Shown in pieces: positions 1-47,241 of a stretch of 47,241 bases of DNA. The notes under the pieces are model-generated. The model was not told the DNA's origin. It worked only from the letters and a program-made list of their open reading frames with translations, and did no database searches. A program made the position numbers and the translations under genes. Location of the stretch: IMG/VR virus record IMGVR_UViG_3300020020_000055, positions 1 to 47,241 of that record; one strand, written 5' to 3'. Source of the stretch: a virus. How positions within the stretch are numbered: position 1 is the stretch's first letter; each line of letters begins with the position of its first letter.

Positions 1-1367
1 TTGATGTCCTGCTTAGTCGGTACGACGCCCATGCGGCGGTCGAGCTCCAATTTGGCCTCGGCCGACAATCGCGGACCGACGACGTTGGATGCGTCGGGCA
101 TGGTTGGTGTCGCGCCCGTGGCCGCGAGTGCGGCCGATGCGGTCGCGCCCGTGAGTGCGCGCGGCAACGTAGCGACCAAGTGTTTGACCGTTGCGATCGG
201 GCAACTCGGATCACTCAGTGTCGCGACTAGATCGCGGTCGAAGTCTGGTCGGCTCGCGAGCAATCGCCCGCGCTCGTCGGCCGCCTTGGCGCGCTGAGAC
301 TCGACGCGCATGCGGTGCACCTCGGCTTGTGCCGATGCGGCCATTTTCATCGCGCGCGATGCGATGGCTTTGGCGTCATCTTTTGACGCGTCGTCGGCGG
401 GCTCGTCGTCGGGCGTCGCCGCGTCGGGCTCGTCGTCGGGCGTCGCCGCGTCGGGCTCGTCAGACTTATCGAACGCGGCGAGTGCGGCGGCCGCGCGCTT
501 AGCGTCGGGCCCGTCGCCCGAGGCTAGTTTTTGAAGCGCCTTACGCGCCTCTTCTTTATCATCCATTACAGGACCCGATTTGATTAGAGTAATTAGTGCG
601 TCTAGCGACATGATTGAATCGGCTAGACCAGCGCTCACGGCGTCGACGCCATGAAACACACCCGCGTCTAACGCTTTTGCGTCGACGCCTCGGCGCTCTT
701 TTACGAGGCCAAAAAACACACCCGCGAGCGAATCGACTAAGCGTTGTGACGCAATCGACTCGGGCTCGGTAAGCGGCGCGTCTGCATACCCATCGGCTTT
801 ACGCGCGCCCGACGCAAAGTATGTGATCGCGACGCCGGCCGCGGCGGTCGCTTTCGACGTGTCGGTACGCGTCGCAATTATGCCAATTGAGCCAACTATG
901 CCCGACTCACTAAGTATGATTCGGTCGGCGGCGCATGCGAGCGCGTACCCGGCCGAGTTGGCCCGGTCTAACACCCATGCATAAACCGGCTTGCCCGCGA
1001 GTTGACAGATCGCGCGGATCTTACGCGACGCCTCGATACACCCGGCCGCGTCGCCGCCCGGCGTCGATAGCTCCAACACGACCGCGCATGCTTCCGAGAA
1101 ACATGCGGCCGCAACCCGCCCGATGATTTCCTCATACGAGTCGTCAACCGCGCCCGCCCGTTGGGTGAGCGGGCCCGCGATAGATACGATTGCGACGCCG
1201 TCGTATTCGTAGGTTGGGCGGATCGACTTACGTGCGGGTACGAGCTCGCCGATTGCTCGGGTGTCGATTGCGTATGCATGGCCCGCTTGAAGCTCAAGCT
1301 TGCGTGTCTCGACGGGCGCGTGCGTGCGGCCAATGACCTCACCGCGTGAGTTGATTAGGTCGGTCAT
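1..1367 (-). CDS. S49-family head maturation protease (5' part; wraps across contig ends)
   Basis: This is a prohead protease of the SppA/lambda C type, expected to cleave scaffold and head proteins during capsid maturation. The gene starts at ATG 1365-1367, overlapping the portal stop as ATGA. It runs off the left end and, through the 126-bp repeat, finishes at 47042, giving 476 aa in one frame. Residues 98-105 carry the ELSTPGGD motif. The catalytic serine is S137 in ANSAGYALACAADRI, and the likely lysine is K189 in SGARKADG, 52 residues later, the spacing known for bacterial SppA. After about residue 260 the sequence turns acidic and repetitive (DEPDAATPD repeats) and then helical, consistent with a fused scaffold region. 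The order portal, protease, decoration protein, capsid supports the role. Confidence 0.88.
   Translation of the reverse strand, partial: MTDLINSRGEVIGRTHAPVETRKLELQAGHAYAIDTRAIGELVPARKSIRPTYEYDGVAIVSIAGPLTQRAGAVDDSYEEIIGRVAAACFSEACAVVLELSTPGGDAAGCIEASRKIRAICQLAGKPVYAWVLDRANSAGYALACAADRIILSESGIVGSIGIIATRTDTSKATAAAGVAITYFASGARKADGYADAPLTEPESIASQRLVDSLAGVFFGLVKERRGVDAKALDAGVFHGVDAVSAGLADSIMSLDALITLIKSGPVMDDKEEARKALQKLASGDGPDAKRAAAALAAFDKSDEPDAATPDDEPDAATPDDEPADDASKDDAKAIASRAMKMAASAQAEVHRMRVESQRAKAADERGRLLASRPDFDRDLVATLSDPSCPIATVKHLVATLPRALTGATASAALAATGATPTMPDASNVVGPRLSAEAKLELDRRMGVVPTKQDI
11..136. repeat. Terminal direct repeat, left copy
   Basis: These 126 bases recur exactly at 47116-47241. 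Overlaying the two copies joins the open left and right ends of the head protease gene in frame, so the contig is circular or circularly permuted. Bases 1-10 differ from the sequence preceding the right copy, so they are either a minor variant or an assembly tail. A 126-bp overlap is also what a long-k-mer assembler leaves on a circular sequence, so it should not be read as a physical terminal repeat. Confidence 0.9.
400..462. repeat. 27-bp tandem repeat, 2.3 copies, in the protease gene
   Basis: A 27-bp unit starting at 400 is repeated at 427 and partly at 454. It encodes repeats of DEPDAATPD in the acidic linker between the protease domain and the C-terminal region. Such units can change copy number by slippage without shifting the frame. 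Confidence 0.85.
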
Positions 1368-3055
1368 GCTGCAACCTCGTCGGGCGCGTCGGGCGCCTCG
1401 GGTGCGGGTGGTGCGGCCGCGCGGTCGGGTGGCTCGGCCGACGCGGGCACAAACCCGCGGCCAATCGTTCCCAACAACGCATCGGCTTGCGGCTCGGTGA
1501 GCAAAAAGGCGACCTTGAGTGTTTCGATCGCCGTTTCACGCGGTATGCGACCCGCGGCCGCCCGCTCGACGACGTCGAGCATTCCGGTCACTTGGGCGCC
1601 ATTCAGCGCCGTGTCGGCGACAGGCTTGCCGCCCGCAATGGCCGCGTCGGTCGCGTTGGCTGCGACGCCGTCGCCCGAATCGGCGCCGCCCTTGACGAGG
1701 CGCAGGCTTGGTTTGGTGCCCGTGCCCGTGTTGGCGCCCGACGTGTCGACGTACGCGTCGGCCTCGACGAGCGGGATCGCAAAGTGTTCGCACAACCGCA
1801 CCACGTCGAGCTCCAGGCCGGCCGAGGCGAGTGCGGTTGTTAGACCCGAGATTGCATTGCCGACCGTGACCATCGAGGTCGCCTCGGCGTTGCGATCCTT
1901 GGGCGGTGTTACGTCATATTCCATGACGCACGGCCGCGAGTCGATCGCCTCGACGCCGTACCGACGCGCAATAAAGATCGGGAGGATCTGAGTATTGATC
2001 GTGTACGCGAGCGAGTCGGCCGTTTCCTTGATGAGGTCGGCGCGAATCGTCTTATGGATATCCGAATTTTGAAAACCCGCGCCGCCGTCGACGGTGACCG
2101 TTTGACCGGCAATGCTTATGATGCATTCGGTGTTTTGGTCGGCAATAGTCTTGACAAAACAGTCATATCCACGACCATTTGATTCAACTAGTTTTACGTC
2201 ATAGCCCGGCGTCATACCAAATACGGTATTGACACCCCAAGCCATGACAGCCTGAAACCATGAATCCTTTTGTTGCTCCGACGCGCCTTGTGGTGCGACG
2301 GCAACGCGTGCGGGATTGGCTAACTTTGCCTCCCACAAATCTTTATGCCAATTCGCATGATCCTTGCGGATATATGCGCGGCCGATCGCACGCCATAAAC
2401 TCGACTGCCAAGGCGCAATGCGACCACCCGGCGTGTGCAATACCCAACGGCCGTCGCCCGGCGTTATCTTGAGCCGACCAACCGCGCTCAAATAATACCA
2501 TTGGTTTTCAGACCAAACGTATTGCAGGTATTGCGGATCGTATCGGCACAAAACGGGATAGTCGCGGCCGGGTACGGGTAGCAATTCGCCAACACCGACA
2601 CCCATCAGCAACCCATCGGCGGCTAGCAAGGCTAGTTCCGACGGCGGGCACATTTCATCGAACACCGAGCGCACCGAGTCGTTACCCAACTCTAGTGATT
2701 TGACGATCTCGGGATCGCCTCGAAAGCGCCGCGGCAAGCGTACGAGCCCGCCCGTGCGAGTCGAAAGCACGCCCGAGATCACACCGTCGCGTCGAGCGGC
2801 GGCCATGAGTCGACCAGCCAACCGCAAGTCGCCCGAGTCGGCGTTATGCTCGGCCGTGTCGAGGTCGTCTAGATACCATTTAGTTTGCGAGTACGACGGT
2901 AGTTGAATCTGGCCGCCGAGCAATTTCCGTAACCTGACAACTAACGAGTCGTCGAGGTCGGTACCCTCGGGCACTGTTATCGCGGGCTCGGCTTGATAGG
3001 TACTAATACCTAGCAGCCGACCGACAATTGATTGCAGTGCGTTTGCTTTCGCCAC
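1364..3055 (-). CDS. Portal protein, DUF935 (Mu gp29-like) type
   Basis: Predicted portal that forms the dodecameric DNA channel at the head vertex and docks the terminase. The length of about 563 aa, the place between terminase and protease, and the central region with WHKDLWEAKLANPARVAV fit the DUF935 portal family of Mu-like heads. The last 60 residues are rich in Ala, Pro and Asp. I prefer the GTG at 3055, which gives MAKANALQ; an in-frame TTG at 3067 is the alternative, and neither has a clear Shine-Dalgarno. The stop TGA overlaps the protease ATG, so the two are translationally coupled. The family call rests on remembered pattern and context. Confidence 0.8.
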   Translation of the reverse strand: MAKANALQSIVGRLLGISTYQAEPAITVPEGTDLDDSLVVRLRKLLGGQIQLPSYSQTKWYLDDLDTAEHNADSGDLRLAGRLMAAARRDGVISGVLSTRTGGLVRLPRRFRGDPEIVKSLELGNDSVRSVFDEMCPPSELALLAADGLLMGVGVGELLPVPGRDYPVLCRYDPQYLQYVWSENQWYYLSAVGRLKITPGDGRWVLHTPGGRIAPWQSSLWRAIGRAYIRKDHANWHKDLWEAKLANPARVAVAPQGASEQQKDSWFQAVMAWGVNTVFGMTPGYDVKLVESNGRGYDCFVKTIADQNTECIISIAGQTVTVDGGAGFQNSDIHKTIRADLIKETADSLAYTINTQILPIFIARRYGVEAIDSRPCVMEYDVTPPKDRNAEATSMVTVGNAISGLTTALASAGLELDVVRLCEHFAIPLVEADAYVDTSGANTGTGTKPSLRLVKGGADSGDGVAANATDAAIAGGKPVADTALNGAQVTGMLDVVERAAAGRIPRETAIETLKVAFLLTEPQADALLGTIGRGFVPASAEPPDRAAAPPAPEAPDAPDEVAA

Positions 3056-3095
3056 GCACCCAATCAAACACAGCTTTTATGTGCGCGCGGCGAAT

Positions 3096-3317
3096 CTAAT
3101 ATGTGAGTCGGCCGGCGATCGCGTGTGGTTTGGACCAATCCTCGATACCGATACCGTAAGACCGTTCGAGCTCGACGCGAGCCCGCGGGCACGGTCGAGC
3201 GTCGCCCGACAACCACTCGGATACGCACGACGCCGACACAGCGCACCGTGCCGCGATTGCACGCCGCTCGGTGCGCTCGGTGAGCGCTAGCAGTAACCGT
3301 TGGCCGCGCGTAATCAT
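3096..3317 (-). CDS. Small HTH protein between terminase and portal
   Basis: A 73-aa protein with a Cro/CI-type helix-turn-helix: IAARCAVSASCVSEWLSG at about residues 20-37. It starts at ATG 3315-3317, overlapping the TerL stop as ATGA. Its pattern GQRxLL...VSEW.xG...P..R.xxE.xyGI...W is shared with the 193-aa protein on the other side of TerL (4983-5564), so the two look like diverged copies. The role is unknown: a DNA-binding helper of packaging or a regulator are both possible. Confidence 0.7.
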   Translation of the reverse strand: MITRGQRLLLALTERTERRAIAARCAVSASCVSEWLSGDARPCPRARVELERSYGIGIEDWSKPHAIAGRLTY

Positions 3318-5002
3318 CGCGGCCTCTTGAATGCATTCATGCCCGCATATGGGTCGAGCGTGCGCGCGGCGGGCGTGTTGAGTGAGTTGTGTTTGGCGCC
3401 CTCGCGTGCGGCGACTGCGCGGGCCGAGGTGTCGAGGCCGGCTTGTAAACTCAGTGGCTCCCACACCGATAAACAAAGCGCGTCAAACCTATCTGGCGAG
3501 CGGCCTAACAGTTTGCGTAATTTGTCCTTGGGCGTGAGCTTGACGCGGCCGTTGATTGCTTGGGTGAATTCCATTGAATGGAGCTCGTGCGCGAGTTTGG
3601 CGTCTTCTAAGATGGCGCCGCCCTCGCGAAACCACACCTCGAGATTTGCCGCGAGCTCGTCGCGCATGCGGTCGTATACGAGCGGGCGTCGGGTCGCTCG
3701 GTCGGACGCACGCACCGAGGCGAGGTCGTACGCGAGCGAGTGCCCGACCTCGTTAGTGTGCGCCCGTAGCTTGCCAAACAGTGTCGAGCCGATCGATCCC
3801 TCGCGGTCGACGACGACGACGGGTGTTTCGCGTGGTAACGCAAACTCTTCTATTAGTAACAACAACTGTACTAAATGCTGGTCGTCGTTTAGCCCGCGGT
3901 GCGTGCGCAGTGCGAGTTGTTTGAAACCGCGCCGCACCGAAAAGCACGAATCGTCACCCAAGCCTGTTTCGCCCGCGGGATCGATTCCGATGTACAACCG
4001 CCCCGTGTCGGGCGTGTCGGCCCAACGTTGCTCGGATTGGGCGATCATATGGATGCTAAATATCTTTGCATCCTCATAAACCGCGTGTTCGCCGCGCACG
4101 CGTATGCGGTACATCGGCGAGTCTTCGCCCCATTCGAGTTTCTTTTCTTCGATCCAATCGCGGGTCGCGAGCCCGGGTATCAGGATCTTTCCGCTAACCG
4201 CGTTGGGCGTTTCCTCCGACGATATGCGCAGCGTAAAGTAAAACCGCGACTTAGACGTGAACGCATCGAAAAACTCGCCCTCGTTACGGGTCGGGTTGCT
4301 AAACATCACAATCTTAGCGCCGCCCGCACGGTTGCCGTCGATCGCCTCGAATATGGTGTTATCGATACCCGACGCCTCGTCGGCTATATATAGTAAGTGC
4401 AACCCGGATATACCCGCGACCGCCTCGGCCTCTTTAGCCGTAAACCCGACGATTTCTCGAAAGTCGTCAGACTTAAGCCCGGTACGCGCAAGGTCGCCTT
4501 GTTCGCCGTCGATTAGCGCCGAGTGCGGGCATGGGCGTTTGATGATTAGGCCGGTTGGGTCGGCGAGTTTGCACGCGACGCACCGCCCGGATCGGGCACG
4601 CATCATACGCAATTCGCGCCAAAGTATTTGATCGACTTGGCGCGACGTCGTCGAGGTCATCACTACGCGCGCGTCGGGAAACGAGCAATAAAACCAAAGC
4701 GCGATACCCGCCGCGGTGTGAGACTTCGAGACTTTATGGCCCGACGAGATCGCGACGCGCATGTTGTCGCGTACGGCGTTTAGGATCTCGACCTGTTTAG
4801 ACCATGGTTGGACGCCGAGGATCTCAGTAAAAAAGCGTTGCGGGTCGAGTTGGTACTCGGGATTAGGGAAACGTATATGCAGCGTTGTCGCTAGTTGAAG
4901 CTCCAACGCACGATCAAAATCGTCGGCAAACGTCGCAAGCGTTGGCTCGGCGCGTTGGTACTTACGACGCGTTACCTCGTAATCAATCCTCGACGTGGTC
5001 AC
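3314..5002 (-). CDS. terL: Terminase large subunit
   Basis: ATP-driven DNA packaging motor and nuclease. The 562-aa protein has a Walker A variant SSGHKVSKSHT at residues 86-96, a Walker B LLYIADEAS at about residue 210, and the coupling motif KIVMFSNPTRNEGEFF after it. The RNase H-like nuclease half begins around RLYIGIDPAGE, with a second acidic patch in VVVVDREGS. Length and motif order are normal for the family. The 5' end overlaps the upstream HTH gene by 20 nt, and the 3' end is coupled to the small HTH gene before the portal. Confidence 0.95.
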   Translation of the reverse strand: MTTSRIDYEVTRRKYQRAEPTLATFADDFDRALELQLATTLHIRFPNPEYQLDPQRFFTEILGVQPWSKQVEILNAVRDNMRVAISSGHKVSKSHTAAGIALWFYCSFPDARVVMTSTTSRQVDQILWRELRMMRARSGRCVACKLADPTGLIIKRPCPHSALIDGEQGDLARTGLKSDDFREIVGFTAKEAEAVAGISGLHLLYIADEASGIDNTIFEAIDGNRAGGAKIVMFSNPTRNEGEFFDAFTSKSRFYFTLRISSEETPNAVSGKILIPGLATRDWIEEKKLEWGEDSPMYRIRVRGEHAVYEDAKIFSIHMIAQSEQRWADTPDTGRLYIGIDPAGETGLGDDSCFSVRRGFKQLALRTHRGLNDDQHLVQLLLLIEEFALPRETPVVVVDREGSIGSTLFGKLRAHTNEVGHSLAYDLASVRASDRATRRPLVYDRMRDELAANLEVWFREGGAILEDAKLAHELHSMEFTQAINGRVKLTPKDKLRKLLGRSPDRFDALCLSVWEPLSLQAGLDTSARAVAAREGAKHNSLNTPAARTLDPYAGMNAFKRPR

Positions 5003-5564
5003 TAACAGTCAAGCTAGCACGCGGCGCCGACGCTATCGCCTTACGTACAGCCAACCCGGCCGCGGGAAACGGCTCAAGCGCATCTAACACTAGTTTTTTG
5101 AGCCGACGCCAAGCCGGATGACTGAATACATAGCGATCCTCGGATAGCTCGGCCGCCGCTTCAAGGCGCGCGCGCAACGCGAGTACCTTGGCGGCGGCGT
5201 CGGCAAGTCGCACGCGCTCGGTCGCCGCGAGCCCGGGTTGGTGCCGCGCGCGGTCGAGTGCATCCCATAGCCCTAGACAGTCGTCGAGCGTCGTCGCGCG
5301 GGCGGCCGGCTTGGGCGCCTCGGGTGCGGTGAGCTCGACGGTCGAGCCCGGTGCGAGCGTCCAAGCGGCGGCGGGTATCCCAAATGCCTCTTGCATGCGG
5401 TACCGCACCTCGACGCTCGGTAGCTTATGCCCTTGGCGCCATTCCGACACCGAGTTGACCGAGCGGATCCCGAGCTCGCGTGCGATCGCCGACAACGTAC
5501 CTTGTACGCATAACAACATGCGTTGACCCTCGGTCGTCGGGATCGGGTCGGCCACGCTCACCAC
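4983..5564 (-). CDS. HTH protein upstream of TerL (possible terminase accessory)
   Basis: A 193-aa protein with an N-terminal helix-turn-helix (LSAIARELGIRSVNSVSEWR, about residues 24-43), a middle helical region rich in Ala, Arg and Leu (about 100-145), and a C-terminal part with FSHPAWRRLKKLVLDALEPF. The HTH resembles the 73-aa protein at 3096-3317. Terminase small subunits are often HTH proteins just upstream of TerL, but a better candidate lies at 5788-6210, so this may be an accessory or second DNA-recognition subunit. It starts at GTG 5562-5564, within the end of the preceding gene. Confidence 0.65.
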   Translation of the reverse strand: MVSVADPIPTTEGQRMLLCVQGTLSAIARELGIRSVNSVSEWRQGHKLPSVEVRYRMQEAFGIPAAAWTLAPGSTVELTAPEAPKPAARATTLDDCLGLWDALDRARHQPGLAATERVRLADAAAKVLALRARLEAAAELSEDRYVFSHPAWRRLKKLVLDALEPFPAAGLAVRKAIASAPRASLTVSDHVED

Positions 5565-5791
5565 CTACTCATATGCGGATTGCTACTAATGACCCAAGGG
5601 CGCGTCGGCCAAGGGCGCTCGCGTCGGTCGTCGTCGATATCCTCGGCGAGGGCGAGGCTATACCGGCCCCACATACACGCCGCGTCGAGCAACCGATCGC
5701 ATGTACCCGCCGACCAATACACGCCGCGCTCTAGTTGCATGCGCTCGATTAGATAGTACGCCGCCTCGCGGATCCGATCTGTATGGTTCAT
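5558..5791 (-). CDS. Hypothetical protein in the packaging module
   Basis: A 77-aa soluble protein, unrecognised. It is rich in aromatic and charged residues (YYLIERMQLERGVYWSAG in the first third) with an acidic centre (EDIDDDRRE). It is coupled by overlap to the terminase small subunit candidate before it and the HTH gene after it, so it is made with the packaging proteins. Confidence 0.7.
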   Translation of the reverse strand: MNHTDRIREAAYYLIERMQLERGVYWSAGTCDRLLDAACMWGRYSLALAEDIDDDRRERPWPTRPWVISSNPHMSRW

Positions 5792-6210
5792 GCGTCGTGC
5801 GCCTTGGGTAGGAATGGGCTAAACGGCCTCGGCTCGGGCGTCGGCGCGGGTGGTGTCACCTCGGCCGGCGTTGGCTGTATTTGGGTCACTTGCCGCGCAC
5901 CATACAGAGTCGGGTGTTTGCGCTCCAAATTCCAAGCGGCGGCACGCCAATCGCCGCCGCCGAGTTTGGACTCGGCCGCGCGGTTGATAATGTCCTGCAT
6001 ACGGATCGCGTCGTCGGCGACCGCGCGGTCGAGCTCGGTTGCAAATGACACGTACGGCTCACGACCGTCGCGCCCTTGTACGAGCCAATGGTTTAGCGCC
6101 GCCTCGGTGACGCCGACCGCGGCCGCGGCGTGTTTCCTAAACGCGCCCTTGCGTACCGCGTCGATTATTAGATCGCCTAGCTCGGGTGAATACTTGTTAG
6201 TACGTGCCAC
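5788..6210 (-). CDS. terS: Terminase small subunit candidate
   Basis: Predicted DNA-recognition subunit of the packaging motor. The 140-aa protein opens MARTNKYSPELGDLIIDAV and has a helix-turn-helix (KHAAAAVGVTEAALNHWL). An oligomerising helical segment follows and then the WNLERKHPTLYG motif, common in phage terminase small subunits with this architecture. The C-terminal 30 residues are Pro-rich and probably disordered. I chose GTG 6208-6210; an in-frame GTG at 6216 would add MC. It is the first gene after a strong terminator, only about 20 bp downstream of the T-tract. Confidence 0.75.
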   Translation of the reverse strand: MARTNKYSPELGDLIIDAVRKGAFRKHAAAAVGVTEAALNHWLVQGRDGREPYVSFATELDRAVADDAIRMQDIINRAAESKLGGGDWRAAAWNLERKHPTLYGARQVTQIQPTPAEVTPPAPTPEPRPFSPFLPKAHDA

Positions 6211-6230
6211 GCACACAACCGTAGCACCAA

Positions 6231-6269
6231 ATAAAAAAACGGCCGACTATCGGTTAGACAGTCGGCCGT
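6231..6269 (-). terminator. Rho-independent terminator before the packaging genes
   Basis: On the minus strand a perfect 10-bp stem, ACGGCCGACT (6260-6269) with AGTCGGCCGT (6239-6248), closes an 11-nt loop. It is followed by seven T and a further T-rich run. It ends the early leftward operon just before the terminase genes. Confidence 0.92.
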
Positions 6270-6299
6270 GCGGGCACCAAGGTCGGTTGCGTCAATCCG

Positions 6300-6590
6300 T
6301 TATCGCCAGCTGCGCCATGGGCATTCGCTGATTCGTTTGCCGCATATACAACGCGCCTCGCGGTCGACGTCGAGGTCGAACCATTGACGGCGGCTCGGCG
6401 CGGCGTCGACACCAACCATACTCACGCCGTAATACTCGATTGGTATCGCCTTGAACTCGACCGCGGGCGTCGCGACGACCTCGGGCGCCGCGCCCGACAA
6501 TCGGTGCGGCGCGTCTAGCAAGCGGTCGAGCTCGTCGACGGTCGACGGCTCGGCGTACGCCGCGGCCAGCGCTAGCTTAGGTTGGCTCAC
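6300..6590 (-). CDS. Small protein with C-terminal CxC motif
   Basis: A 96-aa protein of unknown function. The first 45 residues are Ala-rich and helical. The C-terminus has RCICGKRISECPWRSW, whose three cysteines suggest a small metal-binding knuckle. The GTG start overlaps the previous stop as GTGA. It is the last gene before the 6.24-kb terminator. Confidence 0.65.
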   Translation of the reverse strand: MSQPKLALAAAYAEPSTVDELDRLLDAPHRLSGAAPEVVATPAVEFKAIPIEYYGVSMVGVDAAPSRRQWFDLDVDREARCICGKRISECPWRSWR

Positions 6591-6928
6591 GACACGCCCC
6601 GTGCGCCCTTGAGCGACGCGTTCAATAGCTCGTCAATCAACTTGGCGTTGCGCGCTCGGCGTGCCGCTCGGGCGAGCTCGCGGGCGGCGTCACGTTTGGT
6701 CGCGTACTTGAGCGCGTACGCGCCTAACGTAAGCGGCAACGCGATCGCGAGGATCGGTACCTCGTCAACCTCGGCGTAACTTTTTATTAGCATCGAGATG
6801 GCTGTAAACACGTGCCCGCGGCCGCCGCCCGATTCGCGTGCGGCGTTGGTCGCGGCGAGGGCAATGCGCTGGGCAATCGTCGAGTCGTCTAGTTTGTGAT
6901 TGGGAGTCGTGTCAGTCGGCTGTGTCAT
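6587..6928 (-). CDS. Helical hypothetical protein
   Basis: A 113-aa protein, unrecognised, with a hydrophobic helical centre (VPILAIALPLTLGAYALKYA) followed by an Arg/Ala-rich amphipathic helix. The hydrophobic stretch is short of a clear membrane anchor. It could be a distant member of the small helical family found at 7939-8817, but the alignment by eye is weak. Confidence 0.65.
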   Translation of the reverse strand: MTQPTDTTPNHKLDDSTIAQRIALAATNAARESGGGRGHVFTAISMLIKSYAEVDEVPILAIALPLTLGAYALKYATKRDAARELARAARRARNAKLIDELLNASLKGARGVS

Positions 6929-6954
6929 GTGTGGGATCCGATCCGGTTTTGGGT

Positions 6955-7308
6955 TTAGAGTTGCGCTTGACCCGCCCGCGCTTTGGCGACCGCGTCGACT
7001 ATGGTTTGTAAGAGTTGGCCCGCCGCTCGTTTGTCGCCCTCGACAATCAAGTCAAACCACAACTCGGCGCCCTCGGCCGCCGACGCCAATATGTCGGCGC
7101 GTGTACGGCCGCGCGGTGAGAGTCTATAAACCAACGCAATATTCGCCGCGGCGATTGACAATAAAAGCGCGCATTGCTCGCCGACGTCGAGGTCGCGTAC
7201 CTCGGGCATTTCCCGATCTAGTGTGGCAATCGCCTTGACTGTAAGTTGATAGACACGATCTCGTGTCGGGTCGGTTGGTTCGTCCGTTTTCCCCTGAGTG
7301 TCTGACAC
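6955..7308 (-). CDS. Helical hypothetical protein with strong RBS
   Basis: A 117-aa acidic helical protein. The GTG start at 7306-7308 is fixed by a very good Shine-Dalgarno (GGAGGTG, 5-7 nt upstream on the minus strand); the longer frame to 7410 lacks one. The middle reads QCALLLSIAAANIALVY, a hydrophobic helix like those in the neighbouring small proteins. An AT-rich leader with a direct repeat precedes it, so this gene may have its own control. Confidence 0.7.
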   Translation of the reverse strand: MSDTQGKTDEPTDPTRDRVYQLTVKAIATLDREMPEVRDLDVGEQCALLLSIAAANIALVYRLSPRGRTRADILASAAEGAELWFDLIVEGDKRAAGQLLQTIVDAVAKARAGQAQL

Positions 7309-7436
7309 GTCCCACCTCCAGATTTTTCTGAAATTTGCCCGGAATTTTTCTATTTGCCCGCGCGGACTTACCTTCCCCCATACTGTCAGACGGGGGGTCG
7401 CCGCGCACACCTTGCATACATCGCGAAACTACTACG
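7309..7436. promoter_or_regulatory. AT-rich leader with direct repeat
   Basis: A 128-bp gap upstream of the 117-aa gene. Two imperfect direct repeats, 7322-7341 and 7344-7360, share ATTTTTCT followed by TTTGCCCG (plus strand). A C5/G5 pairing flanks a 12-nt segment near 7375-7396. I see no clear -35/-10 pair. It is a plausible internal promoter or translational control region. Confidence 0.4.
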
Positions 7437-7649
7437 TTATTCGGGCGTGCGTATATACCCAGCGTCGGCCGCTATTACATACATATAGCGACACATACGG
7501 AACATCTCGCACGTGTACTCAAAACACGCGTCACATGCGCATGCCTCGGGCGACGTTAGCGCATAGTCCATGGTTGCCCATGCTGGCATATACACGTCGC
7601 GTGTGCTCACGGTACATACCAACTCACCATCTACTAATACGACGTCCAT
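7437..7649 (-). CDS. Cys-rich small hypothetical protein
   Basis: A 70-aa protein with five cysteines in its second half (CACDACFEYTCEMFRMC), which suggests metal binding. No family recognised. It starts at ATG 7647-7649, 8 nt after the preceding stop. Confidence 0.6.
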   Translation of the reverse strand: MDVVLVDGELVCTVSTRDVYMPAWATMDYALTSPEACACDACFEYTCEMFRMCRYMYVIAADAGYIRTPE

Positions 7650-7657
7650 GGTGGTAC

Positions 7658-7942
7658 CTAGTAATCGTCTTTAGTGATTGGTGAGCTATGTGGGTTGTCG
7701 GTTAGGTCGTCGGTACATAGCGTTGCGGCGTACCCGATAACATCGTACTCGCCATGCCTAACACGTATGTATGCTCGGCCGGGTGGCTTGCCTCGCTCCT
7801 CTGCCACAAACCAATACGCACGTACGCCCCAATCATACACACGGTCGACTATGCATAGTAGAGGGCCCCAATCCGAGTAATCCGGGTGCAGCTGGATTAC
7901 GTTGCTAACGCTGATTTGATTGGCGGGCGGCGTGGTCGTCAT
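7658..7942 (-). CDS. Hypothetical protein
   Basis: A 94-aa soluble protein with alternating hydrophobic strands (GPLLCIVDRVYDWGVRAYWF, then RAYIRVRHGEYDVIG), most likely a small beta-rich fold. The start ATG overlaps the previous stop as ATGA, which rules out the longer frame to 7975. Function unknown. Confidence 0.65.
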   Translation of the reverse strand: MTTTPPANQISVSNVIQLHPDYSDWGPLLCIVDRVYDWGVRAYWFVAEERGKPPGRAYIRVRHGEYDVIGYAATLCTDDLTDNPHSSPITKDDY

Positions 7943-8181
7943 AGCAGACCCGACCCGCGCACGTTTTCGCAACACTTGCGTATGACGACGTCGAGCGGTT
8001 GGCCCGACTCGTATGCGTACTTATAGAACGTATACGTAGCGACGATCAGGGCGACTTGTGAGCGCCAATGCGGGTCGACGTTGGCCGATTCGCGCTCTAT
8101 TGCGTCTTGTACGCGGTGCACCGCTGCTAACACCGAGGTTTGCACGGCCTCGGTCACGGGTCGGTCGAATTCATCCCGCAT
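7939..8181 (-). CDS. Small helical family protein, copy 3
   Basis: An 80-aa all-helical protein. Its core QVALIVATYTFYKYAYESGQ followed by PLDVVIRKCCENVR matches in spacing the cores of the next two genes upstream (8171-8461 and 8458-8817) and of 22158-22454: a hydrophobic helix, a Gly turn, a second helix ending in Arg. It overlaps its upstream neighbour by 11 nt. Function unknown. Confidence 0.68.
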   Translation of the reverse strand: MRDEFDRPVTEAVQTSVLAAVHRVQDAIERESANVDPHWRSQVALIVATYTFYKYAYESGQPLDVVIRKCCENVRGSGLL

Positions 8182-8461
8182 CGGGCGTGCTCGGTTGTGC
8201 CGCGCGCATGGCGCGTATGTTGGTATGGATATGCTCGATTACGTCGGCCACGGGTACGCCGTTCGCGTCTGCAAACGCGCTTATGATGGTTGCGGCGATG
8301 ATTAGACCGGCCTCCATTTGCAGCCCACGCGGCGCCTTTATGATTTCATCGCGCACGTAGCCCAACGCGGTGTTGATTATGGTGTGTAGCTCGCCCGTGA
8401 GCTCGACGGGCAACGGGACGCCGTCGGCGTATTGAAACTTGGTGCGATCCGCGCTCGTCAT
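8171..8461 (-). CDS. Small helical family protein, copy 2
   Basis: A 96-aa helical protein. The core MEAGLIIAATIISAFADANG then VPVADVIEHIHTNIR aligns with its neighbours on both sides, so these three genes look like a tandem duplication followed by divergence. The start overlaps the preceding stop by 4 nt. No known function. Confidence 0.68.
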   Translation of the reverse strand: MTSADRTKFQYADGVPLPVELTGELHTIINTALGYVRDEIIKAPRGLQMEAGLIIAATIISAFADANGVPVADVIEHIHTNIRAMRAAQPSTPDAG

Positions 8462-8817
8462 AACGGCGGTACCTCCGAATCGCGTACGTGCGCGATTGCC
8501 GATTCGGCGTCGGGCACGCTTACGATCTCGACCTCGACGGTTGGCTCGGCGGCGTCGTCGAGGTCGCGTTGCTCTTTTAGTACGACCTCGACCGCCTCCA
8601 ACACATACCGACTCAAGTCGGCCATCATACGCGCGGCGTCGAGGTACGGTGCGCCCGCTAGTTGTGAGCTTAGGAATATGGCCACACCGACATACAAATC
8701 AATGTGGTTGGTACCGAGCTCGTCGGCTGCGCCCGCAATGGCTTGCGCAAAGCGGTATCCGGCCGCCGTGTCGCCCTCGCTCAAGTGTTCGTGGGTATCG
8801 TCCGATTCGTCAGTCAT
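8458..8817 (-). CDS. Small helical family protein, copy 1
   Basis: A 119-aa protein. The acidic N-terminus is followed by the helical core HIDLYVGVAIFLSSQLAGAP and then YLDAARMMADLSRYVLEAV, the same layout as the two genes after it. The C-terminus is acidic. I start it at ATG 8815-8817. The longer frame to 9195 is only a Gly/Ala-rich shadow of the plus-strand lipoprotein. The start codons of this gene and the lipoprotein share the bases CATG. Confidence 0.65.
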   Translation of the reverse strand: MTDESDDTHEHLSEGDTAAGYRFAQAIAGAADELGTNHIDLYVGVAIFLSSQLAGAPYLDAARMMADLSRYVLEAVEVVLKEQRDLDDAAEPTVEVEIVSVPDAESAIAHVRDSEVPPL

Positions 8818-9379
8818 GGGTCGTCGCCTCTTAGTGGTTTTGGGTTTGGTTGTGTGTGTGGTGTCTGCATGTGTGGCCGAGGTCGCGCCGTCGGCCGAGT
8901 CGTCGCCGTCATTCCAGGTCGAGCCCGCGCAACCGAGCGTCGGGCCCGCACCAATCGTCGAGGTATTGCCAGCGCCAACGTATCCAGCGCCTAGACCAGC
9001 GCCGTCGACGCCCGCACCGAACACACCGCAAGCCGCTCCAACGCCCATGACGCCGCCCGTCGTCGCCCAACCCGCACCGACGCCCGCGCCCGCACCGCCC
9101 GCACACGACATGGACGCCGACGCGGGCGAGCCCGGGCCCGAGCCGACGCCCGAACCCGCGCCCGCGCCCGTACCCGTGGTGTGTTGGTTGCCCAATGGAA
9201 CCGTTGCGACCTGCGAGTACGAGTCGAACTACGGGTTGATTCGCTGGTCGGTCGACCACCTTGATTACGGTTGCCAAGTCGTGCGCCAAGGCGAGCCATA
9301 CGCGCCGTGTGTCGAGGGCAACCCGTGCCGCGTGCACAGCCAATACGGCGCGGTGATTACGGGTCGGTGCGGTCACTAG
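8816..9379 (+). CDS. Lipoprotein on the opposite strand (candidate moron gene)
   Basis: A 187-aa secreted lipoprotein. It opens MGRRLLVVLGLVVCVVSACV: two arginines, a hydrophobic core and a lipobox VSAC, so signal peptidase II should cleave before Cys19. A long Pro/Ala linker (about residues 35-120) leads to a compact C-terminal domain with six cysteines (from VVCWLPNG to GRCGH). It is the only plus-strand gene inside the minus-strand early operon, and its start overlaps that of the divergent gene. This placement is typical of lysogenic-conversion genes expressed from a prophage, for example to alter the surface or block superinfection, but the function is not visible. No good Shine-Dalgarno precedes the ATG. 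Confidence 0.75.
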   Translation: MGRRLLVVLGLVVCVVSACVAEVAPSAESSPSFQVEPAQPSVGPAPIVEVLPAPTYPAPRPAPSTPAPNTPQAAPTPMTPPVVAQPAPTPAPAPPAHDMDADAGEPGPEPTPEPAPAPVPVVCWLPNGTVATCEYESNYGLIRWSVDHLDYGCQVVRQGEPYAPCVEGNPCRVHSQYGAVITGRCGH

Positions 9380-9712
9380 TTAGTTAGACCCATGAGGATC
9401 GCGCTCGTGCGGCGCGTCGTCGCAATCGCACCCGGGCACGTGCGTCACGTGTTCGATCGTCGAGGTCGGCGGCCCGAGCTCGGCCGTTAGTTCACTGACG
9501 ATTGCCGCCTCGGTCTCACCGCCAACGATTGTCAACATCGTTTCGCCTAGGGTCTTATGGGTCACGTCGACCTCGGCCGCGGGCGGGCGGGCGATCTCGG
9601 TGAGCGCGAATTGGATCGGCTTGCCTTCGAGTAGCCTGATTAGGTTGAGTCGGCTCAAGCCGACCACGACGTTTACCGTCCCGTCAGGTCGGCGTATCAG
9701 TGCCTTTATCAT
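9380..9712 (-). CDS. Hypothetical protein
   Basis: A 110-aa protein with a beta-rich first half (VNVVVGLSRLNLIRLLEGK, then IQFALTEIARPPAAEV) and an acidic tail with CDC near the end. Its stop abuts the lipoprotein stop (9379/9380), so the two genes converge with no gap. It overlaps the preceding gene by 29 nt. Unrecognised. Confidence 0.65.
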   Translation of the reverse strand: MIKALIRRPDGTVNVVVGLSRLNLIRLLEGKPIQFALTEIARPPAAEVDVTHKTLGETMLTIVGGETEAAIVSELTAELGPPTSTIEHVTHVPGCDCDDAPHERDPHGSN

Positions 9713-9950
9713 CGGGTGTACCGTTGTCCTTGCATAATCGGTGTAATGCCGTGCGTACGCCGTACAATAGCGTCGCTATTGAGTATGGGTGCGATACATA
9801 TACCGCGTATAATAGAATTGCTACAGTTGACAATATCGCCGACGCCGCTTGTTTGTTCGGTACCTTCGATTTGAGTACGTCGAGCGCAGCGTTAGCCGCG
9901 AGTTTGATGGCCGCCGCCTCGGCGTCGAGGTCGCGCTCACGGGTCGTCAT
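9684..9950 (-). CDS. Small helical protein, possible distant copy of the 8-kb family
   Basis: An 88-aa protein. A hydrophobic segment ASAILSTVAILLYAVYVSHP and a following helix IATLLYGVRTALHRL resemble the core of the small helical family at 7939-8817, though more hydrophobic. The start is set by an ATGA overlap with the upstream stop. Function unknown. Confidence 0.65.
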   Translation of the reverse strand: MTTRERDLDAEAAAIKLAANAALDVLKSKVPNKQAASAILSTVAILLYAVYVSHPYSIATLLYGVRTALHRLCKDNGTPDDKGTDTPT

Positions 9951-10153
9951 GACGCCGACTCCATGGATTCGGCCATGGCTTGCCGCATCGATTCGGCCTC
10001 GCCGTACGCCATAAGCACGCCGTCGAGCCGTACCCAGTACCGATAGGTTACCAAGTCGATTTCCAGCGTATGCCCAAGGTACTCGCGGCGTATGCGCCGT
10101 GCGGCGTCGCCGTGCGGTTGCCATTGCTGGTCACCAATCGCCATGACAGTCAT
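9947..10153 (-). CDS. Small hypothetical protein
   Basis: A 68-aa protein with YLGHTLEIDLVTYRYWVRLD, suggesting a small beta-sheet, followed by a Met/Ala/Glu-rich helix. The start ATG overlaps the preceding stop as ATGA. Function unknown. Confidence 0.65.
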   Translation of the reverse strand: MTVMAIGDQQWQPHGDAARRIRREYLGHTLEIDLVTYRYWVRLDGVLMAYGEAESMRQAMAESMESAS

Positions 10154-10353
10154 GGGATCACCAACGCGAGGCCGTCGGCGTCGCGTAAGCATGCCTTGCC
10201 CGCGCGGTGCACTACGTGCCCGCCCTTGGCGCGGCACATTGCCGCGTACGAGTACGACTCGGCGTAAACCACAACGCCGACCGCAATCATTACGCATACG
10301 CCCATTGCCAATAAAACAAACGGTGAGTTGTCTGTATGGGTGGTGTTAGTCAT
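10150..10353 (-). CDS. Small membrane protein
   Basis: A 67-aa protein with one transmembrane segment (PFVLLAMGVCVMIAVGVVVY, residues 11-30) and a short C-terminal domain with two cysteines. It is probably a single-pass inner-membrane protein. Both ends overlap neighbours by 4 nt. Function unknown. Confidence 0.65.
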   Translation of the reverse strand: MTNTTHTDNSPFVLLAMGVCVMIAVGVVVYAESYSYAAMCRAKGGHVVHRAGKACLRDADGLALVIP

Positions 10354-10799
10354 TTGTTAGCTACCTCGTTTAGCCATTGTCGATAACCAAGCGCGGGTTT
10401 GCCCTTGCGGTCGAATGCGATCACATGCCGCGACCAATGCAACAACGCCTCGCCGAGTATCGCGCGCGGGTCGACGGCGTCGCGGTCGTGTATGGCGAGC
10501 GCGTCGAGGTCGCCCGCGGCGAATCGCTCGACCTCGTCGGCGAGTAGCAAGGCGTTGTCGACGAGGTCGAGCGATACAACGATCGTGTTATTGACCTCGA
10601 CAAGCCACCCACGCACGGCGGCTAGCTCGCCGCGGCGGGTGCGGGCACTTTCACCCAACACCGCCGACCGCACCGTTACCCGGCCGATCTGCATTCCGGG
10701 TAGGTAACGCGGGTCGGTGCGACCTTCCCAACGCTCGACCGCGACGAGGTCGCAACCGTACGGCGGGTACATCGCCTCGCCGTTATCGCCGCTTGGCAT
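10350..10799 (-). CDS. Hypothetical protein
   Basis: A 149-aa soluble mixed alpha/beta protein. I start it at ATG 10797-10799, because a Shine-Dalgarno (GGGAG) lies 5-6 nt upstream. It then overlaps the preceding gene by 17 nt. Features include VNNTIVVSLDLVDNALLLAD and a C-terminal helix. No family recognised. Confidence 0.65.
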   Translation of the reverse strand: MPSGDNGEAMYPPYGCDLVAVERWEGRTDPRYLPGMQIGRVTVRSAVLGESARTRRGELAAVRGWLVEVNNTIVVSLDLVDNALLLADEVERFAAGDLDALAIHDRDAVDPRAILGEALLHWSRHVIAFDRKGKPALGYRQWLNEVANK

Positions 10800-10989
10800 G
10801 ACCGCTCCCAAGCCGCCAAATCACACGGGTTGGCGCACCGTCGGGCCATCGTCGAGCGGCGAACGCGTCGCTCACCCAAACGCGGCCGATACCCGTGCCG
10901 CGGGTGTATTTGACCATGTGTGCGCGTGGTATCCAAACGCGGTTGCCGTCGAGGCGGATACATACCGCTCGCTCTGTGTGTCGAATCAT
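10783..10989 (-). CDS. Small basic hypothetical protein
   Basis: A 68-aa basic protein, mostly beta by appearance (AVCIRLDGNRVWIPRAHMV). The ATG at 10987-10989 is preceded by AGGGG at good spacing, so I prefer it to the TTG at 11052 that the open frame allows. The 90-bp gap upstream holds a palindrome shared with the 16.9-kb control region. Function unknown. Confidence 0.55.
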   Translation of the reverse strand: MIRHTERAVCIRLDGNRVWIPRAHMVKYTRGTGIGRVWVSDAFAARRWPDGAPTRVIWRLGSGHAKRR

Positions 10990-11055
10990 CCGCACCCCTG
11001 CCAACTCAACTGACACGGCCGCCAAAATCGCCCGCGGCCGGGTTGGTGTCAAGCG

Positions 11056-11067
11056 TGTTATATAACA
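11056..11067. promoter_or_regulatory. Palindrome TGTTATATAACA, candidate operator
   Basis: A perfect 12-bp AT-rich palindrome in the gap between two small minus-strand genes. Its inner 10 bp, GTTATATAAC, recur at 16877-16886 in the divergent control region. It may bind the same phage regulator. Confidence 0.4.
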
Positions 11068-11079
11068 TACGCGCGCAAT

Positions 11080-11385
11080 TCATTCGCTAGCCTCGTCGTC
11101 GCCCTCGACGACGACCGCGGGCGTCGTGTCTGTACGCTGTATACGTACCTTGCGTACCCGTGATCCGGGCGCGCGCAGTGCGCGTTGTTTGGCTATCTCA
11201 ATATCGCGGTACGCGGCCACAACCGAACCGTCGTCGGCAATGACCAAAAACACTACGGGCGGCACGCGCTCCAACAATGTGACCGCGCGTCTGACTATCT
11301 CGACGACCGCGATCACAACCTCGGGCGGGTTTGACATGCGCCGCCCGACCAGTTCCATAATGGCTAATATTTGTTCTGCATTCAT
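11080..11385 (-). CDS. Hypothetical protein
   Basis: A 101-aa protein: an N-terminal helix pair (MNAEQILAIMELVGRRM), then beta strands (PPVVFLVIADDGSVVAAYRD) and a basic stretch, ending with acidic residues. I start at M 11383-11385, 5 nt after the upstream stop; the in-frame ATG at 11430 would overlap the HTH gene by 40 nt. Function unknown. Confidence 0.6.
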   Translation of the reverse strand: MNAEQILAIMELVGRRMSNPPEVVIAVVEIVRRAVTLLERVPPVVFLVIADDGSVVAAYRDIEIAKQRALRAPGSRVRKVRIQRTDTTPAVVVEGDDEASE

Positions 11386-11390
11386 TGGGT

Positions 11391-11573
11391 CTAATAATGC
11401 CCTTTCCAGCGTTTTATCCAATCGAGACACTTATCAAACACTGCGCCGCGCGGGCGGCCGCCTCGTAAGATGCGTCGCACGGCGGCGGGCGATATCCCAA
11501 TCATGCATGCGACGCCCGGGATCGTGAGGTCGTACCGCGCTTGGAATGCGGCGATTTCCTCGGCCAGCGTCAC
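11391..11573 (-). CDS. Small HTH protein
   Basis: A 60-aa Cro/CI-like protein, essentially one helix-turn-helix domain (TIPGVACMIGISPAAVRRIL, about residues 17-36). The GTG start overlaps the preceding stop as GTGA. It is likely a DNA-binding regulator acting within the phage; its target is not evident. Confidence 0.65.
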   Translation of the reverse strand: MTLAEEIAAFQARYDLTIPGVACMIGISPAAVRRILRGGRPRGAVFDKCLDWIKRWKGHY

Positions 11574-11812
11574 GGGTGGTCGTCGCCTCTAAAGGCGGCC
11601 TCTAACCAATCCGACGCCTCGCGGGCGCAGTCTGGGCACATGACGCCGCTCGGCTCGCGTTGTTGCAGTCGAAACACTTGGTTGATTGCGCGTGTACGGT
11701 CGAGCGCTTGGATTGATTCGATCGCGACGTCGAGCGCGACGAGCGTGTCGCGTCGTGCTGCGCCTTGGAGTCTTAGACGTAACGACTTTAGCTCGCTGAG
11801 TGTGTTGGTCAC
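11570..11812 (-). CDS. Hypothetical helical protein with a CxxC pair
   Basis: An 80-aa protein: a long helical N-terminus (LSELKSLRLRLQGAARRDTL) and a C-terminal CPDC motif. It starts with GTG 11810-11812, 4 nt after the RuvC-like stop. Function unknown. Confidence 0.6.
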   Translation of the reverse strand: MTNTLSELKSLRLRLQGAARRDTLVALDVAIESIQALDRTRAINQVFRLQQREPSGVMCPDCAREASDWLEAAFRGDDHP

Positions 11813-11816
11813 CGCC

Positions 11817-12350
11817 TTACCCTTTCAATCGCGCGGCACGTGCCGCCCAAGCCGATATACAAATCGCCGCGGCCTCGTCGTCGCCAATGTCGCCGCGCTT
11901 GGTCTCGCCCGATGCGTATTGCAGCTCGTACGCACGCACCTCGTCGCGTGGTGCGCGTACCCAACGCGAGCCGAATAGACCCGAGCGCCATTGCGACGGC
12001 ATGACCGACACCACCCGACCGAGCGACACCAAGCGCGCGCATCGGATCTCTGACATCCAACGCTCACGGGCCATACCCAACCCGATTAGGGTGTTAGTCG
12101 TACCGCCCCACGCACGCTCTAATACAATCCACAACTTGAGTTGTTGGGCGTCGGCGTGCGCGATTGCGCGACCGAGTACGACACCAGCCGCACCTCGGCG
12201 CGTGGTGTCGATTTGACCGCTTGCGACCAGCTTGCCACGCACACGAATTGCCCAACCACTCACCGACGCCGTGTCGACCGCTAGTACGACGATAGGGTGC
12301 GCGGTGTAGGATGCGGTGTTGACTTTCACCCGTTTAGGCGACCTCGTCAT
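11817..12350 (-). CDS. RuvC-like Holliday junction resolvase
   Basis: A 177-aa RNase H-fold nuclease that should resolve branched DNA left by replication and recombination before packaging. The acidic residues of the RuvC core are in order: D in VVLAVDTASVSGWAI near the N-terminus, E in LWIVLERAWGG, and a DD pair in GDIGDDEAAAICISAW near the C-terminus. The ATG is set by an ATGA overlap with the gene before it. It belongs to the replication operon, downstream of the primase-helicase. I cannot tell phage RuvC from related RNase H-fold resolvases by eye. Confidence 0.8.
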   Translation of the reverse strand: MTRSPKRVKVNTASYTAHPIVVLAVDTASVSGWAIRVRGKLVASGQIDTTRRGAAGVVLGRAIAHADAQQLKLWIVLERAWGGTTNTLIGLGMARERWMSEIRCARLVSLGRVVSVMPSQWRSGLFGSRWVRAPRDEVRAYELQYASGETKRGDIGDDEAAAICISAWAARAARLKG

Positions 12351-12904
12351 ACGCCGACCTCGACCGCGACCAACTCGGCTAACCACGCATCGCATACGAC
12401 ACGTACTGACGGGTTGCTCAGTGTGGGCGCGTGTAATGTGACGTCGCCTAGCGCAACGTCGCGGGTGAGTTCCCAGTGTGGTGCAGTAGTTTTGCGGCGC
12501 ACCCAATCCGCCATACCCACACCTGCGCGGTCGTGCATGACTGCGCATACGAGCGCCGCCCATTCGTTCGGTGTGAACACTGGCTCACGTCGGCGGCGCA
12601 GTGCGGCGTAACGCTCGCGGTCGGCGCACGCCCATACGTCTAGGCTAGTCCCGCGTAGCTGTAGACGTAGGCTTACAGCTAGGGGTAAGCCCATGACCAA
12701 ACCCGCGGGCATGGCGCCGACCTCGTCGACCCAAGTCAAGATCGGCCGTTGCGGCGCCTCAGCGGCCTTGGGCGGCGCGGGCGCGGCGGGCACGCACTCG
12801 ACGGCCTCGGCGGGCTCGGCGGGCTTAGGCGGCGCGCTAGGTACCTCGCCGAGGGTGAGTTGGTCGGTCGGCGGTGCGGGTCGTCGTCTCGATTGGGTGC
12901 GCAT
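12347..12904 (-). CDS. Hypothetical protein next to the origin
   Basis: A 185-aa protein. The first 50 residues are a Pro/Ala-rich, probably disordered linker; the rest is a folded domain (VFTPNEWAALVCAVMHDRAG, then MADWVRRKTTAPHWEL). It lies between the iteron region and the RuvC-like gene, so a part in replication, perhaps as an origin-binding or loader protein, is possible but unsupported by motif. Confidence 0.65.
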   Translation of the reverse strand: MRTQSRRRPAPPTDQLTLGEVPSAPPKPAEPAEAVECVPAAPAPPKAAEAPQRPILTWVDEVGAMPAGLVMGLPLAVSLRLQLRGTSLDVWACADRERYAALRRRREPVFTPNEWAALVCAVMHDRAGVGMADWVRRKTTAPHWELTRDVALGDVTLHAPTLSNPSVRVVCDAWLAELVAVEVGV

Positions 12905-13207
12905 GTGGGGCGTTTTTGGCGTTTTGGACTAACTGGACTAACTCGGCCGCTTTTTGGACTGCCTATTTATTTAGTCTTTTCATATAGATACATAATAAGT
13001 AGTCCAGTTAGTCCAGTTAGTCCGTTCAAAACTAGAGCCACATGCACGCATGCACATGCACGTGTGCACGCACGCACCTGCACATGTGTGACCCCCTGTT
13101 TTGGGTTGGCTAACTGGACTAACTGGACTAGCAACCTAGAAACCCTTTCATTCCGACGACTTGCAGATCGAATCTGCTAGTCCAATCAAGTTTCAGACTG
13201 GACTAAC
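12905..13207. other. Iteron-bearing origin candidate (303-bp gap)
   Basis: A non-coding stretch between the primase-helicase and the 185-aa gene. Six exact copies of GGACTAACT occur: 12926-12934, 12935-12943, 13116-13124 and 13200-13208 on plus, 13006-13014 and 13015-13023 on minus, with partial copies at 12956, 13001, 13125 and 13178. The paired copies at 12926 and 13006 form an 18-bp inverted repeat whose loop (12961-13000) is very AT-rich for this genome. From 13039 to 13077 the sequence is strictly alternating pyrimidine-purine. Iterons, an AT-rich unwinding element and an adjacent primase-helicase fit a replication origin. Confidence 0.75.
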
Positions 13208-15787
13208 TCAGTTTTCGCTTGGACTAGCGCCCAACCACGACACCCAACGCGCTTGACCATGCCCTTCGACCGATCGGCGCACTTCCATGCGCGCCTCGGC
13301 ACCATTCAAACCCGGGCGCGACCACCCGCGATCGACCCAGTCGCGCACTACGGCGCGGTAGCTTTTATGGTGTTTGGTACACAACTCTTTTAGCCGTGTG
13401 GGTATGATCAAAACCTCGGTCAATATGTCGTCAGAGTCATGGACTCTAATTCCGCATCGATCGTTAGAATACACACCGCCCTTGATAGTAATTGACCCTC
13501 GCGAGTTGATTTGAGCGATCGGGAAACTATCGGGCCTCGATGCTATCCAATCGGTCACCGCGCGCGCCATGGACTCGCCCGCCGTGAACGTTTCGCTCGC
13601 GTCGGTCGCGAGTGTTTCGGCGACGTCGACGCCGCTTGGGTCGAATCCAAAATGCTCGACCGCGAGTGACTCGGCGACCATGAGTAGTGCGGCGTATTCG
13701 GCGACGCGGCCGCGCACGGCCGACGTGCGTCCCGCACCTAAAAATAAGCCTTTTTTGTTGCGTCGACGGTCACGCAACACGGCCCAATCGTCGGCCTCGA
13801 AACCGACCAGCATTGCGAGCCAATCGCACCCGAGCGAGCCCGCGTTGGCACTGCATTCGGTGCGTACCAATTCGATCGCGTTTGAGTCGCCGTCGAGCGT
13901 ACCAAACCCGTTGACGGCGAGGTCGAGGATGCGGGCTTGGGCGCCCGTGGCCATCGATTCTGACGTCATGGGCATTTCACCTGACGACACGACGACCGTG
14001 CGCCATGACGCGGTGTGTCTAAGCGCCGCCTCACGTGTTAGTCGCGTCCGACCCTCACCGTTGACCAACGTATAAATTAGGCGTTGTACCGAGTCGGGAT
14101 CGGCGGCGCCGACCTCGTCAAAAAACAAGGGCAGATCACACAGCGTCGCCGCGCGCGCCTCGGCCGCGTTGGCGGTCGTATTCCATGACGCGACCCAAGC
14201 CGGATCGTCGGGATCGCCGTACACGCTCGCGGCGACCCTCAACATCGTTGTTTTGCCGCGCGACGAGTCACCACACAAGTGCACACCAAACCCGCGCATG
14301 CCGAGTGGTGCGAGCATGGGTGCCGCGAGCGCAGCGCATATCGCGACCCGCATGAGTGGACTCGCCGCCCATGCGCGACGCAAGCCGACCAAATGCGCGT
14401 CTAGCGTGCCGCGCGGTGCGAGTACGCGTGTAAACCTCGTTAGCTCACCACTCGGCACGACGTCGGGATCCGTGTCACGCCAAATGGATTCGTGCGACAT
14501 GAACACACCCGACGTACCAAGCCAACCCGTGTGCGCCGACGACTTACGTACGCGTAGCGTCGACCCGTTGGCGGTTTCATATGCGGCAAACCACGACACC
14601 GCGTTTTTGGCCGACACTGACGTAACGGGTGCGCCGAGCGGTGACAACTCGCTCACCATGGCGCGCGGGTCGGCGAGTGCTTTACGGCTCACACGCGCGG
14701 TCACCCACGCACCCGTCGCCGCACGAAACACCACATCGGCGGTTTGCTCGCCCGACGCGTGGTCGGCGTAGTATTGGGTCACCAACATCGGTCGCGGGCT
14801 CACCTCGGCGGTACGCTCGCCAGTGTGATGCACGACGCGACCCGACTCGCCGATTTCATACATACGCGGCAACACCAACCCATCGGGTATCGGTGCGCCC
14901 TTGCAAGCTTCAATCCGCCCGAGCGGTATGTCGCGTGCGTCGGCCGCATCGGGCGACAACTCGACGGCGTCGGCGAGACACTCGGCCAACCGCTCGGCGC
15001 CGTGCTCGGCGTAGTAGTCGTCAATGCCCTTGGTCGAGCACCACTCGGGCGGCGTCGTAAACCCAACCTCGGCCGCGCCCGCGTCGAGCAACACCGCGGC
15101 AAACTTCCGAGCGGCCGACATGACCTCGACGTTGGTATGTGCATCTTGATCAAACACGATTACGCATCGGCGACCAGCGATCGGCACGTGTTGAGCAATG
15201 CGCGGGTGCAGTCGCCAAACCGTGCGATCGGTGCGCCGCGCGTCGGCGTCCGCCCAATTCCAAACGCCGGTCAACCCGACGCACGTGTAACCGCACTGGT
15301 CGAGCACCAAGGCTTTTTTTTCGCCCTCGGTAAAGTACACAACCGAGGTTGCGTCGGCGTACGACCCGCGAGCGAGCGCGGCGGGTGCGTAGTAAACCAT
15401 GACGCCGACCGCATCGCCCGACGGTTGGTCGTATTTGATTACGCGTGCGCGCCCGCCCGGCTTGGCTGGTTTGATGGTGCGCGGCGCGTCGGGTCGTACT
15501 CGGTACCCGTACGGCGTCGGCGCCCCGGGCTCGTAAAACGGAAACACGATCGCACCGCCGCGCGGCACATTGGTGCGACCCAGTAACGCTATCAATTCGT
15601 TACGAGTGGTTGCGGAATAAATCCGGGCCGACTCGACGGTTGCGGCTGTAAGCCCGCTTGACGCTAAATGTACTCGGTGCGCCTCGGATAAGGCGGGTAC
15701 GAGCGGCATATCGGGCGGCGTGTATGTCGCCGCTTCGCGTCGTCGCTTGGCTTCGGATATCGGGATAACCGTCGAGTCGTCGGCCAT
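13208..15787 (-). CDS. Primase-helicase: TOPRIM-like N-terminus, DUF927 helicase core
   Basis: An 859-aa replication protein. Residues about 60-270 look like a TOPRIM primase-type domain: YFTEGEKKAL carries the Glu/Lys pair and CVIVFDQDAHTN the Asp pair. From about residue 320 the DUF927 ATPase follows, with Walker A CGDSSRGKTTML, Walker B LPLFFDEVGA and a sensor-like WRTVVVSSGEMP. The C-terminal 120 residues may bind DNA. Such proteins unwind the origin and may prime synthesis. It starts at ATG 15785-15787, just after the 163-aa gene. Its stop codon overlaps one iteron copy, tying the gene to the origin candidate. Confidence 0.88.
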   Translation of the reverse strand: MADDSTVIPISEAKRRREAATYTPPDMPLVPALSEAHRVHLASSGLTAATVESARIYSATTRNELIALLGRTNVPRGGAIVFPFYEPGAPTPYGYRVRPDAPRTIKPAKPGGRARVIKYDQPSGDAVGVMVYYAPAALARGSYADATSVVYFTEGEKKALVLDQCGYTCVGLTGVWNWADADARRTDRTVWRLHPRIAQHVPIAGRRCVIVFDQDAHTNVEVMSAARKFAAVLLDAGAAEVGFTTPPEWCSTKGIDDYYAEHGAERLAECLADAVELSPDAADARDIPLGRIEACKGAPIPDGLVLPRMYEIGESGRVVHHTGERTAEVSPRPMLVTQYYADHASGEQTADVVFRAATGAWVTARVSRKALADPRAMVSELSPLGAPVTSVSAKNAVSWFAAYETANGSTLRVRKSSAHTGWLGTSGVFMSHESIWRDTDPDVVPSGELTRFTRVLAPRGTLDAHLVGLRRAWAASPLMRVAICAALAAPMLAPLGMRGFGVHLCGDSSRGKTTMLRVAASVYGDPDDPAWVASWNTTANAAEARAATLCDLPLFFDEVGAADPDSVQRLIYTLVNGEGRTRLTREAALRHTASWRTVVVSSGEMPMTSESMATGAQARILDLAVNGFGTLDGDSNAIELVRTECSANAGSLGCDWLAMLVGFEADDWAVLRDRRRNKKGLFLGAGRTSAVRGRVAEYAALLMVAESLAVEHFGFDPSGVDVAETLATDASETFTAGESMARAVTDWIASRPDSFPIAQINSRGSITIKGGVYSNDRCGIRVHDSDDILTEVLIIPTRLKELCTKHHKSYRAVVRDWVDRGWSRPGLNGAEARMEVRRSVEGHGQARWVSWLGASPSEN

Positions 15788-15790
15788 GCG

Positions 15791-16282
15791 TTAAGACTCG
15801 TATGTGTGTTCGGTTTCCTTGGGCGCAGCGGCACGGCGCGGCGTGCGGGTGGTTGGCCCGACTGTGCCGTCGGGTTGTGGGGCGGGCGGCGGTGCGTCGT
15901 CGCCCTCGTCGTCGTCGGGTACGAGCGCCAAGCCGGTTTGGCGATCGGCGTTGGTGAGCGGTCGAGTTTCGATTACCTCGCCCGTGTCGAGTCGAGCGCA
16001 AACGGTTTGGCCCGCTCCAAAGTCGGGCGTCCACTCGCACTCGACCAGCCGCTTTTCTTTGCCGGCCTCGATTACGCGGGCGAGTTTATTGCGCTTCTCG
16101 GCGAGCTCATTGATTGAGCCCGTGATCCCGCGGCGGGTTTTCTTATGCTCGTCGATCTCGATTTCCGCGGCCGACATATCGTCGCCGCGCGCAATAACCT
16201 CGGCCTCGGTTAGGATGCATTCGAGCTCGCGTTGCTCGCGTTCACCACGCGGCGCGGCGGGTTTTTTTGGTGCTCGGGCCAT
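15791..16282 (-). CDS. Coiled-coil hypothetical protein
   Basis: A 163-aa protein with a long charged helical N-terminal half (EREQRELECILTEAEVIARG, then INELAEKRNKLARVIEAGKE), a short beta region (VCARLDTGEVIETRPL) and a Pro-rich acidic tail. It is probably a coiled coil. It sits between the Cro-like gene and the primase-helicase in the leftward early operon, suggesting a replication-linked role. Function unknown. Confidence 0.68.
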   Translation of the reverse strand: MARAPKKPAAPRGEREQRELECILTEAEVIARGDDMSAAEIEIDEHKKTRRGITGSINELAEKRNKLARVIEAGKEKRLVECEWTPDFGAGQTVCARLDTGEVIETRPLTNADRQTGLALVPDDDEGDDAPPPAPQPDGTVGPTTRTPRRAAAPKETEHTYES

Positions 16283-16284
16283 GG

Positions 16285-16854
16285 TTAGGCGACCGCCTTT
16301 CGACCGCGCGTCGTCGTCGCGGCGGCGACCGCGGGCACGGGCGGGCGGTAGTCATCTGGGATATCGACCGAGCGACGACCGCGTCGACGAGCGGGCTCGA
16401 CGGGTGCGGCGGGCGCGGGCGCGACCGTCTTGGGTGCACGCTTGGGCTTGGGCGTCGCGGGCGTCGCGGGCGCCGCGGGCGCGGGTGCGACGGCCGCCTT
16501 GGGCTTGGGCGCGGCCGCGGGCTCGGCGCGTTTGGCTCGGCGTGCCGCGGCGCTGGTCGGCGGCACGGCGGCGACGACCGCGGCCGCAACCGATCCGTCG
16601 CGACGGAAGCGGCGATCCGGGTACGCCGGCGTTTGCTCGGGTAGCTTGCCGCATACCTCGTCGAGCGATACGACGAGCTCGGGCCGACCGCCCGCGAGCG
16701 CCAACGTTTCGGCAACAATCTTTTTACCGATATCGTACGACGCACGTGACCGACGACGCGCGATATTGCTTAGGGTTGCATATTCGATTTTCCACCGGCG
16801 CGCCCATGACGCCATTGGGAAACCCGATTGCTCAATCCACGAATATAGATCCAT
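16285..16854 (-). CDS. Cro-like HTH regulator with Lys/Ala/Pro tail
   Basis: First gene of the leftward operon. The 189-aa protein has an N-terminal HTH (WARRWKIEYATLSNIARRRS, about residues 18-37) and a tail from about residue 95 rich in Lys, Ala and Pro, probably disordered and DNA-loving. I chose ATG 16852-16854 over an upstream TTG at 16872. A 16-bp inverted repeat lies 12 bp upstream. Facing a CI-like repressor gene, it holds the place of Cro in a lambda-type switch. Confidence 0.72.
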   Translation of the reverse strand: MDLYSWIEQSGFPMASWARRWKIEYATLSNIARRRSRASYDIGKKIVAETLALAGGRPELVVSLDEVCGKLPEQTPAYPDRRFRRDGSVAAAVVAAVPPTSAAARRAKRAEPAAAPKPKAAVAPAPAAPATPATPKPKRAPKTVAPAPAAPVEPARRRGRRSVDIPDDYRPPVPAVAAATTTRGRKAVA

Positions 16855-16865
16855 GGTTTCGCGCA

Positions 16866-16886
16866 ATAACAAGTTTGTTATATAAC
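16866..16886. promoter_or_regulatory. Operator region of the divergent switch
   Basis: ATAACAA and TTGTTAT are separated by GT (16866-16881), a 7-bp inverted repeat with 2-bp spacer. It overlaps GTTATATAAC (16877-16886), a 10-bp perfect palindrome also present at 11057-11066. The sites lie between the divergent Cro-like (minus) and CI-like (plus) genes, where repressor operators are expected. Confidence 0.65.
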
Positions 16887-16943
16887 GTCAACGTTTCGCC
16901 ATTGACTCGCGCGCGGGTACATGTTCACATTCGCATTGCAACT

Positions 16944-17611
16944 ATGACCAAATCTGAGCCGCCTGCAGTACACGGCGACGTCGACGTTACAAATCCGCTT
17001 GATGAGCCCACGCTCAATCGTCGGTTACGCGCTATGTATCTTGCGCAAGGCTTTACGCGTCGGTATTCGCCGACGCTATGGGCGTGCATTACGTGCAAGT
17101 CGCACGTTGGGACTCGGGTCAACACGACATATCGACGCCGCATTTAGTGACCGCGTGTAGCGTGCTGGATTGCACGGCCGATTCGCTATTGTTTGGCCAT
17201 ACGAGGCGCCCTACCGAGCCCGCCGCCGCATATGGCGACGCCGGCATACGCTCGACGCTGGCCGCGCTCGGCGCGACACCCGAGGTGCGTGCGGCGCTTG
17301 GCGAGCACCTCGAATCAAAAGACGGGCGGTTGCAAGAAGTGACCCGCGTATACGTCGAGCGTTGGGTACGCACGTACGTCAACGAACGGGCGCGTGGTAC
17401 CGATCGTCGGCGAGCTATCGAGTTAGCCTATCAAGAGGCGATTCAAGGCGACGCGACCGTTTCAACGGTCGCGGCCGGCGTCAACATAGTCACCGCCGCG
17501 CCGCCGACGCCGACTCGACGTAAGCCGCAACCACGCGCGCGTAAGCGCCTAGACCGAACGATCGGCGGCGTGGTCGTACCGTCGTCGCCGCCGCCTCGCG
17601 GCCGCAAGTAA
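16944..17611 (+). pseudogene. CI-like repressor, frameshifted within its HTH
   Basis: Candidate lysogeny repressor, divergent from the Cro-like gene. The frame from ATG 16944 gives a normal XRE start (LNRRLRAMYLAQGF), but after TTT at 17052-17054 it goes out of register. In the neighbouring frame the HTH continues as YASVFADAMGVHYVQVARWD and runs through a 160-residue C-terminal region to 17611. One extra T in the TTT run would restore a continuous HTH of normal spacing. So either a base is deleted in this genome or variant, or the read is wrong, or the ribosome shifts -1. A shorter product could start at ATG 17078 but lacks most of the HTH. The tail is Pro/Arg-rich. Confidence 0.7.
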
Positions 17612-17837
17612 CCGCGGCCATAATCGAGGCGCCGCACGTGCGCACCGCAAGCCTGACGACCTCGGCCGCCGAGGCGTCGGGCCCGAGCAAGTGCCGCGCG
17701 CAACCGATCGCTATATCGCGCGGCGTCTCGTATCTAACGACGCCCGCATAACAATACGTGTACCGCGCCTCGGGCTCGCCCGCGTCGGCCGGCAATAGGT
17801 ACAACTGTAATGTAACAGCCCAGTGTTGCGGCGTCAT
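17490..17837 (-). CDS. Hypothetical protein overlapping the repressor tail
   Basis: A 115-aa frame whose first 75 residues look like a real folded protein (WAVTLQLYLLPADAGEPEAR, then ETPRDIAIGCARHLLGP). The last 40 residues, antisense to the repressor's Pro/Arg-rich tail, are low in complexity. If real, the two genes overlap tail-to-tail by 122 bp. No clear Shine-Dalgarno. Function unknown. Confidence 0.45.
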   Translation of the reverse strand: MTPQHWAVTLQLYLLPADAGEPEARYTYCYAGVVRYETPRDIAIGCARHLLGPDASAAEVVRLAVRTCGASIMAAVTCGREAAATTVRPRRRSFGLGAYARVVAAYVESASAARR

Positions 17838-17969
17838 GAGGTGAGTTCATGACATTACACGCGCGTGACACGCAATAGCTGCGCGCTCCCAAGTCAAATT
17901 TGAGTGTGCTCGTGTGTGCGGCCGGCAATTCACTTGCGTCGCACGCAACAAAAACGTTATACGACGCGA
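17838..17969. promoter_or_regulatory. Divergent intergenic region before the recombination genes
   Basis: A 132-bp gap between the minus-strand 17837 gene and the nuclease starting at 17970. It holds short palindromes, including TTGCGT-cgc-ACGCAA near 17936-17950, CACGCGCGTG near 17860 and CAAATTTG near 17896. A promoter for the rightward operon is expected here, but I cannot pick a convincing -35/-10 pair. Confidence 0.4.
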
Positions 17970-19067
17970 ATGTTATGGAATCATCGCGCGTACGGGTCGG
18001 CGCTCGACCCAATCCATAAGTCGCACTTGGTCTCAATCACGGGCGATTACGGTTGCCCGAAACGGTTTTGGTACGATCGCAACGATCCGGCCGTCGACGA
18101 CGCGAATGTTATGGCGTCGTCGGGTCGAGCCGTGCTCGGTAATGCAACTCACGAAGCAATCGCATGCGGGTTGGTCAACCGCGACGACGCGGCCGATTAT
18201 ATACGGTCGTACGTCGACCGCGCGGGCTCGCTCCGATGGCGTGCCGACGACCCGCCTCTTACCCGACTAATCGACGACCGCGCACAGCAAGTGTATTGCG
18301 CCTCGCATGCGCTAGCCAAACGCGCTAGCCGAGTATTGGCATTCGAACAGGGTTTTATAGTCAAACTCGGCGAGTATTGGCTAAGTGGGCACGTCGACTG
18401 CATATACGAGCCGATCGCGCGGCCGGGCCAAATCGCTATGTGCGATTGGAAAACATCGGCGCAAAAGCCGCATCAAATCGAGCTCGACCATGGTTGGGAG
18501 GGCGGCATATACGCGGCCGCGCTCACCCATGGGCACTTCGAACACCCGTACGAGGGCGAGTCGCGCGACGCGTTGGAGCGTCGACTTATCGCGCACGCAA
18601 CCGCGGTCGAGGCGGGCACGGTCGCGCACGTGCCGACTTATGGCCAATACCCGATTTACGCTCACCATGTGCACCTCGGCGACTATTTGCCGTATCTGCG
18701 CGCGGGTAAAAAGCTAGTAAGTCGCGTCGAGGATTTGGCTTGGTTTGGCTACGCCGAGCCGACCGAACACTCATACGTCAAGGGCGAATACCGCGGCGGC
18801 GCGTGGTGCCCCGTCGGCGTCACCGAGTACGACGTGCCGCGGTTGCACTCGCGGGTGCGCGCGGTCGTAAGCATGGTGCGCCTCGGCCGTTTCTTCGACC
18901 GCCCGGGCGAGAAATGCACGCGGTGTGCGCATGCTCGGGTGTGTCTTACGGATGGATACCAAAGCTTAGAATCTGACTCACAGCGCAAGGATGCGTCTGT
19001 ATTGGCACGATTAGGAGGATCTGACTATGACGACGGAATCGACAGCATTGGCCGCCGCGCAAGATGA
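17970..19067 (+). CDS. Cas4/RecB-like PD-(D/E)XK nuclease with Fe-S cysteines
   Basis: A 365-aa nuclease of the Cas4/AddB/RecB group, likely an end-processing exonuclease for recombination or replication. Motifs: H61 in GNATHEAI, D143 in SGHVDCIYEP, D159 and K161 in CDWKTS. The cysteine pattern C29 plus C316-x2-C319-x5-C325 (KCTRCAHARVC) matches the four-Cys Fe-S cluster of Cas4 and AddB, in which one Cys lies N-terminal and three near the C-terminus. The ATG at 17970 gives MLWNHRAYG; the longer frame to 17904 begins inside the promoter region. It overlaps the next gene by 41 nt. Confidence 0.85.
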   Translation: MLWNHRAYGSALDPIHKSHLVSITGDYGCPKRFWYDRNDPAVDDANVMASSGRAVLGNATHEAIACGLVNRDDAADYIRSYVDRAGSLRWRADDPPLTRLIDDRAQQVYCASHALAKRASRVLAFEQGFIVKLGEYWLSGHVDCIYEPIARPGQIAMCDWKTSAQKPHQIELDHGWEGGIYAAALTHGHFEHPYEGESRDALERRLIAHATAVEAGTVAHVPTYGQYPIYAHHVHLGDYLPYLRAGKKLVSRVEDLAWFGYAEPTEHSYVKGEYRGGAWCPVGVTEYDVPRLHSRVRAVVSMVRLGRFFDRPGEKCTRCAHARVCLTDGYQSLESDSQRKDASVLARLGGSDYDDGIDSIGRRAR

Positions 19068-19860
19068 TAGCGCGCTTGCGGCACTATACGGCGACTCGGA
19101 TGTAAACGACGGCTATTCACAAGCCATCGGTACCGACAAAATCAAATTGCCTCGGTACGTATTCAATAAACAAGGCCTCGACGAATCGGGTACGCCGTTC
19201 CGTAAAGACTGGTTTTACAACTCGGCAACGCAAATCCAAGTGCCAACCATCGAGGCCGTGTTGTTGTACGTGCATGGTTGGCGTGCGTGGTCGGAATATG
19301 ACGACGCCGAAAAGAAAACCAATATGATTTGCGTGTCAAACGATTGTCAGTCGGGCGTCATGCGGCACGGCGACGGCGGCGAGGAAACCCGACGCTGCAG
19401 AGGTTGCAAAGATTACGATTGGCAACGCACCGCCAAAAATAAAGCCTTTCGCAATTGCTCCGATCGCTACACGGTGTTGGCGCTCGACCTCGCGACTAAC
19501 GAGCCGTTCGTAATGGGATTCAAGAAAACGAGCGAGCCCGCTATCGTCCAACACGTCAACAAATATCATACTAACAAGCGCGAACTGTCTAACGGGCGCA
19601 AGGTCAACAAGCCGCTTTGTTGGCACACGGTCAATATGCGGTTGGTTATGGATAAATCGGGCAACTTTGCCGTGCCCGTGATCACGCTGCGCATGACCAG
19701 CGTAATCAACAAACTCGGCCAATCGGTCGCCGAGCCCAAACTCAACCCGCCCGAGCTCGTCGAGCCATGCTTGGAAACCGTAAAGGTGTTGCGCCAAGTA
19801 ATCACCCATGAGGTCGACGACGAGGATACGTCGTTTGACACCGCGGATTTTGCAACATGA
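19027..19860 (+). CDS. Probable ssDNA-binding or recombination accessory protein
   Basis: A 277-aa protein. The start is certain: AGGAGG at 19013-19018 lies 8 nt before ATG 19027. It contains IKLPRYVFNKQGLDESGTPF, a central four- or five-cysteine segment (CVSND to NCSDRYTVLAL) that may bind zinc, beta-rich segments (WHTVNMRLVMDKSGNFAV), and an acidic C-terminal tail (EVDDEDTSFDTADF). Acidic tails are typical of ssDNA-binding proteins. Its place between a Cas4-like nuclease and RecD2 parts supports an SSB or annealing role. The family is not certain. Confidence 0.55.
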   Translation: MTTESTALAAAQDDSALAALYGDSDVNDGYSQAIGTDKIKLPRYVFNKQGLDESGTPFRKDWFYNSATQIQVPTIEAVLLYVHGWRAWSEYDDAEKKTNMICVSNDCQSGVMRHGDGGEETRRCRGCKDYDWQRTAKNKAFRNCSDRYTVLALDLATNEPFVMGFKKTSEPAIVQHVNKYHTNKRELSNGRKVNKPLCWHTVNMRLVMDKSGNFAVPVITLRMTSVINKLGQSVAEPKLNPPELVEPCLETVKVLRQVITHEVDDEDTSFDTADFAT

Positions 19861-20765
19861 CGCCCGCGGCCGCGACCGCGACGACCATACGCGGTGAGCT
19901 CGCCTCATGGCGACAACACGGCGACTCGGGTTGGGGCGTTGGAGTGGTACGCGGCGCCGACGGCTCGACTACGTCAATCGTGGGCGTAGTCGTCGGCGCC
20001 CGCGAGGGCGATGCCATCGAAGCAACTGGCCGCCTCCGACGCGATCCCAAATGGGGCGAGCAACTCAAGGTCGAGTCGGCGACGATTGCGCCGCCCGTGT
20101 CGATCGACGGTGCGATCGCGTGGTTGGTCGCGACCATGCCCAACATCGGCGAGATCCGTGCGCGGCGGCTCGTCGAACACTTTGGCGGCGTCGACGCGCT
20201 TTGGGTGGCCATCGAGTCGGCGCCCGGCAAGCTAGCGTTGGTCGAGGGCATATCGTCGGCTCGGGCGCTCGAGATCCAAGCGGCATACCGTGCGGCTCGG
20301 GCCGACCGCGAGCACCAAATTACGTTGCGCGGGTGGGGCTTGACGTCGGCGCAAATCGGTCGGTGTTTGACCGAGTGGTTGACGGCCGAGCACGCGGTCG
20401 AGCGGATCCGCGCCGACCCGTACGAGCTATTTAGGAAGGTACACGGGTTTGGCTGGTCGCGTGCCGACGCGGTCGCTCGCAAATCCGGCATTGCACGCGA
20501 CGCGCCGCAACGCATCGCGGCGGGTATCGAGTACGTACTCGACGAGCACTCAAACGACGGGCACGTATCCATGCGGCCGCGGGTGTTTCAAGCCGAGGTC
20601 GAGCGCGTACTCGGCGCGGGTCGCGACGCGGTCATGGTCGGTATCCGTACCGCGGTCGCGCGCGGTGTAATCGTCAAGCGCGGCGCCCGTATTTATTCGC
20701 GCCGACTCGAAACGTTGGAGTCGGCCGTGTATCGCGGGCTCGCCGAGCGGGTGGTGCCGCGGTGA
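19857..20765 (+). CDS. RecD2 N-terminal half (OB and helix-hairpin-helix domains), separate gene
   Basis: A 302-aa protein equal to the non-ATPase N-terminal part of RecD2 helicases. An OB-like strand region comes first (IRGELASWRQHGDSGWGVGV), then PNIGEIRARRLVEHFG, then a helix-hairpin-helix part with RADPYELFRKVHGFGWSRAD and a tail with DEHSNDGHVSMRPR. It ends at ERVVPR, exactly where RecD2 would continue into its Walker A domain. That domain is a separate gene at 22848. Both ends are coupled by 4-nt overlaps, so this is a maintained gene, not a fragment. It may bind and position DNA for the helicase subunit. Confidence 0.85.
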   Translation: MTPAAATATTIRGELASWRQHGDSGWGVGVVRGADGSTTSIVGVVVGAREGDAIEATGRLRRDPKWGEQLKVESATIAPPVSIDGAIAWLVATMPNIGEIRARRLVEHFGGVDALWVAIESAPGKLALVEGISSARALEIQAAYRAARADREHQITLRGWGLTSAQIGRCLTEWLTAEHAVERIRADPYELFRKVHGFGWSRADAVARKSGIARDAPQRIAAGIEYVLDEHSNDGHVSMRPRVFQAEVERVLGAGRDAVMVGIRTAVARGVIVKRGARIYSRRLETLESAVYRGLAERVVPR

Positions 20766-21232
20766 CGATTCCATTCACACAGTCTATGCCTAGACTGGTC
20801 ATACTCGAATCGCCGTACGCCGGGTACGCGCCCGCATGGGTACCGCCCGGCTTTAGATGGCTCGCGGCCGCCTACCAACGTTGGCGCAACGCTCGATACA
20901 CGGTGCGGTGTATGCGAGATTCGTTGTACCGAGGCGAGGCGCCCTTGGCCTCGCATGTGTTGTATGCGTCGTCGGGCGTGCTCGACGACTCAGACATGGC
21001 CGAGCGGGCGCGCGGGTTGCAAGCCGGCTTTGCGTGGGGTCTCAAATGTCCCGTACGCGTCGTGTATTGCGACCGCGGGATCTCGGGCGGCATGCGCGCG
21101 GGCATGAACGCGGGACTCCCAACCCAACGCGTCGAGTTTCGGTACCTCGACTGCGTGCCGCCGCGGTGTCGCGAGTGCGGCCAAATATTACCACCCGAGA
21201 CGCGGTGCATATGCACGCGTCGTCGGAACTAG
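20762..21232 (+). CDS. DUF7768-like (nucleoside deoxyribosyltransferase-fold) protein
   Basis: A 156-aa protein resembling the DUF7768 family common in phages: LVILESPYAG near the N-terminus, SLYRGEAPLASHVLYASSGV in the middle, and VVYCDRGISGGMRAGM. Related folds bind nucleotides or deoxynucleosides. Unusually, the last 25 residues carry a Cys pattern (CRECGQ and CICT) like a small zinc ribbon. GTG start overlapping the RecD2-N stop. The reaction is unknown. Confidence 0.65.
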   Translation: MTIPFTQSMPRLVILESPYAGYAPAWVPPGFRWLAAAYQRWRNARYTVRCMRDSLYRGEAPLASHVLYASSGVLDDSDMAERARGLQAGFAWGLKCPVRVVYCDRGISGGMRAGMNAGLPTQRVEFRYLDCVPPRCRECGQILPPETRCICTRRRN

Positions 21233-21405
21233 ACCGGCTTACGTGCGGCGCCCGACTGCGATTTGCGGCGTCGCTACTCGACCATGCCGACCGTGAGCCC
21301 GACCCTTACGTCGCCGCTATGACCCGTATACGCGCCGCGTCTATCGTCGGCGGTATCGCGCGACTGATTTTACGAGTGGTAGGAAAGGAAATGTTAGACC
21401 GATGA
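21211..21405 (+). CDS. Small helical hypothetical protein
   Basis: A 64-aa helical protein (LDRLTCGARLRFAASLLDHA at residues 8-27). It begins at ATG 21211 within the zinc-ribbon end of the previous gene (22-nt overlap) and is coupled to the next gene as ATGA. Function unknown. Confidence 0.6.
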   Translation: MHASSELDRLTCGARLRFAASLLDHADREPDPYVAAMTRIRAASIVGGIARLILRVVGKEMLDR

Positions 21406-21599
21406 CACGAGATCAATTCATCGCGGCGGCCGAGGAAAGCGCCGCGCAAATATACAACACCATGCAAGGCCGATCGTATGGTTATGCCAAGGTCGAGTTA
21501 TGCATACACTCAAATGATGATGGTTCGGTAAAGCGTACCGTACGCATCCTAAGCGACTATTACACGATCGAACCCATGGTAAGGGAGGTGCAACCGTGA
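21402..21599 (+). CDS. Small hypothetical protein
   Basis: A 65-aa protein with a helical first half and a beta hairpin-like second half (VKRTVRILSDYYTIEPMV). Both ends overlap neighbours by 4 nt. Function unknown. Confidence 0.65.
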   Translation: MTRDQFIAAAEESAAQIYNTMQGRSYGYAKVELCIHSNDDGSVKRTVRILSDYYTIEPMVREVQP

Positions 21600-21919
21600 G
21601 CGCCGAGGCATCGCCGTTTGGCTTGCTCAATCTCGCACTTGCTAAGGCTGTGTCGGCCGCACAATCCGCGCTCGACCATTTCAACATCACACACCAACTA
21701 TGGATGGTGGTTGAAGAGTGCGCCGAGTTGTTACTTGCACTCGCTCGTTTCCAACGTGGCCGCGGCGGCGCCGACGCAATCGTGACCGAGGCGGCCGACG
21801 TAATCGTCATGGGCTTACAAATGGGTTTGCTTTACTCGGCCGACGCCAACACGTTTGCGGCCGAGCTCGCGACCAAGGTTGAGCGGTTGCTACGCCGAAT
21901 CGAAGGGGCGAGCGCATGA
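21596..21919 (+). CDS. MazG-like nucleotide pyrophosphohydrolase
   Basis: A 107-aa all-alpha NTP pyrophosphatase. The metal-binding pattern is present: EECAE (in QLWMVVEECAELLLALARF) and, after the GRGGADAIVT loop, E..D in TEAADVIVMGLQM. Phage MazG-like enzymes hydrolyse dNTPs or alarmone-related nucleotides; the substrate here cannot be told. GTG start at 21596, coupled on both sides. Confidence 0.8.
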   Translation: MSAEASPFGLLNLALAKAVSAAQSALDHFNITHQLWMVVEECAELLLALARFQRGRGGADAIVTEAADVIVMGLQMGLLYSADANTFAAELATKVERLLRRIEGASA

Positions 21920-22161
21920 CCGTACATCCCGATTACTATGACGTCGCGGGCGGCCCGCTCACCGTCGGCGAGTTGATTGTCAAACTCCAAGAGTTAGATC
22001 CGACGTTGCCCGTGTTGTTGTCTGACGACGACGAGCTAAACGACACACACCAAAGTTTCGATCCCGAGGTTAGGTGGGTAGACGTCGACGGTGAGATTGT
22101 CGACGACGACGTCGTCGATGACTCGGTTGTGGCACGGTTTCGAAAGGTGGTTGTGTTATGA
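21916..22161 (+). CDS. Small acidic phage protein
   Basis: An 81-aa very acidic protein. The VGELIVKLQELDPTLPVLL segment is a pattern I know from many small phage proteins of unknown function. The middle holds runs of Asp (DDDEL, DDDVVDD). Coupled by 4-nt overlaps on both sides. Confidence 0.68.
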   Translation: MTVHPDYYDVAGGPLTVGELIVKLQELDPTLPVLLSDDDELNDTHQSFDPEVRWVDVDGEIVDDDVVDDSVVARFRKVVVL

Positions 22162-22454
22162 CCGACGTCAAACCCGGGTCCGCGCCCGCGCCCGCGCCCG
22201 CGCCCATGTCGATCAATCCCGAGTTATCGGCCGAGTGCGCGCACACCGCATACCACGCGGCGATCGCCGTACTCGACGACGAGCGATACGCGGGCAAGGT
22301 TGATATATACGTGCCGCTTACGGTCGCGGTTACGCTTATCGTCGCTTGGGCACGTATAGCGGGCGTGCAATCAATTGACGGGCTCGTCATAGGCATAAGC
22401 AAACAAGTACGTCGAGCGTGGGCGGCCGAGCTCGCGGCGAGGGCGAAACCATAA
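22158..22454 (+). CDS. Small helical family protein, copy on the rightward operon
   Basis: A 98-aa protein. A short Ala-Pro repeat near the N-terminus is followed by the helical core IYVPLTVAVTLIVAWARIAG and SIDGLVIGISKQVRRAW. This has the same layout as the three tandem genes at 7939-8817 on the other strand, so the family exists in both operons. Function unknown. Confidence 0.65.
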   Translation: MTDVKPGSAPAPAPAPMSINPELSAECAHTAYHAAIAVLDDERYAGKVDIYVPLTVAVTLIVAWARIAGVQSIDGLVIGISKQVRRAWAAELAARAKP

Positions 22455-22458
22455 TCAT

Positions 22459-22851
22459 ATGCTCGACGACGTTTGGGCCGAGTTTGGGCTAGCGCATGCG
22501 CGGCTAGTTACAGACGCCAAGGGTGTTTACGCGGTCGAGGGCGCGGGCATGATAAAGATAGGTAAGGCGGTTAGCTTTGGGCGACGACTGCATGACCTGC
22601 AATCGCTTAGCCCGGTGCAACTAAATTTAGTTGCATGCCTATCTGACAAATGTTCCGACGAGCTCAAGTTTCATCACCGATGGAAGCATTTGCGCGCTCA
22701 CGGTGAGTGGTTTCGTTTTGATCCTGAACTCGCCCGATGGTTGGTCAAATGTCAACGGTCTGGCGAATATAACAATGGCATCGAGTATCCATGGGATCCC
22801 GAGGACGATTATCTAAATTGGTTAGATGAGATAGGAGCGACCGAACAATGA
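22459..22851 (+). CDS. GIY-YIG-like (T5orf172/MUG113 type) protein
   Basis: A 130-aa protein matching the T5orf172/MUG113 branch of the GIY-YIG nuclease superfamily: GVYAVEGAGMIKIGKA, then FGRRLHDLQSLSPVQLNLVA, then a Glu in DELKFHHRWKHLRAHGEWF. It ends in an overlap with the RecD2 helicase half. It may be a DNA nuclease; homing-type nucleases of this superfamily are known to invade phage genes. No zinc or extra DNA-binding domain is visible. Confidence 0.72.
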   Translation: MLDDVWAEFGLAHARLVTDAKGVYAVEGAGMIKIGKAVSFGRRLHDLQSLSPVQLNLVACLSDKCSDELKFHHRWKHLRAHGEWFRFDPELARWLVKCQRSGEYNNGIEYPWDPEDDYLNWLDEIGATEQ

Positions 22852-24068
22852 CCACCACGCTCGACCCATCGCAAGCCGCCGCCGTCGAGGTCATGGTACG
22901 CGCCCGCTTTGGGTGCGTAACGGGCCCGCCCGGATCCGGTAAAACAACCACGCTCGGCGCGGCGCTCGCTCGCCTCGACGCCGACGGGCTCGACCGCCGC
23001 GCGATACGACTCGCGGCGCCGACGGGTAAAGCGGCGCGGCGCATGGCGCAAGCCACCGGCCGCGACGCCTCGACCATTCATCGGTTGTTAGGTTGGACTC
23101 GTCGCGGTTGGACGTACGACGCGGCCAACCCGCTCGACGCCGAGTGCGTGTACGTCGACGAGGCGTCCATGATTGACTATGAGATCGCGCTTGCGTTGCT
23201 CGATGGCACGCGGCGCTCGCGGTTGGTGTTGATCGGCGACGCCGACCAGCTACCGCCCGTTGGCATCGGCCGCATGTTTGGCGACCTAATCGACGCGGGC
23301 GTTGTGCCCGTCGCTCGGCTACGCACCAACCATCGCGCGGCCGAGGGATCTTGGGTCATTCGCAATGCGCCCGAGGTGTTGACGGGCGGGCCATTGGAGC
23401 TCGAAACGTCGAGCGGGTTTAGGTGGGTAACGGTCGACGACGCGGCCGCAATCCCGAGCGCAGTGCGCGCGGCGGTCGCACTCGCACCCGACCCAACTGC
23501 ATGCGTCGTGCTCGCACCGCAATACGCGGGCGCGGCCGGGTGCGACGCGCTCAACCTAGCGCTCGACGGGTTACTCAACCGCGAGCCGATGTACGTCGGT
23601 ATGCCGACCTTGCCACGGGGCGACGGCAAGCTAGCGATACGTCGCGGCGCGCGTGTAATCCAGACACGTAATAATTACGACCTCGACGTAATGAACGGTG
23701 AGATCGGACTCGTCGAGGATATCGACACGCGCGATCGCAAGGTGGTCGTGTCGTTTGACGAGCTAAAGCGCGTCATCACATACGAGGGCGACGACTCGTA
23801 CGCGCTCCAACCCGCGTACGCGCTCACGGTACACAAAACCCAAGGCTCGGAATTTCCGCGCGTGATAGTCGTATGTCACTCGACCAACACGCACATGCTT
23901 AGCCGCTCGATATTGTACACAGCAATCACGCGCGCCAAGCAACACGTAACGCTAATCGGCGACGAGCGCGGGCTCGCCCGAGCACTCAAAACCGACGCGG
24001 CACGGCGTCAAACGTCGCTCGTCGAGCGGTTGGGCGGCACGCTCGACGAGGTCGAGGCGTCGATATGA
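22848..24068 (+). CDS. RecD2-type SF1B helicase core, separate gene
   Basis: A 406-aa 5'-3' helicase with all SF1 motifs: I GPPGSGKTTT (residues 26-35), Ia APTGKAARRM, II VYVDEASM, III IGDADQLPPVG, IV LRTNHR, V ALTVHKTQGSEFP, VI LYTAITRAK. It starts directly at the LDPSQAAAVEV segment that in RecD2 follows the OB/HhH region. The missing N-terminal half is the gene at 19857-20765. The ATG overlaps the GIY-YIG-like stop. Likely used in recombination or replication restart, perhaps with the Cas4-like nuclease. Confidence 0.9.
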   Translation: MTTTLDPSQAAAVEVMVRARFGCVTGPPGSGKTTTLGAALARLDADGLDRRAIRLAAPTGKAARRMAQATGRDASTIHRLLGWTRRGWTYDAANPLDAECVYVDEASMIDYEIALALLDGTRRSRLVLIGDADQLPPVGIGRMFGDLIDAGVVPVARLRTNHRAAEGSWVIRNAPEVLTGGPLELETSSGFRWVTVDDAAAIPSAVRAAVALAPDPTACVVLAPQYAGAAGCDALNLALDGLLNREPMYVGMPTLPRGDGKLAIRRGARVIQTRNNYDLDVMNGEIGLVEDIDTRDRKVVVSFDELKRVITYEGDDSYALQPAYALTVHKTQGSEFPRVIVVCHSTNTHMLSRSILYTAITRAKQHVTLIGDERGLARALKTDAARRQTSLVERLGGTLDEVEASI

Positions 24069-24250
24069 TGACACGCGCAATCCATATCGGTTGTTTGATG
24101 GCTGTTACGGCGCTCAACATTCTGACTGTTTTGGTTTGCGTCGAGGTGCGGATACTAACGCCCTGGGTGTTGGTGCCCGCGATTGGATTGGTTTTCTCTG
24201 GCATAAGCATCGGCATTTATATTTACGAGTCACGTGAAAGGAAACGATAG
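24065..24250 (+). CDS. Small membrane protein, two transmembrane segments
   Basis: A 61-aa protein with two hydrophobic helices, about residues 6-26 and 31-53 (VLVPAIGLVFSGISIGIYIY), and a basic C-terminus. It is coupled to the helicase by an ATGA overlap. A holin-like or membrane-signalling role is possible; the position in an early operon argues against being the main holin. Confidence 0.65.
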   Translation: MMTRAIHIGCLMAVTALNILTVLVCVEVRILTPWVLVPAIGLVFSGISIGIYIYESRERKR

Positions 24251-24254
24251 CCCT

Positions 24255-24560
24255 ATGACCACGCCAACACGTACGTATGCATTGCTCGATTACTCCCAAA
24301 TGGACGCCGCTAAGGCGGTCATATCCGACACGGTCGATCGGCTCGGCTCGCTGGTCGACGACTTGCGATACTTGCCCGGCAAAGTGTCGATCCAACTCAC
24401 GGTCACGCGCGGCGGCGACGTGTTGGAAGCAACCTCCAAGGTCGAATACGTCGCCTACCAACACGCGCACGCCGAGCCGCCCAAGGTCGACGACGGCATT
24501 ACCGATGCGCTGGTCGAGGTCGAGGTGACGACCGACGCCCGGCCCGAGGATGTACTCTAG
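24255..24560 (+). CDS. Hypothetical protein
   Basis: A 101-aa protein with an N-terminal helix (AAKAVISDTVDRLGSLVDDL) and beta strands (VSIQLTVTRGGDVLEATSKV), ending acidic. I start at ATG 24255; AAAGGA lies about 14 nt upstream. Function unknown. Confidence 0.6.
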   Translation: MTTPTRTYALLDYSQMDAAKAVISDTVDRLGSLVDDLRYLPGKVSIQLTVTRGGDVLEATSKVEYVAYQHAHAEPPKVDDGITDALVEVEVTTDARPEDVL

Positions 24561-24562
24561 CC

Positions 24563-24814
24563 ATGACCGCGTACGGCGCGGTCGTCATGCTCACTGCGCG
24601 CAATTGCATGGCGACGACGGGGTTGGCATGGCAACGCGTACTGAAACTCGCCAACGCGCACGGTATCCAAGTGTTGCGCTTGGGCCCGCGGTGCACCGCG
24701 ATCGCGGCCGCGCCTTTGCTCGCGGCGTTGGAGGCGGCGCAAATCCAACCACACCGAGCACCCATGGACGAATACGACCGCGCTTTAGTTGAAGCGGGCG
24801 CACGCGAGCGTTAG
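24563..24814 (+). CDS. Small protein with HTH-like middle
   Basis: An 83-aa protein. The segment TGLAWQRVLKLANAHGIQVL followed by RLGPRCTAIAAAPLLAAL resembles small excisionase/MerR-like folds, but weakly. It is the last gene before the 24.87-kb terminator. Function unknown. Confidence 0.6.
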   Translation: MTAYGAVVMLTARNCMATTGLAWQRVLKLANAHGIQVLRLGPRCTAIAAAPLLAALEAAQIQPHRAPMDEYDRALVEAGARER

Positions 24815-24854
24815 GGTGCGTGCTACGGGATTCGTTTCTTTTCTCCTCAGAGAG

Positions 24855-24893
24855 CGGCCTACACCTTGAGCGTCCTTGCCTAGGTGTAGGCCG
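24855..24893 (+). terminator. Terminator of the rightward operon
   Basis: A perfect 12-bp stem, CGGCCTACACCT (24855-24866) with AGGTGTAGGCCG (24882-24893), and a 15-nt loop, 40 bp after the last plus-strand gene. Only a short T run follows, so it may act as a bidirectional or Rho-assisted terminator between convergent units. Confidence 0.75.
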
Positions 24894-24981
24894 TGCGGCT
24901 TTAAGTGTGTGGGTATGGAGTTTGTCGGAAGCGCCGACCATGCGACGGCGACGCCGATCCCGTACCCACACGCCCACCCAA

Positions 24982-25170
24982 CTAGGTTGACCGCTTCCAA
25001 TCGGGTGGAACCGTGACCACGACGCCGCACGCCGCGAGCGCGTCAAGCAACTTCCACATATGACGGTCGAGCGCGTCGAGGTCGTACTCACCGTCGGGAT
25101 CGCCGAAGTGTTCGGTGACCATGACGGTTACGAGTGCAACCAATCGATCGTCGGGGGTCACCGCCGACAC
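24982..25170 (-). CDS. Small hypothetical protein
   Basis: A 62-aa acidic helical protein (DDRLVALVTVMVTEHFGDPD, then ALDRHMWKLLDALAACGV). It starts at GTG 25168-25170, inside the end of the upstream gene. Last gene of a five-gene minus-strand set. Function unknown. Confidence 0.6.
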   Translation of the reverse strand: MSAVTPDDRLVALVTVMVTEHFGDPDGEYDLDALDRHMWKLLDALAACGVVVTVPPDWKRST

Positions 25171-25328
25171 CCGCGCGCAATGACCTCCAACGCGTTGGCG
25201 ATGCGCTCGCCCTGACGCTCGGTCACACCGCCCGCGTTGGCGACCGCACGCGACGCCGGGCCGAGTGCGAGTACGGCGGCCGCACCGAGTACCGCACCGA
25301 CCAGCGCCGCGACGACGACGCGGGTCAC
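25158..25328 (-). CDS. Small membrane-anchored protein
   Basis: A 56-aa protein with an N-terminal hydrophobic helix (VVVAALVGAVLGAAAVLAL, residues 4-22), then a short soluble helix (ERQGERIANALEVIARG). GTG start overlapping the previous stop as GTGA. It could be a spanin-like or regulatory membrane protein; unknown. Confidence 0.6.
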   Translation of the reverse strand: MTRVVVAALVGAVLGAAAVLALGPASRAVANAGGVTERQGERIANALEVIARGCRR

Positions 25329-25489
25329 GGTCGACGCTCCCGCACGGTCGCATGTATGGTCGCGCCGCCGATTGACGCGACCTTGATCGCCGAGGCCAGC
25401 GATTCGCACCCGAGCGCGATACCCGTACCGAGCGACCGCAACCCAACCGCGATCGCAATCCCGGCAATGATGATTCCGAGGTCACTCAT
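25325..25489 (-). CDS. Small hydrophobic protein
   Basis: A 54-aa protein with a hydrophobic N-terminus (LGIIIAGIAIAVGLRSLGTG). ATGA overlap with the HTH gene upstream and GTGA overlap downstream. Possibly membrane-associated. Function unknown. Confidence 0.58.
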   Translation of the reverse strand: MSDLGIIIAGIAIAVGLRSLGTGIALGCESLASAIKVASIGGATIHATVRERRP

Positions 25490-25722
25490 GGGCGCACCGA
25501 GTCGCGCTTGGACGCCGCGGCCGCGATCGTTGCTTCGAGCGAGGCGACGCGCGCGGCGAGGCGACGCACCTCGACGCGCAGTGACACGCCGCGCGTCGTG
25601 CGCGTCGGGTGTTTGCGTGCCGATTGGATGGCTTGGTGCGAGCAACCGAGTTCGGCTCGGATCGCGGTCGTGCTCCAACCCGCGGCGAGCAACTTGCGGA
25701 TCGATTCCGACCGCGGGCTCAT
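25486..25722 (-). CDS. HTH protein with C-terminal coiled coil
   Basis: A 78-aa DNA-binding protein. The HTH reads RKLLAAGWSTTAIRAELGCS (residues 9-28), followed by HQAIQSARKHP. The second half (VRRLAARVASLEATIAAAAS) should form a dimerising coiled coil. The layout, HTH then basic linker then coiled coil, is the same as the 143-aa plus-strand gene at 27712, in shorter form. A phage regulator is likely. Confidence 0.68.
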   Translation of the reverse strand: MSPRSESIRKLLAAGWSTTAIRAELGCSHQAIQSARKHPTRTTRGVSLRVEVRRLAARVASLEATIAAAASKRDSVRP

Positions 25723-25904
25723 ACGCCGCCCTCATCGTCGTCGAGGGCGACTAGGATGTTGCCCCACGCGAGCGCGGCCAGCATGACGCCGTCGGGCGCT
25801 ACGATTGACATCCAAGCGACCATAGGATCGGCCATGAGAGCGGCGACGCGGGCTCGGGCGGTGACTGCCATGGTCGTCGAGGCGATTGGTATAGAACTGG
25901 ACAA
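25719..25904 (-). CDS. Small hydrophobic hypothetical protein
   Basis: A 61-aa protein with a hydrophobic middle (GVMLAALAWGNILVALDDDE) and acidic end. First gene of the minus-strand set 25904-24982, coupled to the HTH gene. Function unknown. Confidence 0.55.
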   Translation of the reverse strand: MSSSIPIASTTMAVTARARVAALMADPMVAWMSIVAPDGVMLAALAWGNILVALDDDEGGV

Positions 25905-25977
25905 GCGGTAGCCTTTCGTGTTGCATGGGCGGCCGCATGATCGCGACCACGTCTAGCATTCTGCGCACGAAACAACA

Positions 25978-26010
25978 CCGCCCGCAACACGGCGTTGGTG
26001 TTGCGGGCGG
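25978..26010 (-). terminator. Hairpin after the integrase gene
   Basis: A perfect 13-bp stem, CCGCCCGCAACAC (25978-25990) with GTGTTGCGGGCGG (25998-26010), loop 7 nt, about 120 bp downstream of the integrase stop. On the minus strand it is followed by TGTTGTTTCG, a weak T-tract. It probably ends integrase transcription before the five small genes. Confidence 0.72.
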
Positions 26011-26130
26011 GTTTAGCCGCGGCGATGGCTTTACGCTTGGCTACGTAGGCTTACGAAAAATAGTGCGCGGGCATGTGACCAAATAATTCAACGGTTTCGA
26101 TACGATACGCACTACATACAAATAGTGGCG
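26011..26130. other. Gap downstream of integrase, possible attP
   Basis: A 120-bp non-coding stretch, more AT-rich than its surroundings, with AATAG-TGGCG-CTATT near 26121-26135 reaching into the end of the integrase gene. A phage attachment site usually lies beside the integrase gene, so this gap or the gap at 27562-27711 is the likely place. No core can be fixed from this window alone. Confidence 0.3.
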
Positions 26131-27561
26131 CTATTGTAACACCTGTTCAGATTTGCCCATATTTATGATGTTTGCTCCGATGGCTAAATACTTGGCGGCT
26201 TTACTTGGCTTTACCGTGCGGGCGGCACGGGTGGCTTTGGGCGGGTGTTTCCGAGGTCGGCCGGTCTTGCGCGGCGCGTCGGGTGGCATGGCGACGCCGG
26301 CCGCGAGCTCGGGTATTGCCTCCATAAGCGGCGTGAGTGAGGTAAACCCGGCCTCGCGGTACAGGTCGGCGTCGCGGTTGTACACTCGGATCATTCGCTC
26401 CGACTTGTGACCCGTTCGTTGGCGTATGTGCGAGTCGGGCTTACCCGCGGCCAGCGCAATGGTCACCATAAGCGCGCGTAAGTCGTGCGCCCGCACTTGG
26501 CCATTGTCGTCGTCGTGCACCCACAACTCGGGCCGACGCTCGCACACGCCCGCGAGTTTGAGACATGTGCGGTACCATCGCGCTTGTACCTTCATGCCGT
26601 GCGTGGGTCGGAACATGGGCGCGTCATTGGGCGGGTTGCCGCACGCGACCCGATACGCGCGCAACGCGTCGGCGGTTTCGGCCGACAGCATCCACTTGGT
26701 GTATTGCTTGGTTTTGAACATATACACGGTGAGGATGTTGGACGTCGGCGACAATGCCGACCATTTGAGCGCGGCGAGCTCGTTTACCCGCGTCCCCTCA
26801 CGTGCGAGGAAACCAAACCACATGCGGTCGTGCGGCGACACGGCCGTGCACCGCATGAGGTCGAGGTCGTCTTGCGGTTCGAGCGCGGCATGTGCGCGGC
26901 CGACCGCCTCGGGTCGGTCATGTTTGGTGATGGGTGAGCGCTCAATCAATTTCAACGGCTCGGCGGCCAGTGACACCACGCGCCGCGCAATGTCCCACAA
27001 GTTGACCGCCGTCGTCGCACGCATATGTTTGCACGCGCCGTCGTACACCTCGCCGAGGTGCGCCGCGGTGACTTGGTCGATGGGTATGTGACCGATCAAC
27101 GGAAACACGTACGTCGTCAGTTTGCCGCGCGCTTGGTCGACGCCGTGCGACGATCGCATTTCAATACCTTTGTGTTTGCGGGCGATCTCGCCCGATAGCC
27201 ATTGTTCGGCGACCTCGGCGTACGTATGCGGCCGATCGCGACGCGCCGCCTTGACGACCAATTGGCGCGACACGACGAGCTCCCAATAACGGTCGAGCTG
27301 GTCGACGGTGCGGCACTCGCCCGCCTTGAGCGTCGCCCCGTCGAGCGCGTCGCGTACCTCGGTGCGGCTCAACTGGCCGCCTTGAAACAACTCGCGGGCA
27401 TGCGTAATGACGTGGTGAGCGAGGCGGTCGCAAACGCCCGCGTCGTCAATCGGTCGGTGCAAACGGATTGACACCCGCGGCACGCCCGACTTGAGCGTTA
27501 TCCGCGCGATTGCCATGCCGTTTCGATCGGTCGCCAGTAATCCCGAGGCCGGTCTACCCAT
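26131..27561 (-). CDS. int: Tyrosine integrase
   Basis: A 476-aa site-specific recombinase for integration into and excision from the host chromosome. The catalytic set is visible: Arg in AREGTRVNELAALKW, Lys in the KTKQYTKW hairpin, HDLR box in VRAHDLRALMV, second His in RTGHKSERM, and the Tyr nucleophile in IRVYNRDADLY. The N-terminal 200 residues hold arm- and core-binding domains. The C-terminus past the Tyr is unusually long and basic, with GRPRKHPPKA, an AT-hook-like motif. I start at ATG 27559-27561, which has GGAG 11 nt upstream; the ATG at 27603 has none. Its presence marks the phage as temperate or of temperate descent. Confidence 0.92.
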   Translation of the reverse strand: MGRPASGLLATDRNGMAIARITLKSGVPRVSIRLHRPIDDAGVCDRLAHHVITHARELFQGGQLSRTEVRDALDGATLKAGECRTVDQLDRYWELVVSRQLVVKAARRDRPHTYAEVAEQWLSGEIARKHKGIEMRSSHGVDQARGKLTTYVFPLIGHIPIDQVTAAHLGEVYDGACKHMRATTAVNLWDIARRVVSLAAEPLKLIERSPITKHDRPEAVGRAHAALEPQDDLDLMRCTAVSPHDRMWFGFLAREGTRVNELAALKWSALSPTSNILTVYMFKTKQYTKWMLSAETADALRAYRVACGNPPNDAPMFRPTHGMKVQARWYRTCLKLAGVCERRPELWVHDDDNGQVRAHDLRALMVTIALAAGKPDSHIRQRTGHKSERMIRVYNRDADLYREAGFTSLTPLMEAIPELAAGVAMPPDAPRKTGRPRKHPPKATRAARTVKPSKAAKYLAIGANIINMGKSEQVLQ

Positions 27562-27711
27562 TGCTTTTGTTACTCCTGCATTGGCTATATTTAGCCATCG
27601 CACTATTTAGCGCTTGCGTGGTGCGCGGGTCAATGTGCGATAACACGTACGTTGCCGATGAAATGACTTACGCGTTACACGTCGGCGGCGTAGTGATTGG
27701 AGGGAATACGT
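27562..27711. promoter_or_regulatory. Divergent promoter region between integrase and HTH gene
   Basis: A 150-bp region between the divergent integrase and HTH/coiled-coil genes. TGGCTA-TATT-TAGCCA at 27582-27597 is a 6-bp inverted repeat with a 4-bp spacer and could be an operator, or an integrase arm or excisionase site. Confidence 0.45.
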
Positions 27712-28143
27712 ATGTCACTTGACGACACGAAACGTACCGCGGCGCTAAACATGTATTACGACGGGTACTCGGCGGCGACCGTTGCCAAAGAGCTGAAACT
27801 CAGTGACTCGTCGGTCGAGCGCTGGGTACGAGCCCGACGCGCCCAAGGTAACGAGCCCGAGCGCGGCGAGCTCAAGCGTGCGAGCCGCGGCACATGGACG
27901 GGCGCCAAGCCCAGCGCCAAAACCAAACCCAAACCCCTAGCGAAAGAAGTGCGATCGATCGTGGCCAAACCCAAAGGCAAACCCGGGCCCAAGCCCAAAC
28001 CCAAACCCGTCGACGTGGCCGCGCGGGTCGGTCGAGTCGAGCTCGCGGGCACGTCGGTCGAGCAACTCCAACGTGAAAACCGCGTGCTGCGAATCGAGCG
28101 CGATGCGTTGCGCGCGGCGTTTGACGCGATCGGCGGGTTATAA
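27712..28143 (+). CDS. HTH protein with Lys-Pro linker and coiled coil (candidate regulator or directionality factor)
   Basis: A 143-aa protein with three parts: a helix-turn-helix like those of IS3-type orfA (MYYDGYSAATVAKELKLSDS, then VERWVRARR), a basic linker of Lys-Pro repeats (KPGPKPKPKP) that should grip DNA, and a C-terminal coiled coil (VEQLQRENRVLRIERDALRA). GGAGGG at 27699-27704 sets the start at ATG 27712. Divergent from integrase, it may control integrase expression or direct excision. No transposase catalytic domain follows. Confidence 0.72.
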   Translation: MSLDDTKRTAALNMYYDGYSAATVAKELKLSDSSVERWVRARRAQGNEPERGELKRASRGTWTGAKPSAKTKPKPLAKEVRSIVAKPKGKPGPKPKPKPVDVAARVGRVELAGTSVEQLQRENRVLRIERDALRAAFDAIGGL

Positions 28144-28150
28144 GCGCGTC

Positions 28151-28636
28151 ATGCTAACCCCTGAAATACACCACGTAGATAAGTCGTCTTGGCCGCCCGG
28201 GCCATGGCACGACGAGGGCGCCGACCGCGAGGATTGGGTGCACCTCGGATACCCGTGTTTCGTGCGTCGACACGACGAGCACGGCAATTGGTGCGGGTAC
28301 GTCGCGGTCGCGCATGGTCACCCGTATTACGGATTTCATTACGAGTCGCCCGAGGTTCAATCGATCCTAGTGCACCGAGGTATGACGTACTCGGCCGCGT
28401 GCTCGGGTCACATTTGCCACGTGCCGCAACCGGGCGAGCCCGACGACGTATGGTGGTTTGGGTTTGATTGCGGTCACGGTGCGGTCGATATGTTGCCGGG
28501 TATGGTCGCTATGTTGAGCGTGCTAGGTCGCGACGTCGGCTCGCTGTTTCGCGGCACGCGGTACCGCACCAAGGTGTATGCGATTGGTCAATGCAAGCTC
28601 GTCGCCGAGCAACTAGCGCGGTTGGTGCAGCCGTGA
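28151..28636 (+). CDS. Conserved phage hypothetical protein
   Basis: A 161-aa protein with the pattern PPGPWHDEGADREDWVHLGY, PCFVRRH, CGYVAVAHGHPYYG and then HVPQPGEPDDVWWFGFDCGH. I recognise this arrangement from many temperate phages, where it is annotated as a hypothetical protein. Conserved His, Cys and Trp suggest a compact metal-binding or enzymatic fold. ATG 28151 lies 8 nt after the preceding stop. Confidence 0.7.
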   Translation: MLTPEIHHVDKSSWPPGPWHDEGADREDWVHLGYPCFVRRHDEHGNWCGYVAVAHGHPYYGFHYESPEVQSILVHRGMTYSAACSGHICHVPQPGEPDDVWWFGFDCGHGAVDMLPGMVAMLSVLGRDVGSLFRGTRYRTKVYAIGQCKLVAEQLARLVQP

Positions 28637-28929
28637 GTACGACCGCCGAGCTATCCGAGGGCGCTTTGTACTACCGCGACCTCGGCGACGAGGATGGCCG
28701 CGCGATCTCGGTGTGGGCCATGACGTTTGGCAAGGCACGCGTGTGCATTGGCCCTAACGACTTCCCTACATACGACGGCGGTTGGTGTTACGAGGATCCG
28801 CGATTGGCGATTGCGAGCGCCCATGCGTGGGATGGGAACGGCGACCCGCCCGACGGTTGGCATCGCGACGTCATGCGCGGTCGCCGACGACCCAACGGCG
28901 ACCCAAAACTTGAACACGTGCGTTGGTGA
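28633..28929 (+). CDS. Hypothetical protein
   Basis: A 98-aa protein, beta-rich in the first half (ALYYRDLGDEDGRAISVWAM) and loop-rich after (YDGGWCYEDP). GTG start overlapping the preceding stop as GTGA, so it forms an operon with the two genes before it. Function unknown. Confidence 0.65.
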   Translation: MSTTAELSEGALYYRDLGDEDGRAISVWAMTFGKARVCIGPNDFPTYDGGWCYEDPRLAIASAHAWDGNGDPPDGWHRDVMRGRRRPNGDPKLEHVRW

Positions 28930-28944
28930 GACTAACTTAGGTAA

Positions 28945-29028
28945 CCCGGTTGGTCGGGCTCGGCGCCGAGCGCATGCTGCAACGGTCGTGCGTTGCAAGC
29001 GCGTGACGCATGCCGCCGACCAACCGGG
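28945..29028. other. Branched inverted-repeat element (84 nt)
   Basis: Lies between convergent operons. A perfect 13-bp outer stem, CCCGGTTGGTCGG (28945-28957) with CCGACCAACCGGG (29016-29028), encloses two inner hairpins. One is the palindrome GCTCGGCGCCGAGC (28958-28971). The other has GCATGC (28972-28977) pairing with GCATGC (29008-29013) and TGCAACG (28978-28984) pairing with CGTTGCA (28991-28997), leaving a 6-nt loop and a 10-nt bulge. The fold is a three-way junction. No T-tract follows on either strand, so it is not a classical terminator. It may be a roadblock, a structured RNA or a DNA recognition site. Confidence 0.7.
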
Positions 29029-29043
29029 CCCCACCCAAGCGAC

Positions 29044-29277
29044 TTACGCGGCGCCGACCAGCGCAAAACGCGTTTGACGCAAGTCGTAATGGTCTCGGGT
29101 TATGGCGATTTTATGGTCGGCGCGTAACCAACCCAACGCGAGCCAAATAAAATCTGGGTCGACGTCGAGCGCGTCGACTACGTCGTAACCCGTAGCGCCC
29201 TCGGGCCGAGTACCGAGGTACGTTAGGATTTGGGCAAGTATCGGTTCCATGTCATGGGTGGTCGCGGGCGTGGTCAT
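29044..29277 (-). CDS. Small winged-helix-like protein, last gene of the late operon
   Basis: A 77-aa protein (ILAQILTYLGTRPEGATGYD, then ALDVDPDFIWLALGWLRADH, then KIAITRDHYDL) with the pattern of a small winged helix. The ATG shares one base with the endolysin stop (TAATG). Whether it binds DNA is unknown. Confidence 0.62.
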   Translation of the reverse strand: MTTPATTHDMEPILAQILTYLGTRPEGATGYDVVDALDVDPDFIWLALGWLRADHKIAITRDHYDLRQTRFALVGAA

Positions 29278-29855
29278 TAGACCGATCTAACAGCCGTAAT
29301 AAATTCCGCAATAGGGAAACCCGGGCCCGGATCCGTATGAGTCGATTCGCGCCAAGCCGCCGACACATCGCGGTGCATCGTAATCCCGCGCGGTACGCCC
29401 GCGTTCAAGGCGACCGCGTCGAGGTACGTCGTCGGGATCCTAAACTCGACGCACAACTCGGCGACCAACCGCGCCGCGATCCCGAGCGTGCGAGCCGACA
29501 CGTCGTCGAGCCACTGGTCGCGAGTTTGCGACGCGCGGCCGCAAATCTCGACGCCGATGCCTATCAAGTTAGCCGTGTGTCCAGCATGCCAAGCGGTCAA
29601 CATATACGGCACGCATAGCGTGACCGAGTCGCCGTCGACGACCGCGTGAAACGAGGTTCGCTTACCCGCGGGCTTGGGTTTGGCAATGCCGGCCGCGACG
29701 TTGTCGTCGGTCGCGCCATCGCCCTCGCCGCCCTCGGTCGAGTGCAACACGATTAGCGTAGGGTTGCGACGCATACGCGAGTAATTGACCGGATCGGCCC
29801 AACGTATACGGGTCGTGTACTTGGGTGGTACTAGGACTACGGGCGCGGCCGTCAT
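29277..29855 (-). CDS. Endolysin, N-acetylmuramoyl-L-alanine amidase (amidase_2 type)
   Basis: A 192-aa peptidoglycan amidase. Zinc-ligand candidates are H38 in LIVLHSTEGG, a His in GITMHRDVSA and the His in STHTDPGPGF near the C-terminus. FHAVVDGDSVTLCVP and GIGVEICGRA are typical of the fold. No separate cell-wall binding domain and no signal peptide, so a holin should release it. ATG 29853-29855 overlaps the membrane-protein stop as ATGA. Confidence 0.9.
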   Translation of the reverse strand: MTAAPVVLVPPKYTTRIRWADPVNYSRMRRNPTLIVLHSTEGGEGDGATDDNVAAGIAKPKPAGKRTSFHAVVDGDSVTLCVPYMLTAWHAGHTANLIGIGVEICGRASQTRDQWLDDVSARTLGIAARLVAELCVEFRIPTTYLDAVALNAGVPRGITMHRDVSAAWRESTHTDPGPGFPIAEFITAVRSV

Positions 29856-30052
29856 TGATTCCAACCTCCATACACCATAATAAACAACCCAATAGATACC
29901 AAAGCGACCACGCTCAAAAGCCCCACTAGTAAGACGGCGGCGATCCAATTGAGCTGACGCTCCAACCGCGCGCACCATCTAAATATGTGTTCGATTGCGC
30001 TTTCGATATTCTCGACGCGCCGAGGCGTAACAGGTCGAGGGAATGGCGGCAT
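29852..30052 (-). CDS. Holin candidate (XhlA-like single-pass membrane protein)
   Basis: A 66-aa protein: an amphipathic helix (RRVENIESAIEHIFRWCARL) followed by one transmembrane segment (LNWIAAVLLVGLLSVVALVS and on to residue 60). This layout resembles XhlA-type holin partners. It is coupled to the endolysin. Its start codon lies in the 3' arm of an 11-bp hairpin, so translation may be held back until late in infection. Confidence 0.72.
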   Translation of the reverse strand: MPPFPRPVTPRRVENIESAIEHIFRWCARLERQLNWIAAVLLVGLLSVVALVSIGLFIMVYGGWNQ

Positions 30053-30082
30053 GTGTCAGTGTATCACCGCACACATGCCGCC
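30045..30082 (-). promoter_or_regulatory. Hairpin sequestering the holin candidate start codon
   Basis: On the minus-strand transcript GGCGGCATGTG (30072-30082) pairs perfectly with CACATGCCGCC (30045-30055) across a 16-nt loop. The 3' arm contains the start ATG (30050-30052) of the 66-aa gene, and there is no Shine-Dalgarno in the open. Opening of the hairpin would be needed for initiation. Confidence 0.65.
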
Positions 30083-30099
30083 GCCGCCGAATCTGACTG

Positions 30100-33000
30100 T
30101 TAGGTGCGTACGAGCTCTAACACCACGATGCCGGGCGAGCCGTCCATGCCAGCCGCACCGTTGCCGCCCGTGCCGCCCGTTGCGCTGCCTACGCCGCCGC
30201 CCGAGCCCGATCCTCCACCTGCACCGCCGCGCCCGGCCGCGCCCGTGCCCGTGCCCGTGGTCCCGTTGTTACCCGTGCCGCCGTTGCCAGCGTTGTTACC
30301 GTTGGCACCGTTGACGCCGTTGACCGCAGCGCCAGATCCCGCCCCTGTTAGTCCGGGTATAGCGTGCGATCCGATTGCGATACCCCAACCGGGCGCGCTT
30401 GTGCCGCCCGCAGCGCCCGCGCCGCCGCCCTTACGCGTTGCGTCTGCGGTGCCAGGCGAGCCGTTTACGCCGACCGTTGCGTACGTTGCGATCGCGACGC
30501 CGAACTGCGCGCTAGCTAACACGGATGAAGCGCCCGAGCCCGGCACAGATCCGCCGTTGCCGCCCGAGCCGCCGTTACCAGATCGGCCGCCGTCTGTATA
30601 TGCAGTGCCCGATGTACCAGCGCCGCGGGTACCACCTGACCCAGCACTACCGCCCGTAGAGGTGGAAATAATAGATCCGCCCGTTCCGCCGCCGCCGCCG
30701 ACCACTGAGACCTGCATAGCGCCCGCCGTGATTGCGATCGAACTTGCGCCGCCCGCGCTACCTGCGGCGCCACTTGTCCCTATGACGCCGGGCCCGCCTC
30801 CCGTGCCGGGTGACGCGTTGCCGACGCCGGCCGCGCCAACTGTTATGTCGAGCGACGTGCCCGCCGCCAAACTGTTAAGCGGAACATGTACCAGTGGACA
30901 TGAACCGCCCGCGCCGCCGCCGCCGCCGCCGCTACTCCCATCGGTACCGCCCGAAGCGCCGCCCGCGCCGCCCGCACCCGATCCGCCGCCGCCCGCGCCG
31001 CCGGCGATCAATGCGCCGACTGCTTTGTAGCCGGTTGGGATTACGTACGCACTCGTGCCCGGCGTGTCGAATATTACTTGTAGCGACGGATATGGAATCC
31101 AACCGGGCGCAAGCGTGCCCGCCGCGCCCGCTTTAGGGATCGCGTTTGCGGCCGGCGTTGCGGTCGCGACCTCGTCGGCGCCGCCGTTTTGGTGCGACGT
31201 CGCGTGCGCGCTCGGTGTGAATTCGATCGCAACCGGATCGCCCGGCGTACCTGCGTTGTACGCCGTGCCATACAACTGATTAGCCAAGTCAAACAACTGT
31301 CGGATTTTGCCGGGCGACAATCGTCGCTTCAAAAATGCGACGTATGCAATGTCGACGTTAGATGAAACCGTTGCGCCGTCGCACGCCGGAATCAAAAACG
31401 TCGACAAATTCGCGGTTAGCGGGTTGGCAGTATCCGCGCCGTAGTTCTCGGGATGCACCGCCGAGTCGGTATAAAGCGTGGTGTCGCCGACCTCGACCGA
31501 CGGGCCATACAAAGTCGCTTGCGATAAAATCGCGTGCGCGACTTGGCCCGCGAGCGTGCTCGTATTGTAGTTGCCGAGCGCGTCGACCTTGGCGCCGCCC
31601 GATATCAACGTGTCGGCCGACTCATAGTCGCCCGTAGCGACCCAAAACATTTGAGACGGCGCACCGTACGATCCCGAAAACATCACAACCGCACGACGTA
31701 CGCCGCCCGTTGGTGCGCCCGTCGAGCGCATGACCGCAAATACGCCGCCGTAATCACCCGCGACTAACGGCTCGGCTAGCGTACCTTGCAACCCTTCGAT
31801 ACCCGCGAGCGTGCAGCTAATCGATCCGCGGCCGCCAAAGTTTGGATCGCTCGGGTTGAAGCGCGGCCGCGTGCCCGCATTGAATGCGCTAGCGACCGAC
31901 CCGTTGACCAAGCCCTTGATCGAATCGAGCTCGCCCGCGATTACATCACGCGAGGTCGCTATATCAAAATCCCAAATTTCGGCCGACTCGGGCCGCAGTA
32001 ATTCGGTAATCGATAGCGCGTTGGCGGCTTGACCTCGGTACATGCCGCCCGAGTACGTGACAAGCAATACCGACTTAGACCACTCGTCGAGGTCGTATAA
32101 ATCCGGCCGCTCATCAGGATCGGGACCTTCGAACCAAGTAATGTTAGTCGCGCCGCGCGCCTTGATTCGCGGTGCGTCGGCTTCAAGCGAGCCGCGTTGA
32201 TTGACCAGTGTTAGCCTGCATTCTTCGACGTCATACCCGAATTCGGTTTGACCATTGAATTGCATACCCTGGATATAAAACGAGTCGGCGGTAATCGTCG
32301 GCGTGGTTTGCTTGAGCAAACTAGTAGTTACTGCCTCGGTATACGATTGGCCCGTAATCGACATAATGTTGCCGCCCGGGTTGGGCGACTCGGTTATGAT
32401 GCACGCCGGCGTTGGCGCGTATGGGATCAATGTCCCGCCGCCCTGAAACATCGCGCAATGGATCTCGAATTGGTTGTATCCGCCGCCCAATTCGATCGAA
32501 TGCTCGCGACAATTGTTCCACTGACAAAACGCAAATAACCCTTGCGTAAAGTCTCGGATACGCGTGCCGATCTCACACGACGCAAAGTGACACCGCTCAA
32601 ATATGGTGTTTTGAATATTGGAGTATCCGGCCTCGGATCCCTCCATGTACACGGCATAGCCGCCCGCGCCCGTCATGCCCTCGAAACTGCAATCACTGAC
32701 TTTTGACAACAACATTTGGCGGACTAACAAGCCGGTCGCCGCGCCACCGAGCTCTTGTTGGACAGTCAAGTCGGCGATGCCGCCGCCAATAAAAAACGTG
32801 TCGACGTCGGCCACTGTGATCTCGATACACGCGCCCGTGTGCGCCGCATCCCATTGCAACACGGTCGCAAACTTGCCCGAGCCGACCAGTCGAAACTCTT
32901 TACCCGAACCGAGTGCGGGCAACTCCAAGGTCGCGGCCATCGGCCAAATGCCACGCGGCACGACCACGCCGCCGCCGCGCTCCAACGTGCCCGCGTACGC

Positions 33001-33492
33001 AACCGCGAGGTTTAGAGCCGCCTCAAAATTGCCCGTCGTCAACGCGCCGTCGGGCGCAAACGCCGACACTTGAATCCATGGCGTATCAAATCGCGGATCG
33101 TCACCCGCCGCGAGGTCGCCCGATCCCGGCCCAATCGACGGCATGCCGTGCGCGTGGTCGGATCGTGCAACCGACGCGGCCGCGCCCGGGTTGGCGATCA
33201 TACCGAGCACCAAATCGATCGGCGTACCGACGGCGAGCCCGTGCGTATGGTCGCCGTGCGCCGCCAAGCCCGACGAGCCAACCGCCGACACGCCGCCGAG
33301 CGCAACCGCGGGCGGCGCCGAGTCGGTGAGCGATGCGCCCATGGTCGACTCCAAAAACCGCGCGGCCGTTGGTGACACTTGGGTCAACACGTATCCGGTC
33401 GATCCGGCCGGAAATGCCGACACGTCAATGTCAACCGTGAGCGTACGCAACGCGCGGGCGACACCACTAACTAATGGGTCGAGAAATGACAT
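30100..33492 (-). CDS. Large tail adhesin: beta-helix, LamG-like domain and glycine-rich tip
   Basis: An 1130-aa tail spike or fibre protein, probably the receptor-binding protein. The N-terminal 130 residues hold two HxH motifs (AAHGDHTHGLAVG and ARSDHAHGMPSI) typical of fibre attachment regions. About residues 135-480 read as a right-handed beta-helix of the pectate-lyase type. About 490-740 look like a concanavalin/LamG domain. After ATSHQNGGADEV (about 765) and a small beta domain comes a tip of roughly 300 residues that is mostly Gly, Ala and Ser (GGAGGGGSGAGG and similar), ending GIVVLELVRT. Glycine-rich tips are known from T-even-type adhesins, where they bind host surface proteins. 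Confidence 0.85.
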   Translation of the reverse strand: MSFLDPLVSGVARALRTLTVDIDVSAFPAGSTGYVLTQVSPTAARFLESTMGASLTDSAPPAVALGGVSAVGSSGLAAHGDHTHGLAVGTPIDLVLGMIANPGAAASVARSDHAHGMPSIGPGSGDLAAGDDPRFDTPWIQVSAFAPDGALTTGNFEAALNLAVAYAGTLERGGGVVVPRGIWPMAATLELPALGSGKEFRLVGSGKFATVLQWDAAHTGACIEITVADVDTFFIGGGIADLTVQQELGGAATGLLVRQMLLSKVSDCSFEGMTGAGGYAVYMEGSEAGYSNIQNTIFERCHFASCEIGTRIRDFTQGLFAFCQWNNCREHSIELGGGYNQFEIHCAMFQGGGTLIPYAPTPACIITESPNPGGNIMSITGQSYTEAVTTSLLKQTTPTITADSFYIQGMQFNGQTEFGYDVEECRLTLVNQRGSLEADAPRIKARGATNITWFEGPDPDERPDLYDLDEWSKSVLLVTYSGGMYRGQAANALSITELLRPESAEIWDFDIATSRDVIAGELDSIKGLVNGSVASAFNAGTRPRFNPSDPNFGGRGSISCTLAGIEGLQGTLAEPLVAGDYGGVFAVMRSTGAPTGGVRRAVVMFSGSYGAPSQMFWVATGDYESADTLISGGAKVDALGNYNTSTLAGQVAHAILSQATLYGPSVEVGDTTLYTDSAVHPENYGADTANPLTANLSTFLIPACDGATVSSNVDIAYVAFLKRRLSPGKIRQLFDLANQLYGTAYNAGTPGDPVAIEFTPSAHATSHQNGGADEVATATPAANAIPKAGAAGTLAPGWIPYPSLQVIFDTPGTSAYVIPTGYKAVGALIAGGAGGGGSGAGGAGGASGGTDGSSGGGGGGAGGSCPLVHVPLNSLAAGTSLDITVGAAGVGNASPGTGGGPGVIGTSGAAGSAGGASSIAITAGAMQVSVVGGGGGTGGSIISTSTGGSAGSGGTRGAGTSGTAYTDGGRSGNGGSGGNGGSVPGSGASSVLASAQFGVAIATYATVGVNGSPGTADATRKGGGAGAAGGTSAPGWGIAIGSHAIPGLTGAGSGAAVNGVNGANGNNAGNGGTGNNGTTGTGTGAAGRGGAGGGSGSGGGVGSATGGTGGNGAAGMDGSPGIVVLELVRT

Positions 33493-33510
33493 AGTAAATT
33501 GGCCTCGGCG

Positions 33511-34473
33511 TTATCGGTTGGTGAGCCCGGGATCGGCGTAAATCAGACGCAGTGCATACAGTCGGTTTCCGGTCGCGCCTAACAAAACAGTCAACTTGAA
33601 CTCTTCCGTTAGGTTGTCTACGGGCACCGATGGAATCGTAACCGTAGTGATCACGGCGTCGGTCGCGTGCGTCGTGCTCACTGTCGTTACGATGTTGGAG
33701 CCAAACGACGGCGGCGTTTGCGGCGTGGTATTCCAATCGATCGACCGACCAAACAATGACAATTGGTTGGCCGACGCGGGCGCAAACGAGATCATACGGG
33801 CTTGACTCAGCACCGCGCCGTCGGGCGTGCGGATCGGAAAATCGATCAACCCAACGCCGCCGCCCGTTTGCTCCCAATAGTCGGCGTCGAGCTCGGTGTT
33901 AGCCGCATCGCGCGATATGCCCTCGGCGATTGGCACCACGCGCTCGACAAACGACGGGCTTATGTACTCGACGATCCGCGTGTTGTTTTGCAACCGCAAG
34001 TTGCCCGCGGTCGCCGTAATGGTCGTCGCCGCGGTGACCGTGCCCGTCGACACAACCGTTGCACCTTGTACTTGCGCGGTCGCGGCCAGCGATCCGGTTA
34101 TGTTTAGGTTGTTATCAAGTTGGCTCGTACCGAGTACGTGCAATGCGCCAACGGTCGTCACACCCGTGACCGCGAGCGTATTGGCAAACGCAACCGCGCC
34201 GCTTGCGTTTAGCGTGGTGACGGTCGCGGCCAGCGATTGGAATGCGCCCGCGCTTACGGTCAATCCCGCGCTAAACACTTGGAGCGCGGTAAAGTTGTTG
34301 GCGATGTTGGTACGTGCCGCGACGTCGGTCACCGCCTTGAGTGCGCGGGATCGATTGGCCAACCCTTGAGCTATCGCGGTCACAACCTCGGCCGCGTCAA
34401 CCATAGTGTCGACGCCGTCGGGCACGGTAATCGTCGGCGTGAACGTTGCAACTTCTGTAATTACATGTGCCAT
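33511..34473 (-). CDS. Tail fibre or fibre-trunk protein
   Basis: A 320-aa protein. The middle is made of short beta-type repeats rich in Thr, Val, Ala and Asn (VSAGAFQSLAATVTTLNASG, then AVAFANTLAVTGVTTVGAL), typical of a trimeric fibre shaft. The C-terminal 120 residues look globular. ATG 34471-34473 is 5 nt after the previous stop. It may connect the baseplate to the large adhesin. Confidence 0.68.
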   Translation of the reverse strand: MAHVITEVATFTPTITVPDGVDTMVDAAEVVTAIAQGLANRSRALKAVTDVAARTNIANNFTALQVFSAGLTVSAGAFQSLAATVTTLNASGAVAFANTLAVTGVTTVGALHVLGTSQLDNNLNITGSLAATAQVQGATVVSTGTVTAATTITATAGNLRLQNNTRIVEYISPSFVERVVPIAEGISRDAANTELDADYWEQTGGGVGLIDFPIRTPDGAVLSQARMISFAPASANQLSLFGRSIDWNTTPQTPPSFGSNIVTTVSTTHATDAVITTVTIPSVPVDNLTEEFKLTVLLGATGNRLYALRLIYADPGLTNR

Positions 34474-34478
34474 GGTTG

Positions 34479-35138
34479 TTATGCACTCACTATGGGAATG
34501 ACCGCGGCCGATCCGGCCGAGTTCCAAGTATCAGTAGAATTCCAAGGGCGATCGGGCGGGTAATCCCAAAGTCGGCCGCCCGTTGGCAACACAATCAACA
34601 ACCCTAAACAGTGCGCCGCAATCCATTCGCGCGGGATAATCGCGAGATCGACGGCGTCTGATATGTCGTAATCGTCGGTAAAATAAATCAGCGCCCAACG
34701 CGACCAATAGTCATTGTCGGGCATAGACGGTACGTCGGTCGTAATCGTGCCGTCGGGCATCATTACAAACCGACGACCCGATACATACCAAAAGTCGATA
34801 CGGAAGTTGTTAGGCGCATAGTGCGCGTACAATTGTTCTAACAGCGCATAGGGCCCGCCGCGGCGCCTATGATCCTCAAACCAGCGCCGCAACCGCGCCG
34901 CATAGTTTTCGTCCGACTCGGTGAGCCCGCGTCGGATCCGTCGCTCGCGACCAATGTTGGGTAGCGACTCGGCGGTATACACATTTGGAAAGCGTAGCTT
35001 GACGCCCGCGTTGACCGCGTCGCCCGCCGCGTCGATTTGCACCGCGAGCGCATACAGGATTCGCCATGCCGTACCGAGTTGAAGCCAAGGCGGCGTAATC
35101 CGTTTGAGTGTGTCGCGAAACGTTATGATCTCGGTCAT
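34479..35138 (-). CDS. Baseplate/tail protein I-like
   Basis: A 219-aa protein in the P2 gpI position, just after the J-like protein. It starts with a helical region (LKRITPPWLQLGTAWRILYA), has an Arg-rich middle (NIGRERRIRRGLTESDENYA), and ends in a beta-rich part. It probably helps fix fibres to the baseplate rim. Overlaps the J-like stop by 4 nt. Confidence 0.72.
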   Translation of the reverse strand: MTEIITFRDTLKRITPPWLQLGTAWRILYALAVQIDAAGDAVNAGVKLRFPNVYTAESLPNIGRERRIRRGLTESDENYAARLRRWFEDHRRRGGPYALLEQLYAHYAPNNFRIDFWYVSGRRFVMMPDGTITTDVPSMPDNDYWSRWALIYFTDDYDISDAVDLAIIPREWIAAHCLGLLIVLPTGGRLWDYPPDRPWNSTDTWNSAGSAAVIPIVSA

Positions 35139-36313
35139 GACACAACGTACCCCTCGGGCGGCGGCACTTGGTTGATCGCCGTCGCGGTGACGAGGCCGAG
35201 CATGGGTACACCCGTCAACCCGGGCTCGACGTCGAGCGCGGGCGCGGTGACGACGACGTGAAAGATTTGGGTGAGCGCCGCACCGATCGCAGTGCGTATG
35301 CCGTCGACAAACACCTTACCCGGATCCGAGCCGATGATATTGCCGCCGATTGGTTGCGCGGCCATAAACGCGCTCAACGCGCTACCGATAGCCGACTCGA
35401 TTTGCGTGGGTGTTAGGCCCGACGTGTTGTACATCCATACCGAATACGTGACGGGTATAATTACCGCGGTTGCGGTATCGACGATCGCAGTGATGGCTTG
35501 CGGCGCCGCATAGCGTTGCACCGCGTCGTCGGCGATTACCAAGTCGGTCGGCGGTACCTCGCCCGATGCGGTCGCGGCATAAATGAAAACCCGCCCGTAG
35601 CCATCGGCTTGCAAACGTATGCGGGTAATCCCGAGCGAGCTACCGTCGGCGCGTACCGCGTTATGCAGCGCGGCCGTGTACGCATCCCATGGACCCATAG
35701 GGCTTAGCGCGCCCAAGGTCTCACTACACCGAGCACGTAACGCCGCATCGCCCTCGGCGTCGAGCCCGACCAGCGAGCTCGGGTTGGTGACCGTGACACC
35801 GGTCAAGCCCGCGGTTACGACTTGGGTGAGCGTGCCCGGGTTAGACGTCGAATCGGATCCGGCCTCGACGGCCGCAAGTGCAATCTCATAGTTGATTGCG
35901 CCCGGGTTGATTACGATTGCGGCGGTGTTGCGAAACGTCGCGCCCGTGTTGACATTGGCAATGACCAAGTCGTCGGGATCAAGCGCGTACACCGCGCCCG
36001 ATGAATTGGACACTAGCAGCGTACCCGATGCAAATGACGCGGGTATGCGGTCGACGTTGTATACTTGTTTCGCGACGATCGTAAGCCACGCACCGGCCGA
36101 CATAGCCAGGAATCCCGAGCGAGCGATCAACGCCATCAGCTGCGAAAACGCGGCGAGCACGACCGACACGCCAACGATCATCGTACGTACGACCGAGCCC
36201 GACGACCATGCGGTTGTGTCGACGCCGACCGACGCGAGGATATTGTAAATCGACGCTTGCACCTCTTGACGGGTGACCGGCGTCGTTAGGTCTTGAATGG
36301 TGAGGCTAGCCAT
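35135..36313 (-). CDS. Baseplate J-like protein
   Basis: A 392-aa baseplate wedge protein of the gpJ/gp47 family. Signals: LTIQDLTTPVTRQEVQASIY at the start, AMSAGAWLTIVAKQVYNVDR around residue 72, a strand-rich middle, and GDAALRARCSETLGALSPMG around residue 193, which is typical of the family. It lies between the gp25-like and gpI-like genes, the canonical order of contractile-tail baseplates. Confidence 0.88.
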   Translation of the reverse strand: MASLTIQDLTTPVTRQEVQASIYNILASVGVDTTAWSSGSVVRTMIVGVSVVLAAFSQLMALIARSGFLAMSAGAWLTIVAKQVYNVDRIPASFASGTLLVSNSSGAVYALDPDDLVIANVNTGATFRNTAAIVINPGAINYEIALAAVEAGSDSTSNPGTLTQVVTAGLTGVTVTNPSSLVGLDAEGDAALRARCSETLGALSPMGPWDAYTAALHNAVRADGSSLGITRIRLQADGYGRVFIYAATASGEVPPTDLVIADDAVQRYAAPQAITAIVDTATAVIIPVTYSVWMYNTSGLTPTQIESAIGSALSAFMAAQPIGGNIIGSDPGKVFVDGIRTAIGAALTQIFHVVVTAPALDVEPGLTGVPMLGLVTATAINQVPPPEGYVVS

Positions 36314-36782
36314 TTTTATCGATGCTTTCGACCAGCGCGATACCGTCGGCGGTCACGAAAAATACGAGCGCAAACGGCCCGTCGCTCGACTGTAAGGTGA
36401 GTGTCAGATTTACGGTCAATTGACCGTTGGTATAAGTGACCGAGCACGACGCGTCGGCAACCCGCGAATCCTTCATAGCCTCGCCCCGCACCGAGGCGGC
36501 GAGCCCGCGCAACTCATCCAACGTCGCACCACGCGAGCAATACGCGCGTAAGTCGAATCCGTAGTTTTGGTCGTCGAGCACACCGCCGCGCGGCGTAATG
36601 AGTCGACGCATAATGGCTTGCCCAACGGCCGTGACACTAAGCGGGTCGACCTCGGCGAGGTCGGGCGTTACATCCATTACGCATGCCAAGTCGACGCCGT
36701 ACCCGAGTGCGAGCGGCGCGGCACGGTCGGCCACGGGCACCAACGCGATCTCGGCCGCTATAAGGTCAAGTGTTAGACTCAT
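36306..36782 (-). CDS. Baseplate wedge protein, gp25/gpW-like
   Basis: A 158-aa protein with LACVMDVTPDLAEVDPLSVT, AIMRRLITPRGGVLDDQNYG and then a conserved strand region. This is the gp25-like pattern, in which a short domain joins the sheath to the baseplate wedge. The start is set by an ATGA overlap with the gene before it, not the longer frame to 36818. Confidence 0.78.
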   Translation of the reverse strand: MSLTLDLIAAEIALVPVADRAAPLALGYGVDLACVMDVTPDLAEVDPLSVTAVGQAIMRRLITPRGGVLDDQNYGFDLRAYCSRGATLDELRGLAASVRGEAMKDSRVADASCSVTYTNGQLTVNLTLTLQSSDGPFALVFFVTADGIALVESIDKNG

Positions 36783-37300
36783 GGCGTAACCTTTACGATT
36801 TGACCGAGCGCCGACCACGCACCCGAGATCGATGTAACGAGCACCAACGCGTCGACGTGCCCGCTCGGGTAGTCACCAACAATCGCCGCGCCTATCTCGC
36901 CGCCCGCCGAGGTCGCATCGCCGTCGTACGCATATCCAATCAAGCCCGCGACCGCGAGCGGTGCGACGAGCGCGACGAGCGCGTCGAGTTGGAGCTCAAC
37001 CGCGACCGCTTGCGCTTGGAGCTCGGCGAGCTGCGCCGACACGATTGCGATTTGAGCTGCGATTGTGGGTTGCGGTATGCCCGATGTAATCGCGAGTTGG
37101 ATACCCGCGACGGTTGCTTGGGCGACCGCGAGGTCGGCCGCAAAATTCACCTCAACGGGTGTAAACGCCGCGAGCGCCGCGATCCGCGCTTGGATATCCG
37201 GCAACGCACCCGTAATGCCTGCGATGCCCGCGGTGACCGCGAGCTCGCACCCGGGCACGGCCGCGCCGACTGTCAGTGCGCCGAGGTTGGCGATCGTCAT
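36779..37300 (-). CDS. Baseplate-associated hypothetical protein
   Basis: A 173-aa protein: alanine-rich helices, probably a coiled coil (AAQIAIVSAQLAELQAQAVA, then VELQLDALVAL), then a small beta domain (LIGYAYDGDATSAGGEIGAA). ATGA overlaps at both ends tie it to the hub/spike and gp25-like genes. The role is unknown; a hub or spike partner is likely from position. Confidence 0.68.
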   Translation of the reverse strand: MTIANLGALTVGAAVPGCELAVTAGIAGITGALPDIQARIAALAAFTPVEVNFAADLAVAQATVAGIQLAITSGIPQPTIAAQIAIVSAQLAELQAQAVAVELQLDALVALVAPLAVAGLIGYAYDGDATSAGGEIGAAIVGDYPSGHVDALVLVTSISGAWSALGQIVKVTP

Positions 37301-38493
37301 GCGATTTGCACCTTGGCGGATCCGCCCGTAATGACACCAACCGCTTTGCTGGTGACAAACGTAATCACGCCCGACGCGGGCGAGCCGCCGATCGTTCCAC
37401 TGAATACCGCGGGCGGCAGTAACACCTCGACCGCGTCGTTTTGGCGTGCGGCTTGCGGGCCGACGTCGCCGCCTATCACTAGCTCGACGGGTGTAAAACC
37501 ATCGGCGCCATACGGCGCAAACGCGGTGACGATTGGTTGCGCGCGGTTGCCCTCGACGAATTGTACTAACACCTCGCCGCCGGGCGCAGCGTCGCCGTGT
37601 ACGCCCGATACGCCGGGCCACGATGTTATATACGTAAGGTCGGGCAAACCCGCGCCCGGGTTGACTGACTGCAAATCAAGTCGGCCGTCGCCAAGTTGAC
37701 TAACGATGCGGTACCTATAAATACCGTACAACCGCTCGGCGACGACACGGCGTACGAGCGCCGTGATTAGACCAGCGAGCCGCCCGGGTTGTTGGGCGAC
37801 GCCGCCGAGCCAAGCGCGCACCTTGAGCGCCGAGTTGCCGTCGGCGGTGATTTCTAGCTCGCGCACGGTCGCGGGCGCGTCGAGCCCATTGGTGAGCGTC
37901 GAGCCGATTACGACCGAGCCCGCGTCGTCGACCGATAGCTCGGCCGTGTTTTCGCGCGGGTCGTATTCGAGTACCTGGTACGTGTTGACGTCGGGCGTCG
38001 AGGTCGGCCGCGCGCCAACGTGCGTCACACCCGCATAGTCGACGTACCAAGCGACGCCGGGCCCAATCGCGTTGGTGAGCGCGACCGAGGCGGGCTCGGC
38101 TTGGCGGGCATAGTCGCGCCCAATGCGCGTCGACGCGGGCTCAAACGAACCGACCGACTCGCCGAGCATGGTTGCGAGGTCGTCGACGACCAACCGCGCC
38201 TTGACGCCCGCGTCATTGTGGTACGAGCGCGTCGCGACGACGTCGCCCCACGCACCCGCGCCGCCGACGATCCGCGCGAATCGCTGCAACCCTTGGGTAC
38301 CGTCGGCCGCCTCGGCGACGACGCCAACAAACGACGTCGACCCAATGCGTATCGTCACGCGCTCGGGCGGCACGGGTAACGGCTCGTCGTCGTTTAGATG
38401 CACCCATGCCTGCCAAGGGCCGACGTAGCCGACCAGCAAACGAACCGACGCCGCCTCGCGGCCGTCGACTGTCACGTATGCGGGCTCGGTCAT
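37297..38493 (-). CDS. Baseplate hub protein with OB-type spike domain
   Basis: A 398-aa protein. The first 220 residues resemble late-control gpD/gp27-like hub domains (VTIRIGSTSFVGVVAEAADG). From about residue 265 an OB-like gpV/gp5 region follows: YRYRIVSQLGDGRLDLQSVN, then SGVHGDAAPGGEVLVQFVEG. Hub and spike base thus appear joined in one protein. It pierces or anchors the tail tube at the baseplate centre. Coupled to both neighbours by overlaps. Confidence 0.72.
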   Translation of the reverse strand: MTEPAYVTVDGREAASVRLLVGYVGPWQAWVHLNDDEPLPVPPERVTIRIGSTSFVGVVAEAADGTQGLQRFARIVGGAGAWGDVVATRSYHNDAGVKARLVVDDLATMLGESVGSFEPASTRIGRDYARQAEPASVALTNAIGPGVAWYVDYAGVTHVGARPTSTPDVNTYQVLEYDPRENTAELSVDDAGSVVIGSTLTNGLDAPATVRELEITADGNSALKVRAWLGGVAQQPGRLAGLITALVRRVVAERLYGIYRYRIVSQLGDGRLDLQSVNPGAGLPDLTYITSWPGVSGVHGDAAPGGEVLVQFVEGNRAQPIVTAFAPYGADGFTPVELVIGGDVGPQAARQNDAVEVLLPPAVFSGTIGGSPASGVITFVTSKAVGVITGGSAKVQIA

Positions 38494-39014
38494 GGGTTAC
38501 CCGGATCGGTTGCGAGCGCGTTGAATTGCTCGGTGAGTCGGCCGAGTACGAGATCCCAAGGATCCTCGGGCGTCGCCTCGGATCCGTCGACCTTGGCCTT
38601 ACCCGGGCGCGGCGTGCGCCATTCAATGCACGACACGACGATCGACCAAACGCCGTCTTGTACTTGCTCGGGCGCGGCAACATCCTCGATTACTAAGTGT
38701 TGTATCCCAACCTCGTTTAGTACCGGGTGCACTACGTCTAGACCGCGAATCAATTGCCCGAGCGGCGGGCGGATTAGCAATCCGCGAAAGGACTCCCATT
38801 CAGCCCAATGCTGCACGGTCCAAAGGGTAAAATTGAGCTTGAAATGTGAGAGTTTGCGGCCGCGGAACACTAACAACGCGCCCGACATGGCATAGCTCGC
38901 GAGCTCGTCCCATTTATACCCGCTCGACGCGCCTAACACCTCGACGAGGCCGGGCGACGGACGGCCGCCGAGCGTGAGTCGGTCGGTCGGTTGGGTGATT
39001 GGATTCCAAGCCAT
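38490..39014 (-). CDS. Tail/baseplate protein after the tape measure
   Basis: A 174-aa protein with MAWNPITQPTDRLTLGGRPS, TLWTVQHWAEWESFRGLLI and a beta-rich second half. It occupies the place of the LysM/gp53-like or hub-adaptor proteins in contractile tails, but I see no LysM motif. Five nt separate it from the tape-measure stop. Confidence 0.65.
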   Translation of the reverse strand: MAWNPITQPTDRLTLGGRPSPGLVEVLGASSGYKWDELASYAMSGALLVFRGRKLSHFKLNFTLWTVQHWAEWESFRGLLIRPPLGQLIRGLDVVHPVLNEVGIQHLVIEDVAAPEQVQDGVWSIVVSCIEWRTPRPGKAKVDGSEATPEDPWDLVLGRLTEQFNALATDPGNP

Positions 39015-39019
39015 GGGTG

Positions 39020-40984
39020 TTAGGCCGCCGATCCCGATGCGGTTTGCACGACCAAGCCCGCGAGCACGCGCTCTAATTCGCGCTTGATTGCTTGGGCGAG
39101 CACGGCCGCGTCGGCGTTAGGCGAGCCGCCCGACGGGCCCGCGTTTACGACGAGCTCGCCGATCGACACTGACGAGCCGCCGCGTGCACCGCCGCCGCTC
39201 GGCTGGTCGGACATGGACACGTCGGGCGGCAAGTTGACGCCGGGCGCCAAGCCCGACGCCATGGAATCGACGGCCGAGGTCGCCTCGGGTGCGCCGCGGG
39301 TAACACCGAGCGCAACGCCCGCCGATATATCCTCGCCGAGTGCTGCGAACACTTTGGAGGGCGAGTGCATATCGAGCTCGTCAGAAAACACGCCGACCGC
39401 TTTGTGCGCGAGCATGGCAAACGCCTTGCCAAGCGGCCCGAACATGTTGCCGATCCCGTCAATGATCCCGTCGACCATATTGCGACCGAGGTTGACAAAT
39501 GCATCGAAGTCTAGACCGCCCGACAGGTAATCGACGATCTTGTACAAGCCATACAAAACCAACCCAATCGCGGCCGCCATTAGTATAAATGGGAGCGACA
39601 GCGCAAACACGCTCACCGCGATTACAGCAAACACGGCGGCGAGCCCGAGCAACGCAAGGCCGATCGCAGCAAACGCGACCACGCCCGCGTACACGAACAC
39701 GTCAAACCATTTGCGTGTATCGTTTTGGGTCTCGGTACCAAAGATTTTGCGCCAAACGTTTTGCAGCTTGCGCAACGCGATCCCGACGACGAGTGCGCCG
39801 ATAATCATGCCCTGAAAAAACCGCTTCATTGCGAGCACGCCGCGCTCGGCGCCGTCGACAAACGGTTGAAACAGCGGCACCAACATCGCGCGCAACGCTT
39901 TACCGGCCGCCGTCGTTTGACTAAACATGCCTTGCAGCTGCGCCCATACCGATAAAAACCGATCGATCTTGAGCCCGCTAAACAGCGAGTCGATCGCCTC
40001 TTTTTGTTTGAGTGCGACGACGTTGATATCAAGCATTTTTTGCTTGACGATATTGCCGTAACGGTCGCGCATCTTATTGGTGAGTCGGTCGACCGACCCG
40101 CCCATAAGCGCGGTGTGCGCCGCCCAACTGGAAAACATACCGGCTTGAGCGTCGTTAGTTGCCGACGCGACGATAGCCGTACCTAATAGCGCTTTTTTCC
40201 AATTCTCGCCGCGTGCGCCCGCGAGTTGGAGTTGGTCGCCGTACTGCGCGATCTTCTCGCGAGCGATCGACGTTTGCGCGGCGACCTCGTCGATCGTCTT
40301 TTGGAGGTCGTCGGCTTTATCCCGACCGAGCCCATACGTAATCGACATTGCAGTACGGATCCGCGTCAACCCTTCCAAATGCAGCAATTCGGATCGACGC
40401 GTGTTGGCCGACGTAATCGCAAACTTGGTCATACCGACGACCGCTTGCCCGAGCGCGGTTGTTAGTTTGTACAACGCGCCGACGACCAATACGATTGCGC
40501 CCGCGAGGCCAGCCATACGCAATGCGGCCGCGCCGCCCATGCTGCTCAGTGATTGGAATTTGCCGATGGCCGATTGAATCGGTGCGGGCAACATACCGAT
40601 CGCCGCCTTGAGCTGGTCGACCGCGTCGGTCACGGGCGGCGTTACGGGCGGGTCGACCTTGGGCAACGGCTCGGGCTTGGGTGGTCGCGGGCCCTTGATT
40701 GGCTTCCGAAACGAGCCGCCTAGCTTGATAAACTCGGCGTTGGACTCGGCGATCTTTTCCTTGAGTTGACCCATTTGCGAGCCAAGCGCGTCGATCGCCT
40801 CGCGGTTGGGATCGGTCGCCGACTCCAATTGCTTCATGGCGCGATTCATGGCGCCGAGTGCTTGGTTATCCGAGTCGATCTCGCGTTTGAGGTTTTTTAG
40901 GGCGGTCGACGCCGAGTCGACGGGCGCGCTAACACCATCCTCGGCGACGATTCCAAATGTGGCTGTTTCTTCGCTATTTGCCAT
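39020..40984 (-). CDS. Tail tape measure protein
   Basis: A 654-aa protein that sets tail length and is ejected with the DNA. N-terminal coiled coil (LKNLKREIDSDNQALGAMNR), a Pro-rich hinge near residue 100, then several hydrophobic helices (about 160-185, 390-405 and 425-490, for example AGVVAFAAIGLALLGLAAVF), and a disordered Gly/Ser tail. At roughly 0.15 nm per residue the tail would be near 100 nm. Its ATG lies just inside the end of the frameshifted tail chaperone. Confidence 0.88.
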   Translation of the reverse strand: MANSEETATFGIVAEDGVSAPVDSASTALKNLKREIDSDNQALGAMNRAMKQLESATDPNREAIDALGSQMGQLKEKIAESNAEFIKLGGSFRKPIKGPRPPKPEPLPKVDPPVTPPVTDAVDQLKAAIGMLPAPIQSAIGKFQSLSSMGGAAALRMAGLAGAIVLVVGALYKLTTALGQAVVGMTKFAITSANTRRSELLHLEGLTRIRTAMSITYGLGRDKADDLQKTIDEVAAQTSIAREKIAQYGDQLQLAGARGENWKKALLGTAIVASATNDAQAGMFSSWAAHTALMGGSVDRLTNKMRDRYGNIVKQKMLDINVVALKQKEAIDSLFSGLKIDRFLSVWAQLQGMFSQTTAAGKALRAMLVPLFQPFVDGAERGVLAMKRFFQGMIIGALVVGIALRKLQNVWRKIFGTETQNDTRKWFDVFVYAGVVAFAAIGLALLGLAAVFAVIAVSVFALSLPFILMAAAIGLVLYGLYKIVDYLSGGLDFDAFVNLGRNMVDGIIDGIGNMFGPLGKAFAMLAHKAVGVFSDELDMHSPSKVFAALGEDISAGVALGVTRGAPEATSAVDSMASGLAPGVNLPPDVSMSDQPSGGGARGGSSVSIGELVVNAGPSGGSPNADAAVLAQAIKRELERVLAGLVVQTASGSAA

Positions 40985-41177
40985 TGGGTAGTGCCGCCCT
41001 TATCAATCGGCGTATTAGCGTTAGCTCCCTAGCAATCCCAACCACTATCAATGCGCCGCCAAACGCCCGCGCGTACTCGTTAGTCGTCTCGGGCTCGCGC
41101 CCGAGCAAATCCATTAGACACATCGCTGCTACGCCGTCGTCGGATTGGGTTAGGCGGCGCAGCTCATCTATTTTCCC
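40974..41177 (-). CDS. Tail assembly chaperone, -1 frameshift extension
   Basis: After a -1 slip on GGGAAAA just before the TAG, the ribosome reads on through IDELRRLTQSDDGVAAMCLM and DLLGREPETTNEYARAF to TAG at 40974-40976. The full long form is 215 aa. The extension has no start codon of its own at its beginning and ends 11 bases into the tape measure gene. This is the same layout as lambda G/GT. Confidence 0.85.
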   Translation of the reverse strand, partial: GKIDELRRLTQSDDGVAAMCLMDLLGREPETTNEYARAFGGALIVVGIARELTLIRRLIRAALPNGK

Positions 41178-41620
41178 TTGGCCTCGCCCGTGCGGAATCC
41201 AGCGAGCTCGACCGCTTTGTTAGCAATACCTGGTAATATGCCGGCTTGCGACGAGTACCATTTATCGAATACGGGCTTAGGTGGATACAGCAAACACGAC
41301 TTTACGAATTCGATCGCGTTGTCCGATTTGGCGCCCTCGGCGTCTTGAAACTTGCGATAAGCGGCGACGTGCGGCCGGCGTATGACGACGTCGCCCGCGG
41401 CCGTTTCGACCAGCGCAACTTGCTTGGCACCGAATTCGATTTGCGCGCGGTCGAGTGCTTCCGCCGCCTCCAAGCGCGTGGTTTCCTCGGCGATTTGATC
41501 GTCGATCGTCGGCGCCAACCGTGCGGCGGCCGCCTCGACCAGTGCGGCGCGTTTGGCTTGGAGCTCGGCGAGTCGTAACTCGGCCTCGGTTTTGGTTTGG
41601 TCGGTAATGGTCATGGTCAT
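41168..41620 (-). CDS. Tail assembly chaperone (short form)
   Basis: A 150-aa helical protein in the lambda gpG position: between the tube and the tape measure. It has a long charged coiled coil (TEAELRLAELQAKRAALVEA) and ends GEAKGK followed by TAG. The last two sense codons sit on the slippery heptamer GGGAAAA (41171-41177 on the opposite strand), where a -1 shift yields the longer form. Confidence 0.85.
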   Translation of the reverse strand: MTMTITDQTKTEAELRLAELQAKRAALVEAAAARLAPTIDDQIAEETTRLEAAEALDRAQIEFGAKQVALVETAAGDVVIRRPHVAAYRKFQDAEGAKSDNAIEFVKSCLLYPPKPVFDKWYSSQAGILPGIANKAVELAGFRTGEAKGK

Positions 41621-41647
41621 GGTGGTCAGTCCGTTAGATCAGTTAGC

Positions 41648-41684
41648 GGCTGCTTTATAATTTCTGAAAAACTATAAAGCAGCC
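41648..41684 (-). terminator. Hairpin between tube and chaperone genes
   Basis: A perfect 12-bp stem, GGCTGCTTTATA (41648-41659) with TATAAAGCAGCC (41673-41684), 13-nt loop, 10 nt after the tube stop. There is no T-tract, so it may be an attenuator or an RNA processing or stabilising hairpin that keeps sheath and tube expression above that of the chaperone. Confidence 0.65.
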
Positions 41685-41694
41685 CAGTTGCGCG

Positions 41695-42180
41695 TCACGC
41701 GAACGGTGCGCCCTCGGCGTCTTCGAACAGCACGAGGCCGTTGCGTCGGATGTACATCGGGTCGATCTCGATCTCTTCTTTGAGCGGATCGGCCGACTCT
41801 TCTTCTGACGACGTGGTCGCGACGTATACGCACCCGCCGATCTCAACCGCGACGTTGGGCTCGTCGGGCTCAGAATACAAAACCGAGATCAAAAACTCGA
41901 CGTTGCCGTACGACGTGCCCGAGTTGCTAGCTTGCGCCAACGCCTCGCGGAAAATCTGCGCCGACGATTTCCAACCCGTTAGCTTTACATTTTCAAGCGT
42001 GTATTTACCGCGCGAGCGGCCGCGCGGCGCGTGGTGCCGACCCATGCCATACGCTTTTACGCGCTCGACCTTATCGGCGTACGAGATCGCCGTAAATCCG
42101 TAGTAGTCCTCGCCGCGCAACTTGAGCACGATCGAGCCCCACGACAATTGATTACCGTTGACGCGAATACCATCAGACAT
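41695..42180 (-). CDS. Tail tube protein
   Basis: A 161-aa protein placed directly after the sheath gene. Beta-rich: WGSIVLKLRGEDYYGFTAIS, then YTLENVKLTGW. The YGMGRHHAPRGRSRGKYT loop is common in tube proteins of Mu-like and related myophages. It should stack as rings inside the sheath. A TAACAG spacer separates it from the sheath stop. Confidence 0.82.
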   Translation of the reverse strand: MSDGIRVNGNQLSWGSIVLKLRGEDYYGFTAISYADKVERVKAYGMGRHHAPRGRSRGKYTLENVKLTGWKSSAQIFREALAQASNSGTSYGNVEFLISVLYSEPDEPNVAVEIGGCVYVATTSSEEESADPLKEEIEIDPMYIRRNGLVLFEDAEGAPFA

Positions 42181-42185
42181 GACTG

Positions 42186-43625
42186 TTAGGCTCCAATCAC
42201 GACTAAGGCGGGATTTTCATACCCGACCGTAATGTCGATAAATTCGGGGTACGCGAGCGGAATCACGCGCGCGGTACCTGTTAGGGTTTTGGTCGACAAT
42301 ACGTTGTCGGTGCGCGACAAAACGAATTGCACGCCGCTTGCCTTGGGTGCGGCGAGCAACGCCGATGCCATCGCCGCGCGGGCGCCCATCTCGATATCAA
42401 GCGCCTCGGTTTCAAGTATAAAGCCCGTCGTCGCGTTGACGCGAATTGGCTTGTTTAGGCGCAGGATAAAATAGTTGCGCAACACGCGTTCGGTGAGATT
42501 GAGCACGCGGCGGTGCGGGATCAGTTGAAAGTCGGATCCGTCGGGTGAAAGCAACCGCGGCCGGTTGACGTATACGCCCGGGTACCCATCCCACGTGCGC
42601 AATGACGTCATGCGCAAATCGTCGAGGCCGGGTGTCAGTGACTCGTCGTATTCGTCGGCGTTGCCATTGTCGTCGCGAATCGATACGCCCGGCAACGATC
42701 CGCGGTTGACGTCGGCAATATTGATTTCCTCGGATACCGCTTGCGCGGCCGCGATCGCAAAGTTGATCGGGCGTCGGTACTTGCGACCCGACACGCCGCT
42801 CGTAATCTTAGCGGCCGCGCCCGCGACCGTGCCCGACTTGGTCGCCTTGGCGCTAAATATAACACCCATGGCCGCGATATAAGTCGCGGCCGACTCGGCG
42901 ACGGCTGGGATACGCGGGCTCGCGATCCAAGACTTGTACTTGCCCGACGTGCGCCAACCCGAGATCTTGAGCTCGATTGCGTCGAGTGCGTTGCCGTCGA
43001 GGGCGCCGACGATCGTCAGTTGCTCCCATGCCGTAAGCGTGTTTCCAAGCGCCGTGAGCGACGCTGTAAGGTCGGCCGTTGACCACTGCGCCGCGGTCGC
43101 TACGGCCGCGTACGTGTCGCCCGTAACGACCGTGCCCGCGGCAAACTCAAACGTCGTACCGCCAAGTGTAATTTCCTCGGCCGTGCCCAACGCTTTGACG
43201 GGCCCATACGTGCGGCCGCCGTCGTAAGACTCTTGATAGCTAATCGGGCCCGTAGCAATCGTGCCGCCGAGCGTGAATTTGATCACATACTCGTAATCAT
43301 CGGCGGGCGTTGGCGACGCCGCGATCGTCGCGACCGAGGTGCCCGTGCCAACGTGCGTGACCGCGCTCACGGCCGCGGCGACCGACGCGTCGGAACGCAC
43401 AATCAACGCGGGTCGGCCGGTTGCACCGATGTAATAAGCCGCCGCCTCGACGAGCGGGCCCGCACCGAATGCCGCGATGAGGTCGGGCACGCGCGCGTAT
43501 GAGGCGGGCGTATTGAGTGCGCCGGCCGACGACGCGCCAATAAACGCCATGAGTTGACCAGCGCTCGGCGGCAATACGCCCAACGCACCATCTAACTCAG
43601 AGATGGTAACTGCAGGTTGTGTCAT
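42186..43625 (-). CDS. Contractile tail sheath protein
   Basis: A 479-aa sheath subunit: VTISELDGALGVLPPSAGQL at the start, a Gly/Ala-rich first domain, an inserted beta domain (about 90-190), and the conserved C-terminal region (YVNRPRLLSPDGSDFQLIPH, then RVLRNYFILRLNKPI). Together with the tube and J/gp25-like genes it shows that the phage has a contractile tail. Confidence 0.9.
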   Translation of the reverse strand: MTQPAVTISELDGALGVLPPSAGQLMAFIGASSAGALNTPASYARVPDLIAAFGAGPLVEAAAYYIGATGRPALIVRSDASVAAAVSAVTHVGTGTSVATIAASPTPADDYEYVIKFTLGGTIATGPISYQESYDGGRTYGPVKALGTAEEITLGGTTFEFAAGTVVTGDTYAAVATAAQWSTADLTASLTALGNTLTAWEQLTIVGALDGNALDAIELKISGWRTSGKYKSWIASPRIPAVAESAATYIAAMGVIFSAKATKSGTVAGAAAKITSGVSGRKYRRPINFAIAAAQAVSEEINIADVNRGSLPGVSIRDDNGNADEYDESLTPGLDDLRMTSLRTWDGYPGVYVNRPRLLSPDGSDFQLIPHRRVLNLTERVLRNYFILRLNKPIRVNATTGFILETEALDIEMGARAAMASALLAAPKASGVQFVLSRTDNVLSTKTLTGTARVIPLAYPEFIDITVGYENPALVVIGA

Positions 43626-43643
43626 TGTGTTAGATCCTGATAG

Positions 43644-44198
43644 TTAGGGCGCAGTAATCGTTTCGGTTGTGTCTAGCTCTGACACGTCGACCTCAAACTC
43701 GGTGTCGCCGGGCGCGTCGGCCCAAGGCGGGATTTGCGACCATGGCAAATCTGGGATCGTGGCTTGGAGCTCACACACAAGCTGCAACACCGCACCGTGT
43801 CGACGCTCAAGCCGCCGCGTATCCCATTTTTGGGCGCGCACATAAAACGCACCGTGTTTTGCTTGGTAAACCGCGCGTATAAATGCGTCGTACAAATACC
43901 GCGTCACGCGGTATTGAGCGATCTCGACCTCGGGCGCGCTTAGGTCTTGACCGTTTATCCAAATCGTAAATTGCTCGTTTAGTGTCAATAGCGACCGCGG
44001 ATAACCGCCCGGGTTGCGCGGGCCCGTGACCGTACCGACGAGCCCGCTCGGGTCACCCGGTACCCATGCAATGCGATTGCCGATCGCGTGCTGTGCGGGC
44101 ACGCGCCAACCAAATTGGTTGGTCACGGGCACGGCGTCGGCGAGCAAACTCGCCGACACGACCTCATACAAACTAACCCAACCGAGTATGCTAGCCAT
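43644..44198 (-). CDS. Neck/tail terminator protein
   Basis: A 184-aa protein before the sheath, in the Mu gp37-like place. It reads MASILGWVSLYEVVSASLLA, then WINGQDLSAPEVEIAQYRVT and a long helix. It probably closes the tail end or joins tail to head. ATG 44196-44198 overlaps the previous gene by 8 nt. Confidence 0.62.
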   Translation of the reverse strand: MASILGWVSLYEVVSASLLADAVPVTNQFGWRVPAQHAIGNRIAWVPGDPSGLVGTVTGPRNPGGYPRSLLTLNEQFTIWINGQDLSAPEVEIAQYRVTRYLYDAFIRAVYQAKHGAFYVRAQKWDTRRLERRHGAVLQLVCELQATIPDLPWSQIPPWADAPGDTEFEVDVSELDTTETITAP

Positions 44199-44586
44199 GG
44201 TCGACACCCGCCGCCCATGCCTCAAATCGCCGTGTCAACACGTCACCCATCGCGCGCGCGATGTTGGGCGGGATATGACCGACGGGTATGATTTGCCGCT
44301 TGGTTTTACCCTTGACGCGACCCCTGTGGTGCCGCGCCTCGATTCCGAGCAACCGAATCCAAATCGTGCGACCAATCAAGCCGACCTTGACCGCGTCGGC
44401 GGCGTTGACCAGTACCGCGCCCGAGCCGTCTTTACGCGGTGCCCACGGAACACCCTCGGGCGTCGTGCCCGCGCGTGCGGTCGCCAACGACTCGCGGCGC
44501 ACGGCCTCGGTGCACTCGGGCAACGCGTCTAGTAGCAACGCATCGGGCAACGCTTGTACGCGCGCTATGAGCTCGTCGACGGTCAT
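44191..44586 (-). CDS. Virion morphogenesis (gpG/HK97 gp10-like) protein
   Basis: A 131-aa protein: VDELIARVQALPDALLLDAL at the N-terminus, TTPEGVPWAPRKDGSGAVL in the centre, then IWIRLLGIEARHHRG. The G..W..R.. pattern is typical of Mu gpG-type virion morphogenesis proteins that complete the tail joining face. Confidence 0.7.
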   Translation of the reverse strand: MTVDELIARVQALPDALLLDALPECTEAVRRESLATARAGTTPEGVPWAPRKDGSGAVLVNAADAVKVGLIGRTIWIRLLGIEARHHRGRVKGKTKRQIIPVGHIPPNIARAMGDVLTRRFEAWAAGVDHG

Positions 44587-44588
44587 GG

Positions 44589-45071
44589 TTAGTACGCGTT
44601 TTCATCCTCGCTGCGCCCGATCCGGGCTTGTGACACCGACCACGCGTACGGCGATTGCTGTGCAACGCCGCGCGGGAAACCACGCGCAATACCCGATTCG
44701 TCGGTATTCGCACGCGCGGGTAAATCAAACAGTCCAGTTTCTGAATTCGCCGCTTCCTTGATATCCGCCCACGCACCGTCGCGGTCGGTCAAGTACATAT
44801 TTGCATCTTCATCAGTCGAGGCGCGGCCGCGCTTGAGCCACACATCATGCGTGACTATGCGGGTCAACCAATCGCATACGGCGATCGGGTATGGCGACTG
44901 AAACGGTGCGTTGTACCGTTTGGCCAACGCCGAATCGATACGCGCCGAAACCAATAACAGTCGGTTGTCTATAAAACCCGGGTACCGCGCCTCGCACTCG
45001 TCGACGAATTCGTCGGGCATGAGTGTTGCCGTGCGAAACTCGACCAAGGTTTGATATGCAACCGATGCCAT
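44589..45071 (-). CDS. Head-tail connector, DUF1320 (Mu gp36-like)
   Basis: A 160-aa connector protein: helical, with VDECEARYPGFIDNRLLLVS, ARIDSALAKRYNAPFQSPYP and then DWLTRIVTHDVWLKRG, as in DUF1320 adaptors below the portal. It begins CTAACAC-ATG directly after the stop of the small membrane protein. Confidence 0.78.
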   Translation of the reverse strand: MASVAYQTLVEFRTATLMPDEFVDECEARYPGFIDNRLLLVSARIDSALAKRYNAPFQSPYPIAVCDWLTRIVTHDVWLKRGRASTDEDANMYLTDRDGAWADIKEAANSETGLFDLPARANTDESGIARGFPRGVAQQSPYAWSVSQARIGRSEDENAY

Positions 45072-45074
45072 GTG

Positions 45075-45266
45075 TTAGTCGCTTTCGTCGTGTACGGGTG
45101 CGGGCTTGGTCGCGGGCTTGACGACCGCGCGGTGTACGGCGGCGCCGCCCGTGAGCGCGCTGCCAAGGATCTTGACGACCTCGCCAATCGGCCCGGGTAT
45201 AACGCCGGCCTCGGCAACGGCCGCGAGTGCGACGCCAATCGCACCGAGTATGATTGCCCAAGGCAT
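45075..45266 (-). CDS. Small membrane protein in the head module
   Basis: A 63-aa protein with a hydrophobic first half (WAIILGAIGVALAAVAEAGV) and a second hydrophobic stretch (VVKILGSALTGGAAV), then a charged tail. Two nt after the Acb2-like stop. Holin-like in size, but in the head module; its role is open. Confidence 0.62.
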   Translation of the reverse strand: MPWAIILGAIGVALAAVAEAGVIPGPIGEVVKILGSALTGGAAVHRAVVKPATKPAPVHDESD

Positions 45267-45268
45267 GA

Positions 45269-45484
45269 CTAACGACGCTCCACCGGGCCCGTAAGCGCCG
45301 CTCGCACGGCCGCATCTTTGCCCTCTAATAGTTTGCGCAACGCGACCGTACGCTCGGCGTTTTGCGGCAACGTCGCGGTAATGAGCCGAGCGAGCTCGCA
45401 CCACGGTTGCGATACCGAGGCGAGGTGCGGCGGCAAATGGTCGTATGTAAAATACTGCAGAATGGGATCGGCGTATTCGGCCAT
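45269..45484 (-). CDS. Acb2/Tad1-like hairpin protein (candidate anti-CBASS sponge)
   Basis: A 71-aa helical protein: YFTYDHLPPHLASVSQPWCE, then NAERTVALRKLLEGKDAAVR. The pattern FTY..LPP..........LA........P...E...AL.KL..A...A.. is that of the Acb2/Tad1 hairpin family (DUF7681). Characterised members sequester cyclic di- and trinucleotide signals and so block CBASS and Thoeris-type immunity. In other phages such genes also sit near the capsid gene. The family assignment is from remembered pattern and is not checked. A terminator between capsid and this gene may lower its expression relative to capsid. Confidence 0.6.
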   Translation of the reverse strand: MAEYADPILQYFTYDHLPPHLASVSQPWCELARLITATLPQNAERTVALRKLLEGKDAAVRAALTGPVERR

Positions 45485-45506
45485 GGTTGGTCCTGAGTGT
45501 TAGGTC

Positions 45507-45545
45507 AAAAAGTGCGCTCGGCTCGCTGACCTAACGAGCCGAGCG
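45507..45545 (-). terminator. Terminator/attenuator after the capsid gene
   Basis: On the minus strand an 11-bp stem, CGCTCGGCTCG (45535-45545) with CGAGCCGAGCG (45515-45525), 9-nt loop, then CAC and five T. It lies 16 nt after the capsid stop. Since the operon continues, it must be partly read through, giving more capsid than downstream transcripts. Confidence 0.85.
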
Positions 45546-45560
45546 ACGGTGTTAGAATCG

Positions 45561-46580
45561 TTAGGCCGCCATGCACTTGAAAAGCAGGAATGGGTGGCCC
45601 GGCAAAATCGCGTTGCGACCTTCCGACGTCCACTGAAATTCCTTGATTCGTGCTAGCTGCGCATCCGTTTGAGGCCCGTAATATAAAACGGTGAATGGCT
45701 CGCGATTGACGTAGCAAAAGGCCCCGAGATCGGACGTCAAAATGTCCTCGCATGCCACGTAGTAAGTCGTATCCGATCCGCCAAACGCCGCACCGAGCTC
45801 GGGCACTTCGACGGGTTGGCCGAGGCCAAAGTTTCGGATCACGGCCTCGACGTCGCCCGAGCCACCACCCGCGGCGGCCGCCTGTGCGATGAATTTGGCG
45901 TTAGTGATTTGCTGCGCACGCGCGGTGAGCGCGGGCGGATGCAAAATCGTGCCGACGCGTAGAAACCGCGGATCGACGCCGTTAGGCATTTTGATATTCG
46001 CTACGCCCGCAATAACCTTGGCGAGGTTATTTACTGCGACGTCGAGCGTCACTGACGCGTCGATAGGTACTGCGCCCGCGCCCGAGCCCGCGGTGTTGAT
46101 ATTTGAGAACGTCGGCCCGCCGATGATAAACGGATTGACAGGGTGAGCGGTCGCAAAAAACGCGAGCCCGTCGTACGTAATCGGGTTGGCAAGGATCGCG
46201 TTTGCGACTGACTTTTGCGGCCAATACGCCGCGTATGCGCCGACGGTACGCGACCAATGCGTTGCAAGGTCGACGCCGTTGCCGTCGAGGTCGGTAAACT
46301 GCTCTTTTTTGACCTTGAGACCGGCCGCCGCGTTCAGGTTTTCTACTGACGTAGTAAGCCCGACGATATCGTCGAATCGCACGTTGCCGCCGTGTCCGGT
46401 CGGGCGGATTTGAGCGGTATCGAGCAACCAACTGATTTGCTCTTTTTTCGCGCCGCTCGGAATGGTCTTAGTGATTCGCGTATACCAGAGGTTGCTAAGC
46501 AACCGATCGTAATCGCGCGAGGTAATGAGACGCATGTTTGACTCAAGGTCAAACAGGAAACTAGGTGTAATAGATGCCAT
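45561..46580 (-). CDS. Major capsid protein, Mu gpT-like
   Basis: A 339-aa capsid protein: TPSFLFDLESNMRLITSRDY at the N-terminus, KTIPSGAKKEQISWLLDTAQ, then SRTVGAYAAYWPQKSVANAI, the pattern of Mu-like major head subunits (gpT) with the HK97 fold. Place after the protease and decoration gene and before the connector genes agrees. A stem-loop terminator follows it. Confidence 0.88.
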   Translation of the reverse strand: MASITPSFLFDLESNMRLITSRDYDRLLSNLWYTRITKTIPSGAKKEQISWLLDTAQIRPTGHGGNVRFDDIVGLTTSVENLNAAAGLKVKKEQFTDLDGNGVDLATHWSRTVGAYAAYWPQKSVANAILANPITYDGLAFFATAHPVNPFIIGGPTFSNINTAGSGAGAVPIDASVTLDVAVNNLAKVIAGVANIKMPNGVDPRFLRVGTILHPPALTARAQQITNAKFIAQAAAAGGGSGDVEAVIRNFGLGQPVEVPELGAAFGGSDTTYYVACEDILTSDLGAFCYVNREPFTVLYYGPQTDAQLARIKEFQWTSEGRNAILPGHPFLLFKCMAA

Positions 46581-46607
46581 GGTGAGCTAACTCGACCCTT
46601 TCAATCG

Positions 46608-47036
46608 TTAGACGCCGACGACGTCGGGCACGAATGGATACGCGGCGTAGACCAACACACCGTCGGTCGAGTTGACGTCGAGTACGAGCCCGAGCGCCGA
46701 GCGACCAGTGTCATCGCCTGACACGGTCGTGTCGTCTTTTATGTATGCGAGCGTGCCGCGATCGGCGAGTACGATCGGTGTGGTCGCATCGTTAGCCCAC
46801 CAATACGCGGCGATCTCCGACCAAAACTTGACCTGTACAGTCTTGACGCCGTCGCCTAGTACGTCGGCCGTAAAGATACCGATAGGGATCAAACCCGTGT
46901 CGGTTGCGCCCTTGGTGATTGCGCCCGCGTCGCCCGTATCGATTACGGCGATTTTACCGCGCTCGGCTTGTACACCCGACTTCAAAATGAAGTCGTAATA
47001 TCCGATCGCCTGCTCTTTGATAGTAATAGCGGTCAT
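46608..47036 (-). CDS. Head decoration protein (DUF2190-like)
   Basis: A 142-aa beta-rich protein: EQAIGYYDFILKSGVQAERG, then IGIFTADVLGDGVKTVQVKF and a C-terminal strand region. It fits capsid cement proteins that sit between protease and major capsid genes. ATG 47034-47036 is 5 nt after the protease stop. The Lys/Gly motif AERGKIAVIDTGDAGA is typical of such proteins. Confidence 0.75.
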   Translation of the reverse strand: MTAITIKEQAIGYYDFILKSGVQAERGKIAVIDTGDAGAITKGATDTGLIPIGIFTADVLGDGVKTVQVKFWSEIAAYWWANDATTPIVLADRGTLAYIKDDTTVSGDDTGRSALGLVLDVNSTDGVLVYAAYPFVPDVVGV

Positions 47037-47041
47037 GATGA

Positions 47042-47241
47042 TTACGCCTTAGCCTTTCCGGCGTCGGCCACTGGCACGCCTAGCTGTAGAGTGAACTCGG
47101 TAGACGCGACGCCCGGCTTAGTCGGTACGACGCCCATGCGGCGGTCGAGCTCCAATTTGGCCTCGGCCGACAATCGCGGACCGACGACGTTGGATGCGTC
47201 GGGCATGGTTGGTGTCGCGCCCGTGGCCGCGAGTGCGGCCG
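47042..47241 (-). CDS. Head maturation protease, 3' part
   Basis: C-terminal end of the protease whose start is at 1367. The frame enters from the right edge of the window, continues the sequence of bases 137-11 at the other end, and stops with TAA at 47042-47044 after GVASTEFTLQLGVPVADAGK and a short AKA tail. A fifth of this segment is the 126-bp repeat read once at each end. Confidence 0.88.
   Translation of the reverse strand, partial: AALAATGATPTMPDASNVVGPRLSAEAKLELDRRMGVVPTKPGVASTEFTLQLGVPVADAGKAKA
47116..47241. repeat. Terminal direct repeat, right copy
   Basis: Exact copy of bases 11-136. Here the sequence continues leftward into the natural end of the protease gene, so this copy, not bases 1-10, shows the intact junction. 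Confidence 0.9.

Follow-up and report, generated by a model that had tools for sequence, protein, structure and literature searches.

A repressor-like gene with a frame break inside its helix-turn-helix in an otherwise apparently intact immunity region of a temperate-type phage

The window, i.e. the whole stretch of DNA that was analysed, is a virus record of 47,241 bases containing a repressor-like gene (16944 to 17611, plus strand) that is split over two reading frames. Divergently oriented to this gene lies that of a small regulator with a basic C-terminal tail (16285..16854, minus strand), which is kept in the relatives L002 to L005, as judged by alignment and by a match in L005. A Pfam search with the regulator gave no match; its position and its N-terminus, which resembles a helix-turn-helix (HTH), suggest that it is a Cro-like protein. 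Operator-like TAAC-N6-GTTA sites flank the repressor gene on both sides. The palindrome TAACAAGTTTGTTA(TA) is located between the divergent genes (16867..16882, no strand assigned) and is identical in L005, and a second site, CAACAAAAACGTTATA (17946..17961, no strand assigned), precedes an exonuclease gene. When the looser motif TAAC-N6-GTTATA was searched in the window, an exact match was obtained only between the divergent genes, and the site at 17946 has one mismatch. The L005 record contains just two exact matches to this motif, at the two corresponding places, one of them being the counterpart of the window site at 17946. By eye, the palindrome TAACAAGTTTGTTA lies between TTGACG and TATTGC, spaced 17 bases apart on the minus strand, a placement expected for an operator inside a Cro-side promoter. 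As a strict consensus promoter scan found nothing, this is no more than a hint; a terminator scan gave nothing either. A small gene on the minus strand (17490-17837) is convergent with the repressor gene and covers about 120 bases of its 3' end. Reading frames placed in the same way occur in L002 to L005, with an identity of 51% in L005 and of 19-25% in the others.

The window also encodes a tyrosine integrase (26131..27603, minus strand), of which five relatives likewise have a copy. The integrase frame is open and the catalytic R, HxLR, H and Y could be read by eye, in agreement with the earlier note, according to which this gene looks intact. The arrangement of genes and sites corresponds to a lambda-like immunity region in a temperate-type phage genome, and the remainder of the switch, comprising the Cro-like gene, the operator-like sites and the integrase, looks intact.

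Some observations were made elsewhere in the window. Two genes (19857-20765 and 22848-24068), separated by about 2 kb that hold other reading frames, encode the two parts of a RecD2-type helicase, which cover positions 12-288 and 315-711 of the 713 positions of TIGR01448. Both parts are also present separately in L004, L002 and the record of L005, and in L003, whose locus is cut, the N-terminal part alone was detected. Moreover, the two ends of the window (1-1436 and 47051-47239) match one and the same gene of the L005 record (L016:7328-8815), and the window is therefore probably a complete genome, circular or circularly permuted, that has been cut inside a gene. The protein encoded at 45561-46580 shows weak matches to the major head proteins of Salinibacter phages. 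In viral contigs, 74 loci are related to it, and among named phages just the distant Salinibacter-phage matches were obtained; the protein apparently belongs to a large group that has no cultured member in the named-phage collection searched.

The N-terminal piece of the repressor gene (16944..17147, plus strand) consists of 67 codons and a stop codon, but the homology to the relatives ends at about 17060 and the codons beyond are out of the family frame. The C-terminal piece (17066..17611, plus strand) is encoded in another frame, which is open from 17006 and whose first usable start codon is the ATG at 17078, giving a product of 177 amino acids. When a profile built solely from the relatives was run against 39 records in all six frames, it picked up the window gene in two collinear segments, the first at 16983-17060 (E 1.3e-9, profile positions 9-34) and the second at 17063-17512 (E 7e-44, profile positions 36-189). 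Because two frames match one repressor family collinearly, the frame change in the given sequence is far beyond chance. Furthermore, when both frames were joined in one chain, 71 residues matched 71 profile positions of the repressor family phrog_2328 in the PHROG collection (E 0.00096), a match that was absent with either half alone. Codon usage also follows the two frames: immediately upstream of the site it favours frame 0, and downstream of it mostly frame 2.

The relatives of the gene were not reached by direct searches. A DNA search of phage and plasmid collections with the region 16300-17900, scans for close relatives with the C-terminal piece alone and a search of a genome collection with the repressor alignment all gave no match. 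A search of viral contigs by way of the neighbouring primase gene led to three related phages, in which the repressor gene is unbroken and has the same place and orientation as in the window; their alignment with the two parts of the window gene shows no gap where these parts meet. A search with this alignment added L007 and L005, the latter being close enough for alignment at the DNA level. In all 18 relatives that were found (L002-L005, L007, L133-L136 and L138-L146; L147 with E 0.0025 was left out), the HTH lies in one open frame, and the window holds the sole broken copy. This count includes L140 and L141, which look identical in the repressor gene, the near-identical L143-L145 and the weak match L146. 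For five relatives the profile search reported stops inside the gene, which were rejected as breaks: four were seen to be normal C-terminal ends, and the open 244-amino-acid frame of the fifth, L134, suggests the same. The internal ATG at 17078 was also rejected as the true start, since the upstream half is in frame in 18 of 18 relatives; none of them begins at the corresponding place without this half, the finding that the earlier note had named as one that would speak against a broken gene. Viral contigs were also searched for exact matches to the site with zero to three extra bases, and no second copy of the phage was detected.

The earlier note had proposed that an HTH repressor gene is one base short inside its HTH, which is borne out by the two-frame profile match and the intact relatives, and had placed the missing base at the TTT at 17052-17054. 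The profile of the relatives places it slightly further downstream. When every possible break was scored against a profile of five relatives, the maximum was reached at the codons starting at 17061 (195.6 bits) and 17064 (195.5 bits), compared with 183.5 bits at the TTT (17052) and 189.5 bits at 17055. The DNA alignment with L005 has its one-base gap at the same place as this maximum. In close relatives, GF or GY is followed by T, N or S, then by R, two variable residues and F; the window retains GFTR in the first frame and continues from F onward in the second. Thus, breakpoint scan, DNA alignment and profile pieces place the break, one base fewer than in the relatives, at 17061..17066 (plus strand) in helix 2 of the HTH.

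The sequence around the break also bears on two readings in which the repressor would still be made. Phase variation, as suggested by the earlier note, would toggle the repressor on and off by strand slippage, which typically makes one-base changes. However, no run of at least four identical bases is present between 17000 and 17150, and L005 has no tract at the corresponding place. Programmed -1 frameshifting would join the frames and provide some full repressor; the two frames indeed overlap at 17006-17147, over a length of more than 100 bases, with the downstream one being the -1 frame, but this overlap contains no slippery X XXY YYZ heptamer and the arrangement was seen in no relative. In the absence of a four-base run and of a slippery heptamer, both readings are unsupported. 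We regard phase variation as the least probable of all and programmed frameshifting as hardly more credible; a non-canonical frameshift or recoding event inside the HTH that joins the frames and sets the amount of repressor is just as improbable as the latter.

Concerning the kind of protein, HTH_3 was detected in four of five relatives tested (best E 2.4e-5), and HTH_26 matches also occurred among the relatives. An XRE-type HTH is thus found at the N-terminus, and the divergent Cro-like gene and the operator-like sites would fit the switch region of a Cro/CI-type phage repressor. The profile of the relatives weakly matches the structures of SinR and the P22 C2 repressor (E 0.006-0.01), and the L005 repressor weakly matches DicA. 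The protein shares the N-terminal HTH type with P22 C2, SinR and DicA; however, the resemblance is weak (E 0.0008-0.01), and its C-terminal part cannot be recognised. No match to S24, the LexA-like autocleavage domain, was found in five relatives or in the window piece. The designation as CI-like made in the earlier note can therefore be kept as far as position and HTH are concerned, but the predicted protein is not a CI repressor in the strict sense.

Two readings of the missing base carry most of the weight, and the weights given here are judgements and not measurements. The earlier note had offered both, an error and a loss leading to a clear form, which would be recent because the integrase looks intact, and both are retained here. 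We consider it reasonably probable that a recent natural frameshift has turned the phage into a repressor-null, clear-type phage. The main rival, which we rate as distinctly less probable, is that the base was lost by a sequencing or assembly error and that the phage itself carries a normal, unbroken repressor. Indeed, the source is a single metagenomic contig, the gene is unbroken in every relative and both halves are as well conserved as those of an intact gene would be. However, the site lacks a homopolymer, and consensus indel errors are less usual away from homopolymers. Moreover, a random error would hit the repressor gene in about 1-2% of cases by our own arithmetic (0.67 kb of about 47 kb), and the repressor is one of the few genes that are dispensable for lytic growth. 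A gene-by-gene comparison with the L005 record, in which about 40 shared genes lie in matching single frames, revealed no other credible frame break, although this screen has a low sensitivity to shifts near gene ends and left the bridged repressor shift unflagged. Two places that were flagged were rejected, since they precede the likely starts of the matching genes and fall outside the frames of these genes.

According to the preferred reading, a natural frameshift, a temperate-type phage would have become one base short in its repressor gene, at about 17061-17066. Translation from 16944 would leave the family frame in helix 2 and end at 17147, giving a 67-residue product without the recognition helix. 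In a possible internal product from 17078, helix 1 and the greater part of helix 2 would be missing. As neither product is expected to bind the operators, the phage should be repressor-null, and the gene is interrupted relative to intact relatives, as expected for such a phage. It should fail to establish or keep lysogeny and would be of the clear type, with operators and integrase unspoiled. Any loss would have to be recent, given the good fit to the family that the two halves retain and the codon usage, which follows the two frames.

Comparable cases are known. Early frameshifts in cI are a well-established cause of clear plaques; in the lactococcal phage TP901-1, this is documented for the mutants C9, C25 and C26, whose frameshifts lie within or ahead of the HTH (PMC4892519). 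The window phage resembles them in having a single early frameshift with the other parts of the switch intact, but the TP901-1 mutants were selected in the laboratory after UV treatment and shown to be clear, whereas the window is a metagenomic sequence. Among Cluster A mycobacteriophages, naturally lytic or defense-escape derivatives carry repressor mutations including frameshifts (PMC6550527). Here, too, some members of a temperate group have a broken repressor, but these phages are unrelated to the window phage and their infection phenotype was measured. Since early frameshifts in cI and in repressor genes have already been documented, the window shows either a loss of function of an ordinary kind or a sequence error, and not a new mechanism.

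If the base is truly missing, the window would represent a wild temperate phage just after losing lysogeny, with its operators and integrase intact. Such a phage would be a useful case, albeit unsurprising in kind, and a warning that an integrase alone is insufficient for calling such contigs temperate.

What the first reader, a model, noticed from the sequence alone, without database searches (positions are those of the whole stretch)
19857..24068. RecD2 helicase split into two separate genes 2.1 kb apart
The gene at 19857-20765 holds only the OB/helix-hairpin-helix half of RecD2, and the gene at 22848-24068 holds only the SF1B motor. The break falls exactly at the domain border, both parts keep their key motifs, and both are translationally coupled to neighbours, so neither looks decayed. 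Six other genes lie between, the last of them a GIY-YIG-like protein that touches the helicase start. A homing-type nuclease may have opened the gene, after which the halves became a two-subunit enzyme. I know of no described two-subunit RecD2.
Basis: partly seen in the sequence, partly recalled or inferred. Interest (0 to 1): 0.85.

Follow-up and report, generated by a model that had tools for sequence, protein, structure and literature searches.

The report
Phage RecD2 helicase in two genes
In a widespread group of phages known only from metagenomes, the DNA-repair helicase RecD2 is encoded as two separate, both well-preserved genes instead of one, which gives a natural way to ask what the enzyme's poorly understood front half does.

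Summary
The gene at 19857-20765 is the N-terminal half of RecD2 (OB fold, helix-hairpin-helix, winged helix). The gene at 22848-24068 is the complete SF1B motor. The two match complementary stretches of one phage family.

It is not a freak of this genome. Twenty-eight phage loci carry the halves as separate genes. Twenty-four fall in one supported part of the tree that includes the window, with the break at the same domain border. All 80 bacterial relatives examined and 48 phage relatives are fused. In L053 the fused gene sits in the same slot, after the same nuclease and four-cysteine genes.

Both halves are under purifying selection, and within the split group they occur together wherever the contig reaches far enough. 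Read as one chain, they are modelled packed like the RecD2 crystal structure. The proposed cause is not supported: the GIY-YIG gene was found only in this window, nine split loci have overlapping or abutting halves, and unrelated genes fill the gap elsewhere.

Most likely this is an old split, kept as a two-chain RecD2 that reassembles without a covalent link. Physical contact is inferred, not shown.

The parts
17904..19067 (+). PD-(D/E)XK nuclease gene, conserved upstream neighbour of split and (in L053) fused RecD2
   Evidence: Pfam PDDEXK_1 1e-13; synteny
19027..19860 (+). conserved four-cysteine protein of unknown function directly upstream of RecD2 N in split loci; relatives also lie upstream of fused RecD2 in L053, L050, L056, L057, L059, L064
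   Evidence: (invariant C102, C124, C127, C144); no PDB relative by sequence
19857..20765 (+). RecD2 N half: OB fold, helix-hairpin-helix, winged helix; 302 aa
   Evidence: AlphaFold2 pLDDT 94.4, pTM 0.78; best PDB fold match RecD2 3gp8
20762..21232 (+). DUF7768 gene (2-deoxyribosyltransferase-like), intervening; its position varies among relatives
   Evidence: Pfam DUF7768 2e-18, phrog_355
21211..21405 (+). small ORF (64 aa), intervening
   Evidence: homologue between the halves in L003, weak one in L012; sequence
21402..21599 (+). small ORF (65 aa), intervening
21596..21919 (+). nucleoside triphosphate pyrophosphohydrolase-like (MazG-like), intervening
   Evidence: phrog_2245 7e-17
21916..22161 (+). 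small ORF (81 aa), intervening
22158..22454 (+). small ORF (98 aa), intervening
22459..22851 (+). GIY-YIG-like protein (MUG113/T5orf172 family), intervening; not found in the other loci compared
   Evidence: Pfam MUG113 9e-8
22848..24068 (+). RecD2 C half: complete SF1B motor with RecD-type SH3 domain; 406 aa

Best explanation
The phage encodes a two-chain RecD2. An ancestral one-gene RecD2 in the same genomic slot was divided at the border between the N-terminal module (OB, HHH, winged helix) and motor domain 1A, probably by a local stop/restart that left two overlapping, translationally coupled genes. The two chains then kept functioning together. The motor chain hydrolyses ATP and moves 5'-3' on single-stranded DNA; the N chain binds DNA (and perhaps single-strand-binding or nuclease partners) and docks non-covalently on the motor where it does in RecD2. 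Later, unrelated small genes settled repeatedly in the junction, 2.1 kb of them in this window, without disturbing the enzyme. Shown here: the complementary halves, the common break point, the clade-wide conservation, selection on both halves, co-occurrence, and the shared slot with fused RecD2. Inferred: physical association, helicase activity, and the role in phage recombination or replication.
For: Complementary matches to one family and RecD2-specific domains in each half. 28 of 85 viral loci examined are split, 48 fused, 9 without an assignable N half; 80 of 80 bacterial relatives are fused. 24 split loci lie in one starred clade (99/95) of the N+C tree, 22 of them in a narrower starred clade (97/86). 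The conserved order nuclease - Cys4 gene - RecD2 N - RecD2 C is matched by nuclease - Cys4 gene - fused RecD2 in L053. dN/dS 0.14-0.54 for both halves in six pairs of loci. In the split clade no locus with enough upstream sequence lacks the N half. N and C distances stay correlated after removing the two neighbouring genes (partial r 0.44, p 0.0035 for 17 loci; 0.52, p 0.01 for 12 loci with separated halves). N half modelled alone: pLDDT 94.4, best PDB fold match RecD2. L012 halves read through as one chain: pTM 0.86 with a disordered 52-residue spacer; matches RecD2 3gp8 with TM 0.84 over the 551-residue target, which the motor alone could not reach. Precedent: split phage NrdA (Aeh1) retains full activity and split gp43A/B of Aeromonas phage 25 co-purify with polymerase activity (PMC2988022).
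Against: No direct evidence of contact. The joint model used one chain, with fused relatives in its alignment, so docking is partly built in. N correlates with the nuclease gene even more strongly than with C in the 17-locus set (partial r 0.65), so co-inheritance of the whole module explains part of the signal. Truncated D. radiodurans RecD2 lacking residues 1-150 is an active translocase/ATPase (PMC3757182), so the motor may not need the whole N half. L063 has a related motor with no N half in 2.6 kb upstream, to the contig start.
Confidence: 0.7

Rival explanations
1. The halves have become independent proteins: the motor works alone as a Dda-like helicase, and the N half is a free DNA-binding factor that serves another partner such as the adjacent nuclease or Cys4 protein.
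For: Dda-type SF1B helicases work without this N module (phrog_325 also matches P0002, E 1e-49). N follows the nuclease closely in evolution (partial r 0.65). The halves lie up to about 2 kb apart in some loci.
Against: The partial N-C correlation stays significant; both halves are always present in the split clade where testable; adjacency with 4-nt overlaps in several lineages suggests matched synthesis; the motor is closer to RecD2 than to Dda (phrog_4412 5e-85 vs phrog_325 1e-49).
Confidence: 0.2
2. A homing nuclease inserted into recD2 and split it (genes in pieces); the GIY-YIG gene at 22459-22851 is that nuclease or its remnant.
For: Published precedents: mobE in Aeh1 nrdA, mobA in T4 gene 60, a seg gene at Aeromonas phage 25 gene 43 (PMC2988022). 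A MUG113/T5orf172-type gene abuts the motor gene.
Against: That gene was found in none of the other loci compared. Nine split loci have overlapping or abutting halves. Of ten intervening ORFs tested elsewhere, three gave Pfam hits at E<=0.01 and none was a nuclease family (MT-A70, PRA-PH, DUF2158). Adjacent and separated states change at least 7 times on the tree, as expected if insertions came after the split.
Confidence: 0.06
3. The halves are joined after or during synthesis, by split-intein trans-splicing or programmed frameshifting.
For: Fractured phage genes with split inteins are known (own knowledge; term search), and an intein-like insert sits in a related motor, L063. L007 has a 14-nt overlap in another frame.
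Against: The N chain ends directly after the winged helix and the C chain starts about 4 residues before domain 1A, leaving no room for intein halves. Frameshifting is impossible across 2.1 kb and seven ORFs.
Confidence: 0.02
4. Decay or assembly artefact.
For: Virus Rctr197k (L013) shows a RecD2 broken at a different, in-domain site by an in-frame TAG, which could be such a case.
Against: The same break recurs in many independent contigs, with purifying selection on both halves and intact motifs.
Confidence: 0.02

Closest known systems
Bacterial RecD2 / YrrC (D. radiodurans, B. subtilis)
   Same: Same domains in the same order: OB, HHH, winged helix, SF1B motor with SH3
   Different: Known RecD2 is one chain; all 80 bacterial relatives retrieved here are fused
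Fused phage RecD2 (Dolichospermum phage Dfl-JY45, 739 aa; IMG/VR L053, 775-codon open frame)
   Same: Same family; in L053 the same neighbours in the same order
   Different: One gene
Genes-in-pieces phage enzymes (Aeh1 NrdA; Aeromonas phage gp43A/B; T4 gp39/gp60)
   Same: A phage DNA-metabolism enzyme split into two polypeptides; activity reported for the split NrdA and gp43 (PMC2988022)
   Different: Those are split by or associated with a homing endonuclease or untranslated insert and, as the review describes them, are set against unsplit relatives; here the split is clade-wide, sits at a domain border and is not tied to any one insertion
RecD of RecBCD
   Same: Related SF1B motor
   Different: Short N-terminal domain; acts inside RecBCD (stated in PMC12143592)

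Membership tests
RecD2 | N-terminal OB + HHH_RecD2 module | tested here: met
   P0001: OB_YrrC, HHH_RecD2; fold match 3gp8
RecD2 | SF1B motor with RecD-type SH3 domain and intact motifs | tested here: met
   P0002:
RecD2 | both modules in one chain | tested here: not met
   separate genes 2.1 kb apart; filed as a two-gene variant of RecD2
RecD2 | 5'-3' single-strand translocation and helicase activity | not testable with these tools
   needs purified proteins
RecD2 | N module packed on the motor | tested here: inconclusive
   one-chain read-through model of L012, pTM 0.86, TM 0.84 to 3gp8; not a true two-chain prediction
Genes-in-pieces by homing endonuclease | nuclease gene at the split, absent from unsplit relatives | tested here: not met
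   GIY-YIG gene found only in the window; nine split relatives have overlapping or abutting halves
Fractured gene with split intein | intein fragments at the facing ends | tested here: not met
   no extra sequence at either end
Dda-like stand-alone helicase | closer to Dda than to RecD2, no N module partner | tested here: not met
   phrog_4412 5e-85 vs phrog_325 1e-49; N partner present

The most novel reading that the evidence does not exclude
A phage-wide two-subunit RecD2 in which the N chain is a detachable, separately regulated subunit: the motor can run alone as a plain 5'-3' translocase and be switched to strand-switching or fork binding by the N chain, perhaps handed over from the adjacent nuclease and Cys4 protein.
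Probability: 0.25. Interest if true: 0.75.

Novelty: new variant of a known kind. Interest (0 to 1): 0.52.

Why it matters
The N-terminal region of RecD2 is described as uncharacterised and is proposed, without proof, to drive the strand switching that limits RecD2 unwinding (PMC12143592). A natural two-chain RecD2 lets motor and N module be purified, titrated and recombined without artificial truncation, which makes that question directly testable. It also appears to be a case of a phage enzyme kept in two genes across a whole clade without a nuclease or intein to explain it, with the junction acting as a landing site for other genes.

Tried and rejected
An automatic fused/split call with an iterated N profile was contaminated by motor sequence and gave false fusions; it was redone with trimmed profiles. 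The single fused row inside the split clade (L053) suggested a re-fusion, but an AU test does not reject the 22 split rows as one clade (p 0.13), so no re-fusion is claimed. An alignment of separate N and C rows to a joined chain (A4) looked misaligned and was not used. A scan of bacterial genomes with the N profile found no relative. A neighbour-gene search on all ORFs timed out and was repeated on a subset. The library held no paper describing a two-gene RecD2, but it lacks most subscription journals.

Full report
What is in the window. The window is a 47 kb virus record. It has portal, terminase, major head, tail sheath, tape measure, baseplate, integrase, endolysin and primase/helicase genes, so it is a temperate phage with a contractile tail. 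The two ORFs of the finding are real. P0001 (19857-20765) carries the OB_YrrC and HHH_RecD2 domains; P0002 (22848-24068) carries the SF1B motor with the RecD-type SH3 domain. They match complementary parts of phrog_4412 (47-303 and 330-736 of 743). P0002 aligns to D. radiodurans RecD2 from its fifth residue, so no part of the motor is missing.

Is it conserved? A scan of viral contigs gave close relatives in which the two halves are again separate. A profile search widened this, and bacterial relatives were fetched. Classified by profile, 28 of 85 viral loci are split, 48 are fused and 9 have no assignable N half, five of these because the ORF runs off the contig. The 80 bacterial relatives are all fused. 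The break lies at the same domain border in the window's group: N chains end after the winged helix and C chains start a few residues before domain 1A.

Phylogeny. In a tree of N+C together, 24 split rows fall in a starred clade of 26 (support 99/95), and 22 of them, including the window, in a starred clade of 23 (97/86) that also holds one fused row, L053. A tree with the 22 split rows as one clade is not rejected (p 0.13), so L053 may or may not be a re-fusion. Splits outside this group (L013, L048, L054, L076) suggest additional events. L013 (Virus Rctr197k) is broken at a different place, inside the winged helix, by an in-frame TAG, and may be decay or a sequencing error.

Anatomy of the locus. 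The order PD-(D/E)XK nuclease, four-cysteine protein, RecD2 N, RecD2 C recurs. L053 has the same nuclease and Cys4 genes followed by fused RecD2; the Cys4 gene alone was found upstream of fused RecD2 in L050, L056, L057, L059 and L064. What lies between the halves varies: nothing (4-nt stop/start overlaps in L032, L037, L044, L046, L048; other overlapping or abutting arrangements in L007, L029, L054, L039), DUF7768 and small ORFs (window, L002-L006), an MT-A70 methyltransferase (L052), a PRA-PH/MazG-type gene (L042), and other genes. On the tree, adjacent and separated states change at least seven times. The GIY-YIG-like gene was found only in the window.

Are both halves in use? dN/dS for six pairs of loci is 0.14-0.54, similar for both halves. 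In the split clade no locus with enough upstream sequence lacks the N half; L045 and L041 begin near the contig start, and L063, a neighbour on the motor tree, has 2.6 kb upstream without one. Evolutionary distances of N and C correlate after removing two neighbouring genes (partial r 0.44, p 0.0035; 0.52, p 0.01 when only separated pairs are used), though N also correlates with the nuclease (0.65) in the larger set.

Structure. The window's N half alone gives a confident model (pLDDT 94.4, pTM 0.78), with RecD2 as the best PDB match. In L012 the halves lie in one frame, so the stretch was translated with TAG as a residue and folded with fused relatives in the alignment. The model has pTM 0.86 with the spacer disordered, and superposes on RecD2 3gp8 with TM 0.84 over its 551 residues, so the N module sits where it does in RecD2. 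This shows that the docking surface is compatible, not that separate chains bind.

How it most likely works. Inference from RecD2 biochemistry: the motor moves 5'-3' on single strands (PMC3757182). The N-terminal region of RecD2 is uncharacterised and proposed to cause strand switching at forks, and RecD2 is linked to the replication fork through SsbA and modulates RecA (PMC12143592). In the phage the motor and N chain probably form this enzyme from two genes and act with the adjacent nuclease and Cys4 protein in recombination or replication. Published split phage enzymes retain function (PMC2988022).

Novelty. I found no description of a two-gene RecD2 in the library searched, which lacks most subscription journals. 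No annotated phage in the collection gave a match at or above 60% identity to the window's motor; the best whole-length match is fused Dfl-JY45 at 38%. I rate it a new variant of a known kind.

Noticed in passing
L063:2615-4987: A RecD2-type motor gene (791 aa) holds an intein-like insertion of roughly 390 aa between STVHK and CQGSEF, starting with C and ending ...GSN before C, with two LAGLIDADG-like stretches.
   Followed up: partly
L013 (KX853510.1, recD2_2/recD2_1): Virus Rctr197k RecD2 is annotated as two genes, but the break is an in-frame TAG inside the winged helix, unlike the border split of the window's group; its tree neighbour L058 is fused.
   Followed up: partly
19027-19860: A four-cysteine protein of unknown function accompanies RecD2, split or fused, in many phage loci (phrog_23155, phrog_5686, phrog_2402 relatives); no solved relative by sequence.
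   Followed up: partly
20762-21232: The DUF7768 gene wanders around the RecD2 locus: between the halves in the window and L002-L006, downstream in L007 and L053, upstream on the other strand in L032, L033 and L037.
   Followed up: partly
L002:9387-9989: A 200-aa ORF of unknown family between the halves has an IEVKT stretch that resembles a PD-(D/E)XK nuclease by eye; no Pfam hit.
   Followed up: no

Follow-up and report, generated by a model that had tools for sequence, protein, structure and literature searches.

A U-poor, branched hairpin between converging phage genes as a probable bidirectional transcript end

The converging genes and the hairpin between them

The stretch of DNA analysed here (the window) is the complete IMG/VR virus record IMGVR_UViG_3300020020_000055, which comprises 47,241 bases with 61% GC. 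It encodes a terminase, a portal, a head protein, a tail sheath, a tape measure, a baseplate, an endolysin and a tyrosine-type integrase, a gene set that suggests a contractile-tailed, myovirus-like and temperate phage. The packaging, head, tail and lysis genes form a late operon on the minus strand, and these genes run on past the record end toward the terminase side; since alignment to a close relative brings both window ends together there, the map behaves as circular. The operon ends with the endolysin gene (29277–29978, minus strand; Amidase_2), which precedes a gene for a 77-aa protein as the last one (29044–29277, minus strand). On the plus strand, a gene for a 187-aa protein of the family phrog_2164, whose function is unknown (28073–28636), lies upstream of a gene for a 98-aa protein (28633–28929), and the stop codons of the 98-aa and 77-aa genes bound a convergent gap of 114 nt. 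The integrase gene, which encodes a Phage_integrase-type recombinase, is found 1.3 kb from the element in this gap, while no replication initiator was recognized among the scanned neighbour genes.

Most of the gap is occupied by a hairpin element of 84 nt (28945–29028), identified by direct reading and by folding, which is separated by 15 nt from the stop codon of the 98-aa gene on one side and from that of the 77-aa gene on the other. The two outer arms of 13 nt, CCCGGTTGGTCGG (28945–28957) and CCGACCAACCGGG (29016–29028), are perfect complements of each other. Inside them lie the perfect 14-nt palindrome GCTCGGCGCCGAGC (28958–28971) and a second inner arm (28972–29013), in which a 6-bp helix (GCATGC/GCATGC, 28972–28977/29008–29013) encloses a 7-bp helix (TGCAACG/CGTTGCA, 28978–28984/28991–28997), both being part of the minimum free energy (MFE) structure with DNA parameters only. 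A preliminary description had placed all of these stems correctly, and had recognized a strong structured element where two converging gene groups meet, which indeed lies between opposed stop codons. The outer 13 bp form a perfect palindrome that does not carry on into the interior; the latter comprises 58 structured nucleotides and is not the short loop of a simple hairpin. In the minus-strand RNA, the hairpin is longer (28935–29040), such that seven to nine further pairs, mainly CUUGGGU with ACCUAAG together with flanking G-U pairs, prolong the outer stem below a small bulge. The plus-strand tail CCCCACCC contains no T among eight nucleotides, whereas the minus-strand tail has three of eight after the outer stem (TTACCTAA) and three to four of eight after the extended stem. 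The lack of a T-tract, as first described, therefore holds for the plus strand but only in part for the minus strand, where a weak tract is present.

Stability and branching of the fold

Both the repeats and the fold of the element exceed chance expectation on both strands. When the gap was shuffled with preservation of its dinucleotides, a perfect inverted repeat of 13 bp was reached in three of 5000 shuffles, and the MFE of the element was matched in none of 1000 on either strand, so that the comparison with shuffled sequence suggested in the preliminary description came out in its favour. The z-score of the fold is -4.1 on the plus strand and -4.8 on the minus strand, with equal stability in none of 200 shuffles. 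A composite motif, consisting of outer arms of at least 12 bp that enclose a 12-nt palindrome plus another hairpin, occurs 0.01 times per shuffled 47-kb genome (200 shuffles), the motif having been defined post hoc, after the element had been seen. Relative to GC content, several stretches of the window have better folds, e.g. those at 10501 and 12921, and the element is thus strong, not singular.

Two of the structured regions elsewhere in the window may be described briefly. A perfect inverted repeat of 17 bp with a 19-nt spacer is located at 10523–10575, and the 104-nt segment at this repeat has the best plus-strand fold of the record for its GC content. The AT-rich region 12925–13130 contains a cluster of direct and inverted TAGTCCAGTTAGTCC repeats as well as the window's longest perfect inverted repeats, which measure 21, 18 and 16 bp, and is a possible operator or replication-origin region.

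The predicted branching of the element depends on the energy model. The three-way junction is the MFE structure of either strand (-33.2 and -32.4 kcal/mol) when DNA parameters are used. For the gap, the MFE is -65.8 kcal/mol on the minus strand and -59.1 kcal/mol on the plus strand. Under RNA parameters, the outer stem has pairing probabilities of 0.92–1.0, apart from 0.6 for the innermost minus-strand pair. The 6-bp helix, by contrast, has a probability of at most 0.01, and the palindrome hairpin one of about 0.5 on the plus strand and 0 on the minus strand. On the plus strand the 7-bp helix is formed about half of the time and the favoured branching differs from the proposed three-way junction, while on the minus strand an unbranched rod is favoured. 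The three-way junction that had been proposed is thus retained as a possible, predicted structure of the DNA, but not as the favoured fold of the RNA.

As DNA, a cruciform or single-strand fold might act in replication, packaging or recombination, i.e. as an origin, an attachment site or a hairpin end, in line with the likeness to terminal and origin elements that had been noted earlier. Such a role would agree with the junction being the MFE structure on both strands with DNA parameters and with the nearby integrase gene, but the integrase is of the Phage_integrase type, the scanned neighbours include no replication initiator, and nothing recognized nearby points to an origin or a telomere. 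Protelomerase (hairpin telomere) sites are one long, nearly perfect palindrome, which the element as a whole is not. A phage attachment site (attP) next to the integrase gene would have its core in common with an attB of the host. Furthermore, the element is absent from the syntenic relative and is not at a genome end, the comparison with this relative suggesting two circular maps that were opened at different places. A function at the DNA level is therefore considered very improbable.

Alternatively, a stable, structured small RNA of about 84–104 nt with a function of its own could be processed from either transcript. The strong fold on both strands would suit such an RNA, but its inner part has competing folds, and a sigma-70-type promoter match adjacent to the element was not found. 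The Rfam search gave no match at gathering scores in the whole window, which leaves the earlier likeness to structured RNAs without a family. Five matches below threshold fall into the gap, among them asX4, which at E 0.00057 scores 19.9 bits where the gathering score is 100, and the riboswitch c-di-GMP-II-GCG (16.4 against 47.9); while they lend the small RNA some colour, both were rejected as assignments, their scores being far too low. When 52 sources (683 kb), with overlapping copies and some short loci left out, were searched with a covariance model, only the element itself was recovered, on both strands, and the next best match was at E 0.062. This likewise argues against a small RNA, an explanation that is regarded as unlikely. 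Beyond the fold and the integrase gene at 1.3 kb, there is no positive evidence for an origin, a telomere, an attachment site or a small RNA.

The syntenic relative and the search for homologues

One close relative, IMGVR_UViG_3300046680_000167 (L006, the same as G001; 47,432 bases), is syntenic with the window over the genome, with 68–77% DNA identity in aligned blocks and protein identities of 86% for the sheath and 89% for the terminase. Its homologue of the 98-aa gene (L006 7817–8116) shows 57–59% identity. At the syntenic junction, directly after the endolysin gene, the relative carries what appears from its sequence to be a textbook U-tract terminator, CCCGCTAACAC-ACTTAG-GTGTTAGCGGG-TTTTGTTTT (L006, about 6717–6762). 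Its genomic position at the end of the late operon is the same as that of the element, but it is a simple stem-loop followed by TTTTGTTTT and does not match the element, of which neither homology nor covariance searches found a counterpart in this relative. Downstream of the terminator the relative has an HTH-like gene and a tRNA-Tyr, both additional to what is present in the window. The tRNA-Tyr (L006 7174–7257, minus strand) has the unusual anticodon ATA and lies in a stretch that differs between the two phages; derivation of the element from a tRNA remnant was rejected, given that this tRNA-Tyr(ata) has no meaningful match in the window. For comparison, a hairpin following the integrase gene (25978–26010, minus strand), with a 13-bp stem and, in the direction of the integrase, a T-rich tail, is kept in the relative (L048 9804–9837), with one compensatory change from C-G to G-C as judged by eye. 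Since this hairpin is kept and the element is absent, structure has been preserved in homologous sequence, and the junction of the element is a site at which sequence was exchanged.

A DNA search with the 2.5-kb region found no homologue among phages and plasmids. With the 116-nt element and E-values up to 10, matches were obtained in 10 phage and 44 plasmid records; no match extended over 80% of the query, and the best E-value among the matches listed was 1. The pattern of the arms had no match in viral_contigs with 12+12 bases and a single one with 10+10 bases (L075), which spans 93 nt with a different interior, has a covariance score of E 2.8 and was taken as chance. Protein searches of the same collection returned one locus for the endolysin, namely the close relative, and two for the 98-aa protein, one being the close relative and the other (L043) not syntenic, while no relative of the 77-aa protein was found (0 loci); there were 33 loci for the 187-aa protein and 16 for the tail sheath. 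In two record sets an endolysin match was present in 2 of 19 and 2 of 11 records. In genome_contigs neither the endolysin nor the terminase had a match, and no host genome or prophage was found there.

A survey of 68 converging gaps relied on a crude gene caller that overlooked the junction of the window itself, and on inspection at least two strong matches (L016, L019) sit between same-strand genes; the counts of the survey were therefore set aside. The L016 hairpin (11038–11118) is branched and U-poor with a z-score of -5.05, and lies between TerB-like and probable endolysin genes, both named by eye. In another related phage record, the 25-nt hairpin ACGGCCGCCACAAAATGGCGGCCGT occurs four times together with a near-copy (L073 3298–5293), each with a T-rich tail, and these hairpins look like repeated terminators.

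Ending of the converging transcripts

Whether U-poor hairpins terminate transcription at all is disputed: going by their titles, the work of Czyz in 2014 is said to find the U-tract required, and that of Ahmad in 2020 reportedly finds it dispensable. For the GC-rich Streptomyces clavuligerus, a Term-seq study gives 353 ends that are highly structured and U-poor, compared with 182 U-rich ones, and 55 bidirectional ends, which have stronger and longer stems and less read-through (PMC8269248). According to a review, mycobacteria have U-less “I-shaped” terminators no more than 50 bp from a stop codon (PMC12288462), and in B. cereus, conservation is higher for terminators common to converging genes than for those acting one way (PMC5381666). 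Strong hairpins poor in U have thus been described as a class of transcript ends for GC-rich bacteria, and by analogy the missing U-tract would not exclude a terminator at the phage junction. The step taken in the preliminary description, from branching and the lack of a T-tract to the absence of a terminator, accordingly does not hold; the element sits where a terminator is needed, and the same junction of the relative has an apparently canonical one.

Compared with a canonical terminator, the element has a stable, GC-rich stem of 13 bp at a distance of 15 nt from either stop codon, but lacks the U-tract after the stem (none of eight on the plus strand, three to four of eight on the minus strand) and has the 58-nt structured interior in place of a simple, short-looped hairpin, so that with its loop and branching it hardly resembles a compact terminator. 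It resembles the I-shaped terminators in its strong GC-rich stem at most 50 nt from a stop codon and without poly-U, clearly on the plus strand and as a borderline case on the minus strand, whose tail would pass the U-rich rule (“three or more”) of the Term-seq study; it differs by its large structured interior (PMC8269248; PMC12288462). The function of the I-shaped class is a matter of dispute in its own right. With the Bi-TEPs of S. clavuligerus and the overlapping terminators of B. cereus, it shares a single hairpin between converging genes that folds on both strands and whose stem is strong, long and near the two stop codons. Those hairpins have a short loop, whereas the element has its large interior, and the greater conservation of shared terminators in B. 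cereus is not seen for the element, which is absent from its nearest relative (PMC8269248; PMC5381666). Our literature search found no paper on bidirectional terminators of phage late operons.

Hairpins with good T-tails are present elsewhere in the phage (6239–6269, 42327–42359 and 45515–45545), which indicates that its host RNA polymerase probably uses them and makes a U-poor hairpin at the end of the late operon odd. In a terminator scan of 25–33 kb, no minus-strand T-tailed hairpin was found between the end of the late operon at 29044 and 28009–27978, the latter being a weak, repeat-rich site.

The element is probably a bidirectional, U-poor transcript-end element, i.e. a terminator or 3′-end barrier, since it takes up the gap between the converging genes, can fold on either strand, is 15 nt away from both stop codons, and occupies a junction that has a terminator in the relative. 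The longer stem on the minus strand supports this, being on the side of the long operon. We infer that transcription stops at the element, and likewise the route by which it does so. The minus-strand late operon and the plus-strand pair of 187-aa and 98-aa genes would converge on the element, and the 13-bp outer stem would fold behind the polymerase in each direction, with the seven to nine extra pairs in the late-operon RNA. In the first of two conceivable routes, the hairpin would act as a U-poor terminator by release or pausing, aided by head-on collision. In the second, the stem would be a barrier to which 3′ exonucleases trim back transcripts that Rho has released further on.

Taken by itself, the second route would mean protection of mRNA 3′ ends with no termination at the hairpin at all; being part of the preferred explanation, it is not a fully separate one. 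It is named in the Term-seq study as an alternative source of U-poor structured ends (PMC8269248), and agrees with the U-poor element and with a C-rich stretch upstream in the minus transcript, where C/G reaches 1.93 in 78 nt, against a genome 95th percentile of 1.53, a composition that seems compatible with Rho. The Rho signals are diffuse, however, and on the plus strand C/G lies below that percentile among the values listed, so that protection alone is a possible but clearly less favoured explanation. That the branched hairpin with its 58-nt interior stands in for a U-tract terminator and forms a roadblock in both directions at the end of the late operon, the branching itself stopping polymerase or exonuclease, seems unlikely; if branching were what blocks either of them, the terminator architecture would be unusual.

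Most likely, the bidirectional transcript-end element has an ordinary function, and its architecture, both branched and U-poor, is mildly unusual. Whether strong hairpins without a U-tract are terminators in GC-rich bacteria is an argued question, and the two phages, with the same gene order but a textbook terminator in one and a branched, U-poor hairpin in the other at one junction, form a natural test pair. Beyond the question of the U-tract, the element would be an ordinary part of phage gene organization.
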